Origin: Cyclina sinensis
Taxonomy: Eukaryota > Mollusca > Bivalvia > Venerida > Veneridae
Length of the DNA: 64,000 nucleotides
Assembly (NCBI GenBank): GCA_012932295.1
Contig: JAAONU010000001.1
Span: forward strand, 20,460,120-20,524,119
Direction of reading: 5' to 3'
This document shows positions 1-64,000 of this stretch, piece by piece (the stretch's first letter is position 1; every line of letters begins with the position of its first letter). The notes beneath the pieces are model-generated. The model saw only the letters and a list, made by a program, of their open reading frames with translations. It had not been told where the DNA came from and searched no databases. A program made the position numbers and the translations under genes.

Positions 1-959
1 TTAATGTCATTTGATCCTACTTTAATACTAGCCAAGGAAACAATTTTGTTACACACATAGGAAATCTGTGAATCAACTAAACGATGTTTGCAGACAACTT
101 TTGCAAGACAAAAATTAAATGATTTTGAGAAAGAGATTGTTTCGTGAGCAGAGATCAGATAAGTGTTTAGGCAAAGAAGATGCGCCTTGAAAACATCTTA
201 GAATGACAGTAAACACAAGGTTTTATAATGTATCTTTCTCCAACCCTGAATCTCCCTGCCTGGATTGATTTGCATCCCATTCCTTCAAGACTTTAAATTA
301 TACTTTACCTAAATTATCTACCCTAACCAAATATTATAACTTGTCTGTCAAAATAATTGGTTTAATGTTAACCATTTTCTCACGAACCTACAATAAGAAA
401 TTCTACAATAGGATTGCCAAGAATGATAAGGAAAATCAGAAAACATGAAAGATAATATTTTCAAGTAGACCACAGGCTTTTAACAAGAGAACAAGTTAAG
501 TTTCATCTGTTCTTGTCATGATATTGATACAACATCATTATTGCTTTGTGTAACTTCTAACAGTAATAAGCTTTTGTTTGTTATCGAACAAAGAAGAATG
601 CCCAAGGGAAGCAACAAATAAACCTTCTTAAGTTAATAATTATGATATTGTAAACCTTTTTACGTTCTGTCCACCATTTACTACGGCATTACTTACAATC
701 AAGTAAATAGTCTCCGGCATCGAACTGTGATAAAAGCGTAGAAACTTTTACTCATAATAAATAAAAGTAAAAATAAACTGATATACATTACATGTTTTTC
801 AAGAAAATTTTAAGTCTGTACATATGACCCTTTTATATTATACCCCGTATATATAATAGTTCAGGTCAAAGATAAAGACAAACACAAAGCTGTATTTAGA
901 AAGAAAACAGAATTAACAAAAATAATATTAATGAAATACTAAAAGTCCGTTTTGCGCTC
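1..959. other. AT-rich stretch, no gene seen
   Basis: No open frame of note, no RNA gene and no clear repeat structure are visible on either strand. The stretch is uniformly AT-rich and ends where a distinctly GC-richer segment starts near 960. Confidence 0.5.
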
Positions 960-1640
960 TATAGAGTGATCTAATAAACAGGATAACAGCCTCCGTTTCT
1001 TGTGGAGGCTGATTTCTGTCCCCTGCGTATCGACGCGATGGCGCTAGCGACAACGTGACATATAGATATGCGAAAAGACGATGTTAGTAGAAGCGCTGAT
1101 GATGGCGCGCTATATGTGTCATGGCTTCGCTTCATCGCCAGCAAAAAGGTGAAATAACGTCGAGACAACTTGCGTATCGGCGCCTTTTTGTGCCAGTGTC
1201 TTTTCGCACTGCCGCGTTCCTTTGGCGCATGCATATAAACAGAATATTGATACTATCTAAGACAGAAAATAAACTCGTTTGTGCAAGTTCTTTGCATTAT
1301 TTCTGAATTATTTCGTCCATTTTCTGTAAATAATCTATGCATGTTCCACAAGATCGTGACAAGATAAGACGCAGGAAAAAAATGACGCCGATCGGTGCGT
1401 TGTCGTCTTATCGTCTTATTGTGCCGAAGCCAAAGTCGCCGATCGGTGCGTTGTCACTGACGCTTTTTGGTGTTTGCACTAGCGCCGAAGCGAAAAGTCA
1501 CTGCTCAGCGCGTTGTCGTGTCGGCGTTATTTCGTTTTTTCGCTGGTACACGTAAATCGCACCATTATCAGCGCTACATTAAAGCTACGTCTTTTCGCAT
1601 TGGTGCCTTTCCAAATTACTTGTTTCCACTTCAGCGAAAG
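960..1640. repeat. GC-rich degenerate repeat segment
   Basis: Base composition changes abruptly to CG-rich sequence with many CpG-containing words (gacg, gcgcc, cgttgtcg). A core reading cgccgatcggtgcgttgtc occurs at 1386 and again at 1437, 51 bp apart, with a more diverged relative near 1500 (cagcgcgttgtcgtgtcgg). The words gcgaaaag and cttttcgc recur in both orientations, as in an old inverted-repeat element. I found no terminal repeats or target duplication. The short open frames here (971-1234 minus, 1121-1306, 1337-1555 and 1467-1718 plus) look like chance openings. Most likely a decayed mobile repeat; the family is not recognised. Confidence 0.4.
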
Positions 1641-1965
1641 CGAAAACACTACGAAATGAAAACTTTTATAGAAACTCAATTTTTCGACAAAGCTGTTTTT
1701 GAATTGTACCCATCATGAGACAGTTAAAAGGATGGTTAGGTATGCCATTTATTATTTATTCTTATTGCACTACAATTGCATTTGCTAACGCAAAAAGCAT
1801 TGCAAAGCCTATATTCGTAGAGATAGAACGAGACTGTAGAAATATGTATGTTTATGTCATTGTCTTTCTTCTTATAAAGGAAATGAAATATATTTCTTAA
1901 AAAGGCACGATCTGTAAATGGACTTAATATCTATAACTGTCAGATATCTGGTAACAATCCACTGT

Positions 1966-2368
1966 GCCCTAAGCCATCGTCGGAAATCCACGTTCGATCC
2001 ATTCCGTTTCACTATATTCGTCTACCGTGGGACGATTGGTAAAATTTCGTACTCATGAATAATTCATTCATTTGTTTCCGAAAGATTTCCATAGCGCAAT
2101 CTCAGCCAACGAAATTATTCGTTACAATTTTCCTTTCGTGGCTATGTTTAAATCCTGGGGAATATGTCTGTTTTTAGTAACATGTCGTTATGTCTACACT
2201 CAACATTAAAGAGAATATATTTGTAACGCGAAATCTCACTGGGCGAAGAGATTCTTCCCTTTGCTAATTTATATTCATGAAAACGAATAAACTGCAGTCG
2301 ATTGTCCCACGGTACATAATGTAATTGTCCGGAATATGTACCGGGGGTAACCGACGACGGCTCTTAGC
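1966..2368. mobile_element. MULE-like MITE, copy 1, with 9-bp TSD
   Basis: The element proper is 1975-2359 (385 bp). It opens with CATCGTCGGAAATCCACG and closes with GGTAACCGACGACG, so the ends are inverted (CATCGTCGG against CGTCGTCGG). Both flanks read inward into a shared subterminal word, CCGTGGGACRATTG. Bases 1966-1974 (gccctaagc) and 2360-2368 (gctcttagc) match at 7 of 9 positions, which fits a decayed 9-bp target duplication. It contains no coding sequence. A second copy in the same orientation lies at 63288-63667 and has its own 9-bp duplication. Nine-base duplications with inverted ends suggest mobilisation by a Mutator-like (MuDR/MULE) transposase; that family assignment is inference. 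Confidence 0.75.
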
Positions 2369-4674
2369 GTGAAAGACTTTAATTGATCAACTGATTAATC
2401 AACAAGATGTTTTTTCTTTAGGTTTGCAAAAAAACATGATATTAACTTCTAGCTTCGTCCTTTTCTGTCGTGTTAAATATCAAACATCTTTAACGGTGCA
2501 CTTGCACTCTTTGCTTGTATCAGAGATGGGCTGATATTTTTGTTTTTGTTTATCAAGTTACAATATTTTTTTCAAACGCAATTAAAGAAGGCATTTCAAG
2601 CTAGTTCATTTTAATCAAAGGATAGCTGATTTTATTGATGAAGTTAAGCTGACATTTCTTAAAGTTAAGTTTTCTAGAATTTGTTGATGTTTTCTATTTT
2701 AAATGATATCTTAATTTCACAGTTAATTTCATTTGAATGACTATGATTTTGTACTGTTTTTTTTGTATATTTAATTGTTGTATAATAAGCATTGTTACTT
2801 TTTCCATTGGCATGATGTGTTCTTATTTTATTTCCCAATAAATATTAAGTTTATTTTACAGAAAACATAGGCAAAAGGAGTATTTTTTCCTGACTATAAA
2901 GACACTTTCTGTGAGTGCTATGGCTTATTATTGCAATCAAATTGGTATCAAATGATTAATGCTATATTGTTAAATACTAATGAATTATGTTTCTAATATA
3001 TTGTGTTGAAACTGATCTGTCGGAGTGATAATTGATTCAACGCAAATGGAATGTCAACTTACAATTTATGGAAATCAGCAAACATTGATTTGTAAAAACT
3101 TCGATTCAGGAGAGGAATTTTAAACTTTTCAGATAAATCTGTCATGTCAACAAATTACATTTTAAATGTCTTTAACAAAAAACAATTTACACTAAATAGA
3201 ATCAACGGATTAAGAAAAAAAGATTTATTACTAAGAACATCAACAAAGTTAATAATGTTTTCTTGTCATACTGTAGCGAGAAAAAAATATTCAAAACCAA
3301 GTTAATCAAAGCTTTGATCAGTCAAGACATGTAAATTAGCGAATACAAGAAAGGCAAAGATTGAAATATTCCACGAGAGACCATGTTAGATGTTTCATTT
3401 AATTAACAAGATAGCTATGTGAAACAGATAAGAGACGAACAAAACTTTTTATTCTCCACAATCACAGAATATTAATGCCTGAATGAATGTGTCTGAATAG
3501 GAAAAACAATATTGTTTAAATCTTAATGGACAAGATTTAACATATTACTTATTAGCAGATTACTCATTTAAAACACGCGATTTATTAGTATTTTAACATT
3601 TTGCATCATAACTTACAGGTTTTGACAAGAGCTAAAAACGATTTTAAAAAAGGGTACCATAACCAGCAAGTTTTTGAAATCTAAATTATAATATCTATAT
3701 TTTCACAGGTATATCAAATGTAAACTACAGTAATTAATAATTCCATTGCAACTGAAGGCTTTACATGTAAGTTCAAACAATTTCACAAATTATGATGTTG
3801 GTAATTTGCTTCTCTTTTAGGTCTTTCTGTCTGTATTTTGATAGAATGAAAGCTGATCTTGCAAATTTGTATCTTTTTCTGTTTTATGTTTATCTCCGTT
3901 TTTATTTATCTTTATTTTTCCATTATTTCTTCATTTCTATTCTCCGTGTTGTGTCTTTTTTATTGTTTCAGTTAGCCGACCAGTATAAATGAAATGTTCA
4001 TATCAGACCATATCTGTTTTTGTTGTTTACTAAACCTCACAACGAGGTCAACATATTCAATGAGTGAAAATGAAGAATGCAGATGGGAGTTGGAAGCAAC
4101 AAATATGTCCGTCTAGTGTTTCTCTGTCCATGATTAAATCAGGTTTTTGTGTTTTATGTCCTTCCAGTTATAGCATTTTCAGTTCTGTCTATCACCTTAT
4201 ATGAGCATTTATTTGCTTCTTACGTCTCGTTAGAAGATTTCCTTAGATCAGAAAAAGAAGAATTTTAAATTCATAAAATTGTGTTTATGCTTGTTTGCAA
4301 TTTCATTTCAACGACTGTCTGTCTAAAAAGAAATATGTCGGGATAAAAAGAAATGAAAAACGAAACCAGACACTTCTTATTGTAAACCATTTACTGATCT
4401 GATATTTTGATACATAAAATGGCAGCTCTCTTCTATAAAAGGTATGCAACATGTGTAATACTTTTGTTACTTTTTGTAATTAAAATATGAGAATATTTTT
4501 ATTTGAAAAGGCGGTTTGCACAGTAAAGTTTCCATTTAATCATGTAAGGCACTCTTTCAAGCATAAAAAAACAACTGACCCTAGACTAAATATATTAGTA
4601 ATTCTCCCCTGGTTGATTTGTCTGTTTGTGTGTCTTTTAAACCTATTGGTATGTGCTCTCCTCCACTAGACTTT
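2369..4674. other. AT-rich stretch, no gene seen
   Basis: Plain AT-rich sequence with short homopolymer runs. No convincing open frame, RNA gene or repeat structure is visible. The open frames at 3792-3992 and 4487-4669 are low-complexity F/L/Y-rich translations of T-rich DNA. Confidence 0.5.
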
Positions 4675-4683
4675 AATGTGGTA
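4675..4683. repeat. Target-site duplication, left copy (AATGTGGTA)
   Basis: The nine bases AATGTGGTA directly precede the inverted tip that starts at 4684. The identical nine bases follow the opposite tip at 17008-17016. A perfect 9-bp match exactly at both symmetric ends marks the element as one inserted unit. Confidence 0.9.
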
Positions 4684-4788
4684 ATTAGAGTGAAGTTAGC
4701 TATGAGATCTGCAATCGACGTTCCACATTCAATGTACAGCTATGCAATCAACATTCGGCTATGCATTAGCAGATATGCTAATACACAG
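4684..4788 (+). repeat. Terminal inverted repeat tip, left
   Basis: 105 bp that match the reverse complement of 16903-17007 with only a few mismatches (for example ttccacattc against ttcgacattc, and agctatgcaat against agcaatgcaat). It contains a small dyad, ATTAGCA-gata-TGCTAAT, at about 4766-4783, just before the regular array. Because the tip is outside the tandem module and conserved on both sides, it is the likely transposase-binding end. Confidence 0.85.
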
Positions 4789-7154
4789 TTGTGCAGTCTA
4801 CGTTCAGCTCTGCATTCAACGAATGTAGAGCTGTGCAATCGACATTCAGCTCTACATTCAAAATAAATTATTCCTGAATGTAGAGCTATGCATTCGACGT
4901 TCAGCTCTGCATTCAACGAATGTAGAGCTGTGCAATCGACATTCAGCTCTACATTCAAAATAAATTATTCCTGAATGTAGAGCTGTGCATTCGACGTTCA
5001 GCTCTGCATTCCCCGAATGTACAGCTATGCATTCGACGTTCAGCTATGCATTCAACGAATGTAGAGCTGTGCAATCGACATTCAACTCTACGTTTGAAAT
5101 GCAATATTCCTGAATGTAGAGCTATGCATTCGACGTTCAGCTCTGCATTCAACGAATGTAGAGCTATGCAATCGATATTCAGCTCTGCATTCACTGAATG
5201 TAGAGCTGTGCAATCGACATTCAGTTCTACATCCGAAATACAATATTTCTGAATGTAGTGCTATGCATTCGACGTTCAGCTCTGCATTCAACGAATCGAC
5301 ATTCAGCTCTACATTCAAAATAAATTATTCCAGAATGTAGAGCTATGCATTCGACGTTCAGCTCTGCATTCCCCGAATGTACAGCTATGCATTCGACGTT
5401 CAGCTATGCATTCGACGTTCAGCTATGCATTCAACGAATGTAGAGCTGTGCAATCGACATTCAGCTCTACATTCGAAATAAATTATTCATGAATGTAGAG
5501 CTATGCATTCGACGTTCAGCTATGCATTCAACGAATGTAGAGCTGTGCAATCGACATTCAGCTCTTCATTCGAAATAAATTATTCATGAATGTAGACCTA
5601 TGCATTCGACGTTCAGCTCTGCATTCCCCGAATGTAGAGCTATGCAATCGACATTCAACTCTGCATTCAACGAATGTAGAGCTGTGCAATCGACATTCAG
5701 CTGTACTTTTAAAATAACTATTTTTGAATGTAGAGCTATGCAATTGACGTTCAGCTCTGCATTCCCCGAATGTAGAGCTATGCAATCGACGTTCAGCTCT
5801 GCATTCACTGAATGTAGAGCTGTGCAATCGACGTTCAGCTCTTCATTCGAAATACAATATTCCTGAATGTAGAGCTTTGCATTCGACGTTCAGCTCGGCA
5901 TTCAATGAATGTAGCGCTATGCAATCGACGTTCAGGACTGCAGTCCCCGAATGTAGAGCTGAGCAAACGATATTCAGCTCAGCAATCAGCGAATGTAGAG
6001 CTGTGAAATCGACATTCAGCTCTACATTCGAAATGCAATATTTCTAAATGTAGAGCTATGCATTCGACGTTCAGCTCTGCATTCAACGAATGTAGAGCTG
6101 TGCAATCGACATTCCGCTCTACATTCGAAATACCGTATTCCTGAATAAAGAGCTATGCATTCGACGTTCAGCTCTGCATTCACTGAATGTAGAGATGTGC
6201 AATCGACATTCAGCTCTACATTCGAAACACAATATTCCTGAATGTAGAGCTATGCATTCGGCGTTCAGCTCTGTATTCCCCGAATGTAGAGCTATGCAAT
6301 CGACGTTCAGCTCTGCATTCACTGAATGTAGAGATCTGCAATCGACATTCAGCCCTACATTCGAAATACAATATTCCTGAATGTAGAGCTATGCATTCGA
6401 CGTTCAGCTCTGCATTCAACGAATGTAGAGCTGTGCAATCGACATTCAGCTCTACATTCGAAATAAATTATTCATGAATGTAGAACTATGCATTCGACGT
6501 TCAGCTCTGTATTCCCCGAATGTAGAGCTATGCAGTCGACATTTAACTCTGCATTCAACGAATGTAGAGCTGTGCAATCGACATTCAGCTCTGCATTCAA
6601 CGAATGTAGAGCTGTGCAATCGACATTCAGCTGTACTTTTAAAATAAATTATTTTTGAATGTAGAGCTATGCAATTGACGTTCAGCTCTGCATTCAACGA
6701 ATGTAGAGCTGTGCAATCGACATTCAGCTCTTCATTCGAAATAAATTATTCATGAATGTAGACCTATGCATTCGACGTTCAGCTCTGCATTCCCCGAATG
6801 TAGAGCTATGCAATCGACATTCAACTCTGCATTCAACGAATGTAGAGCTGTGCAATCGACATTCAGCTGTACTTTTAAAATAAACTATTTTTGAATGTAG
6901 AGCTATACAATTGACGTTCAGCTCTGCATTCCCCGAATGTAGAGCTATGCAATCGACGTTCAGCTCTGCATTCACTGAATGTAGAGCTGTGCAATCGACG
7001 TTCAGCTCTTCATTCGAAATACAATATTCCTGAATGTAGAGCTATGCATTCGACGTTCAGCTCTGCATTCAACGAATGTAGAGCTATGCAATCGATGTTC
7101 AGCTCGACATTTAACGAATGTAGAGCTGTGCAATCGACATTCAGCTCTATATTC
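4789..7154 (+). repeat. Left array of hairpin tandem repeats (42 + 55 bp, about 97-bp higher-order unit)
   Basis: The module is a 39-nt dyad: 13-nt arms gaatgtagagctg and cagctctacattc around a 13-nt loop such as tgcaatcgacatt. Dyads are separated alternately by a 3-nt linker (aac or ccc), giving 42 bp, and by a 16-nt AT-rich linker (gaaataaattattcct type), giving 55 bp. The 97-bp period is exact, for example, between 4876 and 4973. Roughly 50 dyads are present. A block near 5480-5880 recurs near 6650-7050 (offset about 1,166 bp), showing internal duplication. Many open frames on both strands (for example 4740-4958 minus, 5600-5866 plus) are translations of the module and are not genes. Confidence 0.9.
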
Positions 7155-7974
7155 AAACATATATTATCAAGTATTTAGCTTGGCAAAAGATATTAAGTTC
7201 TTTTTTCTAAGATTATGCCTTTTGATTAGAAGAAACACGGAAAGGATTTATTACACAGATCGGTCTAGACAGACATTGATACAGAAACTTGTTGGACAAC
7301 ATCAAACTGTCCAGCAACTTACTATGTGGAGTGGAGGAGGAGACATTATTTCAATTTTCTTCTTTTCTCCTTTTTTCTTAAGTGCCTCTATAACGCATGC
7401 AAACGTTAATGGATGTCTACCTAGCAGACTGTCACTTTCACAGTACATTTACATGAAAAAGGAAATATTCTTTAACAAAGAAAATGATATTTAAAAAAAA
7501 CCGAGACAGTTGATTAAACGTATTTTTTATTGCTCTTATGTCAAATGTATCATTCACTACAGTAGCAGACATGTTATTCTAAACATTACAATATTATCAC
7601 ATGAAACTAAAGACAAATGTGTTTCATGTTTATTCACGGCAACCATGTATATGAAATCAAACATAGAGTTCTATTTGAAAATATGACGATTTAAAAGTCG
7701 TGTAATACATGTGCAAGCTTATTTATATATCTTTTACACTTAAAATTACATCTCTATGTAAGAAAAAAATGAAAGAAATCACATCTGCATTCCAAAAAGA
7801 AACCTGAACTGCAAGTGTTATCTTAACGTACAATACGTAATCTCTTAATGTACCAGACTAAATTGTGCACTTTATAGAAAAAAAAAACAAGACCTGTCAC
7901 TGTAAAATGACAATGCCCCCTAAGTGATGCTTTAACCTTTGAGCTAAGGACCACTCATTCAGGGGCCAAGGTCA

Positions 7975-8230
7975 AATAAATATGTCAATGGGAAGGTCTT
8001 GTCCAAAGAGGTTTTGTGTCCAAGTATGAAGTATATCCACTTACTACGAAGGAAGTTATGGCCATTGTTAAAGTTTGTGGACAATTGAATCTCAAGGTAA
8101 TTTCGGCGTTCAGTGTCAAATATGTCAATGGGAAGGGCTTGTCCAAAGAAGTGTTGTGTGAAAATATGAAGTTAATGCACTTACTGATAAGGAAGCCATG
8201 GCCCATGTTATAGTTTTCAGACGGATTGAC
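7975..8230 (+). repeat. Two-copy 140-bp repeat
   Basis: The word tatgtcaatgggaagg starts at 7981 and again at 8121. The following 100 bases stay alignable (cttgtccaaag, gaagt...cacttact, taaggaag, atggcc). The block is followed by gacgta-rich sequence and then atatgcttcccttcgg (8274), a relative of the 'gctcccttcggggagc' end seen at 49,710. This looks like a fragment of a dispersed bivalve repeat family. Confidence 0.6.
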
Positions 8231-10204
8231 GTAAGGACTGACGTACCGACTAACTAACGTACAGTTAAAAAGTATATGCTTCCCTTCGGAACCCTAACCT
8301 TAGGCATAATAAGATTCAAAGTTCAACTCATACCGGTATGTTCCAGCATACTGTAAAACACTCGTGCATTGCTGCTTTAATTACAAAGACGCGGCGCTTT
8401 ATATTTCTTATATGTCTCAATCTAAATGAAATATCCCAACAATGTGTCATACATACATCAGAAAAAGTCGCAACCTGCATCAGGTGTCGTAAAAAGATGA
8501 AGTTTTACTTGTTGCAAAAAATATCTTACTGTTATGAATGTTTAAACTACTTTCACGTGGTTGACATGGTCAGCCTTTCTATCTTTTATCTACTGAATGT
8601 TTGTCACTTCTTCAAATAATTGAAGTATTATTCCAAGCCTTGGTACCTTTTGTTAACATGGCTTTATGTGCAGCAGAACATCTGTGTGGAAATATAAACG
8701 TATCATCGCTTTAATCATTGCTTTTCGTCGTTGACTAAAAGCATTTCGCGCCGGAAAGATTGCTGGCGGTCTACATATACGTTATAAAAATGTCTATAAT
8801 ATGTAATTATTATTAATAGACAAGTATTAATTATTCTTCATAAATTATTATGAACCAGTTATATTACTTTATTTTTACCGCTTGATTCCATATTGAATGC
8901 GCATGCGTAAAATTGGTATAGTTAAACTAGCCACGTGCTAAACATACTGGCGAAAAGATATTCAGAGTTAATTAAAAGCTACACTTTGACGGCCCTTTTT
9001 TTATTTTAATCTATTTGACTACAAATCGTTCCAATGTGTAAGATGTATGCAATTATATCGAATAAAAAGTTTATTTCACCGTGTACTGCACAGTACGGAG
9101 TATATTTTGACTCGTACCATTTTCGACACGCCTGCTGGCTTGGCACTTGTCTAAATATCCTTACAATACCAGAAATAAATATAATCTTGAAAAAACAGGA
9201 AATGTTTATAGCCGCTATATATTTACGGATTTTGAAGCTGCATTTATAGAAGTTTCTAACGTAAACTTTTTTTGATCTTTTTATTGTGTAAATGAAAGTA
9301 TTGTTAATGTACTAAATATCTATGAAATAAATATTGTTTAACAAAATATAATACAAAGTAACTTAAACTTGTTTCTATCTGCTTGATAAATTAGATATAA
9401 TTATAAATAAAGTTTTGCATTTCCTTCTTTTTATTGACGCAGTTATAGAAAACGTGACATATTATACGACATATGTTTGCGACATTTAGGATAGGTTGCG
9501 ACACATAATATCACTGCGACATATGAGAATGGTACAGTGTACAGACGCTTCAGCCTAAAAAGAGTCACTACTTAATATATCCATAATCAAAAAGGCAGCT
9601 TATATAGAAAAGTCTGTAATATGTTTATAACCAATTACTCTGCTATCACTGCCGTATAAAGAATTTTTCATTTGAACATTACTTTTCAATGTCAAAGAGT
9701 ATTTGCAACAAAATTAAATGTTTCACTTACGCAAAAACACAATGACATAACATCACATCTTATGCTTTTTTTCAAGACCTTGACAAATATGATCAGACTT
9801 GATAGTAAACAAACCAAAACTATCCAGAAGACTCCCTTTCTTTCAAGCTGAAAATTATTGAAGTTTGTGTGTACATTTAACACCCTATTGAAATACAAAT
9901 AACTTGTCTTGTTAAAACACAGTTATATTTCATAGTTCATTTTGAAATCACATAAACCATGAAAAAATAGCCATATTTTTCAATTCAATGTTGTTTATAT
10001 TTTCAAGTATAACTGAAAGGGAAATTGTTATATGAATATATCTTGTAAGATTTTTACAAAAGACAAAAAAAAAAAAACCTCATATTACTGTTTCTACCTT
10101 TATACGAGAGAATGATCAAAAATGGCAGTTCTACATATTCGCTTTTTCTGAAGAGTGTTTATATGAAGTCGACGACAACTTAATACAAGAGATGTTTGTA
10201 AAAT

Positions 10205-11040
10205 ATATATGCCCCCGTAGCGACTTATCCCTAGAGGTAGCTATGAAGTTATGAGGAGCTGAAACCAAGCGTTCTGCAGTTATTAATCGGAAACCATTGT
10301 GCTAATTAAGGTCACTGTGACATTGTCCTTTGACCTGGTGTTCTGAAAAGCTAAAGGTCTAGGACTTAGATATTTTGCCTAGAGCATCAGCAAGAGGTCC
10401 TCTACCAAAATTGTTCAAATTATATTGCTAGGGTCAAAATTGGCCACACCCCAGTGGTGCAATTTGTGTAAAATATAGAATTTTATAAAATCTTATGAGA
10501 TGTATCGTAAATTTTAGACCTAAAATTTTATCGCTTGGAGCATTATCATGAGATCCTGTACTTAGATTGTTCAAATAATGCTCCTTGGGTGATAAATAGC
10601 CCTGTCTAGGAGTCACTTGAGTTTACATAAGCTTATGTAGTGAAAACTTTAAAGAAATCTTCTTGTCTGAAACCACAAGGCCTAGAGCATAGATATTTTG
10701 CACTGAGCACTAGCTAGAGTCCTCAACTAAGTTTTTCTTCAAAATATGCCCCTAGGATAAATATTGGCCCTTGCCTGGGGGTCACTTTATTTTACATATT
10801 GAATGAATAATTAAAGCAGTATGCCAAAGAGCTTAGATATTTTTAATATAGATTTGTATAGTTCAAACAATGTCCCTTCGGTCAAAATTGGACCTGCCTC
10901 TGGGGTCCTATTTGTATAGAATATAAGATCTTTGAAAATCTTCAATTCAGAAACTTTTGCTTCTGATGTTTGCTCATCAGCAGACCCAAAGCAAAAGAAT
11001 TCAGGTGAGCGTTCCAAGCCCATCATGGCCCTCTTGTTTT
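10205..11040 (+). repeat. Dispersed bivalve repeat, about 180-bp period, ending CATCATGGCCCTCTTGTTT
   Basis: Successive modules contain 'cttgtctgaaaccacaaggc', 'cctagagc...agatattttgc', 'gttcaaa' and 'cctgggggtcactt' in the same order. The block closes at 11020-11040 with 'cccatcatggccctcttgt'. The same family, at various stages of decay, occurs at 22000-22680, 24595-25820 and 27470-27890, and inverted at 49322. No coding potential is seen; the open frames at 10434-10616 and 10811-11077 (minus) are translations of the repeat. Confidence 0.75.
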
Positions 11041-11045
11041 TAGTG

Positions 11046-11330
11046 TGGTTTGGTAGCTCAGTTGATAGAGTGTCCACCTGAAAGTGGAAGGCCCTGGGTT
11101 CGAGTCCCGGTCAAGTCATGATATTTCACCACCTGTTACATTTCCCCCCCCCCCCCACCAAAACATAAATAACTTAATAAATAACTTATAATATGGCTAC
11201 TGCTTTGGCACCTCGAGAATGTGTTTACAATATTCTCTTTGACTCTAAGAATGCTGGACAAATTCTAAATTAAGAAGGGGTATCTGTAGCAGAGTGCAGT
11301 TTTATAGATGATAAATTGATCAGGCAGAAC
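11046..11330 (+). mobile_element. tRNA-headed SINE-like repeat, copy 1
   Basis: The first about 70 bp are tRNA-like: an A-box-like tagctcagttgatagag at 11054 and a canonical B box, GGTTCGAGTCC, at 11097-11107, after gccctg. The head is followed by 'ccacctgttaca', a C tract and an AT-rich tail. The 3' limit is set by the start of the next copy and is approximate. It is unlikely to be a functional tRNA because no clean acceptor stem or CCA-proximal pairing is evident. Confidence 0.6.
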
Positions 11331-11331
11331 C

Positions 11332-11450
11332 GTGTGGCTTAGTAGATCAGTTGGTAGAGTGTCTGCCCTGTTTGGGAAGGCCCCGGGTTCATGTCTCGGT
11401 TGAGCCACAATTTTTCCCCACCTGTTACACTAACATCATAAATTGTCGAG
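11332..11450 (+). mobile_element. tRNA-headed SINE-like repeat, copy 2 (decayed)
   Basis: This resembles copy 1 290 bp upstream: gtgtgg-cttagtagatcagttggtagagtgtctg, then aaggcccc and a damaged B box (GGTTCATGTCT), then the shared 'ccacctgttaca'. Two relatives in tandem suggest a local duplication or a dimeric SINE. The end coordinate is approximate. Confidence 0.55.
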
Positions 11451-11906
11451 CTATGAACGTCCCTGGAAATTTATATACTTCCTGTAATCTAGGTGTCTTC
11501 CACAACTGCTAAAAACTTCTGATTCAAAGACTCCATGAAAATCTGTGTAACAGTTTTCGTAAGCTAAGGGTTTTTTCTTCTATCTTCTGATGTTGCTGTA
11601 CTGTTTACTTGCAATATGGCCTTATCGTATGGTACATTCAAACAGCAGCTGAATCTGATCTTACTTCCACTTATTTCCCATAGTGTTGATTTACTGTAGT
11701 CAGTAGCACATTTTACAGTTAATAAATGTCTATGGTTTTTGAAATCTGGTTAAAGACTTCCATTGCATAAGTTTGTATATTTAACCAGCTGATTTAGTGT
11801 TTATAATGACCGTAAGTCTTAAAAGTCAAAAAAATATGCAACGTTGTAATATCTTGCTAATATCTCTGCCATTTACTTTTTAAAATAAGTGCTGCTTGTA
11901 AAATTT

Positions 11907-12960
11907 ATACCCTCATCAAACATAGTTTGTGGGGGGGGGGGGGAGGGGAGGGCTATATAGGAATCACTTTGTCCCGTCCTGTCTCATCTCAGGAACCGGT
12001 AGAGTTATAACTTGAAATATAAAATATCGATGCAATATCACAATGCAACTGCGTGTGTCAAGTTCGATAACTCTAATAGTTATTTTGACATAATTATGCC
12101 CCTTTTTATCTTAGAAAATATCCCACAATTTACATTTTTTCTTGAATATCTCTGGAACCAGAATGGATATGAACTTAAAATATCAATGCAATATCATAAG
12201 CACCTCCATGTGGCAAGTTGAATAACTCTGATGTTTATTTTGAAATAAATATGCTCCTTTTTAACTTAGAAAATATCCCAAAATTTACATTTTTCTGGAA
12301 TATCTCTGGAACCAGTATTGATATGAACTTGAAGCTTAAAATATCAGTGCAGCATCCCAGTGCAGTTCCATGTGTCAAGATGTATAACTCTGGTATTTAA
12401 TCTGTTCAAAACTTTAAATATATCTTAAGGGTCACAAGAATGCTCAGTTGGCCAATTTTCATAACTCTTTAATGCATTTTAGCAAAGTTATGCCTCTTTT
12501 TTACAAAGAAAATTTTTCTGAAATTAACATTTACTTAAATATCTTTAATACCAGATAAGATGTTCTCTTGAAATTTAAATGGATTCCAGGAGATCCAAGC
12601 ATGATTAGCAGGCCAAGTGTTATTACTAAGTACTGGATTTTGACAAAGTTATGCCTTTTTTTTACTTTAAAAAAGTCTTGAAATTTGCATGTACTATAAT
12701 ATCTCTGAAACCTGAACAGGTATTAACTTGAAATTCAAAATGTACATGGAGGGTCACAGGCAAGCACAGCAGGACAAATTCTACAACACTTCCTTACATA
12801 TTGACAAAGTTATGTCACTTTTTTACTTAGGAAATGTTCTGATAATTTTTGTTAATACTTGAATAGTCTGAAACCAGAAGAGGACACTTTATCTTCAAAC
12901 AATAAATATAATGAGGGGTCACAAGGCCCCGAGCACCAGCTGAAGAAGAATCCAACATCT
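11907..12960 (+). repeat. Bivalve repeat with G tract and about 160-bp modules
   Basis: It opens 'taccctcatcaaacatagtttg', followed by a 14-G run at about 11930-11943. The following modules repeat 'ggaaccagta...atgaacttgaaa', 'gtgtcaag...taactct' and 'ttatgcccctttttta' (at about 12093, 12250, 12490, 12650 and 12815) with increasing decay. I recognise the opening as a repeat type common in bivalves. No gene is present; the open frames at 12012-12221 and 12218-12400 are module translations. Confidence 0.65.
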
Positions 12961-13159
12961 AAAATTTGAAATGATTATTAAAATTAAATGGTAAAATTTT
13001 GAATTTAGAAACAGATGCGTTCATCAACGGTGATCATGGAATTTTTAATGTGATATATTCATGTCATTCCACGAAAAATTACATGTGGTGCGTAAGAAAA
13101 TGATATGTTTGCCCTAAACGAGACAACGTGTAGAACTAAATGAAATAGAATTCAAAAAT

Positions 13160-13289
13160 GGGATCAGGGTTGGTGCAATCGTAATCAGTAATCGATTGTA
13201 ATCAAATATATTTTTACAAGTTATAGACAGTAATCAGTAATCGAAGTCATTTTCGATTATATGTAATCGAAATTTAATCAAGTACGGTC
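13160..13289. repeat. ATCGATTA-rich tract
   Basis: Repeated 'cagtaatcgattgtaatc', 'cagtaatcgaa', 'tcgattatatgtaatcga' words in both orientations directly abut the right hairpin array. It may be the terminus of another element or a simple AT/CG repeat. Its family is not established. Confidence 0.45.
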
Positions 13290-16200
13290 AATGCAGAGCT
13301 GACCGTCTATTGCATAGCTCTACATTTGGGAATATTGTATTTCGAATGCAGAGCTGAACGTCGATTGCACTGGTCTGCGTTCGGTGAATGCAGAGCTGAA
13401 CGTCGAATGCATAGCTCTACATTCAGGAATGCAGATCTAAACGTCGAATGCATAGCGTTACATTCAGGAATATTGTATTTCGAATGTAGAGCTGAATGTC
13501 GATTGCATAGCTCTACATTCGATAAATGCAGAGCTGAACGTCGAATGCGTAGCTCTACATTCAAAAATAATTTATTTTAAAAGTACAGCAGAATCTCGAT
13601 TGCACAGCTCTACATTCGTTGAATGCAGGGCTGAACGCCGAATGCATAGCTATACATTCAGGAATATTGCATTTCGAATGTAGAGCTGAATGTCCATTTC
13701 ACAGCTCTACATTCGTTGAATGCATAGCTGAACGTCGATTGCATAGCTCTACATTCGGAGAATGCAGAGCTGAACGTCGAATGGATAGCAATACATTGAG
13801 GAATATTGCATTTCGAATGTAGAGCTGAATGTCGATTGCACAGCTCTACATTCGTTGAATGCAGAGCTTAACGTCGAATGCATAGCTCTACATTCGTTGA
13901 ATGCAGAGCTGAACGTCGAATGCACAGCTCTACATTCAGGAATATTGCATTTCGAATGTAGAGCTAAATGTCGATTACACAGCTCTACATCTGTTGAATG
14001 CAGAGCTGAACGTCGATTGCATAGCTCTACATTCGTTGAATGCAGAGCTGAACGTCGAATGCATAGCTCTACATTCAGGAATGCGGTTTTTCGTATGTAG
14101 GGCTGAATGTCGATTGCACAGCTCTACATTCGTTGAATGCAGAGCTGAACGTCGAATGCATAGCTCTACATTCAGAAATATTGCATTTCGAATGTAGAGC
14201 TGAATGTCGATTGCACAGCTCTACATTCGTTGAATGCAGAGCTGAACGTCGAATGCATAGCTCTACATTCAGGGATGCGGTTTTTCGTATGTAGAGCTGA
14301 ATGTCGATTGCACAGCTCTACATTCGTTGAATGCAGAGCTGAACGTCTAATGCATAGCTCTACATTCAGAAATATTGCATTTCGAATGTAGAGCTGAATG
14401 TCGATTGCACAGCTCTACATTCGTTGAATGCAGAGCTGAACGTTGAATGCATAGCTCTACATTCAGAAATATTGCATTTCGAATGTAGAGCTGAATGTCG
14501 ATTGCACAGCTCTACATTCGTTGAATGCAGAGTTGAACGTCGAATGCATAGCTCTACATTCGAGGAATGCAGAGCTGAAAGTTGAATGCATAGCTCTACT
14601 TTTAGGAATAAGGTATTTCGAATGTAGAGCTGAATGTCGATTCCACAGCTCTACATTCGTTGAATGCAGAGCTGAACGTCGAATGCATAGCTCTACATTC
14701 GAGGAATGCAGAGCTGAACGTCGAATGCATAGCTCTACATTCAGGAATAATTTATTTTGAATGTAGAATTGAATATGGATTGCACAACTCTACATTCGTT
14801 GAGTGCCGAGCTGAACGTCGAATGCATAGCTCTACATTCAGGAATATTGTATTTCGAATGTAGAGCTGAATTTGGATTGCACAGCTCTACATTCGTTGAA
14901 TGCAGAGCTGAACGTCGATTGCATAGCTCTACATTCGGGGAATGCATAGCTGAACGTCGAATGCATAGCTTTACATTCAGGAATACGGTTTTTCGCATGT
15001 AGAGCGGAATGTCGATTGCACAGCTCTACATTCGTTGAAAGCAGAGCTAATCGTCGAATGCATAGCTCTACATTCAGGAATATTGCATTTCGAATGAAGA
15101 GCTGAATGTCGATTGCACAGCTCTACATTCGTTGAATGCAGAGCTGAACGTCGATTGCATGCATAGCTCTACATTCGGGGAATGCAGAGCTGAACGTCGA
15201 ATGGATAGCACTACATTCAGGAATATTGCATTTCGAATGTAGAGCTGAATGTCGATTGCACAGCTCTACATTCGTTGAATGCAGAGCTGAACGTCGAATG
15301 CATAGCTCTACATTCAGGAATATTGAATTTCGAATGTAGAGCTGAATGTCGATTACACAGCTCTACATTCGTTAAATGCAGAGCTGAACGTCGATTGCAT
15401 AGCTCTACATTCGGGGAATGCAGAGCTGAACGTCGAATGGATAGCATTACATTCAGGAATATTGCATTTCGAATGTAGAGCTGAATGTCGATTGCACAGT
15501 TCTACATTCGTTGAATGCAGAGCTGAACATCGAATGCATAGCTCTACATTCAGGAATATTGTATTTCGAATGTAGAGCTGAATGTCGATTGCACAGCTCT
15601 ACATTCGTTGAATGCAGAGCTGAACGTCGAATGCGTAGCTCTACATTCGTTGAATGCAGAGCTGAACGTCGAATGCATAGCTCTACATTCAGGAATGCGG
15701 TTTTTCGTATGTAGAGCTGAATGTCGATTGCACAGCTCTACATTCGTTAAATGCAGAGCTGAACGTCGATTGCATAGCTCTACATTCGGGGAATGCAGAG
15801 CTGAACGTCGAATGGATAGCATTACATTCAGGAATATTGCATTTCGAATGTAGAGCTGAATGTCGATTGCACAGTTCTACATTCGTTGAATGCAGAGCTG
15901 AACGTCGAATGCATAGCTCTACATTCAGGAATATTGTATTTCGAATGTAGAGCTGAATGTCGATTGCACAGCTCTACATTCGTTGAATGCAGAGCTGAAC
16001 GTCGAATGCGTAGCTCTACATTCGTTGAATGCAGAGCTGAACGTCGAATGCATAGCTCTACATTCAGGAATGCGGTTTTTCGTATGTAGAGCTGAATGTC
16101 GATTGCACAGCTCTACATTCGTTGAATTTAGAGCTGAATGTCAATTGCATAGCTCTACATTCGGGGAATGTAGAGCTGAACGTCAAATGCATAGCTCTAC

Positions 16201-16902
16201 ATTCAGGAATATTGTATTTCGAATGTAGAGCTGAATGTCGATTGCACAGCTCTACATTCGTTAAATGCAGAGCTGAACGTCGAATGCATAGCTCTACATT
16301 CAGGAATATTGCATTTCGAATGAAGAGCTGAATGTCGATTGCACAGCTCTTCGTTCGTTGAATGCAGAGCTGAACGTCGATTGCATAGCTCTACATTCGT
16401 TGAATGCAGAGCTGAACGTCGATTGCATAGCTCTTCATTCGTTGAATGCAGAGCTGAACGTCGAATGCATAGCTCTACATTCAGGAATATTGCATTTCGA
16501 ATGTAGAGCTGAATGTCGATTGCACAGCTCTACATTCGTTGAATGCATAGCTGAACGTCGAATGCATAGCTGTACATTCGGGGAATGTAGAGCTGAACGT
16601 CGAATGCATAGCTCTACATTCAGGAATAATTTATTTTGAATGTAGAGCTGAATGTCGATTGCACAGCTCTACATTCGTTGAATGCAGAGCTGAACGTCGA
16701 ATGCATAGCTCTACATTCAGGAATACGGTATTTCGAATGTAGAGCTGAATGTCGATTGCACAGCTCTACATATGTTGAATGCAGAGCTGAACGTCGAATG
16801 CATAGCTCTACATTCAGGAATACGGTATTTCGAATGTAGAGCTGAATGTCGATTGCACAGCTCTACATTCGTTGAATGCAGAGCTGAACGTAGATTGCAC
16901 AG
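13290..16902 (-). repeat. Right array of hairpin tandem repeats, inverted relative to the left array
   Basis: Same 39-nt dyad module as at 4789-7154 but in opposite orientation (gaatgcagagctgaacgtcgaatgc..., then tacattcgttgaatgc). The short linker reads gtt or ggg and the long linker agga-atattgcattt. About 75 dyads are present. Variant linkers (for example aggaatgcggtttttcgt at 14074, 14269, 15692 and 16067) mark subfamilies shared by distant units, which indicates spread of variants within the array. The multiple 67-93 aa open frames on both strands here are repeat translations. Confidence 0.9.
15363..16112. repeat. 375-bp tandem duplication inside the right array
   Basis: 15363-15737 and 15738-16112 are nearly identical unit by unit, including rare variants: 'gttaaatgcag', the private 'gaatggatagcattac', 'cacagttctac', 'gaatgcgtagctc' and the 'gcggtttttcgt' linker. 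The few differences include aacatcg against aacgtcg. This is the most recent amplification step visible in the array. Confidence 0.85.
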
Positions 16903-17007
16903 CTGTGTATTAGCATATCTGCTAATGCATAGCCGAATGTTGATTGCATTGCTGTACATTGAATGTCGAACGTCGATTGCAGATCTCATAGCTAACTTCA
17001 CTCTAAT
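16903..17007 (-). repeat. Terminal inverted repeat tip, right
   Basis: Reverse complement of the left tip at 4684-4788, including the ATTAGCA-tatc-TGCTAAT dyad (about 16908-16925). It ends CTTCACTCTAAT at 17007, immediately before the 9-bp duplication. Confidence 0.85.
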
Positions 17008-17016
17008 AATGTGGTA
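17008..17016. repeat. Target-site duplication, right copy (AATGTGGTA)
   Basis: Identical to 4675-4683. Extending to 10 bp would break the symmetry of the tips (ATTAG.../...CTAAT), so nine is the better-supported length. Confidence 0.9.
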
Positions 17017-19015
17017 TGGCCTTTTGGTAAGACACTATCTGCTTCGTGTTTTAACCAGCAAAGCTGACTCTGTCATTAGTATAGTTGTGTTTTGAGAACT
17101 ACAGATGAGAGTTGTTTGAAGTGGCTTCACAAATCTAGCCAGTCATATTGGTATGAGACTAAACACTGATAAAATGTTCTGTCACGAATTAAGTCTTGCT
17201 GATAATGAATAAGCATCGAGCATGAATTGTTACTAAAAAAGTTAAACCAGGAACTACGCATGAAAGCCACTGATCATGTCAGCATAGCATGGATGCAATT
17301 TAAATTTCATATAGTTTATTGCCTGTACTTGAGGACTGTTTTTTCATTGTAAGACCACGTATAATGTGAATTGTCAGGATAAAAGTAGTCTTGATTAAAG
17401 CAAAACAGAAGAATTTAGAAAAAAGTGATTGTAAACTTTAAAAATCGTGTGACAGTCGTTGAAAATGTATTAACAGTTTATAATAATGTTATTATTGTTT
17501 TCATTACTCTGTTGTTTACCTGTCAAACAATTCTTTGCAATACCAGTACGCTCTATGCAATTAGGCTACTTTTTATTAATCTAGTACGAGTGCAACTATG
17601 TTTGTTTTTCTTTTATTTTTGTTTTGGCTTTTTATTTTTTCATTCGTTTCCAAATCACAAAAGAATAGAACAGAACTCTAATAACTCAGAAGGTTAAATT
17701 TTGTTTGAACACTTTGGTATACATATCAAATTATTGGAACACAAATGTTGAAACAAGACTTAATAATGTGTTTAATGATTTTTTTTATTATTTACGTAAT
17801 GCTTCAAAATATACATTACATACTTAAATTATGTACTCAAAATTAACGGCCCTTACCAAGACTATCTATGTAATATATTGATACTAATATTGTCATGTAT
17901 TTCCTCTGAGAAAGAAAGTTTTCCTTGCCTTACGCAGGCGTTTGATTTAATGTATAAGAACTCCTTGACAGCTTCATTGAAAATTTTGCTCTGAGACATA
18001 CAAAATCTTTCAGCTTGATGTCCTGAACTTCCATAATACCATTGCAAATGTGGTTGCGAAAGAAAGCTGAACATGAGATTATTGATACAATTTTGATCCA
18101 GTTAGAATTTAAGTTCTGGTCTTGAAAATATTCCGCTTTGTTTTTGTTTTAGCCTATTGATAGTAAATCAGCGATAGTGCTTGATTTTCATCTTTAAAGG
18201 CACAAGCTACATCCGTATTATGTTTTCATAAAACATTACCACTAAAATACAACTCCCATATAGTTCTATAACTGTTTTTGAACAGATCATCGCCTGTTTA
18301 TATTATTCGATTTAATAAAATCTTAGAAATTCTACATAATTGTCTAAGCTTCAGCATGTAACGTGTTTTGATAAAGACGTTATAAGTAAGAATAGTCAAC
18401 AGTTTCTTACTTATTAGTTATCATATCATAGACGACGTCGTGGGCGTATAATAAAGCCGTGTTATGTTTTTGTAATAACATCAGTGTAATAAAACTTTGA
18501 CGTCAACTTCATTAACAATACACTTATGACGTTCGCGCATATACGGACAGAACAAACAGTTTCTGTGAGTTTCTGTGACCATTCACCTACAAAAGTCTAT
18601 GATATAAATTGAACATTATGCTCGGCAGACCCTCGTTTTTATCGTTGCGTCATATCTCGTGCAATAAATCCTGTATTACATGACCCCTCATTTAATATCG
18701 TCTATTTATTACTTTAATTTGCGTTTGTTCATTCGTCGACTTGGTATTTTGAAATTAATGTCTATATCAATAGGATACATCTTTCAGCTCCTTCAGATAA
18801 CGTCTCATTACCCGGAAGTTTATTGACTTATGAACTTAAGACATTTCTAAAAAAAATCAAAGATGAGAAAAGGTAATCATTTGGTTGTTGTTTTACATTT
18901 CTCTCCTCACGGAATAATCGGTTGTAAGATTCATAAGCGAATTTATCATTTGTATATTAAGATTCATCTTGATAAAACATGACTTTTTATACTTATTTAA
19001 GTTAAAAAAAGACTG
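17017..19015. other. AT-rich stretch, no gene seen
   Basis: No credible exon, RNA gene or repeat structure was found. The open frames at 17425-17697 (plus) and 17862-18074 (minus) are low-complexity and have no recognisable motif. Confidence 0.5.
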
Positions 19016-19550
19016 AAATAAAGTGCAGTAAGAAAACTTGAAGTAAATTATTTAAATAAAGTGCAGTAAGAAAACTTTAGGTAAATTATTTAAATAAAGT
19101 GCACTAAGAAAACTTTAGGTAAATTATTTAAATGAAGTGCACTAAGAAAACTTTAGGTAAATTATTTAAATGAAGTGCAGTAAGAAAACTTTAGGTAAAT
19201 TATTTAAATGAAGTGCAGTAAGAAAACTTTAGGTAAATTATTTAAATGAAGTGCAGTAAGAAAACTTTAGGTAAATTATTTAAATAAAGTGCAGTAAGAA
19301 AACTTTAGGTAAATTATTTAAATGAAGTGCAGTAAGAAAACTTGAAGTAAATTATTTAAATAAAGTGCAGTAAGAAAACTTTAGGTAAATTATTTAAATA
19401 AAGTGCAGTAAGAAAACTTTAGGTAAATTATTTAAATGAAGTGCACTAAGAAAACTTTAGGTAAATTATTTAAATAAAGTGCAGTAAGAAAACTTTAGGT
19501 AAATTATTTTAATGAAGTGCAGTAAGAAAACTTTAGGTAAATTATTTAAA
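19016..19550 (+). repeat. 38-bp minisatellite, about 14 copies
   Basis: The unit is aaataaagtgcagtaaga followed by aaactttaggtaaattattt (38 bp). Variants alternate: aaataaag/aaatgaag, gcagtaag/gcactaag, and aacttgaagtaa in units 1 and 9. Units are otherwise nearly identical, so the array is young or homogenised. No coding frame is maintained. Confidence 0.95.
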
Positions 19551-19830
19551 GAAATGTTTTATGACACGTTTTGCTGAAGTAAATATGCATTTGGTTTTTG
19601 TTTCATTTTCCAGTAATACTTTTACTGCAGTGCGAGGTAAAGATTCTACCAAGAAATGAAGGTGTCATTATGCAATGTTTACATTTACAAAATACGATAA
19701 CAACTGTTTGAATACGTCAAATGTTGTAATGCTTTCGACTGCAATAATTAACATGTTGTTTCTCAAAGTCCCCGCATGAACATGCGATTTCACTAATACG
19801 ATATTTTATTACGTAGGAATATACGTTCCA

Positions 19831-20291
19831 TTAAAACGACTGACTCACAGATGGGCCGACGATGCAAAAAAAAAAAAAAAAAAAAACATTTTAAAAAAGA
19901 GAAAGTGTTAAAACATATAGAAATTGTTGTTGTTATTGTGAAGAACAGATCAAAACTAAGTCACTGGCTTTTTTTTTTTTTGGTTACAAAAACAAATCAT
20001 AATAATACGTTTTACACACTTTTATATGTAAAACATTTACCCCGTCAGTCACGGGACAGATACTTTATGTTGTTAAGTTTGATGATTGGTAATAATTTCG
20101 TTAAGCTCACCGTTCATAGTTTTTGCTGAAAGGAATGGCAAGGGTTCGAATCCTGTTAAAAGTTTTTTTTTTAAATTCAGTTTCATTGTGTATAGAAGCA
20201 TAAAATTATGTTGTTTTTTTCCCTTCAGCATACTAACTTTTTTTATTTTAAAGAAAAAAATAAGGAAAATTCAGTGAGTCAGTCGCTTTAA
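19831..20291. mobile_element. TTAA-flanked non-autonomous element with a tRNA-like B box
   Basis: TTAA at 19831-19834 and at 20288-20291 flank a 453-bp unit with inverted ends: AACGACTGACTCAC on the left and GTGAGTCAGTCGCT on the right (13 of 14 match when inverted). TTAA duplications are typical of piggyBac and Kolobok elements; that affiliation is inference. Inside are a run of about 20 A (from 19866) and, at about 20138, 'gcaagggttcgaatcctg', a perfect Pol III B-box word. No A box is clear, so it is a tRNA-like remnant. Open frames 19851-20129 and 20086-20277 cover low-complexity sequence and are not credible genes. Confidence 0.65.
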
Positions 20292-21360
20292 AATTTATTT
20301 ATTAGGTCACGTACTCTCTTTAGTCTTCATAAACTTACACGTTATGAATGCTTACAGACCTTTCTATATTTAAATGCTGCCATAACGTCTTGCTGGAATG
20401 TTAGCGTCAATATTAAGGTATCATAAAACTGTTCCACAATGAGCTATAAACTGTCTCAAACAAAAATGTCATGTCATTTTATATTACGTGTCCGCTTCCA
20501 CATAGGTTAGGCCACTAAAAGCTTGAAAAAAAAAGTGAAACGAAAACGTTAACTTTCTTTTTGAATATTTTACGACCCGTGCATTAAGATGGTGATGACA
20601 CTGCCATTTATTCACACGCAGTTTTTAATACCAAATAAACAGACATAGAATAAAATTGAAGGAAAATGCGAGCATCTAACGAATCTTTACAAACGTTCAT
20701 TGGGTTACAAAACTATTTTTTGTGTGGCTTTTGTATTAATTATGGCCAAAAGGAGTGATACATTAAATTTTACCAAAATATTATAATTGAAACATTTTAT
20801 AAGCAACTCCTCATGGCAAGCAAAATGATTTTTGATAAAGTTGCTTTGCCTTGAAAAATTCAAAGATTACTATCCCTTTAAACTGACATCAAAAAGACAC
20901 GTGCCATCATTTGAAGTAGCTCAGTAGAGTGGTAAGTCAACATGGTCAATGCCTGACCATATGTTAAATTCGAAAATTCCAAATCTTTTTTTATTTGGTT
21001 TTATGGAGAAAGTTTACGTAATTTTGCGTTCAGTGTCGTAAAATTTAACATGACTTTATTAAACTTAATATTACGTATCTGGTGAACTAAATACGAGTAT
21101 ATCACGTTTGTACCTAATAAAGTATGTTTCATTCTATAAAAGAAAACAAGTGCTATCACTAAAGGTGATGAATACCCCTAGATACCGCCTTGACACAGCA
21201 GTTTCTACATTTATGGTAAACTTTTTCTGCCATAATATAAACATGAGCACCGCTGGGCAGAGCATTATATGCCCGAAGGGTGTTTTTTCTAAGTATGATG
21301 CCTTTGTGATATAAGGGGGGAAATCTTAAGCTTTAAAATTAAATGATTTGCTTAAAATTT
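20292..21360. other. No gene seen
   Basis: AT-rich DNA without a recognisable exon. At about 20918 a weak A-box-like 'gtagctcagtagagtggtaag' occurs without a matching B box, possibly a SINE remnant. Confidence 0.45.
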
Positions 21361-21365
21361 TGATT

Positions 21366-22000
21366 TTTTTTTACCTTTGACCTACTGACCCCAAAATCAA
21401 AAGAGGTCATTAACTCGATGTGTGCAACCATTATATAAATTTTAAAGTCTCTGTGAAAAATGGTTGTCGAGTTATAGAGTGTAAATGATTCTAAACATTT
21501 AGGTCACTATGACCTTGACCTTTGGCACACTGATCCCAAAATGTATAGGGGTCATCCACTCAATGTGTGCAACCATTACCTGTATTTTGAAGTCTCTAAG
21601 ACAAATAGTTGTCAAATAACAGAGTGTAAATGATTCTAAACATTTAGGAAACTATGACATTTACCTTTGACACACTGACCCAAAAATATATAGGGGTCAT
21701 CCACTCAATGTGTGCAATCATGATGTGAAGTTTGAAGTCTCTGTAACAAATTATTGTCAAGTTACATGGCGGAAATGGTTTTCAATGTTAAAACCTATGT
21801 GACCATGACCTTTTACCTACTGACTCCAAAATCAATAGGGGTCATTCACTCAATGTGTGCAACCATTACATGAATTTTGAAGTCTCTAGGACAAATGGTT
21901 GTCAAGTACCAGAGCGTAAATGATTCTAAACATTTAGGTCACTATGACCTTGACCTTTGACACACTGAGCTTTGAGCTACTGACTACCTCTACCAAGTTT
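21366..22000 (+). repeat. Tandem repeat, about 145-bp period, 'gaccttgacctttgacacactgac' type
   Basis: Four to five modules follow one another. Each contains 'gacctttgacmyactgac', 'ccaaaat...aggggtcat', 'cactcaatgtgtgcaacca', 'ttttgaagtctct', 'gttgtcaagt' and 'gagtgtaaatgattctaaac'. Module starts are near 21370, 21514, 21660, 21805 and 21950. I recognise it as a type common in bivalve genomes. It merges at 22000 into the next repeat family. Confidence 0.8.
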
Positions 22001-22682
22001 GTTCAAATTATAAACCTGGGGTCAAATTTGGCCCTGCCCCGGGGGTCAATGGATTTTATATAGGCTTATATAGTGAAACTTTAAAAATCTACTTGTCTGA
22101 AACCACATGGCCCTGAGCCTTAAGATTTGGTACGTAGCATTGTCGTGTGGACCTCTACCAAGTTTGTTTAAATTATACACCTGGGGTCAAATTTGGCTCT
22201 GCCCAGGGGTCATTTGATTTTACATAGGCTTAAATAGTAAAACTTAAAAAATCTTCTTGTCTGAAACCACAAGGCCCTGAGATATAAGATTTGGTTTGAA
22301 ACAAGCTTTATCAAGCTTTTTCGAATTATTAGATTAGGTTAAAGGTCACTGAGGCTAAAAATAGGTTTATATACTTTACCTTATAGAGCCTTCATTTAAA
22401 GACCAATATATTTGATATTCTGTATATAGGATCCTTGCATGGACCTCTACCCATGGGTAGGGTTTTAGGTCACTGGGTCAAGGTCAAGGTCACCATAGCC
22501 TATAAAAGATATTTCTACTTTCTGTCATAGAGCCTTTATTTATTGACTGATATTTTACATATTTATATATTTATATTTATATTACTTACATATTTTCAAT
22601 TAAAACATGAAATACTGCTTAACTGCAAACTTATTGACAAAATACTCGGGTGAGCGATCTAGGTCCATCATGGCCATCTTGT
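22000..22682 (+). repeat. Dispersed bivalve repeat (same family as 10205-11040)
   Basis: Modules with 'ggggtcaaatttggccctgc', 'ggcttatatagtgaaac', 'cttgtctgaaaccaca' and 'ggacctctaccaagtttgtt' repeat at about 180 bp. The block ends 'gggtgagcgatctaggtcca' then 'tcatggccatcttgtc' at 22650-22683, the usual 3' terminus of the family. Confidence 0.75.
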
Positions 22683-22748
22683 CTTTTTGTAGATATTAGA
22701 TATCTTGGTTCTCTACCCACACCATCAAAGATCTTAAATTTAACGCTC

Positions 22749-23239
22749 AACATCTGCTGCTGTGCTTGCTGGTTAACATCTGCTGCTGTGCTTGCTGTTA
22801 ACATCTACTGCTGTGCTTGCTGTTTACATCTGCTGCTGTGCTTGCTAGCTAACATCTGCTGCTGTGCTTGCTGGTTAACATCTGCTGCTGTGCTTGCTGT
22901 TTACATCTACTGCTGTGCTTGCTGGCTAACATCTGCTGCTGTGCTTGCTGGTTAACATCTGGTGCTATGCTTGCTGGTTAACATCTGCTGCTGTGCTTGC
23001 TGGTAAACATCTGGTGCTGTGCTTGCTGATAAACATCTGCTTCTGTGCTTGCTGTTAACATCTGCTGCTGTGCTTGCTGGTTAACATCTGCTGCTGTGGT
23101 TGCTGGTTTACATCTGCTGCTGTGCCTGCTGGTTAACATCTGCTGCTGTGCTTGCTGGCTAACATCTGCTGCTGTGCTTGCTGGTTAACATCTGGTGCTG
23201 TGCTTGCTAGTAAACATCTTCTGCTGTGCTTGCTGTTTA
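22749..23239 (+). repeat. 25/26-bp minisatellite, about 19 copies
   Basis: The unit is aacatctgctgctgtgcttg plus ctggtt or ctgtt, so the length alternates between 26 and 25 bp. Variants include aacatctggtgctgtg, aacatctactgctg and ctggctaac. One frame reads C/A/L-rich protein (22650-22955) purely because of the repeat; it has no start context or domain that would support a gene. Confidence 0.95.
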
Positions 23240-24594
23240 TATGTGCTCCACACAACTAATATTCTCACTTAGTTAGTTGTTGCCGTTATTTAAAAAGAAA
23301 TGGAATGCATCAGGGGACAAATTTTACTTAATTTTAACTTACGCGTGTTGAAGAACCAACACTCAAAACCACTAAGCCAGAAATGATTTCCTGACGTAAA
23401 TGTCAGAGGTCTGTTTATAGATTGTAGGCATAAATTGTTCTATTATATAGTCCTTCAAGCCGTAGAATAAGACTGTAAAAAGATTTATTGGCTTGGCTTC
23501 AAACTTAATGGAAACACCTTAGACGATATTGCCATCTACAGGAAAGAAACCTTTTCAGGCTTTTGGTATTCTCTTTTTCAGACATTGTTCATTATTTATA
23601 GTGTATCACACAAGACAGTCATAAGAATTCCAAGACAATTAAATGTTAGTTGATTATTCACAACGCTTTATTCCTTAACTTGATGAAATGTTTTCATTCG
23701 ATTCGAGAACATTAGTCTAACGGTTTCACATTTGAAGATTTGAAGTAAGTCTGCAGCACTAGAAACATCATTAGATTCAATATGGAGTGTATAGGGTATA
23801 TGAGGGTATAGACAAAAACGAATTCAAGGTTCCATTCTATCAGCCAAGTTGCACAAGAGTGCTTGTTGCGTCAACTTTCAAATGATACACTTGCAATAAA
23901 ACTGAGCAAGGTCTAGTGAAAGATTATCTGGAGAGGTGAGTACTCTCAATAAAGGCAATTGCCCATACTACACCATTCTAATTTTCCGGGAACCGGCTTT
24001 TCAATCAAGGTAGCACATACTTAAAGTGTATGGAAAAAAGATATTGTTTTAAAAGAACACCCCCTTATCATTATTTCAACACAAACACATTTATTAACAA
24101 TATATTGGCTACATCCCCTCATATTTGTTGTACAAAGTTAAAACTGAAAACATATGAGCTAGATGCTTGAGTTACACAATCTACAGGCATTCTACAAATC
24201 TCATGTAATTGATTGCAGTGTACCTAGTATTGAGTTCACACCAGGTTTTACCGAATGAGTACCTGAAGAAGTGTCTGTGCTTACAAACGAAGAAAACTCC
24301 CCGTATAACACCGATTTGGCTGTAAACTAGTCTTCAATATTTTGTAAACTCGTAAACTCGATAGCACCATAATCGATCTGTCAATGCATAACCAATAGAG
24401 AGCCAACAGATACGGAAGGTAATCAGTTAACCCCTCCCAGTTTGCCTCCCTTCCATAGGATTATTTTATTTCTTATCTTACAATATCGCGCCACCCCTAC
24501 CCTCACACACACATATGATACAGACCTTTTATGAGGAAACAATACTTCTCTGAAACTGCAGCCCCTACGTCCATATATTCAGTTTGTAGCAATG
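23240..24594. other. No gene seen
   Basis: Moderately AT-rich unique-looking sequence. A short CACA microsatellite-like stretch occurs near 24510. No supported exon, RNA or transposon end was found. Confidence 0.45.
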
Positions 24595-25820
24595 GCGTAT
24601 ATAGTTCTACGAAGATTGTTCAAATTATGTTTCTGGGGGTCATTCTCAAGTAATTGTTTTTTTTACATAAACATTTCTAGGGAAAATTTAAAGTTCTGCT
24701 TTGAAACTTGAGGGCTTGGAGGTTATATATTTGATATATATCATTGTTTACTACACCTCTATCGAGATTATTCAAACGATTACTCTAGGGTCAAAACTGT
24801 CTCTATCCCAGTGGTCATTGTGTTTTCAAATACTTCCGTAGAAAAAATTCAAATATCTTCTAGCCAGAAACCTAAAGGCATACACTTTAGATAAATAGTG
24901 TGTGGCATTTGATTGTGGTCCACACAAAATTTGTTTAAAAAATGACAAAGTGTTCCCACCCTTGTGATCACTAATTTTACTTATGTAGGAACATTTTTTT
25001 ATAAAGCCGTAAGACCTACAGTCAAGATATTTAGTAAGTAGCATTTTCTAATGGTTCTATACTTCGCCCTGGGGATCAGTAGTTTACGTTATATAGGATT
25101 TGTTCATGTCTTCTCACCAAGAGCTTAGATATTCGAAATGTTTAGTGGTTCTTCAACTAACTTATTCAAATCATTGCCGTTGGTCAAAAGCGACCCAGGC
25201 CTGTGGATCAGTGATTTCACTAATAAAGGATTTTTCAAATCGTTTCTTAAACTGCAAAACCCAAAGCTTGGATAATCGGTCTGCGTAGAATTGTTAAGTG
25301 GTTCTGTACCAATTTGTTCAAGCCATGGCCAAAGGGTCAAATGTTACCCCGTCTTTTGGATTTGCAGTTAACCTGAACTATTTCTTATTCCTGTCTCAAA
25401 CAGTTAGTCCGAGAATTTAGGTATTTTGTTATAAGCAGTGTCTAGTTGTCCTGTACCAATATATTTTTTTCAAATTATGGTCCCAGTGACAGAAGTAACC
25501 CACACTTAGGGTGAATACTTGAACTTATTTTGGATTTTAAAAAATATCTTATATGTCTTCAGGCTCTGAACTTAGATATTTTGTATATAGCATTGTCTAC
25601 TGGTACCAAAGATGTCCATGACAAAGTGACATGTCTAAGGTGACCCTTATTAAACTAATAAAGGATGTTTAATAGTATTTCCTAAAACCCTATGGCCCAG
25701 AACCTAGATATTATGTTTGTATGATTGTGTAGTTCTGTACCGAAGTTGTTCAAACCATTGCACTGGGGTCAAACGTTACTCCGCCCACCCAGGGAGACAC
25801 TAATTCTTGTGACTTAGATT
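24595..25820 (+). repeat. Strongly decayed bivalve repeat (same family as 22000-22682)
   Basis: The recurrent words 'gttcaaattatg', 'gggtcaaa', 'agcttagatattttg', 'tggttctgtacc' and 'cccagggagacac' appear at roughly 150-190 bp spacing but with heavy substitution. No coding sequence. The open frames at 24826-25044 and 25125-25340 (minus) and 25100-25288 (plus) are within the repeat. Confidence 0.6.
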
Positions 25821-25956
25821 GAAATAAAAAAGTCGGTTTTATAATTTCAGAAGAAACCTTCATGTCCCCACGCTCAGTATTGCCATTAACCTTCTAGTGA
25901 CCTTTACCACCTTTACTGTTTTTGTAGCTAAAACGTCGAAATTTGAACTAAATATA

Positions 25957-26135
25957 TAATATTAGGTTATTATACATTTAACTGTACAATACGGGAATAT
26001 ATTTGGACGAGAACACAGCTTGAAAAGTCATATTGGACGAGCCGATAGGCGAGTCCAATATGACTTTTCCAGCTGTGTACGAGTTCAAATATATTCCGTA
26101 TTGTACAGTTAAATGTATAATAATCTTTTTATTAT
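25957..26135. mobile_element. Near-perfect palindromic (hairpin) element, centre GAGCCGATAGGCGA
   Basis: Arms of about 82 bp (25957-26038 and 26053-26135) are inverted copies, with a few mismatches and one 1-base length difference, around the loop gagccgataggcga. Arm landmarks are ttatacatttaactgtac, aatacgggaatatat, acacagct and aaaagtcatattggac. It carries no coding sequence and would extrude or fold as a cruciform. A related shorter hairpin lies 300 bp downstream. The hairpin-with-compact-centre design recurs at 60755-60943 and 61324-61523, although the sequences differ. Confidence 0.85.
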
Positions 26136-26429
26136 ATATCTTTCGTTTAATTTGAAATATACATCATCATCATTTCGTTTTCAACCAACATCTGATTTCG
26201 TTTTGTTTACAGTGTTTTTCGCCTTTTGTCCGTCGATAAAATCAGAAATTTCTTCATCTGTCAACATTTTGACTTCTGTCAAAACAAAACAACGCTTCCT
26301 GGTCAGCTAGACGCTTTACAAGCAGTTTTAAACATATACTAACAAGCGTCTTTATACACGAATGGTTCCCGGTCTTTCATTCGTTAGAGATTTAAATCGG
26401 AAACCAGACTAGCATCGTTTAGTGCACAT

Positions 26430-26506
26430 GTACCCAACCGTCCAATATGAAATTAATATATATTTTTTGGATCCAATACGGGAATATATTGGACGGTCAC
26501 GTGGTA
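26430..26506. repeat. Small hairpin related to 25957-26135
   Basis: accgtccaatat (26437-26448) and atattggacggt (26486-26497) are perfect 12-bp inverted arms. Inside is 'ccaatacgggaatatatt', which is also found in the arm of the larger palindrome. This suggests a deletion derivative or sister end of the same element. Confidence 0.7.
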
Positions 26507-27469
26507 CAAATGCAGATTGTCGATTGGTTACATTTATTAGATATATAATAATTGTATATATTTGCGTGTAGATTTCACCTTGACCATCTGACGTTCTTTT
26601 TATTTCGAAGATATGTCTAATATTGATATTTGTCAACAAAAGGTCAGTTACTGAAATTATAAAAGATGTAATAATCTTTAATTTTTGTTTCTTTACATTA
26701 CACAAAAATGCATCAAAAGCTGCAGTAGATAAATTGTTTGCGATAAAAATTTATACAAATTATATCTTATGATATCGTTAACCTAAAATATTCAACACAT
26801 AATAACATATTATCATAACAAGAAAACAGCCGATAGACAAAGTGCTCGCAAATTCGTTTTCTTTTTTCTTTTGGAATAGAGCACAGTTTACCGAATGTCG
26901 TAATGATTACAAGTTTAAATGCCTGCAAACTCTAGCAGACGACAATTACCGGAAACATTCCTCTACCGACAATTAAAAGAATCGATCGTGAAATTCTAAC
27001 CAAAGACAAATTTAGAGCGAGCATCAAGTTCTGTGACGTACTACTATTCATTTGACACTTACGACAGTTTGCTTTAGAAGTATATAAAGTATTTCAAGAG
27101 ACATCTTATGTAGCTTTTTTGTTCAAAGGGTAGAAAAAAAAATTATTGCGTTAATTTTATTTATTGAGATCTCTTAACTGACTTTCGAGAAATGATCTTA
27201 GGCCCTTACAGTTAACGAGTAGAGAGTAATGGTAAAAACTCAAGTTCAAACAAATTCTACAAAAATTTCTCAAAACTCTAACACTCAAAAGTCATTTTAC
27301 AATAACTACATTGTGGTTGATTTTCTACGTTTGCAAGCCCTCATTCCTGCGGGTTATCTATCGGTAAAGCCTGACCGATTTAAAGCAAGCGGAATCATAG
27401 AAAATATGTTCCCACAAGTTATCATACTTACTAAATGATGGATAGAATGAAGCCATTACTTCAGTTTCA
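26507..27469. other. No gene seen
   Basis: AT-rich sequence. Open frames at 26409-26705 (minus) and 27229-27438 (plus) have no recognisable domain and no splice or start context that would argue for a gene. Confidence 0.4.
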
Positions 27470-27890
27470 GCTTACCCAAGGACACCGGGCGACCACTGTA
27501 GTCTTTATTAGATCCATCCCAGGGGCCACATTTTTTGCAAAGAAGTTTATATAAAAATCTTTTTGTCTCTCCTTGTCAGAAACAGCAAGGCCTAGAGATC
27601 AGGGGTGTTCCATGAAGCATTGCCCACAATCTACCATGATTGTTAAACCTTTGCCTCTTATTCTACCAAGATTGTTAAAACTTTGCCTCTGGTTTATATA
27701 AAGACCCCAGCCCGAGAGTCAGTTTTTACACATACATTTAAAGACATACTCTGTGATATTTCTTATAAGAAACCTTCGAAATTCCATTTAACATACAACA
27801 AATATCAAACTATTTCTTCTAATATGTGTAAGAGATTGTAGCTGTTATTCTCAGGTTAGCGATTTAGAGCCAACTTAGCCCTCTTGTTTA
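27470..27890 (+). repeat. Fragment of dispersed bivalve repeat
   Basis: Words such as 'cttgtcagaaacagcaaggc', 'cctagagatc' and 'ctaccaagattgttaaa' (with a short local duplication at 27633 and 27661), and the terminal 'ggttagcgatttagagccaa' followed by 'cttagccctcttgttta', match the family at 10205-11040 and 22000-22682. Confidence 0.65.
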
Positions 27891-29160
27891 TTCTTGGATT
27901 CTAATTTGTGTTTATCAATACTCAAGCGCCAAAAATTGTTCAATATCTGCAAATGTCGAGCCTTGAAATTCAAGTACTAAAATTGATCCGTTTTTAAATA
28001 CAATATATGTGTGAATGTATTGAAAGACTTTTTTTATAGAGTTGTATTGTTTTCTCATTGTACATAGTCAGTGTTCAGCAGAAACAACTGATCCAAGTGA
28101 CCTTTTTTCTTATTCAGACAAAAGAACAATTATGAAACTGGGTCGAATAACTTCAAAAAGACATTACGGTTTTTAAATGTCAGTAATGGCTTTAGCAACC
28201 ACCACTACATTACCTTTCCAAGAAGAACGGGATATCAAAAAAAAGGAAAAATATTTTTCCCTTAACAATATCTTTTAACAGAAAATTATTTACAATTCTT
28301 TGTATTTGACGTTATTTAGTATAAAATAAAGATATACGACTTGAAAAAAAGAGAAAACTCAAAGTGCAAACAAGGTTTCATTCTGTATAAAAACAATTTT
28401 TATAAATAAGATTTGAAAGTCACTCAAGCCAAATAAAATCCATTAGTTCACTAGGAGGAAGTTTATAGTAATGGTTCTTCCATCATTGTCCACTTTCTTG
28501 TCTGCTCCATATCCCCTGACAGTTAACATTGTATAATGCCTACCTATTTGCTCGCCTGTTCTCTATAACTCGCCGATACATGAACTGATTTTCCTATAAC
28601 CTGGCAAACTTTTGTCTAATATCGAAGCATTTCATCGGAAGCCATCTTTCTGTCAGTGCGTCTCTCTGCTCGTCTGAACCACCCACTAACCAGTACTGAA
28701 CACTTCTTATCTGTATGTTTATGTAAGCTCTGTAACGCAAATTTTTGTCACCAGATTTAGAGTTTAAATGTTAAATTTTCCGCGCGTCTTTCTGTCCGTC
28801 TATCTATCTCCAAATGGTAAAAATATACTGCGTTCCTCTGTGTTCGAAACTGCTTTTCCCTTTAGTTACTATTGGCAGGATTTTATAAAAAAAAATTAAC
28901 GACTTGCAATAAATGTTATTCAAATAGAAGCAAAGACTGGCAGACCTTCAACTTGTCTGTCACTATCGCATAATTGACAGGAACACATGTTCCTTTCATG
29001 CATGCACTTGAGATTTAATGCACAAAGTTTGTGAATAATACCAATATACAGGTGTACGTCTATGCTTGTGAAACTTAGCTTCTGGTTAGAATGGACATAT
29101 CAGTGGAGATGCTTTACTTATTATTACATGCAAGGCATTCTCGTTGTTTGCACAGATATG
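27891..29160. other. No gene seen
   Basis: AT-rich DNA, unremarkable. It lies just upstream of copy 1 of the segmental duplication and has no visible counterpart near copy 2. Confidence 0.45.
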
Positions 29161-29164
29161 TTTT

Positions 29165-29255
29165 GTTGCGATGGCCGACTGGTCTAAGGCGTTCTAACTT
29201 TGCATTGCTAGGAGGTTGGTGCCATTCGGTGCAGGTTCAAATACCATTGGTATAG
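29165..29255 (+). repeat. tRNA-derived (Leu/Ser-like) pseudo-tRNA or SINE head
   Basis: It reads gttgcgatggccgactggtc followed by taaggcgttctaac, a type-II-like A-box context. A longer-than-usual variable region and gcaggttcaaataccat (B-box-like GGTTCAAATAC) follow. The acceptor arm is not cleanly paired, and the sequence runs on into non-tRNA DNA. A SINE head or tRNA pseudogene is more likely than a working tRNA. Confidence 0.5.
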
Positions 29256-29642
29256 AGGATAATCAAGTTTTTTTTCTATAAATACGGGATTTATTTTCAT
29301 CGAGTGGTATGAAAATAGATCTTTCATGAGTGGAGATGTACCGATCATCCTTTTTTAAAATACTTCTTGTTTGAAAACTTCTTGAACTCTCATATGAAGT
29401 TTTTGGCCATAGAAGGACATGACTTCCGCTTTAGATTTCTTTTTGAAATGCTTTTTCGAATCATATTGCCATCAGCGAAGGAATTTTTTTGGGGGAAATG
29501 TGTTGACACCTCGAGCACCGCTTGAAGACAGTTATCTGGTAAAGAACAAGGCAATGCTACATAAAATTATCTAAGACGTGACACTTAAGAAAATAAAATT
29601 TGAAAAACCTATTTCATTTCGCCACTTGATCCCTCATGTGCA

Positions 29643-29840
29643 ATGGACGGAAATGATCTTAACAACTTTGAATGGAATCGGTGTGAGGAGACTTCTAGTA
29701 AAATGTCAACAAAATCGGTCAGGAGGCTTTTGAGTAGATGTGATTTGAAGCAAATTGTGGATGAACGACGAATGGAACGCCGTCTCAGTGGTTATCTTGA
29801 GCTCGGTGCTATAAAGCGAGAAAATTTCAGTGTTATATGA
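29643..29840 (+). CDS. Open frame of unknown product, 65 aa (doubtful)
   Basis: Starts MDGNDLNNFEWNRCEE, continues with an R/K/L-rich middle (SVRRLLSRCDLKQIVDERRM) and ends ENFSVI. I do not recognise it. The corresponding sequence in duplication copy 2 (44035 onward) keeps the ATG region (gtgcaATGGACGGAAA) but acquires a stop almost at once and has several indels, so the frame is not conserved. It could be a decayed first exon or chance. Confidence 0.2.
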   Translation: MDGNDLNNFEWNRCEETSSKMSTKSVRRLLSRCDLKQIVDERRMERRLSGYLELGAIKRENFSVI

Positions 29841-30229
29841 AACTTTAGATTAACAATGAAATGCAAGAAATTATTATTCCATCACTTGTTTCTAGCATCT
29901 GTAACATTTATTCGGTTATTTGCGTGATTAAAGAGAGTAAAAAATGAAATCACATGAAACTACAAAGAATCTCTCTTAAAGTTGTACACTTAATTCAAAT
30001 GATACACACATTTTTCAGTACGATCCTAAATCAAATGTATAAACGCAATATTAAAATTCACCCCAATCTAAAACTGATGGGGTTAAAATTTTCCCCTCCC
30101 CCCGCAAAAAAAAAATGTTATGAAGCTTAGTTCTTAAACAACGTATATTTGTAACATGGAACTTTTGCAATTTTTTTCAAGTAACGTTTAAAAAACAAGC
30201 GAGACGAATTAAGAAGGGGCCATGAAACC

Positions 30230-30500
30230 CTTTTTTTAAATCAAGCTTGATTTACATTTTTTTATTCTGATTGCTTTCACACAAGGATTAAGAAATGGTG
30301 CAAAAATTCGAAACATGGCATGAAATTTTGTAAATGCTGTTGACGGCTGTCTTTGTAAATGAAGTCACGATGCCAGACCTTACGAATGGAGTCTTTATCT
30401 GTTTTCATGCAGTCCAATGGGAAATCAAAACCTTATTTCCTTGATTTGATTTCGGAAGAATTGAAAATGTTTGTTAGACGTAACACTTTCGTTGAATTAT
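30230..30500 (-). pseudogene. Unrecognised protein fragment, copy 1 (broken)
   Basis: Read on the minus strand, this matches the frame at 44594-44869. Segments GFDFPLDCMKTDKDSIRK, VWHRDFIYKDSRQQ and HLQNF align with GFDFPLDYMKTDKDSIRK, VWHRVFIYKDSRKQ and RLQNL in copy 2. In this copy the codon before GFDFPLD is a stop (TAA, bases 30433-30435 on the minus strand) where copy 2 has tyrosine, and more stops follow after about 60 codons. Conserved amino acids with silent changes suggest a once-real coding exon. The family is not recognised. Confidence 0.45.
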
Positions 30501-30640
30501 TTTAAAGAAATGTCAGCAGTGTTATTTCAATTCAAAATTCAAAATTAATCCGAAAAGCAACTTCAGCTTCACAGAAAAAAAAAAAGAAAAAAAAAGAAGA
30601 AAAAAAAAGATTTGAATTTAGTTAACTTTATTTATTTTTA

Positions 30641-31102
30641 TCAGTTAGAATCTGTGATAAACTCTTCGGGAAAGAAATCGATAGATTCACTATTTTCCGA
30701 TAAAAATTCGTTTAAAGTTTCCCTTTCTATCAAAGCAGTGAGGCCGATAAAATTCCACATTCTTTTGCAGAACTGGTAATGGTTTTGGTCATTCAAGAGA
30801 GAGAGAGAGAGAGAGAGAGACCATAAAAAGACATGTCTCTTCTGAAAGGTCCTATAACAGTTAATTAAAAATGTGATACAAATATTGGAACAGCGTCGTA
30901 ACACTGTAAATGTATGTTTCGTACAAGTTGACTTCTGTTGCAGTATTTTCAAACAAAAGAGCCTATCAACGCTGATAGTACCTAAAATGACATAAAAGGC
31001 ATTTCTTATAACCTTGACTTTAAATCGGTCTTTCAGTTCAATACAACTTCTCATTCTAAAGCAGTTCATCAGATAATATTTGACATATTGATAATTTTTC
31101 AT
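30641..31102 (-). CDS. Hypothetical open frame, 153 aa, unknown product
   Basis: One of the longest open frames in the window. It begins MKNYQYVKYYLMNCFRMRSC and ends with an acidic tail, LNEFLSENSESIDFFPEEF then ITDSN. A GA microsatellite in the DNA encodes an internal SLSLSLSLL run, which is unusual for a conserved domain. In duplication copy 2 (about 45030-45170, minus) the C-terminal part still shows QF.K, ALI and FITDS in the same relative order but with stops. It lies just upstream, on the same strand, of the fragment at 30230-30500, so both could be exons of one dead gene. The function is unknown. Confidence 0.3.
   Translation of the reverse strand: MKNYQYVKYYLMNCFRMRSCIELKDRFKVKVIRNAFYVILGTISVDRLFCLKILQQKSTCTKHTFTVLRRCSNICITFLINCYRTFQKRHVFLWSLSLSLSLLNDQNHYQFCKRMWNFIGLTALIERETLNEFLSENSESIDFFPEEFITDSN
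30796..30820. repeat. (GA)n microsatellite
   Basis: A run of about 12 GA/AG dinucleotides, absent from the matching place in duplication copy 2. Confidence 0.9.
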
Positions 31103-31523
31103 TTTTCTTGTATGGTTGCTTAATTTGTATTAGCGGAAAAAAGGTCTAATTGCCTCGCGTGTGTGTTTCAGATAAGCAACATGACCTTTAAATGTTAAAC
31201 AATCTATCTCCAATGCGACTGGTTTGTTTTAGTCTAAACCTATTATATAATTTACATGTAAAATCTCGGCTTCTTACATAATCAGTCGCAATAAAATTGG
31301 AACGTTTCTAAATTTAAGACATAAAGACTAGTTAAACAGACGAGGGATAAACATGCAGACGAAAGAAAATCTCAGGAAAACTACTGTACTCAGCGGATTA
31401 ATGTCGGAGTAGATTTCGCTTCACGAAGAACGTTTAATTAGCCACATTTTATGTGTGTCTGGGACTACACATAAATTTTCAATAATGCCACGTGGTTTTG
31501 AGAGTTTCATACACTAGTTCCTG

Positions 31524-31566
31524 TGAGGGGGTGGGGGCGAGGGGGGGGGGGGGTAGGGGTGCGGGG
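31524..31566 (+). other. G-rich tract, G-quadruplex candidate
   Basis: Contains G runs of 5, 5, 13, 4 and 4 separated by one to three bases (gtg, cga, ta, tgc), within otherwise AT-rich DNA. Four or more G runs with short loops fit the sequence rule for an intramolecular quadruplex. No role is known. It lies in the part of copy 1 that has no counterpart in copy 2. Confidence 0.6.
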
Positions 31567-33358
31567 ACACAATTCTATTTCCTCAAGCTTAAATATACCT
31601 TTTTTGAATCAATCAAGGGTAATAACTATGAAAGTTCCAGGCACTGAGGAGCGCGAAACTCCAGGTGTACAACTTGAGATTTTGCAATGAATCATACACT
31701 TTCTTAACAGTAAGAACCGAAGTGAAACTTGTTTTCGCTTGGCTACATTCTTGCTGATGAAATTACAACGAAGCAACAGAACTTACTATTAAGTTGATGA
31801 ATTACAGTATTTGAAAACGCTACTTGTCAATTCTAGTGATACTTGAAAAGACGAGAACACAGACACTGATGATGGTCCTTATTTGAATTTAGACAGAACG
31901 AATAGAGATTCCCTCACAAGTCGTGGAAATGATTACTTTATTTGAATCAAACGATACGAACTCACGATGAATAATATCAATCTATTCAAACTTCATTTGA
32001 CTATGATTTACACTGAGATTATTGTGTGGATATTGCTTTATTTCAACTTGAAAATAACAAGTGACCATATAATATATGTGCCACTTTTGTTAAAAGAATA
32101 TTTTATACTGACGTTCCACTCATGTACTTGACAACACTATACCAGAAATAATATCACAATTTGTAAAAGAAAATTACACTTGAAATTTGAATGAATTCAT
32201 TTGCGTCATGTCTTGTCATGCCAGAAGAATGAAATTAAGAATGATGCGTGCGTTGCATGGAAATTCGAGATTTATGACACACTTTTACAAGGTTACAAGT
32301 GAAATGGTTGACGCAATTTTCCCAGTCAAATATACGAACATAGAAGATAGAAGAAATATGATAGACACACGGCGTGTTGTCTAAAAGTGCTTTAAAAGGT
32401 AAGAGACAATAAATATTTTGCCGAGTCTTACTCAATGATCGCCGCTTGAATTGTGGTACAGTTTAAAAGTAGTTTTATAAACAGAAGCTAGATAACATAA
32501 ATTTTACTGTGAAAACTTAATAGTTTTCTTTTTTTCTATTTGTTTTCATCTGTTGCAGGGAAAATCAATCAATTAAAGAAGTTAATATATAGAGACAGTA
32601 TTACTTATCAAAGTTTTACTTTCAGAGTATAACATTAAATCCTTCTCAGACATTTGAAAAAAAAGAAAAACAAACAATATGCAAACAAACAAAACCATAC
32701 AAGATAGTTAGCTAAACAAGATAATATTTTTTAAAGAATTAGCACGTTTTTTTTTTTAAATCCTAAGTTGAAAAATACAGATAATACAAATACCGTGTGT
32801 AAATTGTTGTTTATCTCTGTGATATGAGGGTAAACTCTTATATCTGTGTCTATATTGCACATTGCAGGTCACTTAACTTAGCCGTCTGATATCGAATTAC
32901 CGCGAGGTGTTGTATTACCTTATTTATTTCGAATAGATAAAAGTATGTATATCATATTGTATAATAGGTTCTTAAAGATGGAAGTATTTTACATATCAAA
33001 ACTATGGTTTCCAATAGTTTTTGTAAGAATTTAAATAAATAAACTGATGGTATATTGTGATTTTTGTTCCTAGAAAAAAATTAAAATGAAAAAATTCAAA
33101 ACATAAACTTGTTGTCTACTTAGAAATATGAACCAACTTAGATATATCTTTAAAGTCTCATCAAAAGTGTGTCCTATTTTTGCATTTTTAATACAAAATT
33201 TAATATTTATTAAATAATAATTTTCGGTTTGCATTGACAAATTTCTTGATTTCTTCTAAAAAATCAAATCAAATCGTCACTGCGTGTAAAAAAAGCTGTA
33301 ATATTTTCTTTAACCAAAGAACTGTTTTATACATATGCTTGCATTTTATAGACAGTCA

Positions 33359-33865
33359 TTCCTCGATGGCTCGAAGTCGTCGCAACCGTGCCCTTAACTT
33401 TGAGTATCTTAGAATTCGAGCCATACGAAAGATTCTTCATGTTGTTAAAGAAGACGTCGGTTTGAGACCAATTTTCTCAGTATCTTTAAAACTGTGTTAT
33501 TAGTGCAATCAATAACAACTCGAATATTATCCTATAAGTAGTGAAATAGCAAACTGTCAAGTCAGTGTATCATTTAAACAATCAACAGATATCAGTTATC
33601 AATTATCAGGCCACGAACGCTTTGTCAAAGTTATGACAACCAGCCGTGCAATTTCACACCTAAATTGAACTTTGACCAGTACAAACATTAAGAACTGTTA
33701 ACCTTACAAACAACTCGAATTACGAAGAAATTCGAGTGTCAAAAAATTGGATCATGTGTATAATTTTAATACAAACATATAAAGTGTGGGTGGGGTGGTG
33801 ATAGGACAGCCTCAACTTCGAGCGATCGGTGAGTTCGAGTGAAGCGAGATCGAGCCATCGAGGAA
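33359..33865. mobile_element. Putative MITE with 16-bp TIR TTCCTCGATGGCTCGA
   Basis: The 16-bp ends TTCCTCGATGGCTCGA (33359-33374) and its reverse complement (33850-33865) bound a 507-bp segment. Its right part repeats cgag-containing words (cttcgagcgatcggtgagtt, gtgaagcgagatcgag). No target duplication is evident. The insertion breaks alignment between duplication copies: sequence before it matches 45968-46060 and sequence after it matches about 47330 onward. The open frame at 33234-33503 crosses the left end and is not a gene. Confidence 0.5.
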
Positions 33866-35849
33866 CAACTCTAAATAGATAAATAGAGGTCTTTTACGTT
33901 TACAAAAGAACTGTGAATCAAAATGTTTTGAAATGAAATCTGTGAGTAAATATGTGACTGTTGCATTTCTTGCAACGGTTTGACACAGTAGATTTAAGAC
34001 TACTGATATTGTATGTAACTAAAGTGATAAATTTCCAAATTTCAATCTGTTGCACTTATTCTGTGTCTTCTCTTGTTGAACATCGTTAAATGTCTACTCT
34101 TATTCCTTCTCAGGGGAGTTTACGTCCACTAGATGCTGATGATGGCTTCATGAAAATAATGTTATCTCGGAATAATAGTCTTGATAATACTATCTTTACA
34201 ACGATTTTGTCAACTTATCGTCAGTCTGTTATAAATTACAAGACTGTAGTTCATTTATATAGTAAACTATCAAATATCTCAAATATGTCGACATACAAAG
34301 TTTGGCTTCCTTTGTTCCTTCCATATAATTCTGCAAAAATAAGGTCATGATTTCTCACATTACAATCAGTATACTGCTCGTATTCGTTCAGGGGAAGAAA
34401 ACTACGGTATCCAGTCTCCAAGTCAACTAAAAAGAACGACGAACCTTTGATAACGGGACGTTGATTTGTTTTTGTTTTCTTTGTCTTAAATTTGATTAAT
34501 CACTTTAAAAAAAATTAATATTGTACAATGCAAGATGCTGTATTGGCAAGTTAGTACAGAAAGAGGTTCACAGCATCAGTTTTACCTTTCCTAACATATA
34601 AGTTTTTATGACATTTTATGTGCAGTTCCGAATTACAGCGTTTGCGTTCACTCAGTAAGGACAGTAGACTTTTGAACATCATTTTAAGATAAAATTGTGT
34701 ACATTATGACAATACATCTGTTACATGCCTGCACGTTTGTTGTATTTATTTCATACTTACATTAATGACTTTTTAATGTGTTTGTCTGCACTTATTGTTG
34801 CAATAAATATTTTAAACCTCTGAATGGTTATTTCAGTACGAAATTGTTTCCTATCAATGTCAGATATCAGATTAAGTTATGGTATGAAAGAAATACAGTG
34901 AAGCCAGTGACACATACACAGATATAGTCTATTCTGCATTTTCATATAACCTAACATTGGAATGATACAAAGTATAAAGAAGACAAAACAGATTACAAAT
35001 CAATGTGTCAAAGACGCTGGGTCTTACATGTTGTATGTTCATTAAGCGACATCAAATGAGTAATTCTCAACGCAGTTTATTTGTGATAATAGCGTTGACA
35101 ATTAAGCAATTTATATCAAGCCGTCAGTAAATTCGTTAAACTGTGATAATGACAAGAAATTACTTTGAAGGTATTCCGTTAAAAAAGAAGTCTGCAAAGG
35201 TCTTTCTGAAACAGATTAATAAATAGTAATTATAATAATAATGAATTCAACATCATCAAACACACTTCCAAACTAGATCATCAAAAGTTCTGACTAACTC
35301 ATGAGGATTTCTGAAAAATGTTCCATGGTCTAAGCTGGTGACCTAGTTACCAGACCAACTTCGATAAAGATTTTGAAAAAAACTGTATCCAATAACTTTA
35401 ATGTTCATGAAATAACAGAAGCGATTCATCGTCCAATTATGTTATAAATAAAAGTACCTGGTCACATAGCAGACTAAATATCAATTTGAATGGACATTTT
35501 GAAACTGACTGAAGCTCCCAAAACTTTAATTTTCGAACTACATCATTTGACTAACTCATAAAAAGTTGGTAACATGACCACTTTTGATTTCTAACGATTT
35601 TTTGATGACCTAGTGTTCACCTTTAAACCTTTAAACTTCAACCAAAATTTTGTTGAACAATCTAACCTGCGTCAAGTAGCTTTAATGTTTATGGAATAAA
35701 AGGAGCGAAACATCGTACAATTTATGTTGTAAATAAAAGAAACCTGGTCTACATTGCTGACTACAGTTCAATTTGATCTGACATTATGAAATTGAATGAA
35801 GTACCAAGATAAAAACGTTAATGACACCAATTCAATCTGGATAAGAATT

Positions 35850-37137
35850 CTAGTGGAAAAAAGAAACTGTGCATGGGTATAATATGCTATAACTCAGGCG
35901 GTTTATTAGAAACCGCCGAAATGTTTTCAACGGGGTTTTAAAAGACCATTCCATATTCTCACAAGCGCACGTGGCAGGTCAGGTTACGTCAACGGCTGAT
36001 TTTGAAGGCGACGTAAGCGACGCTGCATCTCATCCCACACGTGTTCTAAAGGTGACATATCCGGTGACATTGCAGGCCAGGGCAGCACATTCACATTGTT
36101 CTGGATCAAGAAGTCAGTGACGACTCGTACGACCTGCGGGCGAACGTTATCCTGTTGCAGCGTGGCGTTATGTTGCTTCACAAATGGACGAACGTGAGGC
36201 CGGATGATTTCGTCACGGTATCTGATGCCTGTAAGTGTGCCTTTCACAACCACAAGAGCTGTTCTGCCATGGGATAAGATGCCACCCCACACCATGACAC
36301 TACCTCCGCCGAATGGACGTTGTTGAAACACACAACTGTCATGGAAACATTCAACAACACGATGGTACATTCTAGAACGACGCTGCTGTCGAGATGAAAC
36401 CTGGACTCATCCGTGAAAAGAACACGTGCCCAGTCCTGCTGCGTGAAGTGTATGTGTCATCTACACCAGGCAAAACGTGCTACACGGTGACGTTGCTGGA
36501 GAACAGGACGTATGGCTGGACGTCGTGGACGTCTGCTTCGTTCAAGCAACCGATTAAGTACTGTTCGGAAACTAATTCTTTTAAGGCCAGGAATACTTCT
36601 AGCTGCCAAAAAAGCAGTTCTGAGTCGTTCACGGAGATGAATAACCTGGATGTACATGTACGTATCCTGGCGATTAAACGTTACGCGTGGACGTCCTGAC
36701 CGGTCTCTGATGGTCCCAAACTGTTGGTACTGTCTCATCAGGGCGTCTAAAGTATTTCGGTGCACACCAAATTGTCTGGCAAAGTCAGTATGACGTACAC
36801 CAGCTTCGATCATCCCTACGATGCGGCATCTGTCAGTTTCATTCAATCTTAGCATGGCGTATCAAAGAAGTTTTTCAAAATTTTGGTGGTTTTGTGTCTT
36901 ACAGGTATTAACACTATGCTTAAACACAGGTTTACGCGACAAACGTGTTTGCAATTGACTGCTAGCAGAAAAAACATGATAACGAAGACGTTGGCCAGAC
37001 AGATAAACTACCCGTGCATTCATGCACTGACCAGTGTAAATGAGGGATACACAACTTACCTGTAAAGTTTCAAGCTTTAATTAAAAATGAGCGATACATG
37101 AACATTTTACACATGCACAGTTTCTTTTTTCCGCAAG
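35850..37137 (-). mobile_element. Tc1-like transposon, inactivated
   Basis: A 1,288-bp unit with inverted ends: left CTAGTGGAAAAAAGAAACTG then TGCATG, right its inverse with two mismatches (21 bp at 35855-35875 and 37112-37132 are perfect). It encodes a broken DD34E transposase on the minus strand. The right flank is TA (37138-37139). The left flank is TT, probably a mutated TA. Duplication copy 2 has no insertion at the matching position (near 49,047, 'aataagTAtaaag'), consistent with integration into TA after the duplication. Confidence 0.88.
35984..36855 (-). pseudogene. Tc1-family transposase (broken)
   Basis: The N-terminus is a helix-turn-helix DNA-binding domain (MLRLNETDRCRIVGMIEAGV...), followed by a GRPR motif around residue 55. 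The catalytic core then shows FTDESRF (first D), GGGSVMVWGGI, LQQDNVRPQ (second D) and SPDMSPLEHVWDEM (E), with 34 residues between the second D and E. This is DD34E, as in Tc1 transposases, which cut and paste the element at TA sites. Two lesions break it: an in-frame TGA at 36457-36459 and a one-base frameshift near 36400, after FTDESRF. The length, about 290 codons, is somewhat short of the usual about 340. The plus-strand frame 36394-36699 is its shadow. Confidence 0.93.
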
Positions 37138-38314
37138 TATTTATTATATAGATAGTATCATAGGAAATTTTTATGGGAATTAATGAAGTAAACTGCGTAA
37201 ATCTTGTCATAAAACGTTTTATTTCAACTTTATTAGTATCTAGGGTGACATTATTCTCATTCCTAATTAAGTACAGCTACACCTAGTGTCCATGGTATCA
37301 CGTGAGACCCTTAGTCGCAATCAAACAATATCAACTGTTACAATGTATATTTAACTATGGCTATAGCGTTAAAATGTGTCTTGAAAAAAAATTAAGAAAA
37401 CTTAAAAAAAGTGTGTTGTCAAGTTTGAACATCATTTGTTGAGACTGAGAAGCTTTTGATGGAAAAAATCACCAAAGTTATCATTCTATGTTAATAACTG
37501 TATTACTTTACAAGTATACAACTGCAATTACAGAGATGATAGAAAATAGCTTTGGTTAAATTACGAAAGCAAATTAAAAAACATCTGATGTTCATCTAAT
37601 AATTTTATATAAGTAAAATTAATTACAGATAATGTATGTTCCAGTTCAATATTGATTGCATATAATTTATTTTCTACAACCTCTGACAATTCAATTTTTA
37701 CCTAGAAAAAGATCGATACATTTTGTTTCTTTCTTTTTTTTATCAGAAAAATACAGTGCTATATATATTGTTTTTTGAGGAAAGAAAAGCAAAACCAAAA
37801 CAACAGTTTTAGTTGTAATAAACCTGTTCATAAGAATACTGTGATGCTTAACAAGCTGGGTTTTCTTCTTCTTTTTCTATTTTGGCTCGTTTTCTGTTTG
37901 TTTGTTTGTTGTCTATTTGTACAATTTCAGGATATCGCCAGATCTAAAATGCATATTTTTGCTATGTAAATAAGTTATGCAAATTAACATTTTTATAAAC
38001 ATCTGTGGCAACATGTCTTTCAATCCATCTAAATACTCTATTTCAGATCATAAAATAGCATAAAAAGGTGTCAAATCTAATTTTGTAAGATAGAAAATAG
38101 AGATTTTACGCGTACAGCAAATAGCTTTTGCATATCTGAAGGGATTTAGGACTCTTCTGTAGAATACTTGATTAAGACGGCAACGGGAACAAACACTTCA
38201 TCAACTGATAAATGTGATGAAACTTGGTTGAATCAGTTAATTAAGATACGATGTGCAAAACAGTTCTGTCATCCATCAATTTGATTAAATAGCTTGTTTT
38301 ACAGAGATCTCGTT

Positions 38315-39923
38315 CCCAGCAAACACCTGACGTTGGATCAACGTCGGATATAAGTTGATTTTATGTCGCGACGTCAAATGACTACATTCCACGTCGACAC
38401 GACGTTAGATTTGCGACATCGTATCGACGTTGTCATCCGACATCGCCTGGACGTTGGATTTATGTCGGGTCTCGAGTAATCAGCCTTGACCTGGTTAATT
38501 CCCTTTGTTCTACTTTTTAACCTCGCAAGGTGGCGATTAAAAACAAAAAAATAAAAAATACCATCACATAATTTTTTCATATTACATACACAGCCGAAGA
38601 TATTTCAAGTTTATATAGCTTAAAATGGGTATATTCATTAAACTTGTGAAAATAATTGAAAAAAAGACGGAATTTAAAAGACGATTTCAAAACGAGGCTA
38701 CACCGTCTCGAATTGAACAAAGGCGCTTCCGTTGAGATTCAAAACGTGGAAAGAAAGAATATCGGTTGTGTATTAAATATCTTAGGATTCAAGACGACAT
38801 ATTTATAGAACAAAAACGTAAGTATATATTTTGCAAGTTTACATATGCACGAAATGTTGCTTTGTTTGAATTTCGTATTTTTTTAATGCACAGTTAGTAC
38901 ATATGTTTTGATATTCTTTTTGTTAAGAGGTAATAAAACGGAATTATGGGGTAATAAAACGGAATTATGGATGACTCACTAATTTACAACTTGCATATAT
39001 TTTACATACATAAAATAAACTTGGATATTTGAGCTCTAAGTAATTACTCATAATTATTCTATGACATATTATTAATTCATAGCTGAAATGTTATAGATAC
39101 AGATAATTACTTCAATATTATTTATATTTATTTTTATCCAGCAAGTACTATGAAAACAAAAGACTACAACAGAACAAGATGTTGGCATGGCCATTGCAAA
39201 TTGCTTGAAGTATGCTCCAGGCAGGCGCGGAGGAAAGGGTATGAAGTCGAGTCTTGGCCACCAAGAAGCTCAAAACGCACCATAGGGGAATTTAGCTCGA
39301 CCTGTTTTTCAAAGAAAAAAATATAGAGTTAAATACACATATTTCATAGTGTAAGATGCTACTTTTTGTTATAGCATACAATGACTATAAATTGATTTGA
39401 ACAGAATAAAGTAGTTTGATTATTTGTTATGGACAAAAAATGAGATGTTGTTTTTTTTATCTTATAGTTAAATTGTTTTTGATGGATAAAGCAAGCAGTT
39501 TTTACATTTTGTTATATTGCTTGTTATGATTATATTTTAATAAAGAATATAAACATTTTTGAAATGCAGAGTTCTTAGTTGTCTTTTTATTGAGAATTGT
39601 TTGCACAAATGTAAGATATAGTTTGACTATGTATGTAAATTGAAAACTGTATGAAATTGTCAGTAACTGTTTGGAAAAACATTGGAAACTGGTTGGAATT
39701 ATGTTAGAAACTGGTTGGAATCACGTTGAAAAATAGTTGGGAATTGGTTGGAAAGTAGTTGTGTATACGTTGAAAAGATGTTGGATTTATGTCATTATTG
39801 ACGTTGGATTGACGTCGGGTTCTGACGTCTAAAAACTTTCATATACAACTAAAATCCAACGTCTATCCAACGTTGGAGTCCAACGTCTAACCAACGTTGA
39901 TACAACGTCATGTGTTTGCTGGG
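38315..39923. mobile_element. TTAA-type non-autonomous transposon with ends CCCAGCAAACAC
   Basis: A 1,609-bp unit whose ends are inverted: CCCAGCAAACACCTGACG on the left against CCCAGCAAACACATGACG on the inverted right. Both subterminal regions are packed with ACGTTGG/GACGTC words in both orientations. The right flank is TTAA (39924-39927) and the left flank ends GTT. Duplication copy 2 holds the empty site 'gatctcaTTAAtgtatac' (TTAA 52088-52091), showing insertion at TTAA with loss of AA at the left junction. TTAA targets plus CCC ends fit piggyBac or Kolobok. No transposase is evident. A 20-bp unit, GGTAATAAAACGGAATTATG, is tandemly doubled at 38929-38970. Confidence 0.78.
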
Positions 39924-41985
39924 TTAATGCATACTATACTACGGAATTATTTGATTGGCATTGTGATATTGATAGAAACACTGGGATTAATATAAACGAC
40001 AAATTTTTCTATTTAGATTATATTTAAACGTTGCTAAAACGTTTAATCTTTAAACCATTAATTAACTACATATTTCAAGATGTAGTTACGTGTCTTGCAA
40101 AAATGCTGCTCGTGTATATTTTTTGGGGGGTTGTTAAATACGTTATGAAACGCCATTGAACATTAAAACTAAATGCACTTGAAACATTTAACAACTGTAC
40201 TGTCAATACTAGCAAATGTGAAAACATTAAAAAAACACCCTTCTGTTAAATCACTGCTTTTCAAACACGTTTCGACAAGATAAATCTCCATCTGTAATAA
40301 CAGATGAGGTTACTATACCATTGAAAACAGATTTTTGTTATTACTCACACAAAAATGTTTTTTATATATATATATACACTTAACAATTTTCTTATTGGCC
40401 ACTTGAAGTTTATTTCAACATTTTAATAATTACGAAAGAAAAAATAGTTTAAATGTTCACCCCGTTCTGGATGAGGACCCTTGGTAGCGATACATACGCC
40501 ATAGCTGTTGTAAACAATGGAGAATATATGATAACAAAATACTGCAAAATTTCAAGTCGTTCTCATTTTTAGTTTTGGTAACTTATAGTTTTATTGGCTG
40601 GCCAATTAGAAAATTTGTTAAATGTATATTTATCACAACACCGGACAGCATGTCAAACATATGAATGTGCATTATTGTCACTCAGTAAAAGGTAATAGCC
40701 CACTGCACCTGCACAGAATTTAATCAATAAACTGATGTGCAATCAATACCACATTAAAAAAGTAGGGTTTCTGTATTTTCTTACACGCTGTTGCCGCCTC
40801 AGACCATAACTGACCTTCGACCATAGTGGTTATCCTCACCAGCAACGTTTGTGTTGAAAAGTTCTCCTTGGTCTTCTTCATACTTACTGAATAAATGCAT
40901 TTTCATCTACTACATATAGAACATTGACTAATCTATGAAAGGAAAGGCCTAGTCGTATCATGCTTGACGGTCTGTGTCGGACATCAAAATGGCAAAATAT
41001 TCTTCTCACGTCCGTAAATACTTGCCTAGACAATGTTTGTCGATCACTGTACCCGGCTGCATTCCTGGTACTCCTATGCTCTACATTCCCTTCAACTTAC
41101 AACGTTTTTCTTTCTGTATTTTTTTTACTTCTTTTTAATCATTTATATATTTTTCAAAACTGATCTTACATTTACACTCGCCACTATCATCAAATAATGA
41201 AAACAAGAATACATTTAGTTAGCATATCAAAACACAGGTTTCCTTTCCCTTGACTAATGGAAATTCTACCGTCAAGAGAGCATTTGGTGACAATCTCAAT
41301 ACAGTCTTTATTTATATCTACAAAAAATTGGTGTGAAGTACGTTTAAATTTATACATTTTCTTCAGACCACTGAAATATGTTTGTCATTTTGTTTTGCTT
41401 TGTTTTGATCCAATCATCAAATTAGGTTTGTACAACTATAAAAGTTAATTCCGAACCATTTAGCTCTGAATTCATCTCATACCACAAGAATGGTGACAAT
41501 CTTTATCATATAAAGCTTGGCACTTCAATTTTTTTTATATAGCTATTACAATAACTGTAATATTCTTTCATAAACTCCATCTCCCAATACCAGCGGTGAA
41601 AACAAAATGTTGTTGTCAATAAAGCCATATAACTACCACACAGCCAATACATTATGTGGCAGTTATTCCTGTTAAGAAGGAAGAAGGCAAACATTTTATA
41701 TTGCTCTCTGTGAAAGTTTAATCAACGGAATACAAAGGTTTCTATACCTGTTATTTTCGTAGCATATTTGTAATATATAGACAAGTTGAAGTAAAACATT
41801 TACGTAACAAATCAAGTTATGGTTAATTTTTATAAATCTTTCAAGTGACTTCATCTGAAAACTCTTTTGATGAATTTCTTGATTCAAACAAAGGCGGGTG
41901 CACAATGACGATAGCAAAACATGAGTCTCGGTATGAACCTTTGTCTCCTGTCAAGCCTATAAGAATTCAGAAGAATGTTTTGCTT

Positions 41986-43133
41986 TATGCCGGAATAACA
42001 TCTGAATTGTATCTTTTAGAATTAAGGGTTTGTTACTTAAGAATTCAGAATTTGTTATGCTGGCATTACATTTGAATGTTTTATTATTAATAAAGAATAT
42101 AGTTTCAAGATTTTACGTATTGATTTGTTGTCTTTTTCCATGAGTTGGTGTTATATATGAAAACAATACGCTTCATTTTCATAGGGTAAAAATGCAAATA
42201 TCAGTATATAAAATGGGACTAAATGAAAAATACCTTTTTAAAATAGGCAGCAATACCTTTAGTTATATTGTGAAATTCGGTCTAACTGAACGATAAACAG
42301 TAAAAAAAGTTTTTTCGATGAGTGTTAACCAATAAAAATGTATGATATAAGGAAACCGTCTGTTTCAAGGCAATTGAAACATCTTGTGTGATATTACGAA
42401 AAAATATTGTCACGGAGAGTGTTTGAGGTTGTAGCCTTAGAAATACAGCAAAAAAAACACGATTAGAAAAGGGTATCTTAAAAACATACATAAAAACGCT
42501 GCTTCAGTCATACAAACACTTTTTATGATAAAAGTATTTTTGCGAGGACTGAGTCGTCATTTCAGATAAATTAGCATATGCATATCTCAACTCGATGTCT
42601 ATCTTAGATTGCTCTGTTTTGACTTAATCAGTTTACTTATGTCTATATTTCCATTTAAACCTTATACATGCCATAATAACAAAAAAAACGATCACCTTTT
42701 ACCGTAACTATGCAAAAGTTTCAACAATTAAATGAGTATGCAAATTTTACTTTAAAGTTACTTTTCAATTTAAAGCAGCTTTTTCACAGTCATTGTTCAT
42801 TGACTAAGAATCTTATTCTAATTGTCTGTGTGTATTATGTCTCGCAATACCAATCTACTGACGCATTGTCACCCAATGCAACATTTTATGATTGTGAAAA
42901 AAAATAAAATGGGTAGTTTCTCCATCAAAAGCTATAGCCTTACGAACGGTATAAAACCATGTTTAGAATGTCTAGTTTCGTTTGCCGTTACATGACTGAT
43001 CACATTTACTCTTTGTGCATGCGCTCACAGTATATCCGTATTTGAATATTAAACCAGAAACCACAGGCATTCATGGATAAATGTCCCGCAAAACAAGGTA
43101 CAAAATTTTACAAGAATGAATCCTAGGGTCACT
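41986..43133. other. Spacer between duplication copies, no gene seen
   Basis: AT-rich. The open frames at 42282-42491 (minus) and 42710-42907 (plus) have no recognisable features. Confidence 0.4.
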
Positions 43134-43505
43134 TTATTTTACTTTAAACATGATTTCAAAGTGTTGCCATAATATTGAAAATGAAAGTCTATCAGCTGCT
43201 TCGAGTTTATCTACAGGGTCCGTTACAAATCCTATAAAGTCAACTAAAGACTTCACTGTTTTTTGACAATAAATCTGACACTTGACTGAGATGTTTAGAT
43301 TGAGGTTGTTCAACAATTTCATATCTAATTTATGTTTATTAGGTAAGAGACCGGAAGGTGTGTCACGAAAAGTGTTGTAAACAAGCGAAATTATTTGAGA
43401 GAAATTGGAGGTGCGGTGGAGAAATGTTTTTACTTTGAATGGAGTTTTCAAAAAAACACTGTTTGAAGTAAATTGACCCATGTTGCGGGACGTTTCACAT
43501 GGCAC
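43134..43505 (-). CDS. Hypothetical open frame, 123 aa, unknown product
   Basis: Reads MPCETSRNMGQFTSNSVFLK at the start and ...DPVDKLEAADRLSFSILWQH near the C-terminus. Composition is balanced and not repeat-like, and an AATAAA-like word (aaaataaag) follows the stop. It lies 1 kb downstream, on the same strand, of the conserved fragment 44594-44869, so it could be another exon of the same decayed gene. No counterpart was found near copy 1. I do not recognise a family. Confidence 0.3.
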   Translation of the reverse strand: MPCETSRNMGQFTSNSVFLKTPFKVKTFLHRTSNFSQIISLVYNTFRDTPSGLLPNKHKLDMKLLNNLNLNISVKCQIYCQKTVKSLVDFIGFVTDPVDKLEAADRLSFSILWQHFEIMFKVK

Positions 43506-44593
43506 AGCAAGTACCTGTTTCGGGGATACCGTATTCTATATTTATCTAGAATTCGCCAAGTAGACGTTTACGAAAAATGCGTTTTCCCGTGCAAAGTAAC
43601 CTACGCGAGCCGATTTTTTGTCAGAAAACAAAAACAAAAGACTTCACCAACAGTAACGAGGGAGAGTAGAAAATATCTTTTTAAAATCTACCGTTTAAAT
43701 GTGAACGAGCTGCTTTAAAGTTTTGTGAAAATTACTGTCGTGAACATGAGTAGCAGGTGTATTTTGTATCATGACTCGAAATCTTTTAAACTCTCTTATG
43801 AAGTTTTTTTTGCAACATGAAAACATCACCTTTCCGTTTTAGATTTCTCTTCGAAATGCTATCAGCGAAGGAATCTTGAAAAAAAAATCTGTTGACGCCT
43901 GGAGCACTGTTTGAAGAGAAGTAAAGAACAAGATAATGCTACATACAAAGTTCTAAGCTGTGAATCTTGTGATATCAGAAATTAAGATTTATACAAACAT
44001 TTTTCATTTCGCCACATGATCCCTTATGTGCAATGGACGGAAAACATTAGAACAACGTTGAATGGAATCGGTATAAGGAGACTTCTAGCAAAATGTCAAT
44101 TCAATCCGCCAGGAATCTTTTGCAGAGATGCTGTTTGAAGTCGACGAACAGACAGGCATCTCAGTAGTTTATCTTGAGCACAGGTGCTCGTTGCTATAGT
44201 GCGAGAACATTTCAAACAAACTTAAACCGAGGAAAACACTGAAATACATGAATTTATTATCCATCACTTGTTTCTAGCATCGGTAACACATTATTCGGTT
44301 TTATGCGTGACTGAGGGAGTGTAAAAATGAAATCACACGAACTACAGAGATTCTCTCTTAAAGTTGCTTACTTAATTTAAATAATACAAACATTTTGTTG
44401 TAAGATCCTAAATCAAATGTGAAAACGCAAGATTAAAATTCACCCCATTCTACAATTGAAGAGGGTAAAATTAACATTCCCCCACCTCCCCAAAAAAGAT
44501 AACATGTTCTAAAACCTAGCTCTGAAACAACTTGCAATCATACAGAAACTTTTGCAATGTTTTACATTTAAGTTTAAAAGCGAACAAAACGAG

Positions 44594-44869
44594 TTAAAAA
44601 AGGGACCTTAAAAGCATTTTCTTAAATTCATAATCAGCCTCGATTAACATTTGTTTGATTTTAATTACTTTCGAACAGAGATAAAGAAATGGTGTAAAAC
44701 TTGGAACTAAATTCTGAAGACGCTGTTTACGGCTGTCTTTGTAAATGAATACACGATGCCAGACTTTACGAATGGAGTCTTTATCTGTTTTCATGTAGTC
44801 CAAGGGAAAATCAAAACCGTATTTCCTTGATTTGTTTATGGAAGAACTGGCAATGTTTGTTAGACGCAA
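44594..44869 (-). CDS. Unrecognised protein fragment, copy 2 (open, 91 aa)
   Basis: The open partner of the broken frame at 30230-30500. It begins MRLTNIASSSINKSRKYGFD, continues FPLDYMKTDKDSIRKVWHRV and FIYKDSRKQRLQN, and ends in a hydrophobic and basic tail (FLYLCSKVIKIKQMLIEADY...). No signal peptide and no domain that I can name. Because roughly 40 residues are nearly identical between two otherwise strongly diverged DNA copies, I treat it as a real, probably partial, exon rather than chance. Start and end are those of the open frame, not confirmed exon edges. Confidence 0.4.
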   Translation of the reverse strand: MRLTNIASSSINKSRKYGFDFPLDYMKTDKDSIRKVWHRVFIYKDSRKQRLQNLVPSFTPFLYLCSKVIKIKQMLIEADYEFKKMLLRSLF

Positions 44870-46793
44870 CAGCTTCGTTCAATTATTTTAAAGAAATGTC
44901 AGCAGTGTTAATTCATTTAAAAATTCAAAATTAAATAAGCAAGCAAATTCAGAATGACAGAACACTTTTCACTTTTCCTTGAAAAAGGAGGAAAAGGTTA
45001 GTAGTTCTTACACACTTTCTTTCTGTATGAGTCTGTGATGAACTGTTTGGGAATGAAATATATATAAACCCTTTTCTCCAAAAAAATCCTTTTAAAAATT
45101 TTCTTAATCAGAGCAATGGAGTCCAATAAACACTGAGGTACTTTTCAGAACTGGTATAGTAACATTCGTGCACACTTAGTGATAAAAAGGCGAAAAAAAG
45201 GTGTCTCTTCAGAAGCGTCCTACAAATACATAACTAACAATTTTATACAAATATACACACATAAAATAGAGCGATGTAGTTTTGCATCTCATAGAATTAT
45301 TTTTCAAGTATGAAAAAAAATCTATGACTTCTGAAATAAATAAGATAAGTTAGTTTTAAACAAGATCATAAATGTTATTAGAACTATCAAAAAAATTTCT
45401 TTAATCTTAACTCGAAAAATACAAAAAATAGAACTATACATTACCCCATACCTTAAGGTAAATTCTGTATCTGTAGACAAATGAAACAGTTGTCTCTCTG
45501 AAATGTTGTTTATCTCCGTGATATAAGATTTTATTTTTATATGTACTTTATACTGCGTATTACAGAGCACTTAAACCAAAAATCTGATATCTTGTTACCG
45601 TGATATGTAGATAAACGTATTTATTTGGAATAAATAAATGTGTTTATGTACAAAATATAATAGGTTTTTGAAGATGGAAGTGTTTTTACAGATTAGAATA
45701 ATGGTTTTCACTAGTTTCGGCGAGAATTCAAGTAAACAGAGTAATCGAATTGATGTTATGTTTTTTGTTTTTAATTCCTTAGATACCTTTAAAGTCACAT
45801 CAAGAATGAGTCCCTTTTTGCAATTTTAATTCAAAATTTGAATAATAACAGACATGTGTCTTGAACAAAACGCATTACTGATACAGAAATTTCAATCAAG
45901 GTGATTTGAATATAAGTTACTTAAACTAAAAAACTACTTATGTTTTAAATAGCTATTCCTTAAGTTATGCATTTACAAATTTCTTACAGGGATTTCTTTG
46001 TATATACATTGTATATTGTTATGTGCGTAAAAACGTTTACTATTAGAATATAATCACATTTTTTATTCAACGAAATTTATTACTAAATTTATTATTTAAC
46101 AAGACAATGACGTTTTTTTAACACTTATTCTGCAATTTATGTAAATATGTTTCTTTTCTCTCAGTTAAATTGTCATAAATTCGTACTTGCCGTAAATTCA
46201 AAACTCATACAGCTATGAGAAATATTTAATCCTGTCCAGAGAAATGGCATAGTAAAATTTTATATCTTATTATGAATTATAATCGTTTATGGTTCTTAGG
46301 CTGTCAGATGCCTAGCCGGTAGCAGCATTAAGCTTTAGAACATATTTAAGTTTGTTTAATAGATTAATAAGAAAGACTTGCCTTAAGATTCATATTAAGG
46401 ACCCAAAAACACCTTATGTAAGATGGTGCAAAAAAGTAGGCACTGCATTGCTGGTTCTTCAAAGACGAGGAGGATTTGACCAAGCATTTCTAAACTTACC
46501 TCAAACACAGTTCAGCCATTGGATTCGTAACTTTTTGTAAAATAATTACTTTACATCAATGGATAATGATTGATTTATTCTACAAAGTTTGAAATAAACT
46601 GGAATTACTAAAATATATATTGGTTGGGAAAGTAAGGATACTGAAAACATGCAATTTTTAATATAAGATAAATTGGTCGTGTTTAAATTTATTTAATAAG
46701 CGATGTGTGCCTTATATTTGTCAAATAATATAAATATACAAGAGTCCCAAAATAACTTCTCAAAAATTGCTTACAAATTTGTCTTCTGGTGCT

Positions 46794-47090
46794 TATCATT
46801 TAGGTAAAGGTAAAGGTTTCTTATTTAACGTGGGTAGTCAACGAAAGTCCCCACCTGGTGTGGATGGAACAACTTATTTCCATTATTTCCAGAAGAGCCC
46901 ACGGTACGTGTATTTTACCTCCCCGATCCCCAGTCTAGGCCGATACTGCTTGAAACAGTACCCGGTTAGGTTACCACCCAGTCCTGGGAAATCAGTCGAT
47001 AACTCAGTCGCAGCCCGAAATCGAACCAGGGTCGCTAGCTTCGTAGCCCAACGCACAAACCACTAGGCCACTGAGTTACCTATATCATTT
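46794..47090 (-). mobile_element. tRNA-derived SINE with 8-bp target duplication
   Basis: The element is 46802-47082, read on the minus strand. It begins taggtaactcagtggcctag, with an A-box-like tggcctagtggtttgtgcg and a B box GGTTCGATTTC about 50 bp in. A non-tRNA body of about 200 bp follows, ending in a short tacctttaccta tail. The flanks carry the identical 8 bases TATCATTT at 46794-46801 and 47083-47090, the footprint of LINE-assisted retroposition. The plus-strand open frame 46767-47066 is inside it and is not a gene. Confidence 0.82.
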
Positions 47091-49321
47091 GGTGCTAATC
47101 ACCTAACACTTGATACGTCTATTTTTTTCTTCGTTTTTTCGATGATAGAAATTGAAGCTCTTACTGATTTAGTGTCATAAACACAACAGCGCCTAATTAA
47201 AGTGTTCACTGGTTTCAGCTTTCTTAGAATATCAGTAAAAGACAATTCAGATCAACTTATATTGGGAGAAAAAAGCGTTTTGATGATGATATATATATGA
47301 TTTGTTTGCTTGCATAATATATATAGATATTTAGCCAGGTCCTCAACGTTTACAAAAGTAATGGGAATCAAAATGTTTTGAACAGAAATCTATAACGTAA
47401 TGTGACTGCTGAATTTCCTGCAACTGTTTGACAGGGAAAGTTTAAAACGACTGATATTATATCCTATTACAGTGGCAGCAATTTTCAAGTTTCAGAGTGT
47501 GGCATTAATTCTGTATTACCTCTAGTTAAACATCCTTTCAATATCTACTCGTATTCCTTCCAAGGAGATTTTACATCCATTGAGTGGTGATGATGGCTTC
47601 ATGAATATAATGTAAACTCAAAATACTGTCTATATTACATACATACAAAAGCAAATATCATCACAATGACTTCATTAACATATCGTAAGTCTTTTATGAT
47701 TTATCAAATACAAGACTGTACTTCAGTGACCCGTTTCAAATATCTCAAATATCTCGGCGTGCATTGTGTTGCTAACTTTGTTCCTTCCATGTATGTCTGC
47801 AAATACAAGTCCATGATTGTTTACATCACAGTTAATACGCTACTCGTATTCGTACAGACGAAAAATTCTACTCGGTCTTAAAATCGACCAAAATTTACGA
47901 CAAAACTTGCCATATGATAATGAAACCAAATAGTATGTTTAATAGATATCAAGAAGTAAAGATTACTGAAAGCAGCACATCTTAGATTTGTTTTGTCTTA
48001 AATTTGATTGATCACTTTATATCATGAAAAAAATTCTAATACTGCACAGCGCATGTGGCTGAAATTGGTTAGTAAGTTATGAATTACCCATGCGGATAGG
48101 GATTCACTGCATTCATATATTTTAATGAGAAATTTCGTATAAGGGGCTTTGTTTTCCCTCAGCGAGATAAGTAGAACTTTGAGCATCATTTGACGAGATG
48201 GAATTATGAACATTATGATACAATGCATAGTGTTTATCGTATTTATTTCATATGTCAACACCGTTTTAGAGTAAATAGCACATGGTTCGATTGTTATCCT
48301 ATCAGTACATTTATCTTCTCTGTCAGTGAAATCCATAGTGATACTGAGACTTTAAACGTTCAATGGCAACACTGTTCTGTTTTCTACATCACGAACTCTT
48401 ACAGATATGTCCTGTTCTGCAGTTTCATATAACCAATTGGTATGATACAAAACATAACAAAGATAAAAGAAATTACAAATCAATGTGTTGCAGACGCAGA
48501 ATCTTGCAAGTTGCATGGTATTGGTTTAATTTCCATTAAGCGACTGCAATTGAGCCATTATCAATGCAGTAAATTTGTTATAAAAGCCTGGGCAATTAAA
48601 CAATTCATATCAAGCCGTCAGTAAATTTGTTAAACGAAATTACTTTGAACGTATTCCGGTTAAAAAGGAAGAAGTCTGCAAAGGGTTTTTTTCTGAAATA
48701 GGTTAATGAATAGTGTTTATAATAATGATGAATTCAGCTCAACCCAACACACTTTCTAATTAAATCATCAAAAGATCTGACTAACTCATGAAGATTTGGT
48801 CACATCGTGACTACTTTTGATTTCTTACGATATTCCCGTGGTGAAAGCTGATGACCTAAGTTACCTGACAAACTTCAATAAAGATTTTGACCAAAAAATA
48901 ACCTGTGTCCAGTAACTTTAATTTTCATGAAATAGAAGAAGCGATTCATCTTCCGAGTTGTTTTGTAAATAAAATAAACCTGGTCACATTGTAGACTGCA
49001 GTTCAATTTAATTTGATTGTAGCACCCAGAGAAAGGTTCATGACATCAATTCAATTAAAATAAGTATAAAGAAAATATCATGGGACATTTGTGTGGGAAT
49101 AATTAAATTAAACTGATTAAATCCTTTGTCATAAAAGTTTTATTTCAACTAAGCATGTCTCTAGGGTGATACTATTCTCATTCCTAATTAGGAAAAGCTA
49201 CCACTTGTGTTCGTGGTGTCAAGTCAGTCTCTAAGTCATATTCAAACTATACTAACTAGAAGTACAGATTTAACACTGGTAATAAAATTGAAATGTGTTT
49301 TGAAATCTGAACGGACTTACA

Positions 49322-50400
49322 AACAAGAGGGCCATGATGACCCTATATCGCTCACCTGAGTATTTTTTTGCCCCATGACATACCTTACAAAAATGAAGAA
49401 GAAAACAACAACTAAGTTTGGCTAAATTCCCTAAGTTACAGCTGGTTCTGGATGGTATCGTCTTGTACCTATACTGTTGTCAGGTGAGAAATGGTATCAA
49501 ATGAATCTTGCACCAACTAACTATGTTGATAACACACTAAAATCACATTAATTCACAGAGTTATGGTTCTTATGCACTGCACTTCTACTCAGTAAGATCT
49601 ATCTACCTACAAAGTTTCTTGTTAATACTTCTTGTAGTTTCAGAGTTATGTCCCGGACAAGAAAATGCGGACCGACGGACGGACAAACGGGCGGACAAAG
49701 CGGCGACTATATGCTCTCCCTTCGGGGAGCATAAAAATCTGCCCTGAAGAGTGTTAATAAGGTTTACCTTTTATTTGAACTGGTGACCTAGTTTCTGACC
49801 TACATTACCCGTATTCAAACCTGACTGAGATATAAAGAAGGTAAATCTTCTGAGCAACTTTAAGACTTGATTAAAAATTTGATCTCTAGATTAACAAGGT
49901 TTTCCTTTGATTTGGTCTTGTAACCAGGTTCTTATTGTACATAACCCAGTTTCAAACTTGATCCAGATATCATCAAGGCAAATATTCTAAACAATTTTCA
50001 TTAAGACTTGATCACAAATGTTGTTTCCAGAGTGTTAAAAAGGTTTTCCTTTGATTTGGCCTGGTGACCTAGTTTCAGACCCTACATGATCCGTTTTGGA
50101 ACTTGACCAAGATAGCATCAAGGCAAACATTCTGAGCAACTTCGATTAAGACTTAATCAAAAATGTGGTCTCTAGAGTGTTAGCAAGATTTTCCTTTGAT
50201 ATGACCTGGTGACTTAGATTTTTATCCTACAAGACCCAGTTTCAAACTTGACCTAGAGATAAAGATCTCGCCCAATTTTTAGAATGATTGGATGTTAAAT
50301 GTGACATGTAGAGTTTTAATAATGTAAAATGTGGACAGACGCCAGACAAACGACAGATGCAGGACATCCAGCGATCACAATAGCTTACCCTGAGCATATG
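49322..50400. repeat. Block of bivalve repeats inserted in duplication copy 2
   Basis: Starts 'aaacaagagggccatgatga...tcgctcacctgag', the inverse of the CATCATGGCCCTCTTGTTT terminus seen elsewhere. At 49700-49735 comes a hairpin end, 'gctctcccttcggggagc'. From about 49745 a 148-bp module repeats four times: 'cctttgatttggcctggtga', 'cctagtttcagaccc', 'aagacttgatcaaaaatg' and 'ctagagtgttaa'. The block ends near 'gcgatcacaatagctta'. Copy 1 has no equivalent between about 37,390 and 37,430. Confidence 0.75.
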
Positions 50401-50641
50401 ATTAGGTAGCAAAAAAAGGTGTTTAGGACGAAGTTTGAACACATTTTTCTGAGACTGACAGGCGTTTGGTGTAAAAAAAAACAATAAAAAACATAATATC
50501 ATCCCATGAAAATTAACGTATTATTTTACAACAATACAACTTGAAATACAAACATGATAGAAAATACTTTAATTACGAAAGCAATATAAAAAGAAGTCAG
50601 ACTTTAATCATATATATTAGCTAAATTAATTTAATTGCATA

Positions 50642-51464
50642 TACAGTAAAATTCCTCTATTAAGACCACCATTGGGAATAAAGGGAAGTGGTCTTAATTG
50701 TGAGTTGGTCTTAATAGTGGGTTGAGTCCTCAGCAGTATATTTGTTTTACATTTGCAGGTTCATAAAGGGAGACAGAACATTATTTAGACAGAACAAAAC
50801 ACATTATTCATCAATATGATATTATCTAATTCAATAATTAAACATTTCAATAATGAATAAACATTTCAATAATTTCATTTTCGTTTCTCCATGCTGGGGA
50901 TTTTGTCTGACACAATTAAAATAACTGTAAATATTCTGAGTTCTGAAGTTAGAATAAATTTTAAAATAAGATGTAACATTTTTTTCACAGAATTAGCCCT
51001 TAATTACATTAACTCAATATTTTATTCAACCAACTAAAAACGATTTCTTATTCAAACAACATAAGTAAACATCGATCTAAAATTATATTTTGCTTTGAAT
51101 CCCTGCAAACTTATTATAACTCCGAGGATTCAGTTCCCTTCCTATTATTTACTTGCGGTGCAATCAAGTTGAAATCGAAGCAATTTTAAATAACACTTTA
51201 TCATTCTTTTGTATCCTGACTTTCAGTAATCATCTGAAGAAAATTTGTTTTTCACAGCACAGACTTTCTTTTGTTTACACATGCAGCTGTCGTAAAGCAG
51301 TGTCGTAGACAAGATAGTCGTATTACCGGATTAGCGGCGTGGTCTTAATTCTGATAAATATCTGTAATAGGACAAGAATAAAAATGTTTGGTTCTTTTCA
51401 AAAGTGTCCATAATAGCGGCGTGGTCTTAATTTCGGCGTGGTCGTAAGGTGGTAATCTACTGTA
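50642..51464. mobile_element. pogo/Tigger-like non-autonomous element with TA duplication
   Basis: The element is 50644-51462 (819 bp). It starts CAGTAAAATTCCTC and ends GGTAATCTACTG (inverted: CAGTAGATTACC). It is flanked by TA at 50642-50643 and 51463-51464. Subterminal motifs gtggtcttaat recur near both ends (50687, 50704, 51340 and 51421). The matching place in duplication copy 1 is an uninterrupted 'attgcataTAattt' (TA at 37663-37664), confirming a TA insertion. CAGTARA ends and TA targets fit the pogo/Tigger branch of Tc1/mariner. No transposase is present. Confidence 0.85.
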
Positions 51465-53850
51465 ATTGTGCTTTACAACCTCTGAGAGTTCAATTTTTTA
51501 CCTAGAATTTTTTGTTAAAATTTTGTTTCTTCTTTTTTTCCAGACAAAAAAAAATGCTGTGAGTTATTGTTATTCGTTTAATAAAAAGTGAAAAAGCTAT
51601 ATTGGCGTTAGATTTATAAGTCCGGTTTATATTGTGTTGCTTTACACCCTTCAGTTATTTTATGTTATGTTTAAGGATGTTTACTGCAATCTCACAATAC
51701 TGCAGACCTTTGTTGTGTACATACGCTATGCAAATTAAAATTACTTTATAAGCATCTGATGGATCATTCACACCATTTAAATACTCTATTTTCAAATCAT
51801 AAAATAGCATAAAAAGGTGTCAAATCTTATACTTGAATACAGAAATTAGTGATTTAACGCATACGGCAATAAGTTGTTACATAACTGAAGGAATTAAGAA
51901 CTCATTTGTAGAATACTTGATAAAATACGACGTATTAACATGACAACTCATACAATCACTTAATCAACTGATAAATGTGATGAAACTTTTTTAACATAAA
52001 ATGGTTGATCAGTTAATTAAGACGCAAAGTATAAAACAGTTCTGTCATTTCTCGTTTTGATTAAAACGATTTAAAAAAAAGATCTCATTAATGTATACTA
52101 CTGAATGATTTTATTGGCTTTGTGATATTGATTATAGCACTGGAATTAATATAAACGGCATCAATTTTCTATCTAAATTATATTAAAACTTTGGTAAAGA
52201 TTAAATGTTTAAATGGTTAACTGACTACAGGTTTTGAAATGCAGTTATAGGTCTTGCAAACTGCTGCTCGTGTGTGTGGTTTCTTTAGTTGTCAAAAACG
52301 TTATGCAACGCCATTAAGCATTGAAAATAAACACAGTCACTTGAAACATGTTAAAAGAAATACTTTATATATGTCAGTTTAACAATCGTGAGAAGATTAA
52401 AACACACTCTTACTCATCTGTTAAATTACAGTATTTTGTACACATTTTCGACAAGATAAAAATCAATCTGCGATACCAGATGAAGTAACAATTCCATTGA
52501 CAACAGATTTGTGTTATTACACAATGTAAAATGTTTTTGTGCATTTTTTCAATCACATTACCGGACAGGAAGCCAAACATGTGGATGTGCATTATTGTCC
52601 CTCAGTGAGAGGTAATCACCCGTTGCACCTACATACCCTCTTATCTTGGGACACAGAATCTAATCAGTAAATCAAAATGCCGTCTGTTCAACATTAAAAA
52701 CACATGGTTCTGTGCTATGTTACTGGCTGTTGCCGCCTCAGACCATAACTGACCCTCTGCCGTAGTGGTTATCCTCACCAGCAACGTATATATTGAAACG
52801 TTGTCATTCATTCTAAATAAATGCCTTTCCATATACTACATGCAAAACATTGATTAACCTTTGAAAGGACAGATTGACAGATTCGGATTTTTCGAAAACA
52901 GTCCAAGACCTAGTCGCATAATGTTTGACGGTCTGTTTGGGACAACAAAATGGAAAAAAATGTCCTCCTCAAGATCCGGGCAATACATCCGTAAATACTT
53001 GCCTTGACAGTGTTTGTCGAATCACTGTACCCGGCAGCATTCCTGGTAGTCATATGTTGCTATATATATATATTTGTAAAGTTATTTTACATTTTCATTC
53101 GCTATTGTCATCAGTAATTGAAAACAAGAGTACATTTAGATCGCATATCAAAACATAGGTTTCCTTTCTCTTCACTGTTATGGAAAATATTTGCTGACAA
53201 TCTCAATAAGTCTTCATTTATATCTTCAAAGACGTGGTGTGAAGGAAGTTTGAATTTACACGTTTCTTCAGAAAATTGAAATCTGTCAAATCTTCCGTAA
53301 CTCTTTTGTTTTGTTTCGATCAAATCTTCATATTAGATTTGCACAATTACAACACTGTATATGTTTCTTTTCTCTAAGTTATTTTTGCATGAGTTTGATT
53401 ATAGCTATTACTGTAATATTCCTTTATAAACTCGGTCACCGTATACCAGCGGTGGAAAAATATTTATTGTTATCAATAAAGCCATCTAATTACCTAGCAG
53501 CCAAGAAATTGTGTGGCAGGTATTCCTGTAAAGAAGAGGAATACTTAGAAAAGAGGCAAACATTTTACTGCTGTCTGTGAAAGTTTAATCAAAGGAATAC
53601 ATAGGTTTCTATACCTGTTATTTTCGTTGCATATTAGTGATTCATAGACAATCTGAAGTAAATCACATATCAAATCGAGGTATGGTTGATTTTTATACTT
53701 CTTTCAGGTGAATTTATTTGAAAATTCTTTTGATGAATTTCTTGATTCAGAAAAAAGTCTGATGAGTAATGGCCACGGCAAAATATGAGTCTCGGTATGA
53801 ACCGTTGTCTCCTATCAAGCCGACAGTCTTTCTACGCTTTATGTATGAAA

Positions 53851-54780
53851 CCACCAGACCCTAAAAATAATGGCATCCGAATAATGGCGACTTGAAATAG
53901 TTCTCATTTTTTGTGTTGTTGCGGAACATTTTTTTGTTATCTGTTGATTTCATTTCTTCACCATTTCTGACGGTCTGGTAGAAGATTTATGTCCATATAC
54001 GTTAAGAATAAAAGTTGTGAAAGGAAGTTGGTTATCATACCCTAATCTGTAAATTGGCTCAAAAATTTTGGTAATTTTATTGATTTGTTTACATGAGCAG
54101 AACTATATGTTTTTTTAATCATGTCCCCACATTTTTGCTATTTTCAACAGTAAAAGGACAAATCCAGAAGAGCATGTAAGTTAAATACATTTGAAAAGGA
54201 TCTTGTTATGTTTTAAACTTATTCTGTGAACTATACGCATTTTATATAAAATATAACAGGAATGGTTCATGTGGTTTCAGACCTATGAGCGCTCTGACTC
54301 TTGTTTGAACTTACAAGCAAGTAATAATAAAAATAATAAATATACTCAAATAGATCAAGTGAATAAATATCAATCTAACTTTTATATTTTTCAAATATTC
54401 TGTATTAAATATATTTCTTCGAATACTTACGTTCTGTTTCAAATGCAGACTTCTGGTACCTTTTCTAAAAAAACACCTAAATTAAGCAATGCATATATTT
54501 ATGATAGTATTCTTAGACAAGTATACTGTAAGACACTTGTAAACAGTTTTCTGACGAGTATTGTATCATAATTGGGAAGAGGAAATAGTCGCATGGAACA
54601 AGGTTTGACGAATAATGAGTGTGAAGAAGAAAGAAACCTCATCTGAATCCAAGAGGCATGTTACAAAATCGACTTTGTGCCTGGATGCGTTGCTATGCAA
54701 AAGACGAACATACTTCAGATCTGTTTTTGGAGCGAATCAGTTTGGGTTACATTCTGAATTATATCAATATGTCGTTTTCA
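53851..54780. other. No gene seen
   Basis: AT-rich DNA beyond the duplication. The open frame at 54269-54571 (plus, 100 aa, rich in N/S/Y) has no recognisable motif. The frames at 54615-54803 and 54658-54939 run into the adjacent miniature element. Confidence 0.4.
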
Positions 54781-55008
54781 TTAACCCATTTATGCCTGAT
54801 TGATTATGCCATCCTTGTCAGTTGGACGAGTCCATTTTCAATTAAGAGGGATTCTGGTTTAAATTTTCTTTTTTTTTCTATTTATGGAAGACATTCCTTT
54901 ATTCAAACCATGAAGAACCAGATCAAAGGCCGCATTTGAGACGTCTGATCTGGGTCTACACTGTTTGCTTATGTCTACTTTTGAAGACGCTAGGCATTAA
55001 AGGGTTAA
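54781..55008. mobile_element. piggyBac-like MITE with TTAA duplication
   Basis: TTAA at 54781-54784 and 55005-55008 flank a 220-bp unit with ends CCCATTTATGCCT and AGGCATTAAAGGG (inverted CCCTTTAATGCCT). I recognise the combination of 'TTAACCC..TATGCCT' ends with 'gatctgggtctacactgttt' in the body as a miniature repeat widespread in bivalves. TTAA plus CCC ends point to piggyBac mobilisation (inference). No coding sequence. Confidence 0.82.
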
Positions 55009-55646
55009 ATCTTTGACAGATCTGCCCTTTGGTACATTTCAATAACAGTCTGACCGTTGTCATTGATGTAACTGAATCTTCTTAATAGCTCACATTAGTC
55101 TGACAATAGTTTGTTCTTGTGCATTTTTCGTGGCCGAGATTTGATTACTTACTTTCGTTTTACGCTCAAAGTATCTGAACACAAATTCGTGTTTGTACGT
55201 TTAGCTTTTTTTCAAAAGCTGTTTAATTATTGAAGTCCCTTGACCTATTTGGTCAACAAACATCAGATTCTGTATTCAGCGCGCATACATTTTTTGTACT
55301 CCCAGATCCCTTTCTTAATTAAATGAACTTATGCCAAGCTGGTCAACCGCGCTACTCATCTTACTGTTTATCGAGGATCGGCGTTTGGTTCAAACATGCT
55401 CTTTGGTCTTTGACGTCACAGCAAGACAAAGGTAAGCAGCATCTTTACACTCTTGATCTCAAACCACTAACGAACAGTACTATTCGAGCATAAAACAGAA
55501 ATGTGGTTTACAGAACACCACTTGCATTAAACTCCTTTTTTTTGAGAATAAATCCGACAATTATACTTTAAAACACTGAGCAAATGTAAATCTTATTAAA
55601 CGTTCCTACTTATATGTTTGACATAAACAAGGATAAAGGTATATTA
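55009..55646. other. No gene seen
   Basis: Unique-looking AT-rich DNA between a miniature element and two tandem arrays. Nothing supported. Confidence 0.4.
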
Positions 55647-55905
55647 ATGTATAGGAAGTGAGCAGTAGCTGTACGCAGCAGTAGAAAAACATGAAGTTGG
55701 CAGTAGCAGTAACAGCAGAATCAGTAAAGAAAACGTGAAGCTGGCAGTAGCAGTAACCGCAGTAGCAGTAGGCAAATCGTGAAGTTGACAGTAGCAGTAA
55801 CAGCAGTAGAAGTAAAAAAACGAAAAGCTGTCAGGAGCAGTAACAGCAGTAGCAGTAAAGAAAACGTGAAGTTGGCTGTAGCAGTACGAGCAGTAGCAGT
55901 AGGAA
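55647..55905 (+). repeat. 44-bp minisatellite, about 6 copies (CAGTAG-rich)
   Basis: Unit landmarks 'gtgaagttggcagtagcagt' and 'aacagcagtagcagtaaaga' recur at 55691, 55735, 55779, about 55822 and 55866, a regular 44-bp step. Within each unit, CAGTAG/CAGTAA hexamers are themselves repeated, so the array probably grew from a hexamer. Confidence 0.9.
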
Positions 55906-55954
55906 AGTCTTTAAAGTCTTGAAAGTTTCAATGAAAATTAAACATGTTTTAACA

Positions 55955-56460
55955 TTGCGTAGGTCTGCGACGGTTGCTGACACTCTTGCAGACATTCATG
56001 AATTTTGGTACCAATCAGGAAAATGTCATTTTTAAGGTCTAGGGACTCTTTCGGGTTGATTTAACCAGTCTGCGACTGTTTCTGACACTCTCTCAGACTT
56101 TAAGGATTTTTGGTGCCAATCAGGAGAGTAACTTTTTTAATGTCTCGGGACCTCCCCGGGTTGATTTAACCAGTCTGCGACTGTTTCTGACACTCTTCCA
56201 GACTTTCAGGAATTTTGGTGCCAATCGAAAACAAATAAATTTTTGAGGTCTCTGTATCCTCCCGGGTCAATTCTACCGGTCTGCGACTGTTTCTTACACT
56301 CTCTCGGACTTTCAAGAATTTTGGTGCCAATCGGGAAAATGTCATTTTTGATGTTTAAGGACCTTCCGGAGTCCATTTTTACGGTCTGCTACTGTTTCTG
56401 ACATTCTTGCAGTCTTTCAGGAATTTTGGTGCCAATCTAGAAAGTCTAGGGACCCTCCCG
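55955..56460 (+). repeat. 105/106-bp tandem repeat, 5 copies
   Basis: 'ctgcgactgtttctgacact' and its variants start at 55964, 56070, 56175, 56281 and 56386. Each is followed by 'ctttcaggaattttggtgcc' and 'gggacctcccgggttgattt'-type sequence. The units are moderately diverged. The array sits 50 bp after the 44-bp array. Confidence 0.92.
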
Positions 56461-56469
56461 CTGTTACAT

Positions 56470-59400
56470 CTACTGCAAACTTCACGTTTGGTTGAATTTC
56501 TACTACTACTGCGTACTGCTACTGTCAGCTTTCTGTTAGTGTAATATGACTGAGCTAAAATAAATATTGCACTATTTTAAGAAGGGATCTACTATGCTTG
56601 GTAACTGAAAACCCTTTTGCGTAAGAGTACAATTTCAGTCGAAAGAGTTGTGATTTGTTGAAAGTGCTTCAGCGTTACTGTCACGAGATTACCACTACCC
56701 GATAGAGTGATGGAAAATAAAATAGGGTAATTCGAAAATGCACAGATAATACCAATACTACAGTGTGGTTTACATTTAATGTATCACTAAATTATAGTTT
56801 ACACACACAATGCAAATTCATTTTTAACAATAAAAAAGAGGAAAGAACAGACAGTAAAATGAATCGAAATCAAATTTCTGCTGCTATTTTATTAAGTACT
56901 TATACAGTTTTGTGAAATCATGAAATCATAGAAATACTTGATTTTTTTTCTCTTTTTCTTTCACTTTTTTACTGAATGAAGTGGAACACGTATGTATAAA
57001 CTATAACTGTCTTATACATGTGTATGACAAAAAATTTCAGAATTTTGTATGATCTCAGAATAATGAGTCCAATTTGTCTAAAGCATTAATGTTTGCTGTT
57101 GTTGTTCTTTGTTGTTTATGTGCACCAACCTTTTAACAGGACATCTATCTCTTCTCTTGATACTTTCACTGTTTACATCAAAACCGATAGATGCCCCAGG
57201 AGAAATATAGATCTAAAATACACGAGTACCAATTTTGCCAACAGTTTATTTAACCAGGTTAATGCTACTTATTTAAGAAGCAAAATTAACTCTTTCTGAA
57301 CAGCGCTAAAGAAAGTAATGCTGTGTATAAAAAAATATTCCCAAACATAGAAAATTGACAAGAAATAAATCAAAAGTCTATTTCTTTATTTAATACCTGT
57401 ACCACTAGCCTACCAAAGTATCAGACAGGCAATATAACTTAAAGGAGAAACAAAAAAGTATTTATTATATATATTTATGTTAAAAAGCTGAATGAATTTA
57501 TGTCAATTTTAACAATGAGACTATAAGACTCGTACTAAACTAGTTTAAATGGACATACCTTTTAAAGTAAATCAAATAAAATTCCAGTTTCTTAATTAAC
57601 CAAACAATGTGATTTCTAACACACACGTTCCAACGATGTGGAATCACAGAAATTGTAATACTGCCATACAACGTGTCTTCTGCGAGATGTGTTTAGTGAA
57701 TTTTTACCATCAATGTGGCAAGATTAAACAAATATCTTATTACTCGCACAATTATATAACAGCCATTTTTTACATTGAAGCCAGGTTCATAGTTCAAGAA
57801 CCACAATATTGACCAATCATATTACATGGTATCATAAAACTGATATAGTTCTCGCTTTCAGATTTAAAAAAACGAATTATTTTTTTATTTTTGTTATAGA
57901 TAATTGGATTATGATTTGCCTAACTGACAATATCGTCAGGGGATGATAATAGCGATCATCCTATTAATGTAAAAATACACAGTTCCTTAAATGGCATGAA
58001 CAGACGTCTCTGATGTTCAAAGTAGAACTTTGCAAAGATCTCACCATTCTATCAGGATAACAACTTAAACAAACTTGGATACTTCATAGAATCACGTTTC
58101 TAAGACTCACGTATAATTAAAAAACAGAGGAATTTAAATGAAATGACCAAACACTTGACATTTCAAACAACTTTTACATTAAACTTTCTTGGTGTATCAT
58201 CAGTGACTTTAAACCATTAAAAACAATGTGAACCAGCAGAGATCTACCACCTAGCAGCCTATTTTCTGTTATTCTTATAAATCCATTATATTTCAGACGT
58301 ATTTGAAAAGTAGGTAGATCACAAGGTAGATCTGTCAGTTTTACTTTTTTCACAGACCTTCAGCCTTGTTGCCACTGTTCAGACGTTAATATTGTGTCCC
58401 TTATAAACAATGCAATAATAAATGGAACTTGTTTTCTTGTTCACTTTAATTACCTACGAAAACTTCGTGGCAGGCATACGAATGATTTGTTTTAATTTGA
58501 TTTAAGATGCTAGTGCTAGACACAAACATACAAAAATCAAATTATGAAAATACAGAGACAACATTAACTTGATAAACCTCAAGAAGAGAGAAACACTAGA
58601 CAGAATAGTTAGCTTCCTATTACTCTCTGACGAGTTCATCATTTATTTCCATTTTCAGATCATTCCAGTTTGATATCCAAATAGGATTACGTAGGCATTA
58701 TTTCACGTTAACTTTACAATCTAAGAAAATGCAGACATGCTTTTATCATTGGCAATTCATTTCGTCGTTGTTCTTTATTCGTTAATTAAACAAAACAGTG
58801 TAAGTAAAATATACAACTTGAAGCAAAATACTGCAGTATTTCCAATTGTTTCGCTTTGACATTACATTTGAACTTAAGATGTATCACGGAAGTTAAGAGT
58901 TAACCGATCCTTAGACTTTATGATTGCAGGCTAACATAAAAAAGACAAGTTTTCGGGCAGCACCTCTATATGAACTCAATTCAACAATCGCACACAATCC
59001 AAGTTATACTGGTAAGTGACAACCGAATTTTAAATTGTCACAGTTTTAAGAAAATAATTTCTTTAACTCTGTTTCGAAATGACATAAATTACGTGGCAAG
59101 GTTATGTAGAAAATACACCAATAGAGTACGGACATGTACTTTACTTTGTAAGTATGCTTATCCTCAAGTTTTTAACTTATAAGAAATATGTTTCCGTTAC
59201 ACCTTTAACAACAGCACATAGAATATCTTATTAGGACGCTTAAATATCCAAACTACTTTAAGTTTAATGTTTACTTCTTTACACAGTTTGAATATTACCT
59301 TGATTTAAAACCGTTACTCCTGTCTGTTACCATAAAAATCTCAGATAGTCTTGGAATGTCTTGGAAACTTGCTTTACCGCCTTTATCATAAGATGAGTCT

Positions 59401-60528
59401 AACGACTGAAGCCTCGTTAACTGTTAAGAACGGCTTCTCTTAGGGAAAAAGTCCCTCACAATAAAGACATTCTAAAACTTTCAAATACTGAGTTTTGCAC
59501 ACAAAATATTTATTTATACATGTATATTTCTTAGAATAGTCCAAATTTCAAATAACGGCAAAATTCCAGACAAATTTGAGTAAAAACAGACAATGATATT
59601 TGATCATACGGAAAATTTCATGATATGTTCTTATCAAGCAAATCGAACTGGAATCTCTAATTCTGTTCAATGACAGATTTATTTCTTTAATCAAGCTCTG
59701 ATTCTCATTTCTCTTTGCAATTTTCAAAGTGTGGCGCCTTTAAATCAACCTGTTTCATAGTTTATTTCCCTGTTTGTACAAATAAAGTTTCCAAATGTTA
59801 TTTTCTAATCAAATGGTTTAAATGATATCAACGTGAAACATGCATTTTTTGTTTATATATCAAACTTTCTAGTATTGAACGTGAAATTTGAAACTACATA
59901 AAAAGATAAAGCTTATAGCTTCAGAAACTATTTAAGAATAAGTGTTTTTGTTGATAATCGTTCGCAAAGACACTTTCTTTTCAAATATCTTATATACAAT
60001 CAGTCAGTTATCAGCTAAATATGAATCGTAATTGAATGATTTACATTTCGAATCAACAAAATAACCTGTAATCATCTAAAAAAGATTTAAAACACCGCCT
60101 TGGATACCCTGTATTGAACCTACTGTGACATAGTACTAAATAATGAATTAATATTTTATGTACTTCTTTATAAAAGTCGACTGTGTTTTATTTAAGAACA
60201 TTTTAGTCAAGACTTTTGCATAAATCAATGTCAAAACATTTCAAAATATGACAATACGTTTTTACTCAACATTATTTGTCTATTTATCATAAAATGGTAA
60301 ACAGTTCCAATAAAATTCCACGTTCTTCTCTTATTAAATGAAATGTATAATCTGAATGACCACTCAAGAACTCATATATGATTCCTGCTAAAGCTTATTT
60401 AACAAAAACAAATAAACAAAAAACCTTTGTATTAACTACAACATCGTCATGATGAGTTATTAAAGCCATCTCCGACGATATAACTATTATCAATATTTGT
60501 CAACAAAATAGTAGCTTAAGAACATACT
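56470..60528. other. Long AT-rich stretch, no gene seen
   Basis: About 4 kb with no supported exon, RNA gene, transposon end or tandem repeat. The open frames at 57093-57299, 57609-57812 and 58970-59182 (plus) are short and unremarkable. Confidence 0.5.
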
Positions 60529-60754
60529 GTAATTTATGGAAGCCCATTTGAGGCCGTTTTGAATTAGACGTTAGAAGGTAACAATTCGAACTTGGATATT
60601 AGGTCTTCGAATTTAGAATGTAGAAATCTCATGAAAGCGGGAAACGCCATTTTTGCGAGGAAATCAAGAGCGGCCGGTAGACACGAAAATCTACAAAAAA
60701 GGGTGTGATATAATTAATTGGTGATATTTTCACGATAAATCTATTCATTCGAGA

Positions 60755-60943
60755 GTAAGGAAATAGATTTTAAGTTTGAGAGCTCTACCGTTAAATATAG
60801 CACGGTGTTGAGTTCAGATGCGTATTAATTTAATCGCGAAGGCCGTAGGCCTAAGTGATTAAATAATTACGCATCTGAACGAGATACCGTGCTATATTCG
60901 ACGGTAGATCACAAAAACTTAAAAATCTATTTCCATTCTAACA
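60755..60943. repeat. Palindromic hairpin A, centre AAGGCCGTAGGCCT
   Basis: Arms run from 'aaggaaatagattttaag' inward and back out to 'cttaaaaatctatttccatt'. Matching inner words are ctaccgt, atagcacggt, gttcagatgcgta and ttaaat, around gaaggccgtaggcctaa. Total length is about 190 bp. Closely related to hairpin B at 61324-61523. Confidence 0.85.
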
Positions 60944-61233
60944 CATATGTATAGTTATAACGACACAATTATGTGCACTACTTATCATGCCATTTCTTAC
61001 GGTTATTGTACCTGACAGGCTGTTCTGTTTACGCCGCTATTCATTCTCCACGTGAAAATGAAAACAACAAGGTCATTTTAACTTATCAGTCAATAATTTA
61101 CGTTTTAACAAATATGTATAATTTTATCATAGATGAACATCAAAGAAGATAATATAGTCCATATCAATATTTCACTACAAAAAATATCTTTAAACAATTA
61201 TCGCTTTATAATTACAAATTAGAACAGCCGAAA

Positions 61234-61689
61234 GTGACGTCAGCGGGCGCGCGCGAGTTCTATACTGTATATGGTATATCACGCTCAATTCCTTCTTTGT
61301 TTATTTTCGGCGAATTGCGGATAGTGTTAGAATTAGGAAATAGATTTTAAGTTTGAGTGAAATATACCGTCTGGTATATCACGGTGTCGAGTTCAGATGC
61401 GTAGTAATTTAATCACGAAGGCCGTAGGCCTGAGTGATTAAATAACTACGCATATGAACGAGATACCGTGATATATACGACGGGAGATCACGAAAATATT
61501 AAAATCTATTTCCATTCTAACACGTACGTATATTTAAAAGGGGCGCAAGTATGTGCACTATTTAACATTAACGTTCGCAGTGACGTCAACGGGCGCGCGC
61601 TTGTGTTCAGCGTGCTATACTGCCTATGATATATCACGCTCAATTCGTTCTTTGTTTATTGTCGGCGAATTGCAGATAGTGTTAGAATG
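61234..61689 (+). repeat. Duplicated CpG-rich block (TGACGTCA, GGGCGCGCGC)
   Basis: 61234-61331 and 61579-61689 are related: 'gtgacgtcagcgggcgcgcg' against 'gtgacgtcaacgggcgcgcg', then 'atatcacgctcaattc', 'ttctttgtttatt', 'tcggcgaattgc' and 'gatagtgttagaat'. With the two hairpins they form a two-unit tandem arrangement (hairpin then block). TGACGTCA is the full CRE palindrome in the first copy; whether it acts as a promoter element is unknown. Confidence 0.75.
61324..61523. repeat. Palindromic hairpin B, same family as A
   Basis: A 200-bp inverted repeat starting gtgttagaat and ending attctaacac, centred on aggccgtaggcct (61419-61431). The inner arms carry atatcacggt, gttcagatgcgtagtaat and their inverses. 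A and B share the centre and most of the arm sequence. Differences lie in the ataccgtctgg segment. Confidence 0.88.
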
Positions 61690-61704
61690 GAATTTTGATC
61701 ATGT

Positions 61705-62100
61705 ATGGCTACCAATAAATGTTACGGTGGGTTCATTGCATTAGAGTTGTTTCAGTGTTTGTTGAAGGGAGGTATTTCTATGGTACACCTAACTCTGCCT
61801 CGGTTTTCTAATAATAATAATGATAATTTGATTATTTTTGCTAGTGCTGAATCTTCTCGTTTCCTTATCCAGACGACGAAAGTGGTCTCTAAATGGGTAT
61901 GGATGTTTGGAATTTGGCTGCTTGTTATTAAACCAGTAACTAGTGTTGTGATCACGGATTTAGCTGTCATTCACAGAGGGGCGCATTTAACAAGACTAGA
62001 ACTTACTAAGCATTACTTTTTCCATAGCTTATCATACAAGGATATTATATTGTTATTATATATTGTGCATAATATTAAACTAAACTTGCGTCAACTTTAA
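61705..62100 (+). pseudogene. Probable N-terminal remnant of an IS3EU/integrase-type transposase, 131 aa
   Basis: Only the C-terminal third looks conserved. LTRLELTKHYFFHSLSYKDI followed by ILLLYIVHNIKLNLRQL resembles the helix-turn-helix N-terminus of eukaryotic integrase-core ORFs, with the pattern [Y/F]F..GLSY.DI...L...H.I.LS...L. The family comparison is from memory. The N-terminal 95 residues are unremarkable, with an N/D-rich stretch at 35-41. The frame stops right after the conserved piece, where the family normally continues to the next helix. A good splice-donor word (gaggtaagta) lies at about 62186, in another frame. No catalytic D-D-E region is seen downstream to 63127. Confidence 0.45.
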
Positions 62101-62334
62101 CAAAGCTTTAGTATTAACTATTTCTTGAGTATGGCACGGCATCGACAAGTTCTAGTCGAGATTGTGATATTTGTTTTGTGATTAATGAGGTAAGTACCTT
62201 GTTTCATGTATTGTAGTTTACTGTTACTTGAATAAAGTTTTATGTTTAAGAATGGAGTTACGTTTTCCTACTTATAGCTTCACATTTGAAAAACAGAACC
62301 GATTTTTTTTTAAAATTTCTATCGAACTTAAGTT

Positions 62335-62470
62335 TAAATTCTAATGACTAAGTTATAAGAACTAAGTTCTAATGTCTTATTTTTAAGAACTAAGTTCTAA
62401 GATCTAAGTTAAAAGAACTAAGTTTTAATGTCAAAGTTCTTGAAGAACTAAGTTCTAAGATCTAATGGAT
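62335..62470. repeat. Subterminal AAGAACTAAGTTCTAA repeats
   Basis: The imperfect palindromic word aagaactaagttctaa and variants (gatctaagtt, ttctaatg) recur about six times. Related 'ctaagatctaagacctaag' sequence stands just inside the right end (63025-63075), and gatattaggtcttcgaat stands inside the left end. These are probably transposase-binding or filler repeats of the IS3EU-like element. Confidence 0.6.
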
Positions 62471-63278
62471 TCTTTCATTTTTTTTGCAAGCTTTATATCT
62501 AGTTTTATGGCTAGTTTTTGCATGTATCGGTAGCATATTTTGCGCATGCAACATTTTCTCGATTAGCCATCATTCGGTTCCCTGCCAATGTAACGACCAT
62601 ATACTTCCTTTGTAAGATTCTATTTTACGGATTCAGTGATGCGATTCAATATGTATATACTGCTGACCCCAATTTGCAACCAAGAGCAGGTCACACCATC
62701 AAGCATTTGTGCAGAATTATGCCCGTTTGTCACCTTAGGAAATTGTAGCAAATGACAATTTATTTCAATACTATATAATACAAATCCTTGTCTTTAATAT
62801 ACCTTTATATCATGATGAACCCAATCACTAACCAACTGCTGATAACTTCATCCAGAATTAATACAGAAGTGCAAGTCTTTAAAGTTAAGGCAATGGCTAA
62901 CTTTTATTTAAGTGACCACTATGATCTTGACCTGGTACAGAAGAAAAGACGCAAGGATTGATCACTGATGCAAAGTGCACTCAGTCCCTTTCTGAGCTTT
63001 TTAAAGCCTTTACGGAACATCTAATTTCTAAATTCTAAGATCTAAGACCTAAGGTAAGATCTAACATCTAAGTTCGAATTGTTGCCTCCTAACTTCTAAC
63101 TGAAAACGGCCTCAATGGGCTTCGGTAGTAATTGTTTTTAAATGTGACATAAAAACCGTTAACATGTTAACAAAGAATGACAAGAAGATTAGTAGAAGAT
63201 AAGTAGTCTTACTTCTAGTTTCACGTTTGCCAGACTCATTACAAAACGACAAATTGAGTTAAATCGATCAAATATTCC

Positions 63279-63676
63279 CCATAAAACCATCGTCGGAAAC
63301 CCACGTTCGATCCATTCCGTTTCACTCTATTCATCGACCGTGGGACAATTGGTTGGTAAAATTTCGTACTCATGAATAATTCATTGGTTTCTGAAAGATT
63401 TAAATTGCGCAATCTTGGCCAATGAAATTACTCGTTACATTTGCCTTTCGCGGCTGTGTTTAAATCCTGGGAAATAGGTCTATTTTAAGTAACATGTCGT
63501 TATGCCTACTCTCCACATTGAAGAGTATCTATTTGTAATGCAGAATCTCATTGGACGAAGAGTTACTTCCCTTTGCTAATCAATATTCATGAAAACGAAT
63601 TATTTGCAGTCAATTGTCCCACGGGAATGTAGTTGTGCGGAATTCGTACCGGGGGTAACCGACGATGCCATAAATC
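63279..63676. mobile_element. MULE-like MITE, copy 2, with 9-bp TSD
   Basis: The element is 63288-63667 (380 bp), collinear with 1975-2359 throughout and in the same orientation. It starts CATCGTCGGAAACCCACG and ends GGGGGTAACCGACGATG, so the outer nine bases are perfectly inverted. Flanks ccataaaac (63279-63287) and ccataaatc (63668-63676) match at 8 of 9 positions. The better-preserved duplication and ends suggest that it inserted later than copy 1. Confidence 0.82.
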
Positions 63677-64000
63677 TAGATCACTCTGATCCTGATAACT
63701 TAAATTTGTTCATTATTCAGAAGTAAAACACTGCGTTAAATTGCAAATATACTTAATAGAACACTATTTCGTCTTTATTGCACAATGCGGAAGACTTTAG
63801 TTGGGCGATTTATTATTGTAAAATGTAGTTAGATAACAATTTAAGACGTAAGCTTGATCTGGACGAGTTTAAAGTCATGAATAAAGTTCTGTTTATGAGA
63901 ACTATTGAGTACAAACCTCTTAGTATATTCAGTTTTATGGAGTTATCTGAAAATAATCTGTCTCTGTGGTGCTTTTGAGAACTTTTCCAAAATAAAACCA
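63677..64000. other. No gene seen
   Basis: AT-rich sequence to the end of the window, without a supported feature. Confidence 0.45.

Follow-up and report, generated by a model that had tools for sequence, protein, structure and literature searches.

A probable 12.3-kb foldback DNA transposon with mirror-image arms of tandem 39-bp modules in the bivalve Cyclina sinensis

In this study, we report that positions 4684-17007 of a 64,000-nucleotide stretch of Cyclina sinensis DNA (hereafter the window) probably correspond to a non-autonomous foldback (FB-like), cut-and-paste DNA transposon that integrated as a single unit, with a 9-bp duplication of its target. The element extends over ~12.3 kb and carries at both ends mirror-image arms built of a single 39-base module. 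Insertion as a unit, which the initial annotation had proposed, is supported by two observations: the duplication that flanks the element and the presence of a related tip beside eight unrelated flanks on other contigs. The features of the foldback structural class are found together here, namely terminal inverted repeats (TIRs) made of tandem modules, a target duplication outside the ends, and other copies whose tip and array are related but whose flanks are not.

First, we examined the boundaries of the element (Table 1). The inverted ends begin exactly inside the two AATGTGGTA copies and are identical at 156 of 160 bp. Counting both strands, AATGTGGTA is present three times in the window, the one extra copy being unrelated to the element ends, and the chance of a 9-bp match at a fixed edge is P = 9.1e-6. 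The duplication had been noticed earlier and was confirmed by an edge test on inverted edges of exact 20-mers, 0.3-30 kb apart within the window and unsorted by place: only one of 1271 such edges, 4684/17007, is flanked by a direct repeat of 8-11 bp, here of 9 bp, many of these edges being non-independent because of the repeats inside the arms. The window tip begins with ATTAGAG, and its first 20 bp have no second occurrence elsewhere in the window at up to 5 mismatches. With the left arm as query, no match was found in the window outside 4600-17100. Inverted tips of 105 bp had been described; the inverted ends are real, but their extent was understated, as the arms are collinear over the outer ~500 bp, with 92-100% identity per 60-bp interval when one 97-bp step in the right arm is skipped. 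For a unit insertion, the empty site would be expected to read ...CACTAGACTTTAATGTGGTATGGCC... with a single AATGTGGTA.

Table 1. Coordinates of the element and its parts in the window.
Feature	Position	Strand	Basis
Left 9-bp target site duplication AATGTGGTA	4675..4683	+	letters and edge test
Right 9-bp target site duplication AATGTGGTA	17008..17016	+	letters and edge test
Left tip: 46 terminal bp that include a half-module, followed by two diverged modules (32/39, 31/39) separated by a 10-bp spacer	4684..4817	+	translation IRVKLAMRSAIDV aligns with the relatives' tip
Right tip: left tip inverted	16874..17007	-	sequence comparison
Left arm: 51 modules of 39 bp (two in tip); linkers of 3 or 16 bp except three (43, 22, 15 bp)	4684..7154	+	module annotation
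Right arm: 78 modules of 39 bp (two in tip), inverted relative to the left; linkers of 3 or 16 bp except two (7, 2 bp)	13289..17007	-	module annotation
Two consecutive 375-bp blocks, 98% identical	15419..16168 (right-arm positions 840-1589)	-	self-comparison
Core, ~6.1 kb; GC 33.5% against 33.2% in the rest of the window	7155..13288	.	composition, ORF and repeat scans
tRNA-like sequence	11046..11119	+	Rfam at the gathering threshold; sole Rfam result there
Second tRNA-like sequence	11336..11408	+	not reported at the Rfam gathering threshold

The inverted multi-kilobase tandem arrays recognised in the initial annotation were recovered in opposite orientation and measure 2.5 kb (left) and 3.7 kb (right), with 129 modules in all. 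The best arm-against-arm alignment scores 2093 bits in the inverted orientation versus 79 bits in the opposite one, the latter score being explained by the dyads inside the modules. Linkers of 3 or 16 bp make up 118 of 123, and the 42-bp step (39-bp module plus 3-bp linker) is dominant in the window. The module is dyad-symmetric, its first and last 12 bases forming the inverted repeat GAATGTAGAGCT...AGCTCTRCATTC, with 11 or 12 of 12 positions paired in the common variants. The two 375-bp blocks are a young duplication inside the right arm. Homogenisation of modules within each arm was sought and was not seen, the mean distance between modules being 0.111 for the left arm, 0.116 for the right arm and 0.113 across the two.

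Long inverted arrays are hard to assemble, and this counts in favour of an assembly artefact, or of a foldback inversion, in which one arm would have been joined to its own reverse complement. We regard this as extremely improbable: the arms are unequal (51 versus 78 modules) and differ in the order of their modules and linkers, the flanks differ, the target duplication is present, and the longest inverted repeats listed in the core do not exceed 26 nt, a size expected by chance.

We also looked at the symmetry of the modules. Among the 125 non-tip modules, 10.584 stem positions are paired versus 10.523 after shuffling, a value that 8 of 1000 shuffles attain; when the 72 distinct modules are taken instead, 57 of 1000 shuffles attain the observed pairing, and leaving out pair 6 raised these counts to 58 and 250 of 1000. 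These shuffling tests gave no firm covariation of the stem halves, and we make no claim of selection for cruciforms because the excess pairing fades and only 3 two-sided changes occur in 1500 cells. Three pieces of the arrays fold more strongly than their shuffled versions (z -5.0, -6.6 and -8.5; z -2.3 for the tip), as expected from the module dyads and hence without being a separate proof; controls gave z 0.0, -0.5 and +0.95, and a fourth control, 26000-26149, itself a hairpin, gave z -11.6. A protein-coding role of the arrays was rejected: open stretches lie in several frames on both strands, and the relatives described below match in two frames of one repeat. The open stretches listed within the arms are no longer than 128 aa, and a 169-aa stretch crosses from the left arm into the core.

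Protein searches, the third of which scored the top 8000 candidates by shared words, identified 70 predicted proteins from public contigs that are translations of related module arrays. The 13-residue module translation is present in 63 of the 70. By tblastn, 69 of the 70 match the arms, which is expected since array queries had found these proteins. Among the spacings listed, 149 of 220 measure 18-19 residues, equivalent to a 39-bp module and a linker of ~15-17 bp, and the 14-residue step (42 bp, with a 3-bp linker) is absent.

All 70 proteins were scanned by script for the tip, and nine matched the tip pattern; P0064, whose tip has diverged, and P0001, whose sequence begins within the tip, were not used in the boundary count (n = 8). 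In these eight proteins, an unrelated flank gives way to a shared tip, mean identity being 3% in the flank and 96% in the tip. The boundary first drawn at 4684 coincides with theirs, as their junction falls at the codon equivalent to 4684-4686; this agreement is codon-precise and not base-precise, since the relatives are translated ORFs with one end each and no inverted second arm in view. The longest contigs behind the eight proteins are all of different sizes. The relatives' tip agrees with that of the window at 8 of 13 residues (P about 4e-7). Their first tip codon encodes R in seven cases and W in one, so the terminal bases of the relatives differ from the ATTAGAG of the window.

Diverged versions of the module are exemplified by the arrays of 156-bp period behind P0060-P0062, P0065, P0067 and P0069. 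The domain OB_DEPS-1_2nd was rejected as a function for P0060 (28.3 bits) and P0061 (30.4 bits, cut-off 27 bits), where no single stretch passes alone; the other Pfam matches of the relatives fell below cut-off and were also rejected. Exact tip and module patterns had no match in the viral and prokaryotic contig collections, a result that is uninformative for animals.

The core contains no recognisable transposase: none of the 17 ORFs of at least 60 aa lying wholly within it scored above a Pfam cut-off, in a scan that also took in the core-side part of one ORF entering from the left arm. Weak matches to IMD, HTH_ABP1_N and DUF5071 were below their cut-offs and were discarded. A 99-bp stretch at the first tRNA-like sequence is repeated at 11332-11429 with 78% identity, and both tRNA-like stretches are probable SINE heads. 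We infer that the core consists of host DNA that was either captured or inserted. The Drosophila element FB4 is described as carrying a host gene, Ssk (PMC8277862).

Parts of the core resemble repeats at other places in the window, and the junctions of the core with the two arrays are asymmetrical. Together with the host-like composition of the core, these traits would also fit two independent satellite arrays or solo elements lying inverted by chance around ordinary DNA, with no 12.3-kb insertion. Such an arrangement is very unlikely: the 9-bp duplication lies at the outer ends, the inner ends of the two arrays bear no tip, the outer ~500 bp are collinear, and in the relatives it is the outer tip that stands beside unrelated flanks.

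For a foldback transposon inserted as a unit, we can propose the following mechanism. A transposase made by another copy would bind at the tip and at many of the modules repeated in the two arms, bring the arms together and cut at the tips; the whole 12.3 kb would then be pasted into a target site cleaved with a 9-bp stagger. Afterwards, unequal exchange or slippage may make the arms longer or shorter and shuffle them, with the outer ~0.5 kb remaining alike. The modules are putative transposase binding sites. The enzyme plausibly belongs to the Mutator-like (MULE) superfamily, an assignment held with modest confidence and suggested by the 9-bp duplication and by analogy with Tm1, Muta1 and Tetris. 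The duplication is within the 8-11 bp range given for Mutator-like elements (PMC6446971). Muta1 is described with 12-bp subterminal repeats separated by 3-4 bp spacers, duplications of 8-9 bp and a MULE transposase active in yeast (PMC5225508), and Tm1 combines ends of the FB type with 9-bp duplications, one of its members having a MULE transposase (PMC3169594). Foldback ends arose in more than one superfamily, Galileo being a P element (PMC3573991, PMC3169594) whose long ends contain tandem repeats bound by the DNA-binding domain of its transposase (PMC3688188).

The same element and mechanism could be served by a Merlin-type (IS1016-like) transposase, which we consider quite unlikely. We know of no Merlin with multi-kilobase module arms, which counts against this assignment, and the window tip starts with ATTAG and not with GG. 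The scan of the 17 core ORFs, with no Pfam match above cut-off, bears alike on the IS1595-type DDE transposase of Merlin and on a MULE-type one. The first codon of the relatives (R or W) would, with codons deduced from the residues, fit NGG, in which one base of flank precedes a GG start. Merlin elements are also described with 8- or 9-bp duplications, GG ends, TIRs of up to 462 bp and possible internal tandem repeats (PMC8101967), and a mollusc survey counted 63 of them (PMC10294476).

It is unlikely that an element of this kind is mobilised by a P-type (Galileo-like), Rehavkus or other transposase, its foldback ends being convergent. Target duplications in the P superfamily measure 7 bp, or up to 8 bp. 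While Galileo provides a foldback precedent in that superfamily, its copies are described with 7-bp duplications versus 9 bp here (PMC3573991). Rehavkus combines 9-bp duplications with a minisatellite near the 3' TIR, but it is listed in arthropods and annelids only, its TIRs measure 26-400 bp and it has a single minisatellite, versus inverted arrays at both ends here (PMC6446971).

A Helitron or Helentron with tandem repeats, like the oyster Cg_HINE, has a negligible probability. To our knowledge, Helitrons have neither long inverted ends nor a target duplication, both of which are present here. It is the dispersed Helentrons bearing tandem repeats described in the oyster genome (PMC7492417) that bring such elements to mind.

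Finally, a bolder reading of the foldback transposon, which we consider unlikely, is that it represents an undescribed and widely spread giant-foldback lineage. Its ends would be platforms of dozens of dyad-symmetric 39-bp modules at fixed linkers, read by a multimeric transposase needing many sites, and satellite arrays in several genomes would have been seeded by diverged versions of its module. Such a lineage may fall outside every superfamily yet known for foldback ends.

The element possibly represents an undescribed family, as initially suggested. In the sources consulted, published foldback elements are named from insects, nematodes, plants and a sea urchin; no bivalve foldback element was recognised in the literature searched by title and abstract. 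Of eight papers matched by the letters of the module, the seven listed have unrelated titles; every one contains one of the two 11-12 base strings, and the 16-base tip string is absent from all seven. Against arm lengths of 2.5 and 3.7 kb here, Tetris reaches 1.7 kb, Galileo ~1.2 kb and Muta1 ~150 bp. The element is also a candidate for the route from DNA transposons to satellite DNA that was proposed for Tetris (PMC4079207). With 129 dyad-symmetric modules at two main spacings, it makes the role of long repetitive ends open to binding assays.

Drosophila FB and FB-NOF elements have inverted, unequal arms of tandem modules, 9-bp duplications and a variable or absent middle. The likeness of the window element to them is structural and drawn from this general description, and no NOF-like or MuDR protein was found in the window element.

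Among the Mutator/Foldback family of root-knot nematodes, Tm1 resembles the window element in its inverted ends, its motif number that varies and is unequal between ends, its 9-bp duplications and its mostly non-autonomous members; it differs in having 1-9 motifs, most often of 14 bp, versus 51 and 78 modules of 39 bp, a usually asymmetric A1/A2 tip versus a symmetric one, and a known transposase versus none found here (PMC3169594). In the Aedes aegypti MULEs Muta1 and Muta5, the TIRs likewise consist of a terminal motif and tandem repeats, duplications measure 8-9 bp, and most non-autonomous derivatives of Muta1 share the ends only, with different interiors. Their TIRs are nevertheless of 145 and 151 bp, with nine repeats of 12 or 15 bp, versus kilobases here, and their transposases are known, that of Muta5, unlike that of Muta1, being inactive in yeast (PMC5225508).

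Tetris, from Drosophila virilis, is similarly described as a non-autonomous foldback element with tandem repeats in its TIRs, no transposase found and duplications of 8-10 bp, and was put in Mutator by duplication length and analogy; its TIRs reach 1,735 bp with ~220-bp repeats, versus kilobase arms of 39-bp modules with two main linkers here (PMC4079207). Rehavkus and Merlin share with the window element duplications of 9 bp and 8-9 bp, respectively, and minisatellites or tandem repeats inside elements, whereas multi-kilobase inverted arrays at both ends, as present here, do not appear in the descriptions consulted (PMC6446971, PMC8101967). Galileo differs by its 7-bp duplications, its TIRs of up to ~1.2 kb and its P-type transposase, but resembles the window element in its long foldback-like and internally repetitive TIRs (PMC3573991, PMC3688188). 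Its tandem-repeat sites were shown to bind the THAP domain of the transposase (PMC3688188), a binding that is putative at the modules described here.

The 9-bp direct repeat AATGTGGTA lies exactly at 4675-4683 and 17008-17016, just outside the inverted ends of the element, as the initial annotation had claimed. Between these two copies the element begins and finishes (4684-17007) with inverted copies of one end, identical at 156 of 160 bases. We scanned the whole window, with no place chosen beforehand, for exact 20-mers that recur in inverted orientation at a distance of 0.3-30 kb; among the 1271 outer edges tested, many of which will not be independent because the arms are repetitive, that of the element is the sole one flanked by an 8-11 bp direct repeat, and this repeat is exactly 9 bp long. 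At a fixed edge, the probability of a 9-bp match calculated from base composition is 9.1e-6. By its structure, the element is a foldback element.

The arms are built from a 39-bp module (consensus GAATGTAGAGCTATGCAATCGACGTTCAGCTCTGCATTC) present in 51 copies in the left arm and 78 in the right, each count including two diverged copies in the tip, the outermost part of the arm, which is itself assembled from module pieces. In the common variants of the module, 11 or 12 of the first 12 bases agree with the last 12 read as an inverted repeat. A few alternative states are seen at positions 13, 18, 24 and 34, and no firm covariation was found in the module dyads. Among the 123 linkers within the arrays, 72 are of 3 bp (chiefly AAC, CCC and ACT) and 46 of 16 bp (for example GAAATACAATATTCCT), the other five measuring 43, 22, 15, 7 and 2 bp; the resulting 42- and 55-bp steps account for the 97-, 139- and 236-bp periods reported by Tandem Repeats Finder. 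The two arms are in register over about 300 bp, and over about 500 bp (92-100% identity per 60-bp window) once one 97-bp step of the right arm is skipped; deeper than this from the ends, the order of the variants is scrambled between arms. Modules diverge as much within one arm as between arms. Moreover, the right arm holds two neighbouring 375-bp blocks that are 98% identical, indicating that the arms were rearranged recently.

When 5.8 billion predicted proteins were searched with the 108 residues of an open stretch in the right arm, one protein of 152 residues matched, out of 282 candidates. Used as query, this protein gave 52 matches, itself included, and a profile of tip and array retrieved at least 70 proteins among the best 8000 candidates scored. 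Judging from their sequences, these 70 proteins are conceptual translations of related arrays. Module translations 13 residues long, such as NIELWVRHSALHS or EYRAMGSTFSSAF, occur in 63 of them, and 149 of their 220 listed module spacings are of 18-19 residues, consistent with the 39-bp module of the window and linkers of about 15-17 bp. Absent among these listed spacings is the 14-residue step (3-bp linker), which is commoner in the window. By eye, the weak match P0068 (source lgn, E 3.2e-3) looks more like the module variants present in the window itself. In a second group (P0060-P0062, P0065, P0067, P0069), a module of related appearance is embedded in a longer unit, about 52 residues (156 bp) in length; on sequence resemblance, this may be a remote relative of the module, from another genome. 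This unit holds NVELDNRHSAQHS or near variants, close to NVELCNRHSALHS of the window. We also noted that P0016, P0029 and P0039 share an insert, KPYRFY(V/I)RTVRGLVYR(T/A)CDLVKKARFFSKQILPCKLFW, located downstream of the array in two and upstream in one, which is probably a repeat inserted into the relatives' arrays. P0024 and P0063 share an identical junction from array to a non-array stretch (TWMN(Y/F)INYLDALLY...), so that array and one specific inner sequence seem to have been copied as one.

Eight of the 70 related proteins (P0026, P0027, P0053-P0058) switch from an unrelated start to a common (R/W)SVKLAMGS(T/K)IDIQLCI... sequence. The 9-10 residues upstream of the switch are on average 3% identical (maximum 20%) and the 41 residues downstream 96% identical (minimum 90%). 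Translated in the corresponding frame, the tip in the window gives IRVKLAMRSAIDV starting at base 4684, with 8 of 13 residues identical to the relatives' tip (P about 4e-7). It had been proposed that other copies should end where the window element ends (4684 and 17007); in these translations, compared at codon precision and with one end per relative, the similarity indeed stops at the element end, within one codon. No two of the eight have a longest reported contig of equal length, so several loci, belonging to one or more genomes, carry the tip.

The 6.1-kb core separating the arms has a GC content of 33.5%, versus 33.2% in the surrounding DNA and 41.8% in the arms. It contains two tRNA-like sequences and internal repeats of about 160 bp, and pieces of it resemble sequences elsewhere in the window. 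None of the 17 core ORFs (at least 60 aa, wholly inside the core) had a Pfam match above cut-off. Towards the core, the two arrays end asymmetrically and lack the tip sequence. We infer that the core is host DNA, captured or inserted later; a comparable published case, in the excerpted text of PMC8277862, is the gene Ssk carried by Drosophila FB4.

Parts of the element and other features of the window
Feature	Position	Strand	Description
Left arm	4684-7154		tip 4684-4817
Core	7155-13288		
Right arm	13289-17007		inverted relative to left arm; tip 16874-17007
Minisatellite	19016-19554		38 bp x 14, 95% matches
Minisatellite	22749-23239		26 bp x 19, 89% matches
Near-palindromic hairpin	26000-26092		arms ~42 bp; DNA folding z -11.6, folded as control; possibly a small MITE-like element
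Tc1/mariner-like transposase pieces	35984-36861	-	DDE_3 and HTH matches

By analogy with known elements, a transposase provided in trans would probably bind the tip and several modules per arm, making the modules putative binding sites. The bound transposase would probably pair the ends and then cut at 4684 and 17007, and the excised element would probably be inserted at a target site opened by staggered cuts 9 bp apart. An excerpt of PMC3688188 describes transposase binding to the end repeats as untested in Foldback and Phantom elements. According to the excerpts of the reports on them, the active mosquito MULE Muta1 has a terminal motif followed by nine 12-bp repeats spaced by 3-4 bp, and its insertion duplicates 8-9 bp of target (PMC5225508). 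In Tm1, FB-like ends occur together with 9-bp duplications and a MULE transposase (PMC3169594).

Judged by title and abstract, none of the papers listed on foldback elements in connection with bivalves, molluscs or Mutator, on Rehavkus, on FB-NOF, on binding sites in long ends, or as containing the module sequence describes this family. In the excerpted sources, duplications are of 8-11 bp for MULEs and 9 bp for Rehavkus (PMC6446971), and of 8-9 bp for Merlin, which has terminal GG (PMC8101967); the 9-bp duplication of the element is compatible with each of them. Molluscs are reported to contain MULE as well as Merlin elements (excerpt of PMC10294476). It does not agree with P/Galileo, whose duplications are of 7 bp (excerpt of PMC3573991). 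We rate the element as unusual in its arm length, its dyad module and its two main linker lengths.
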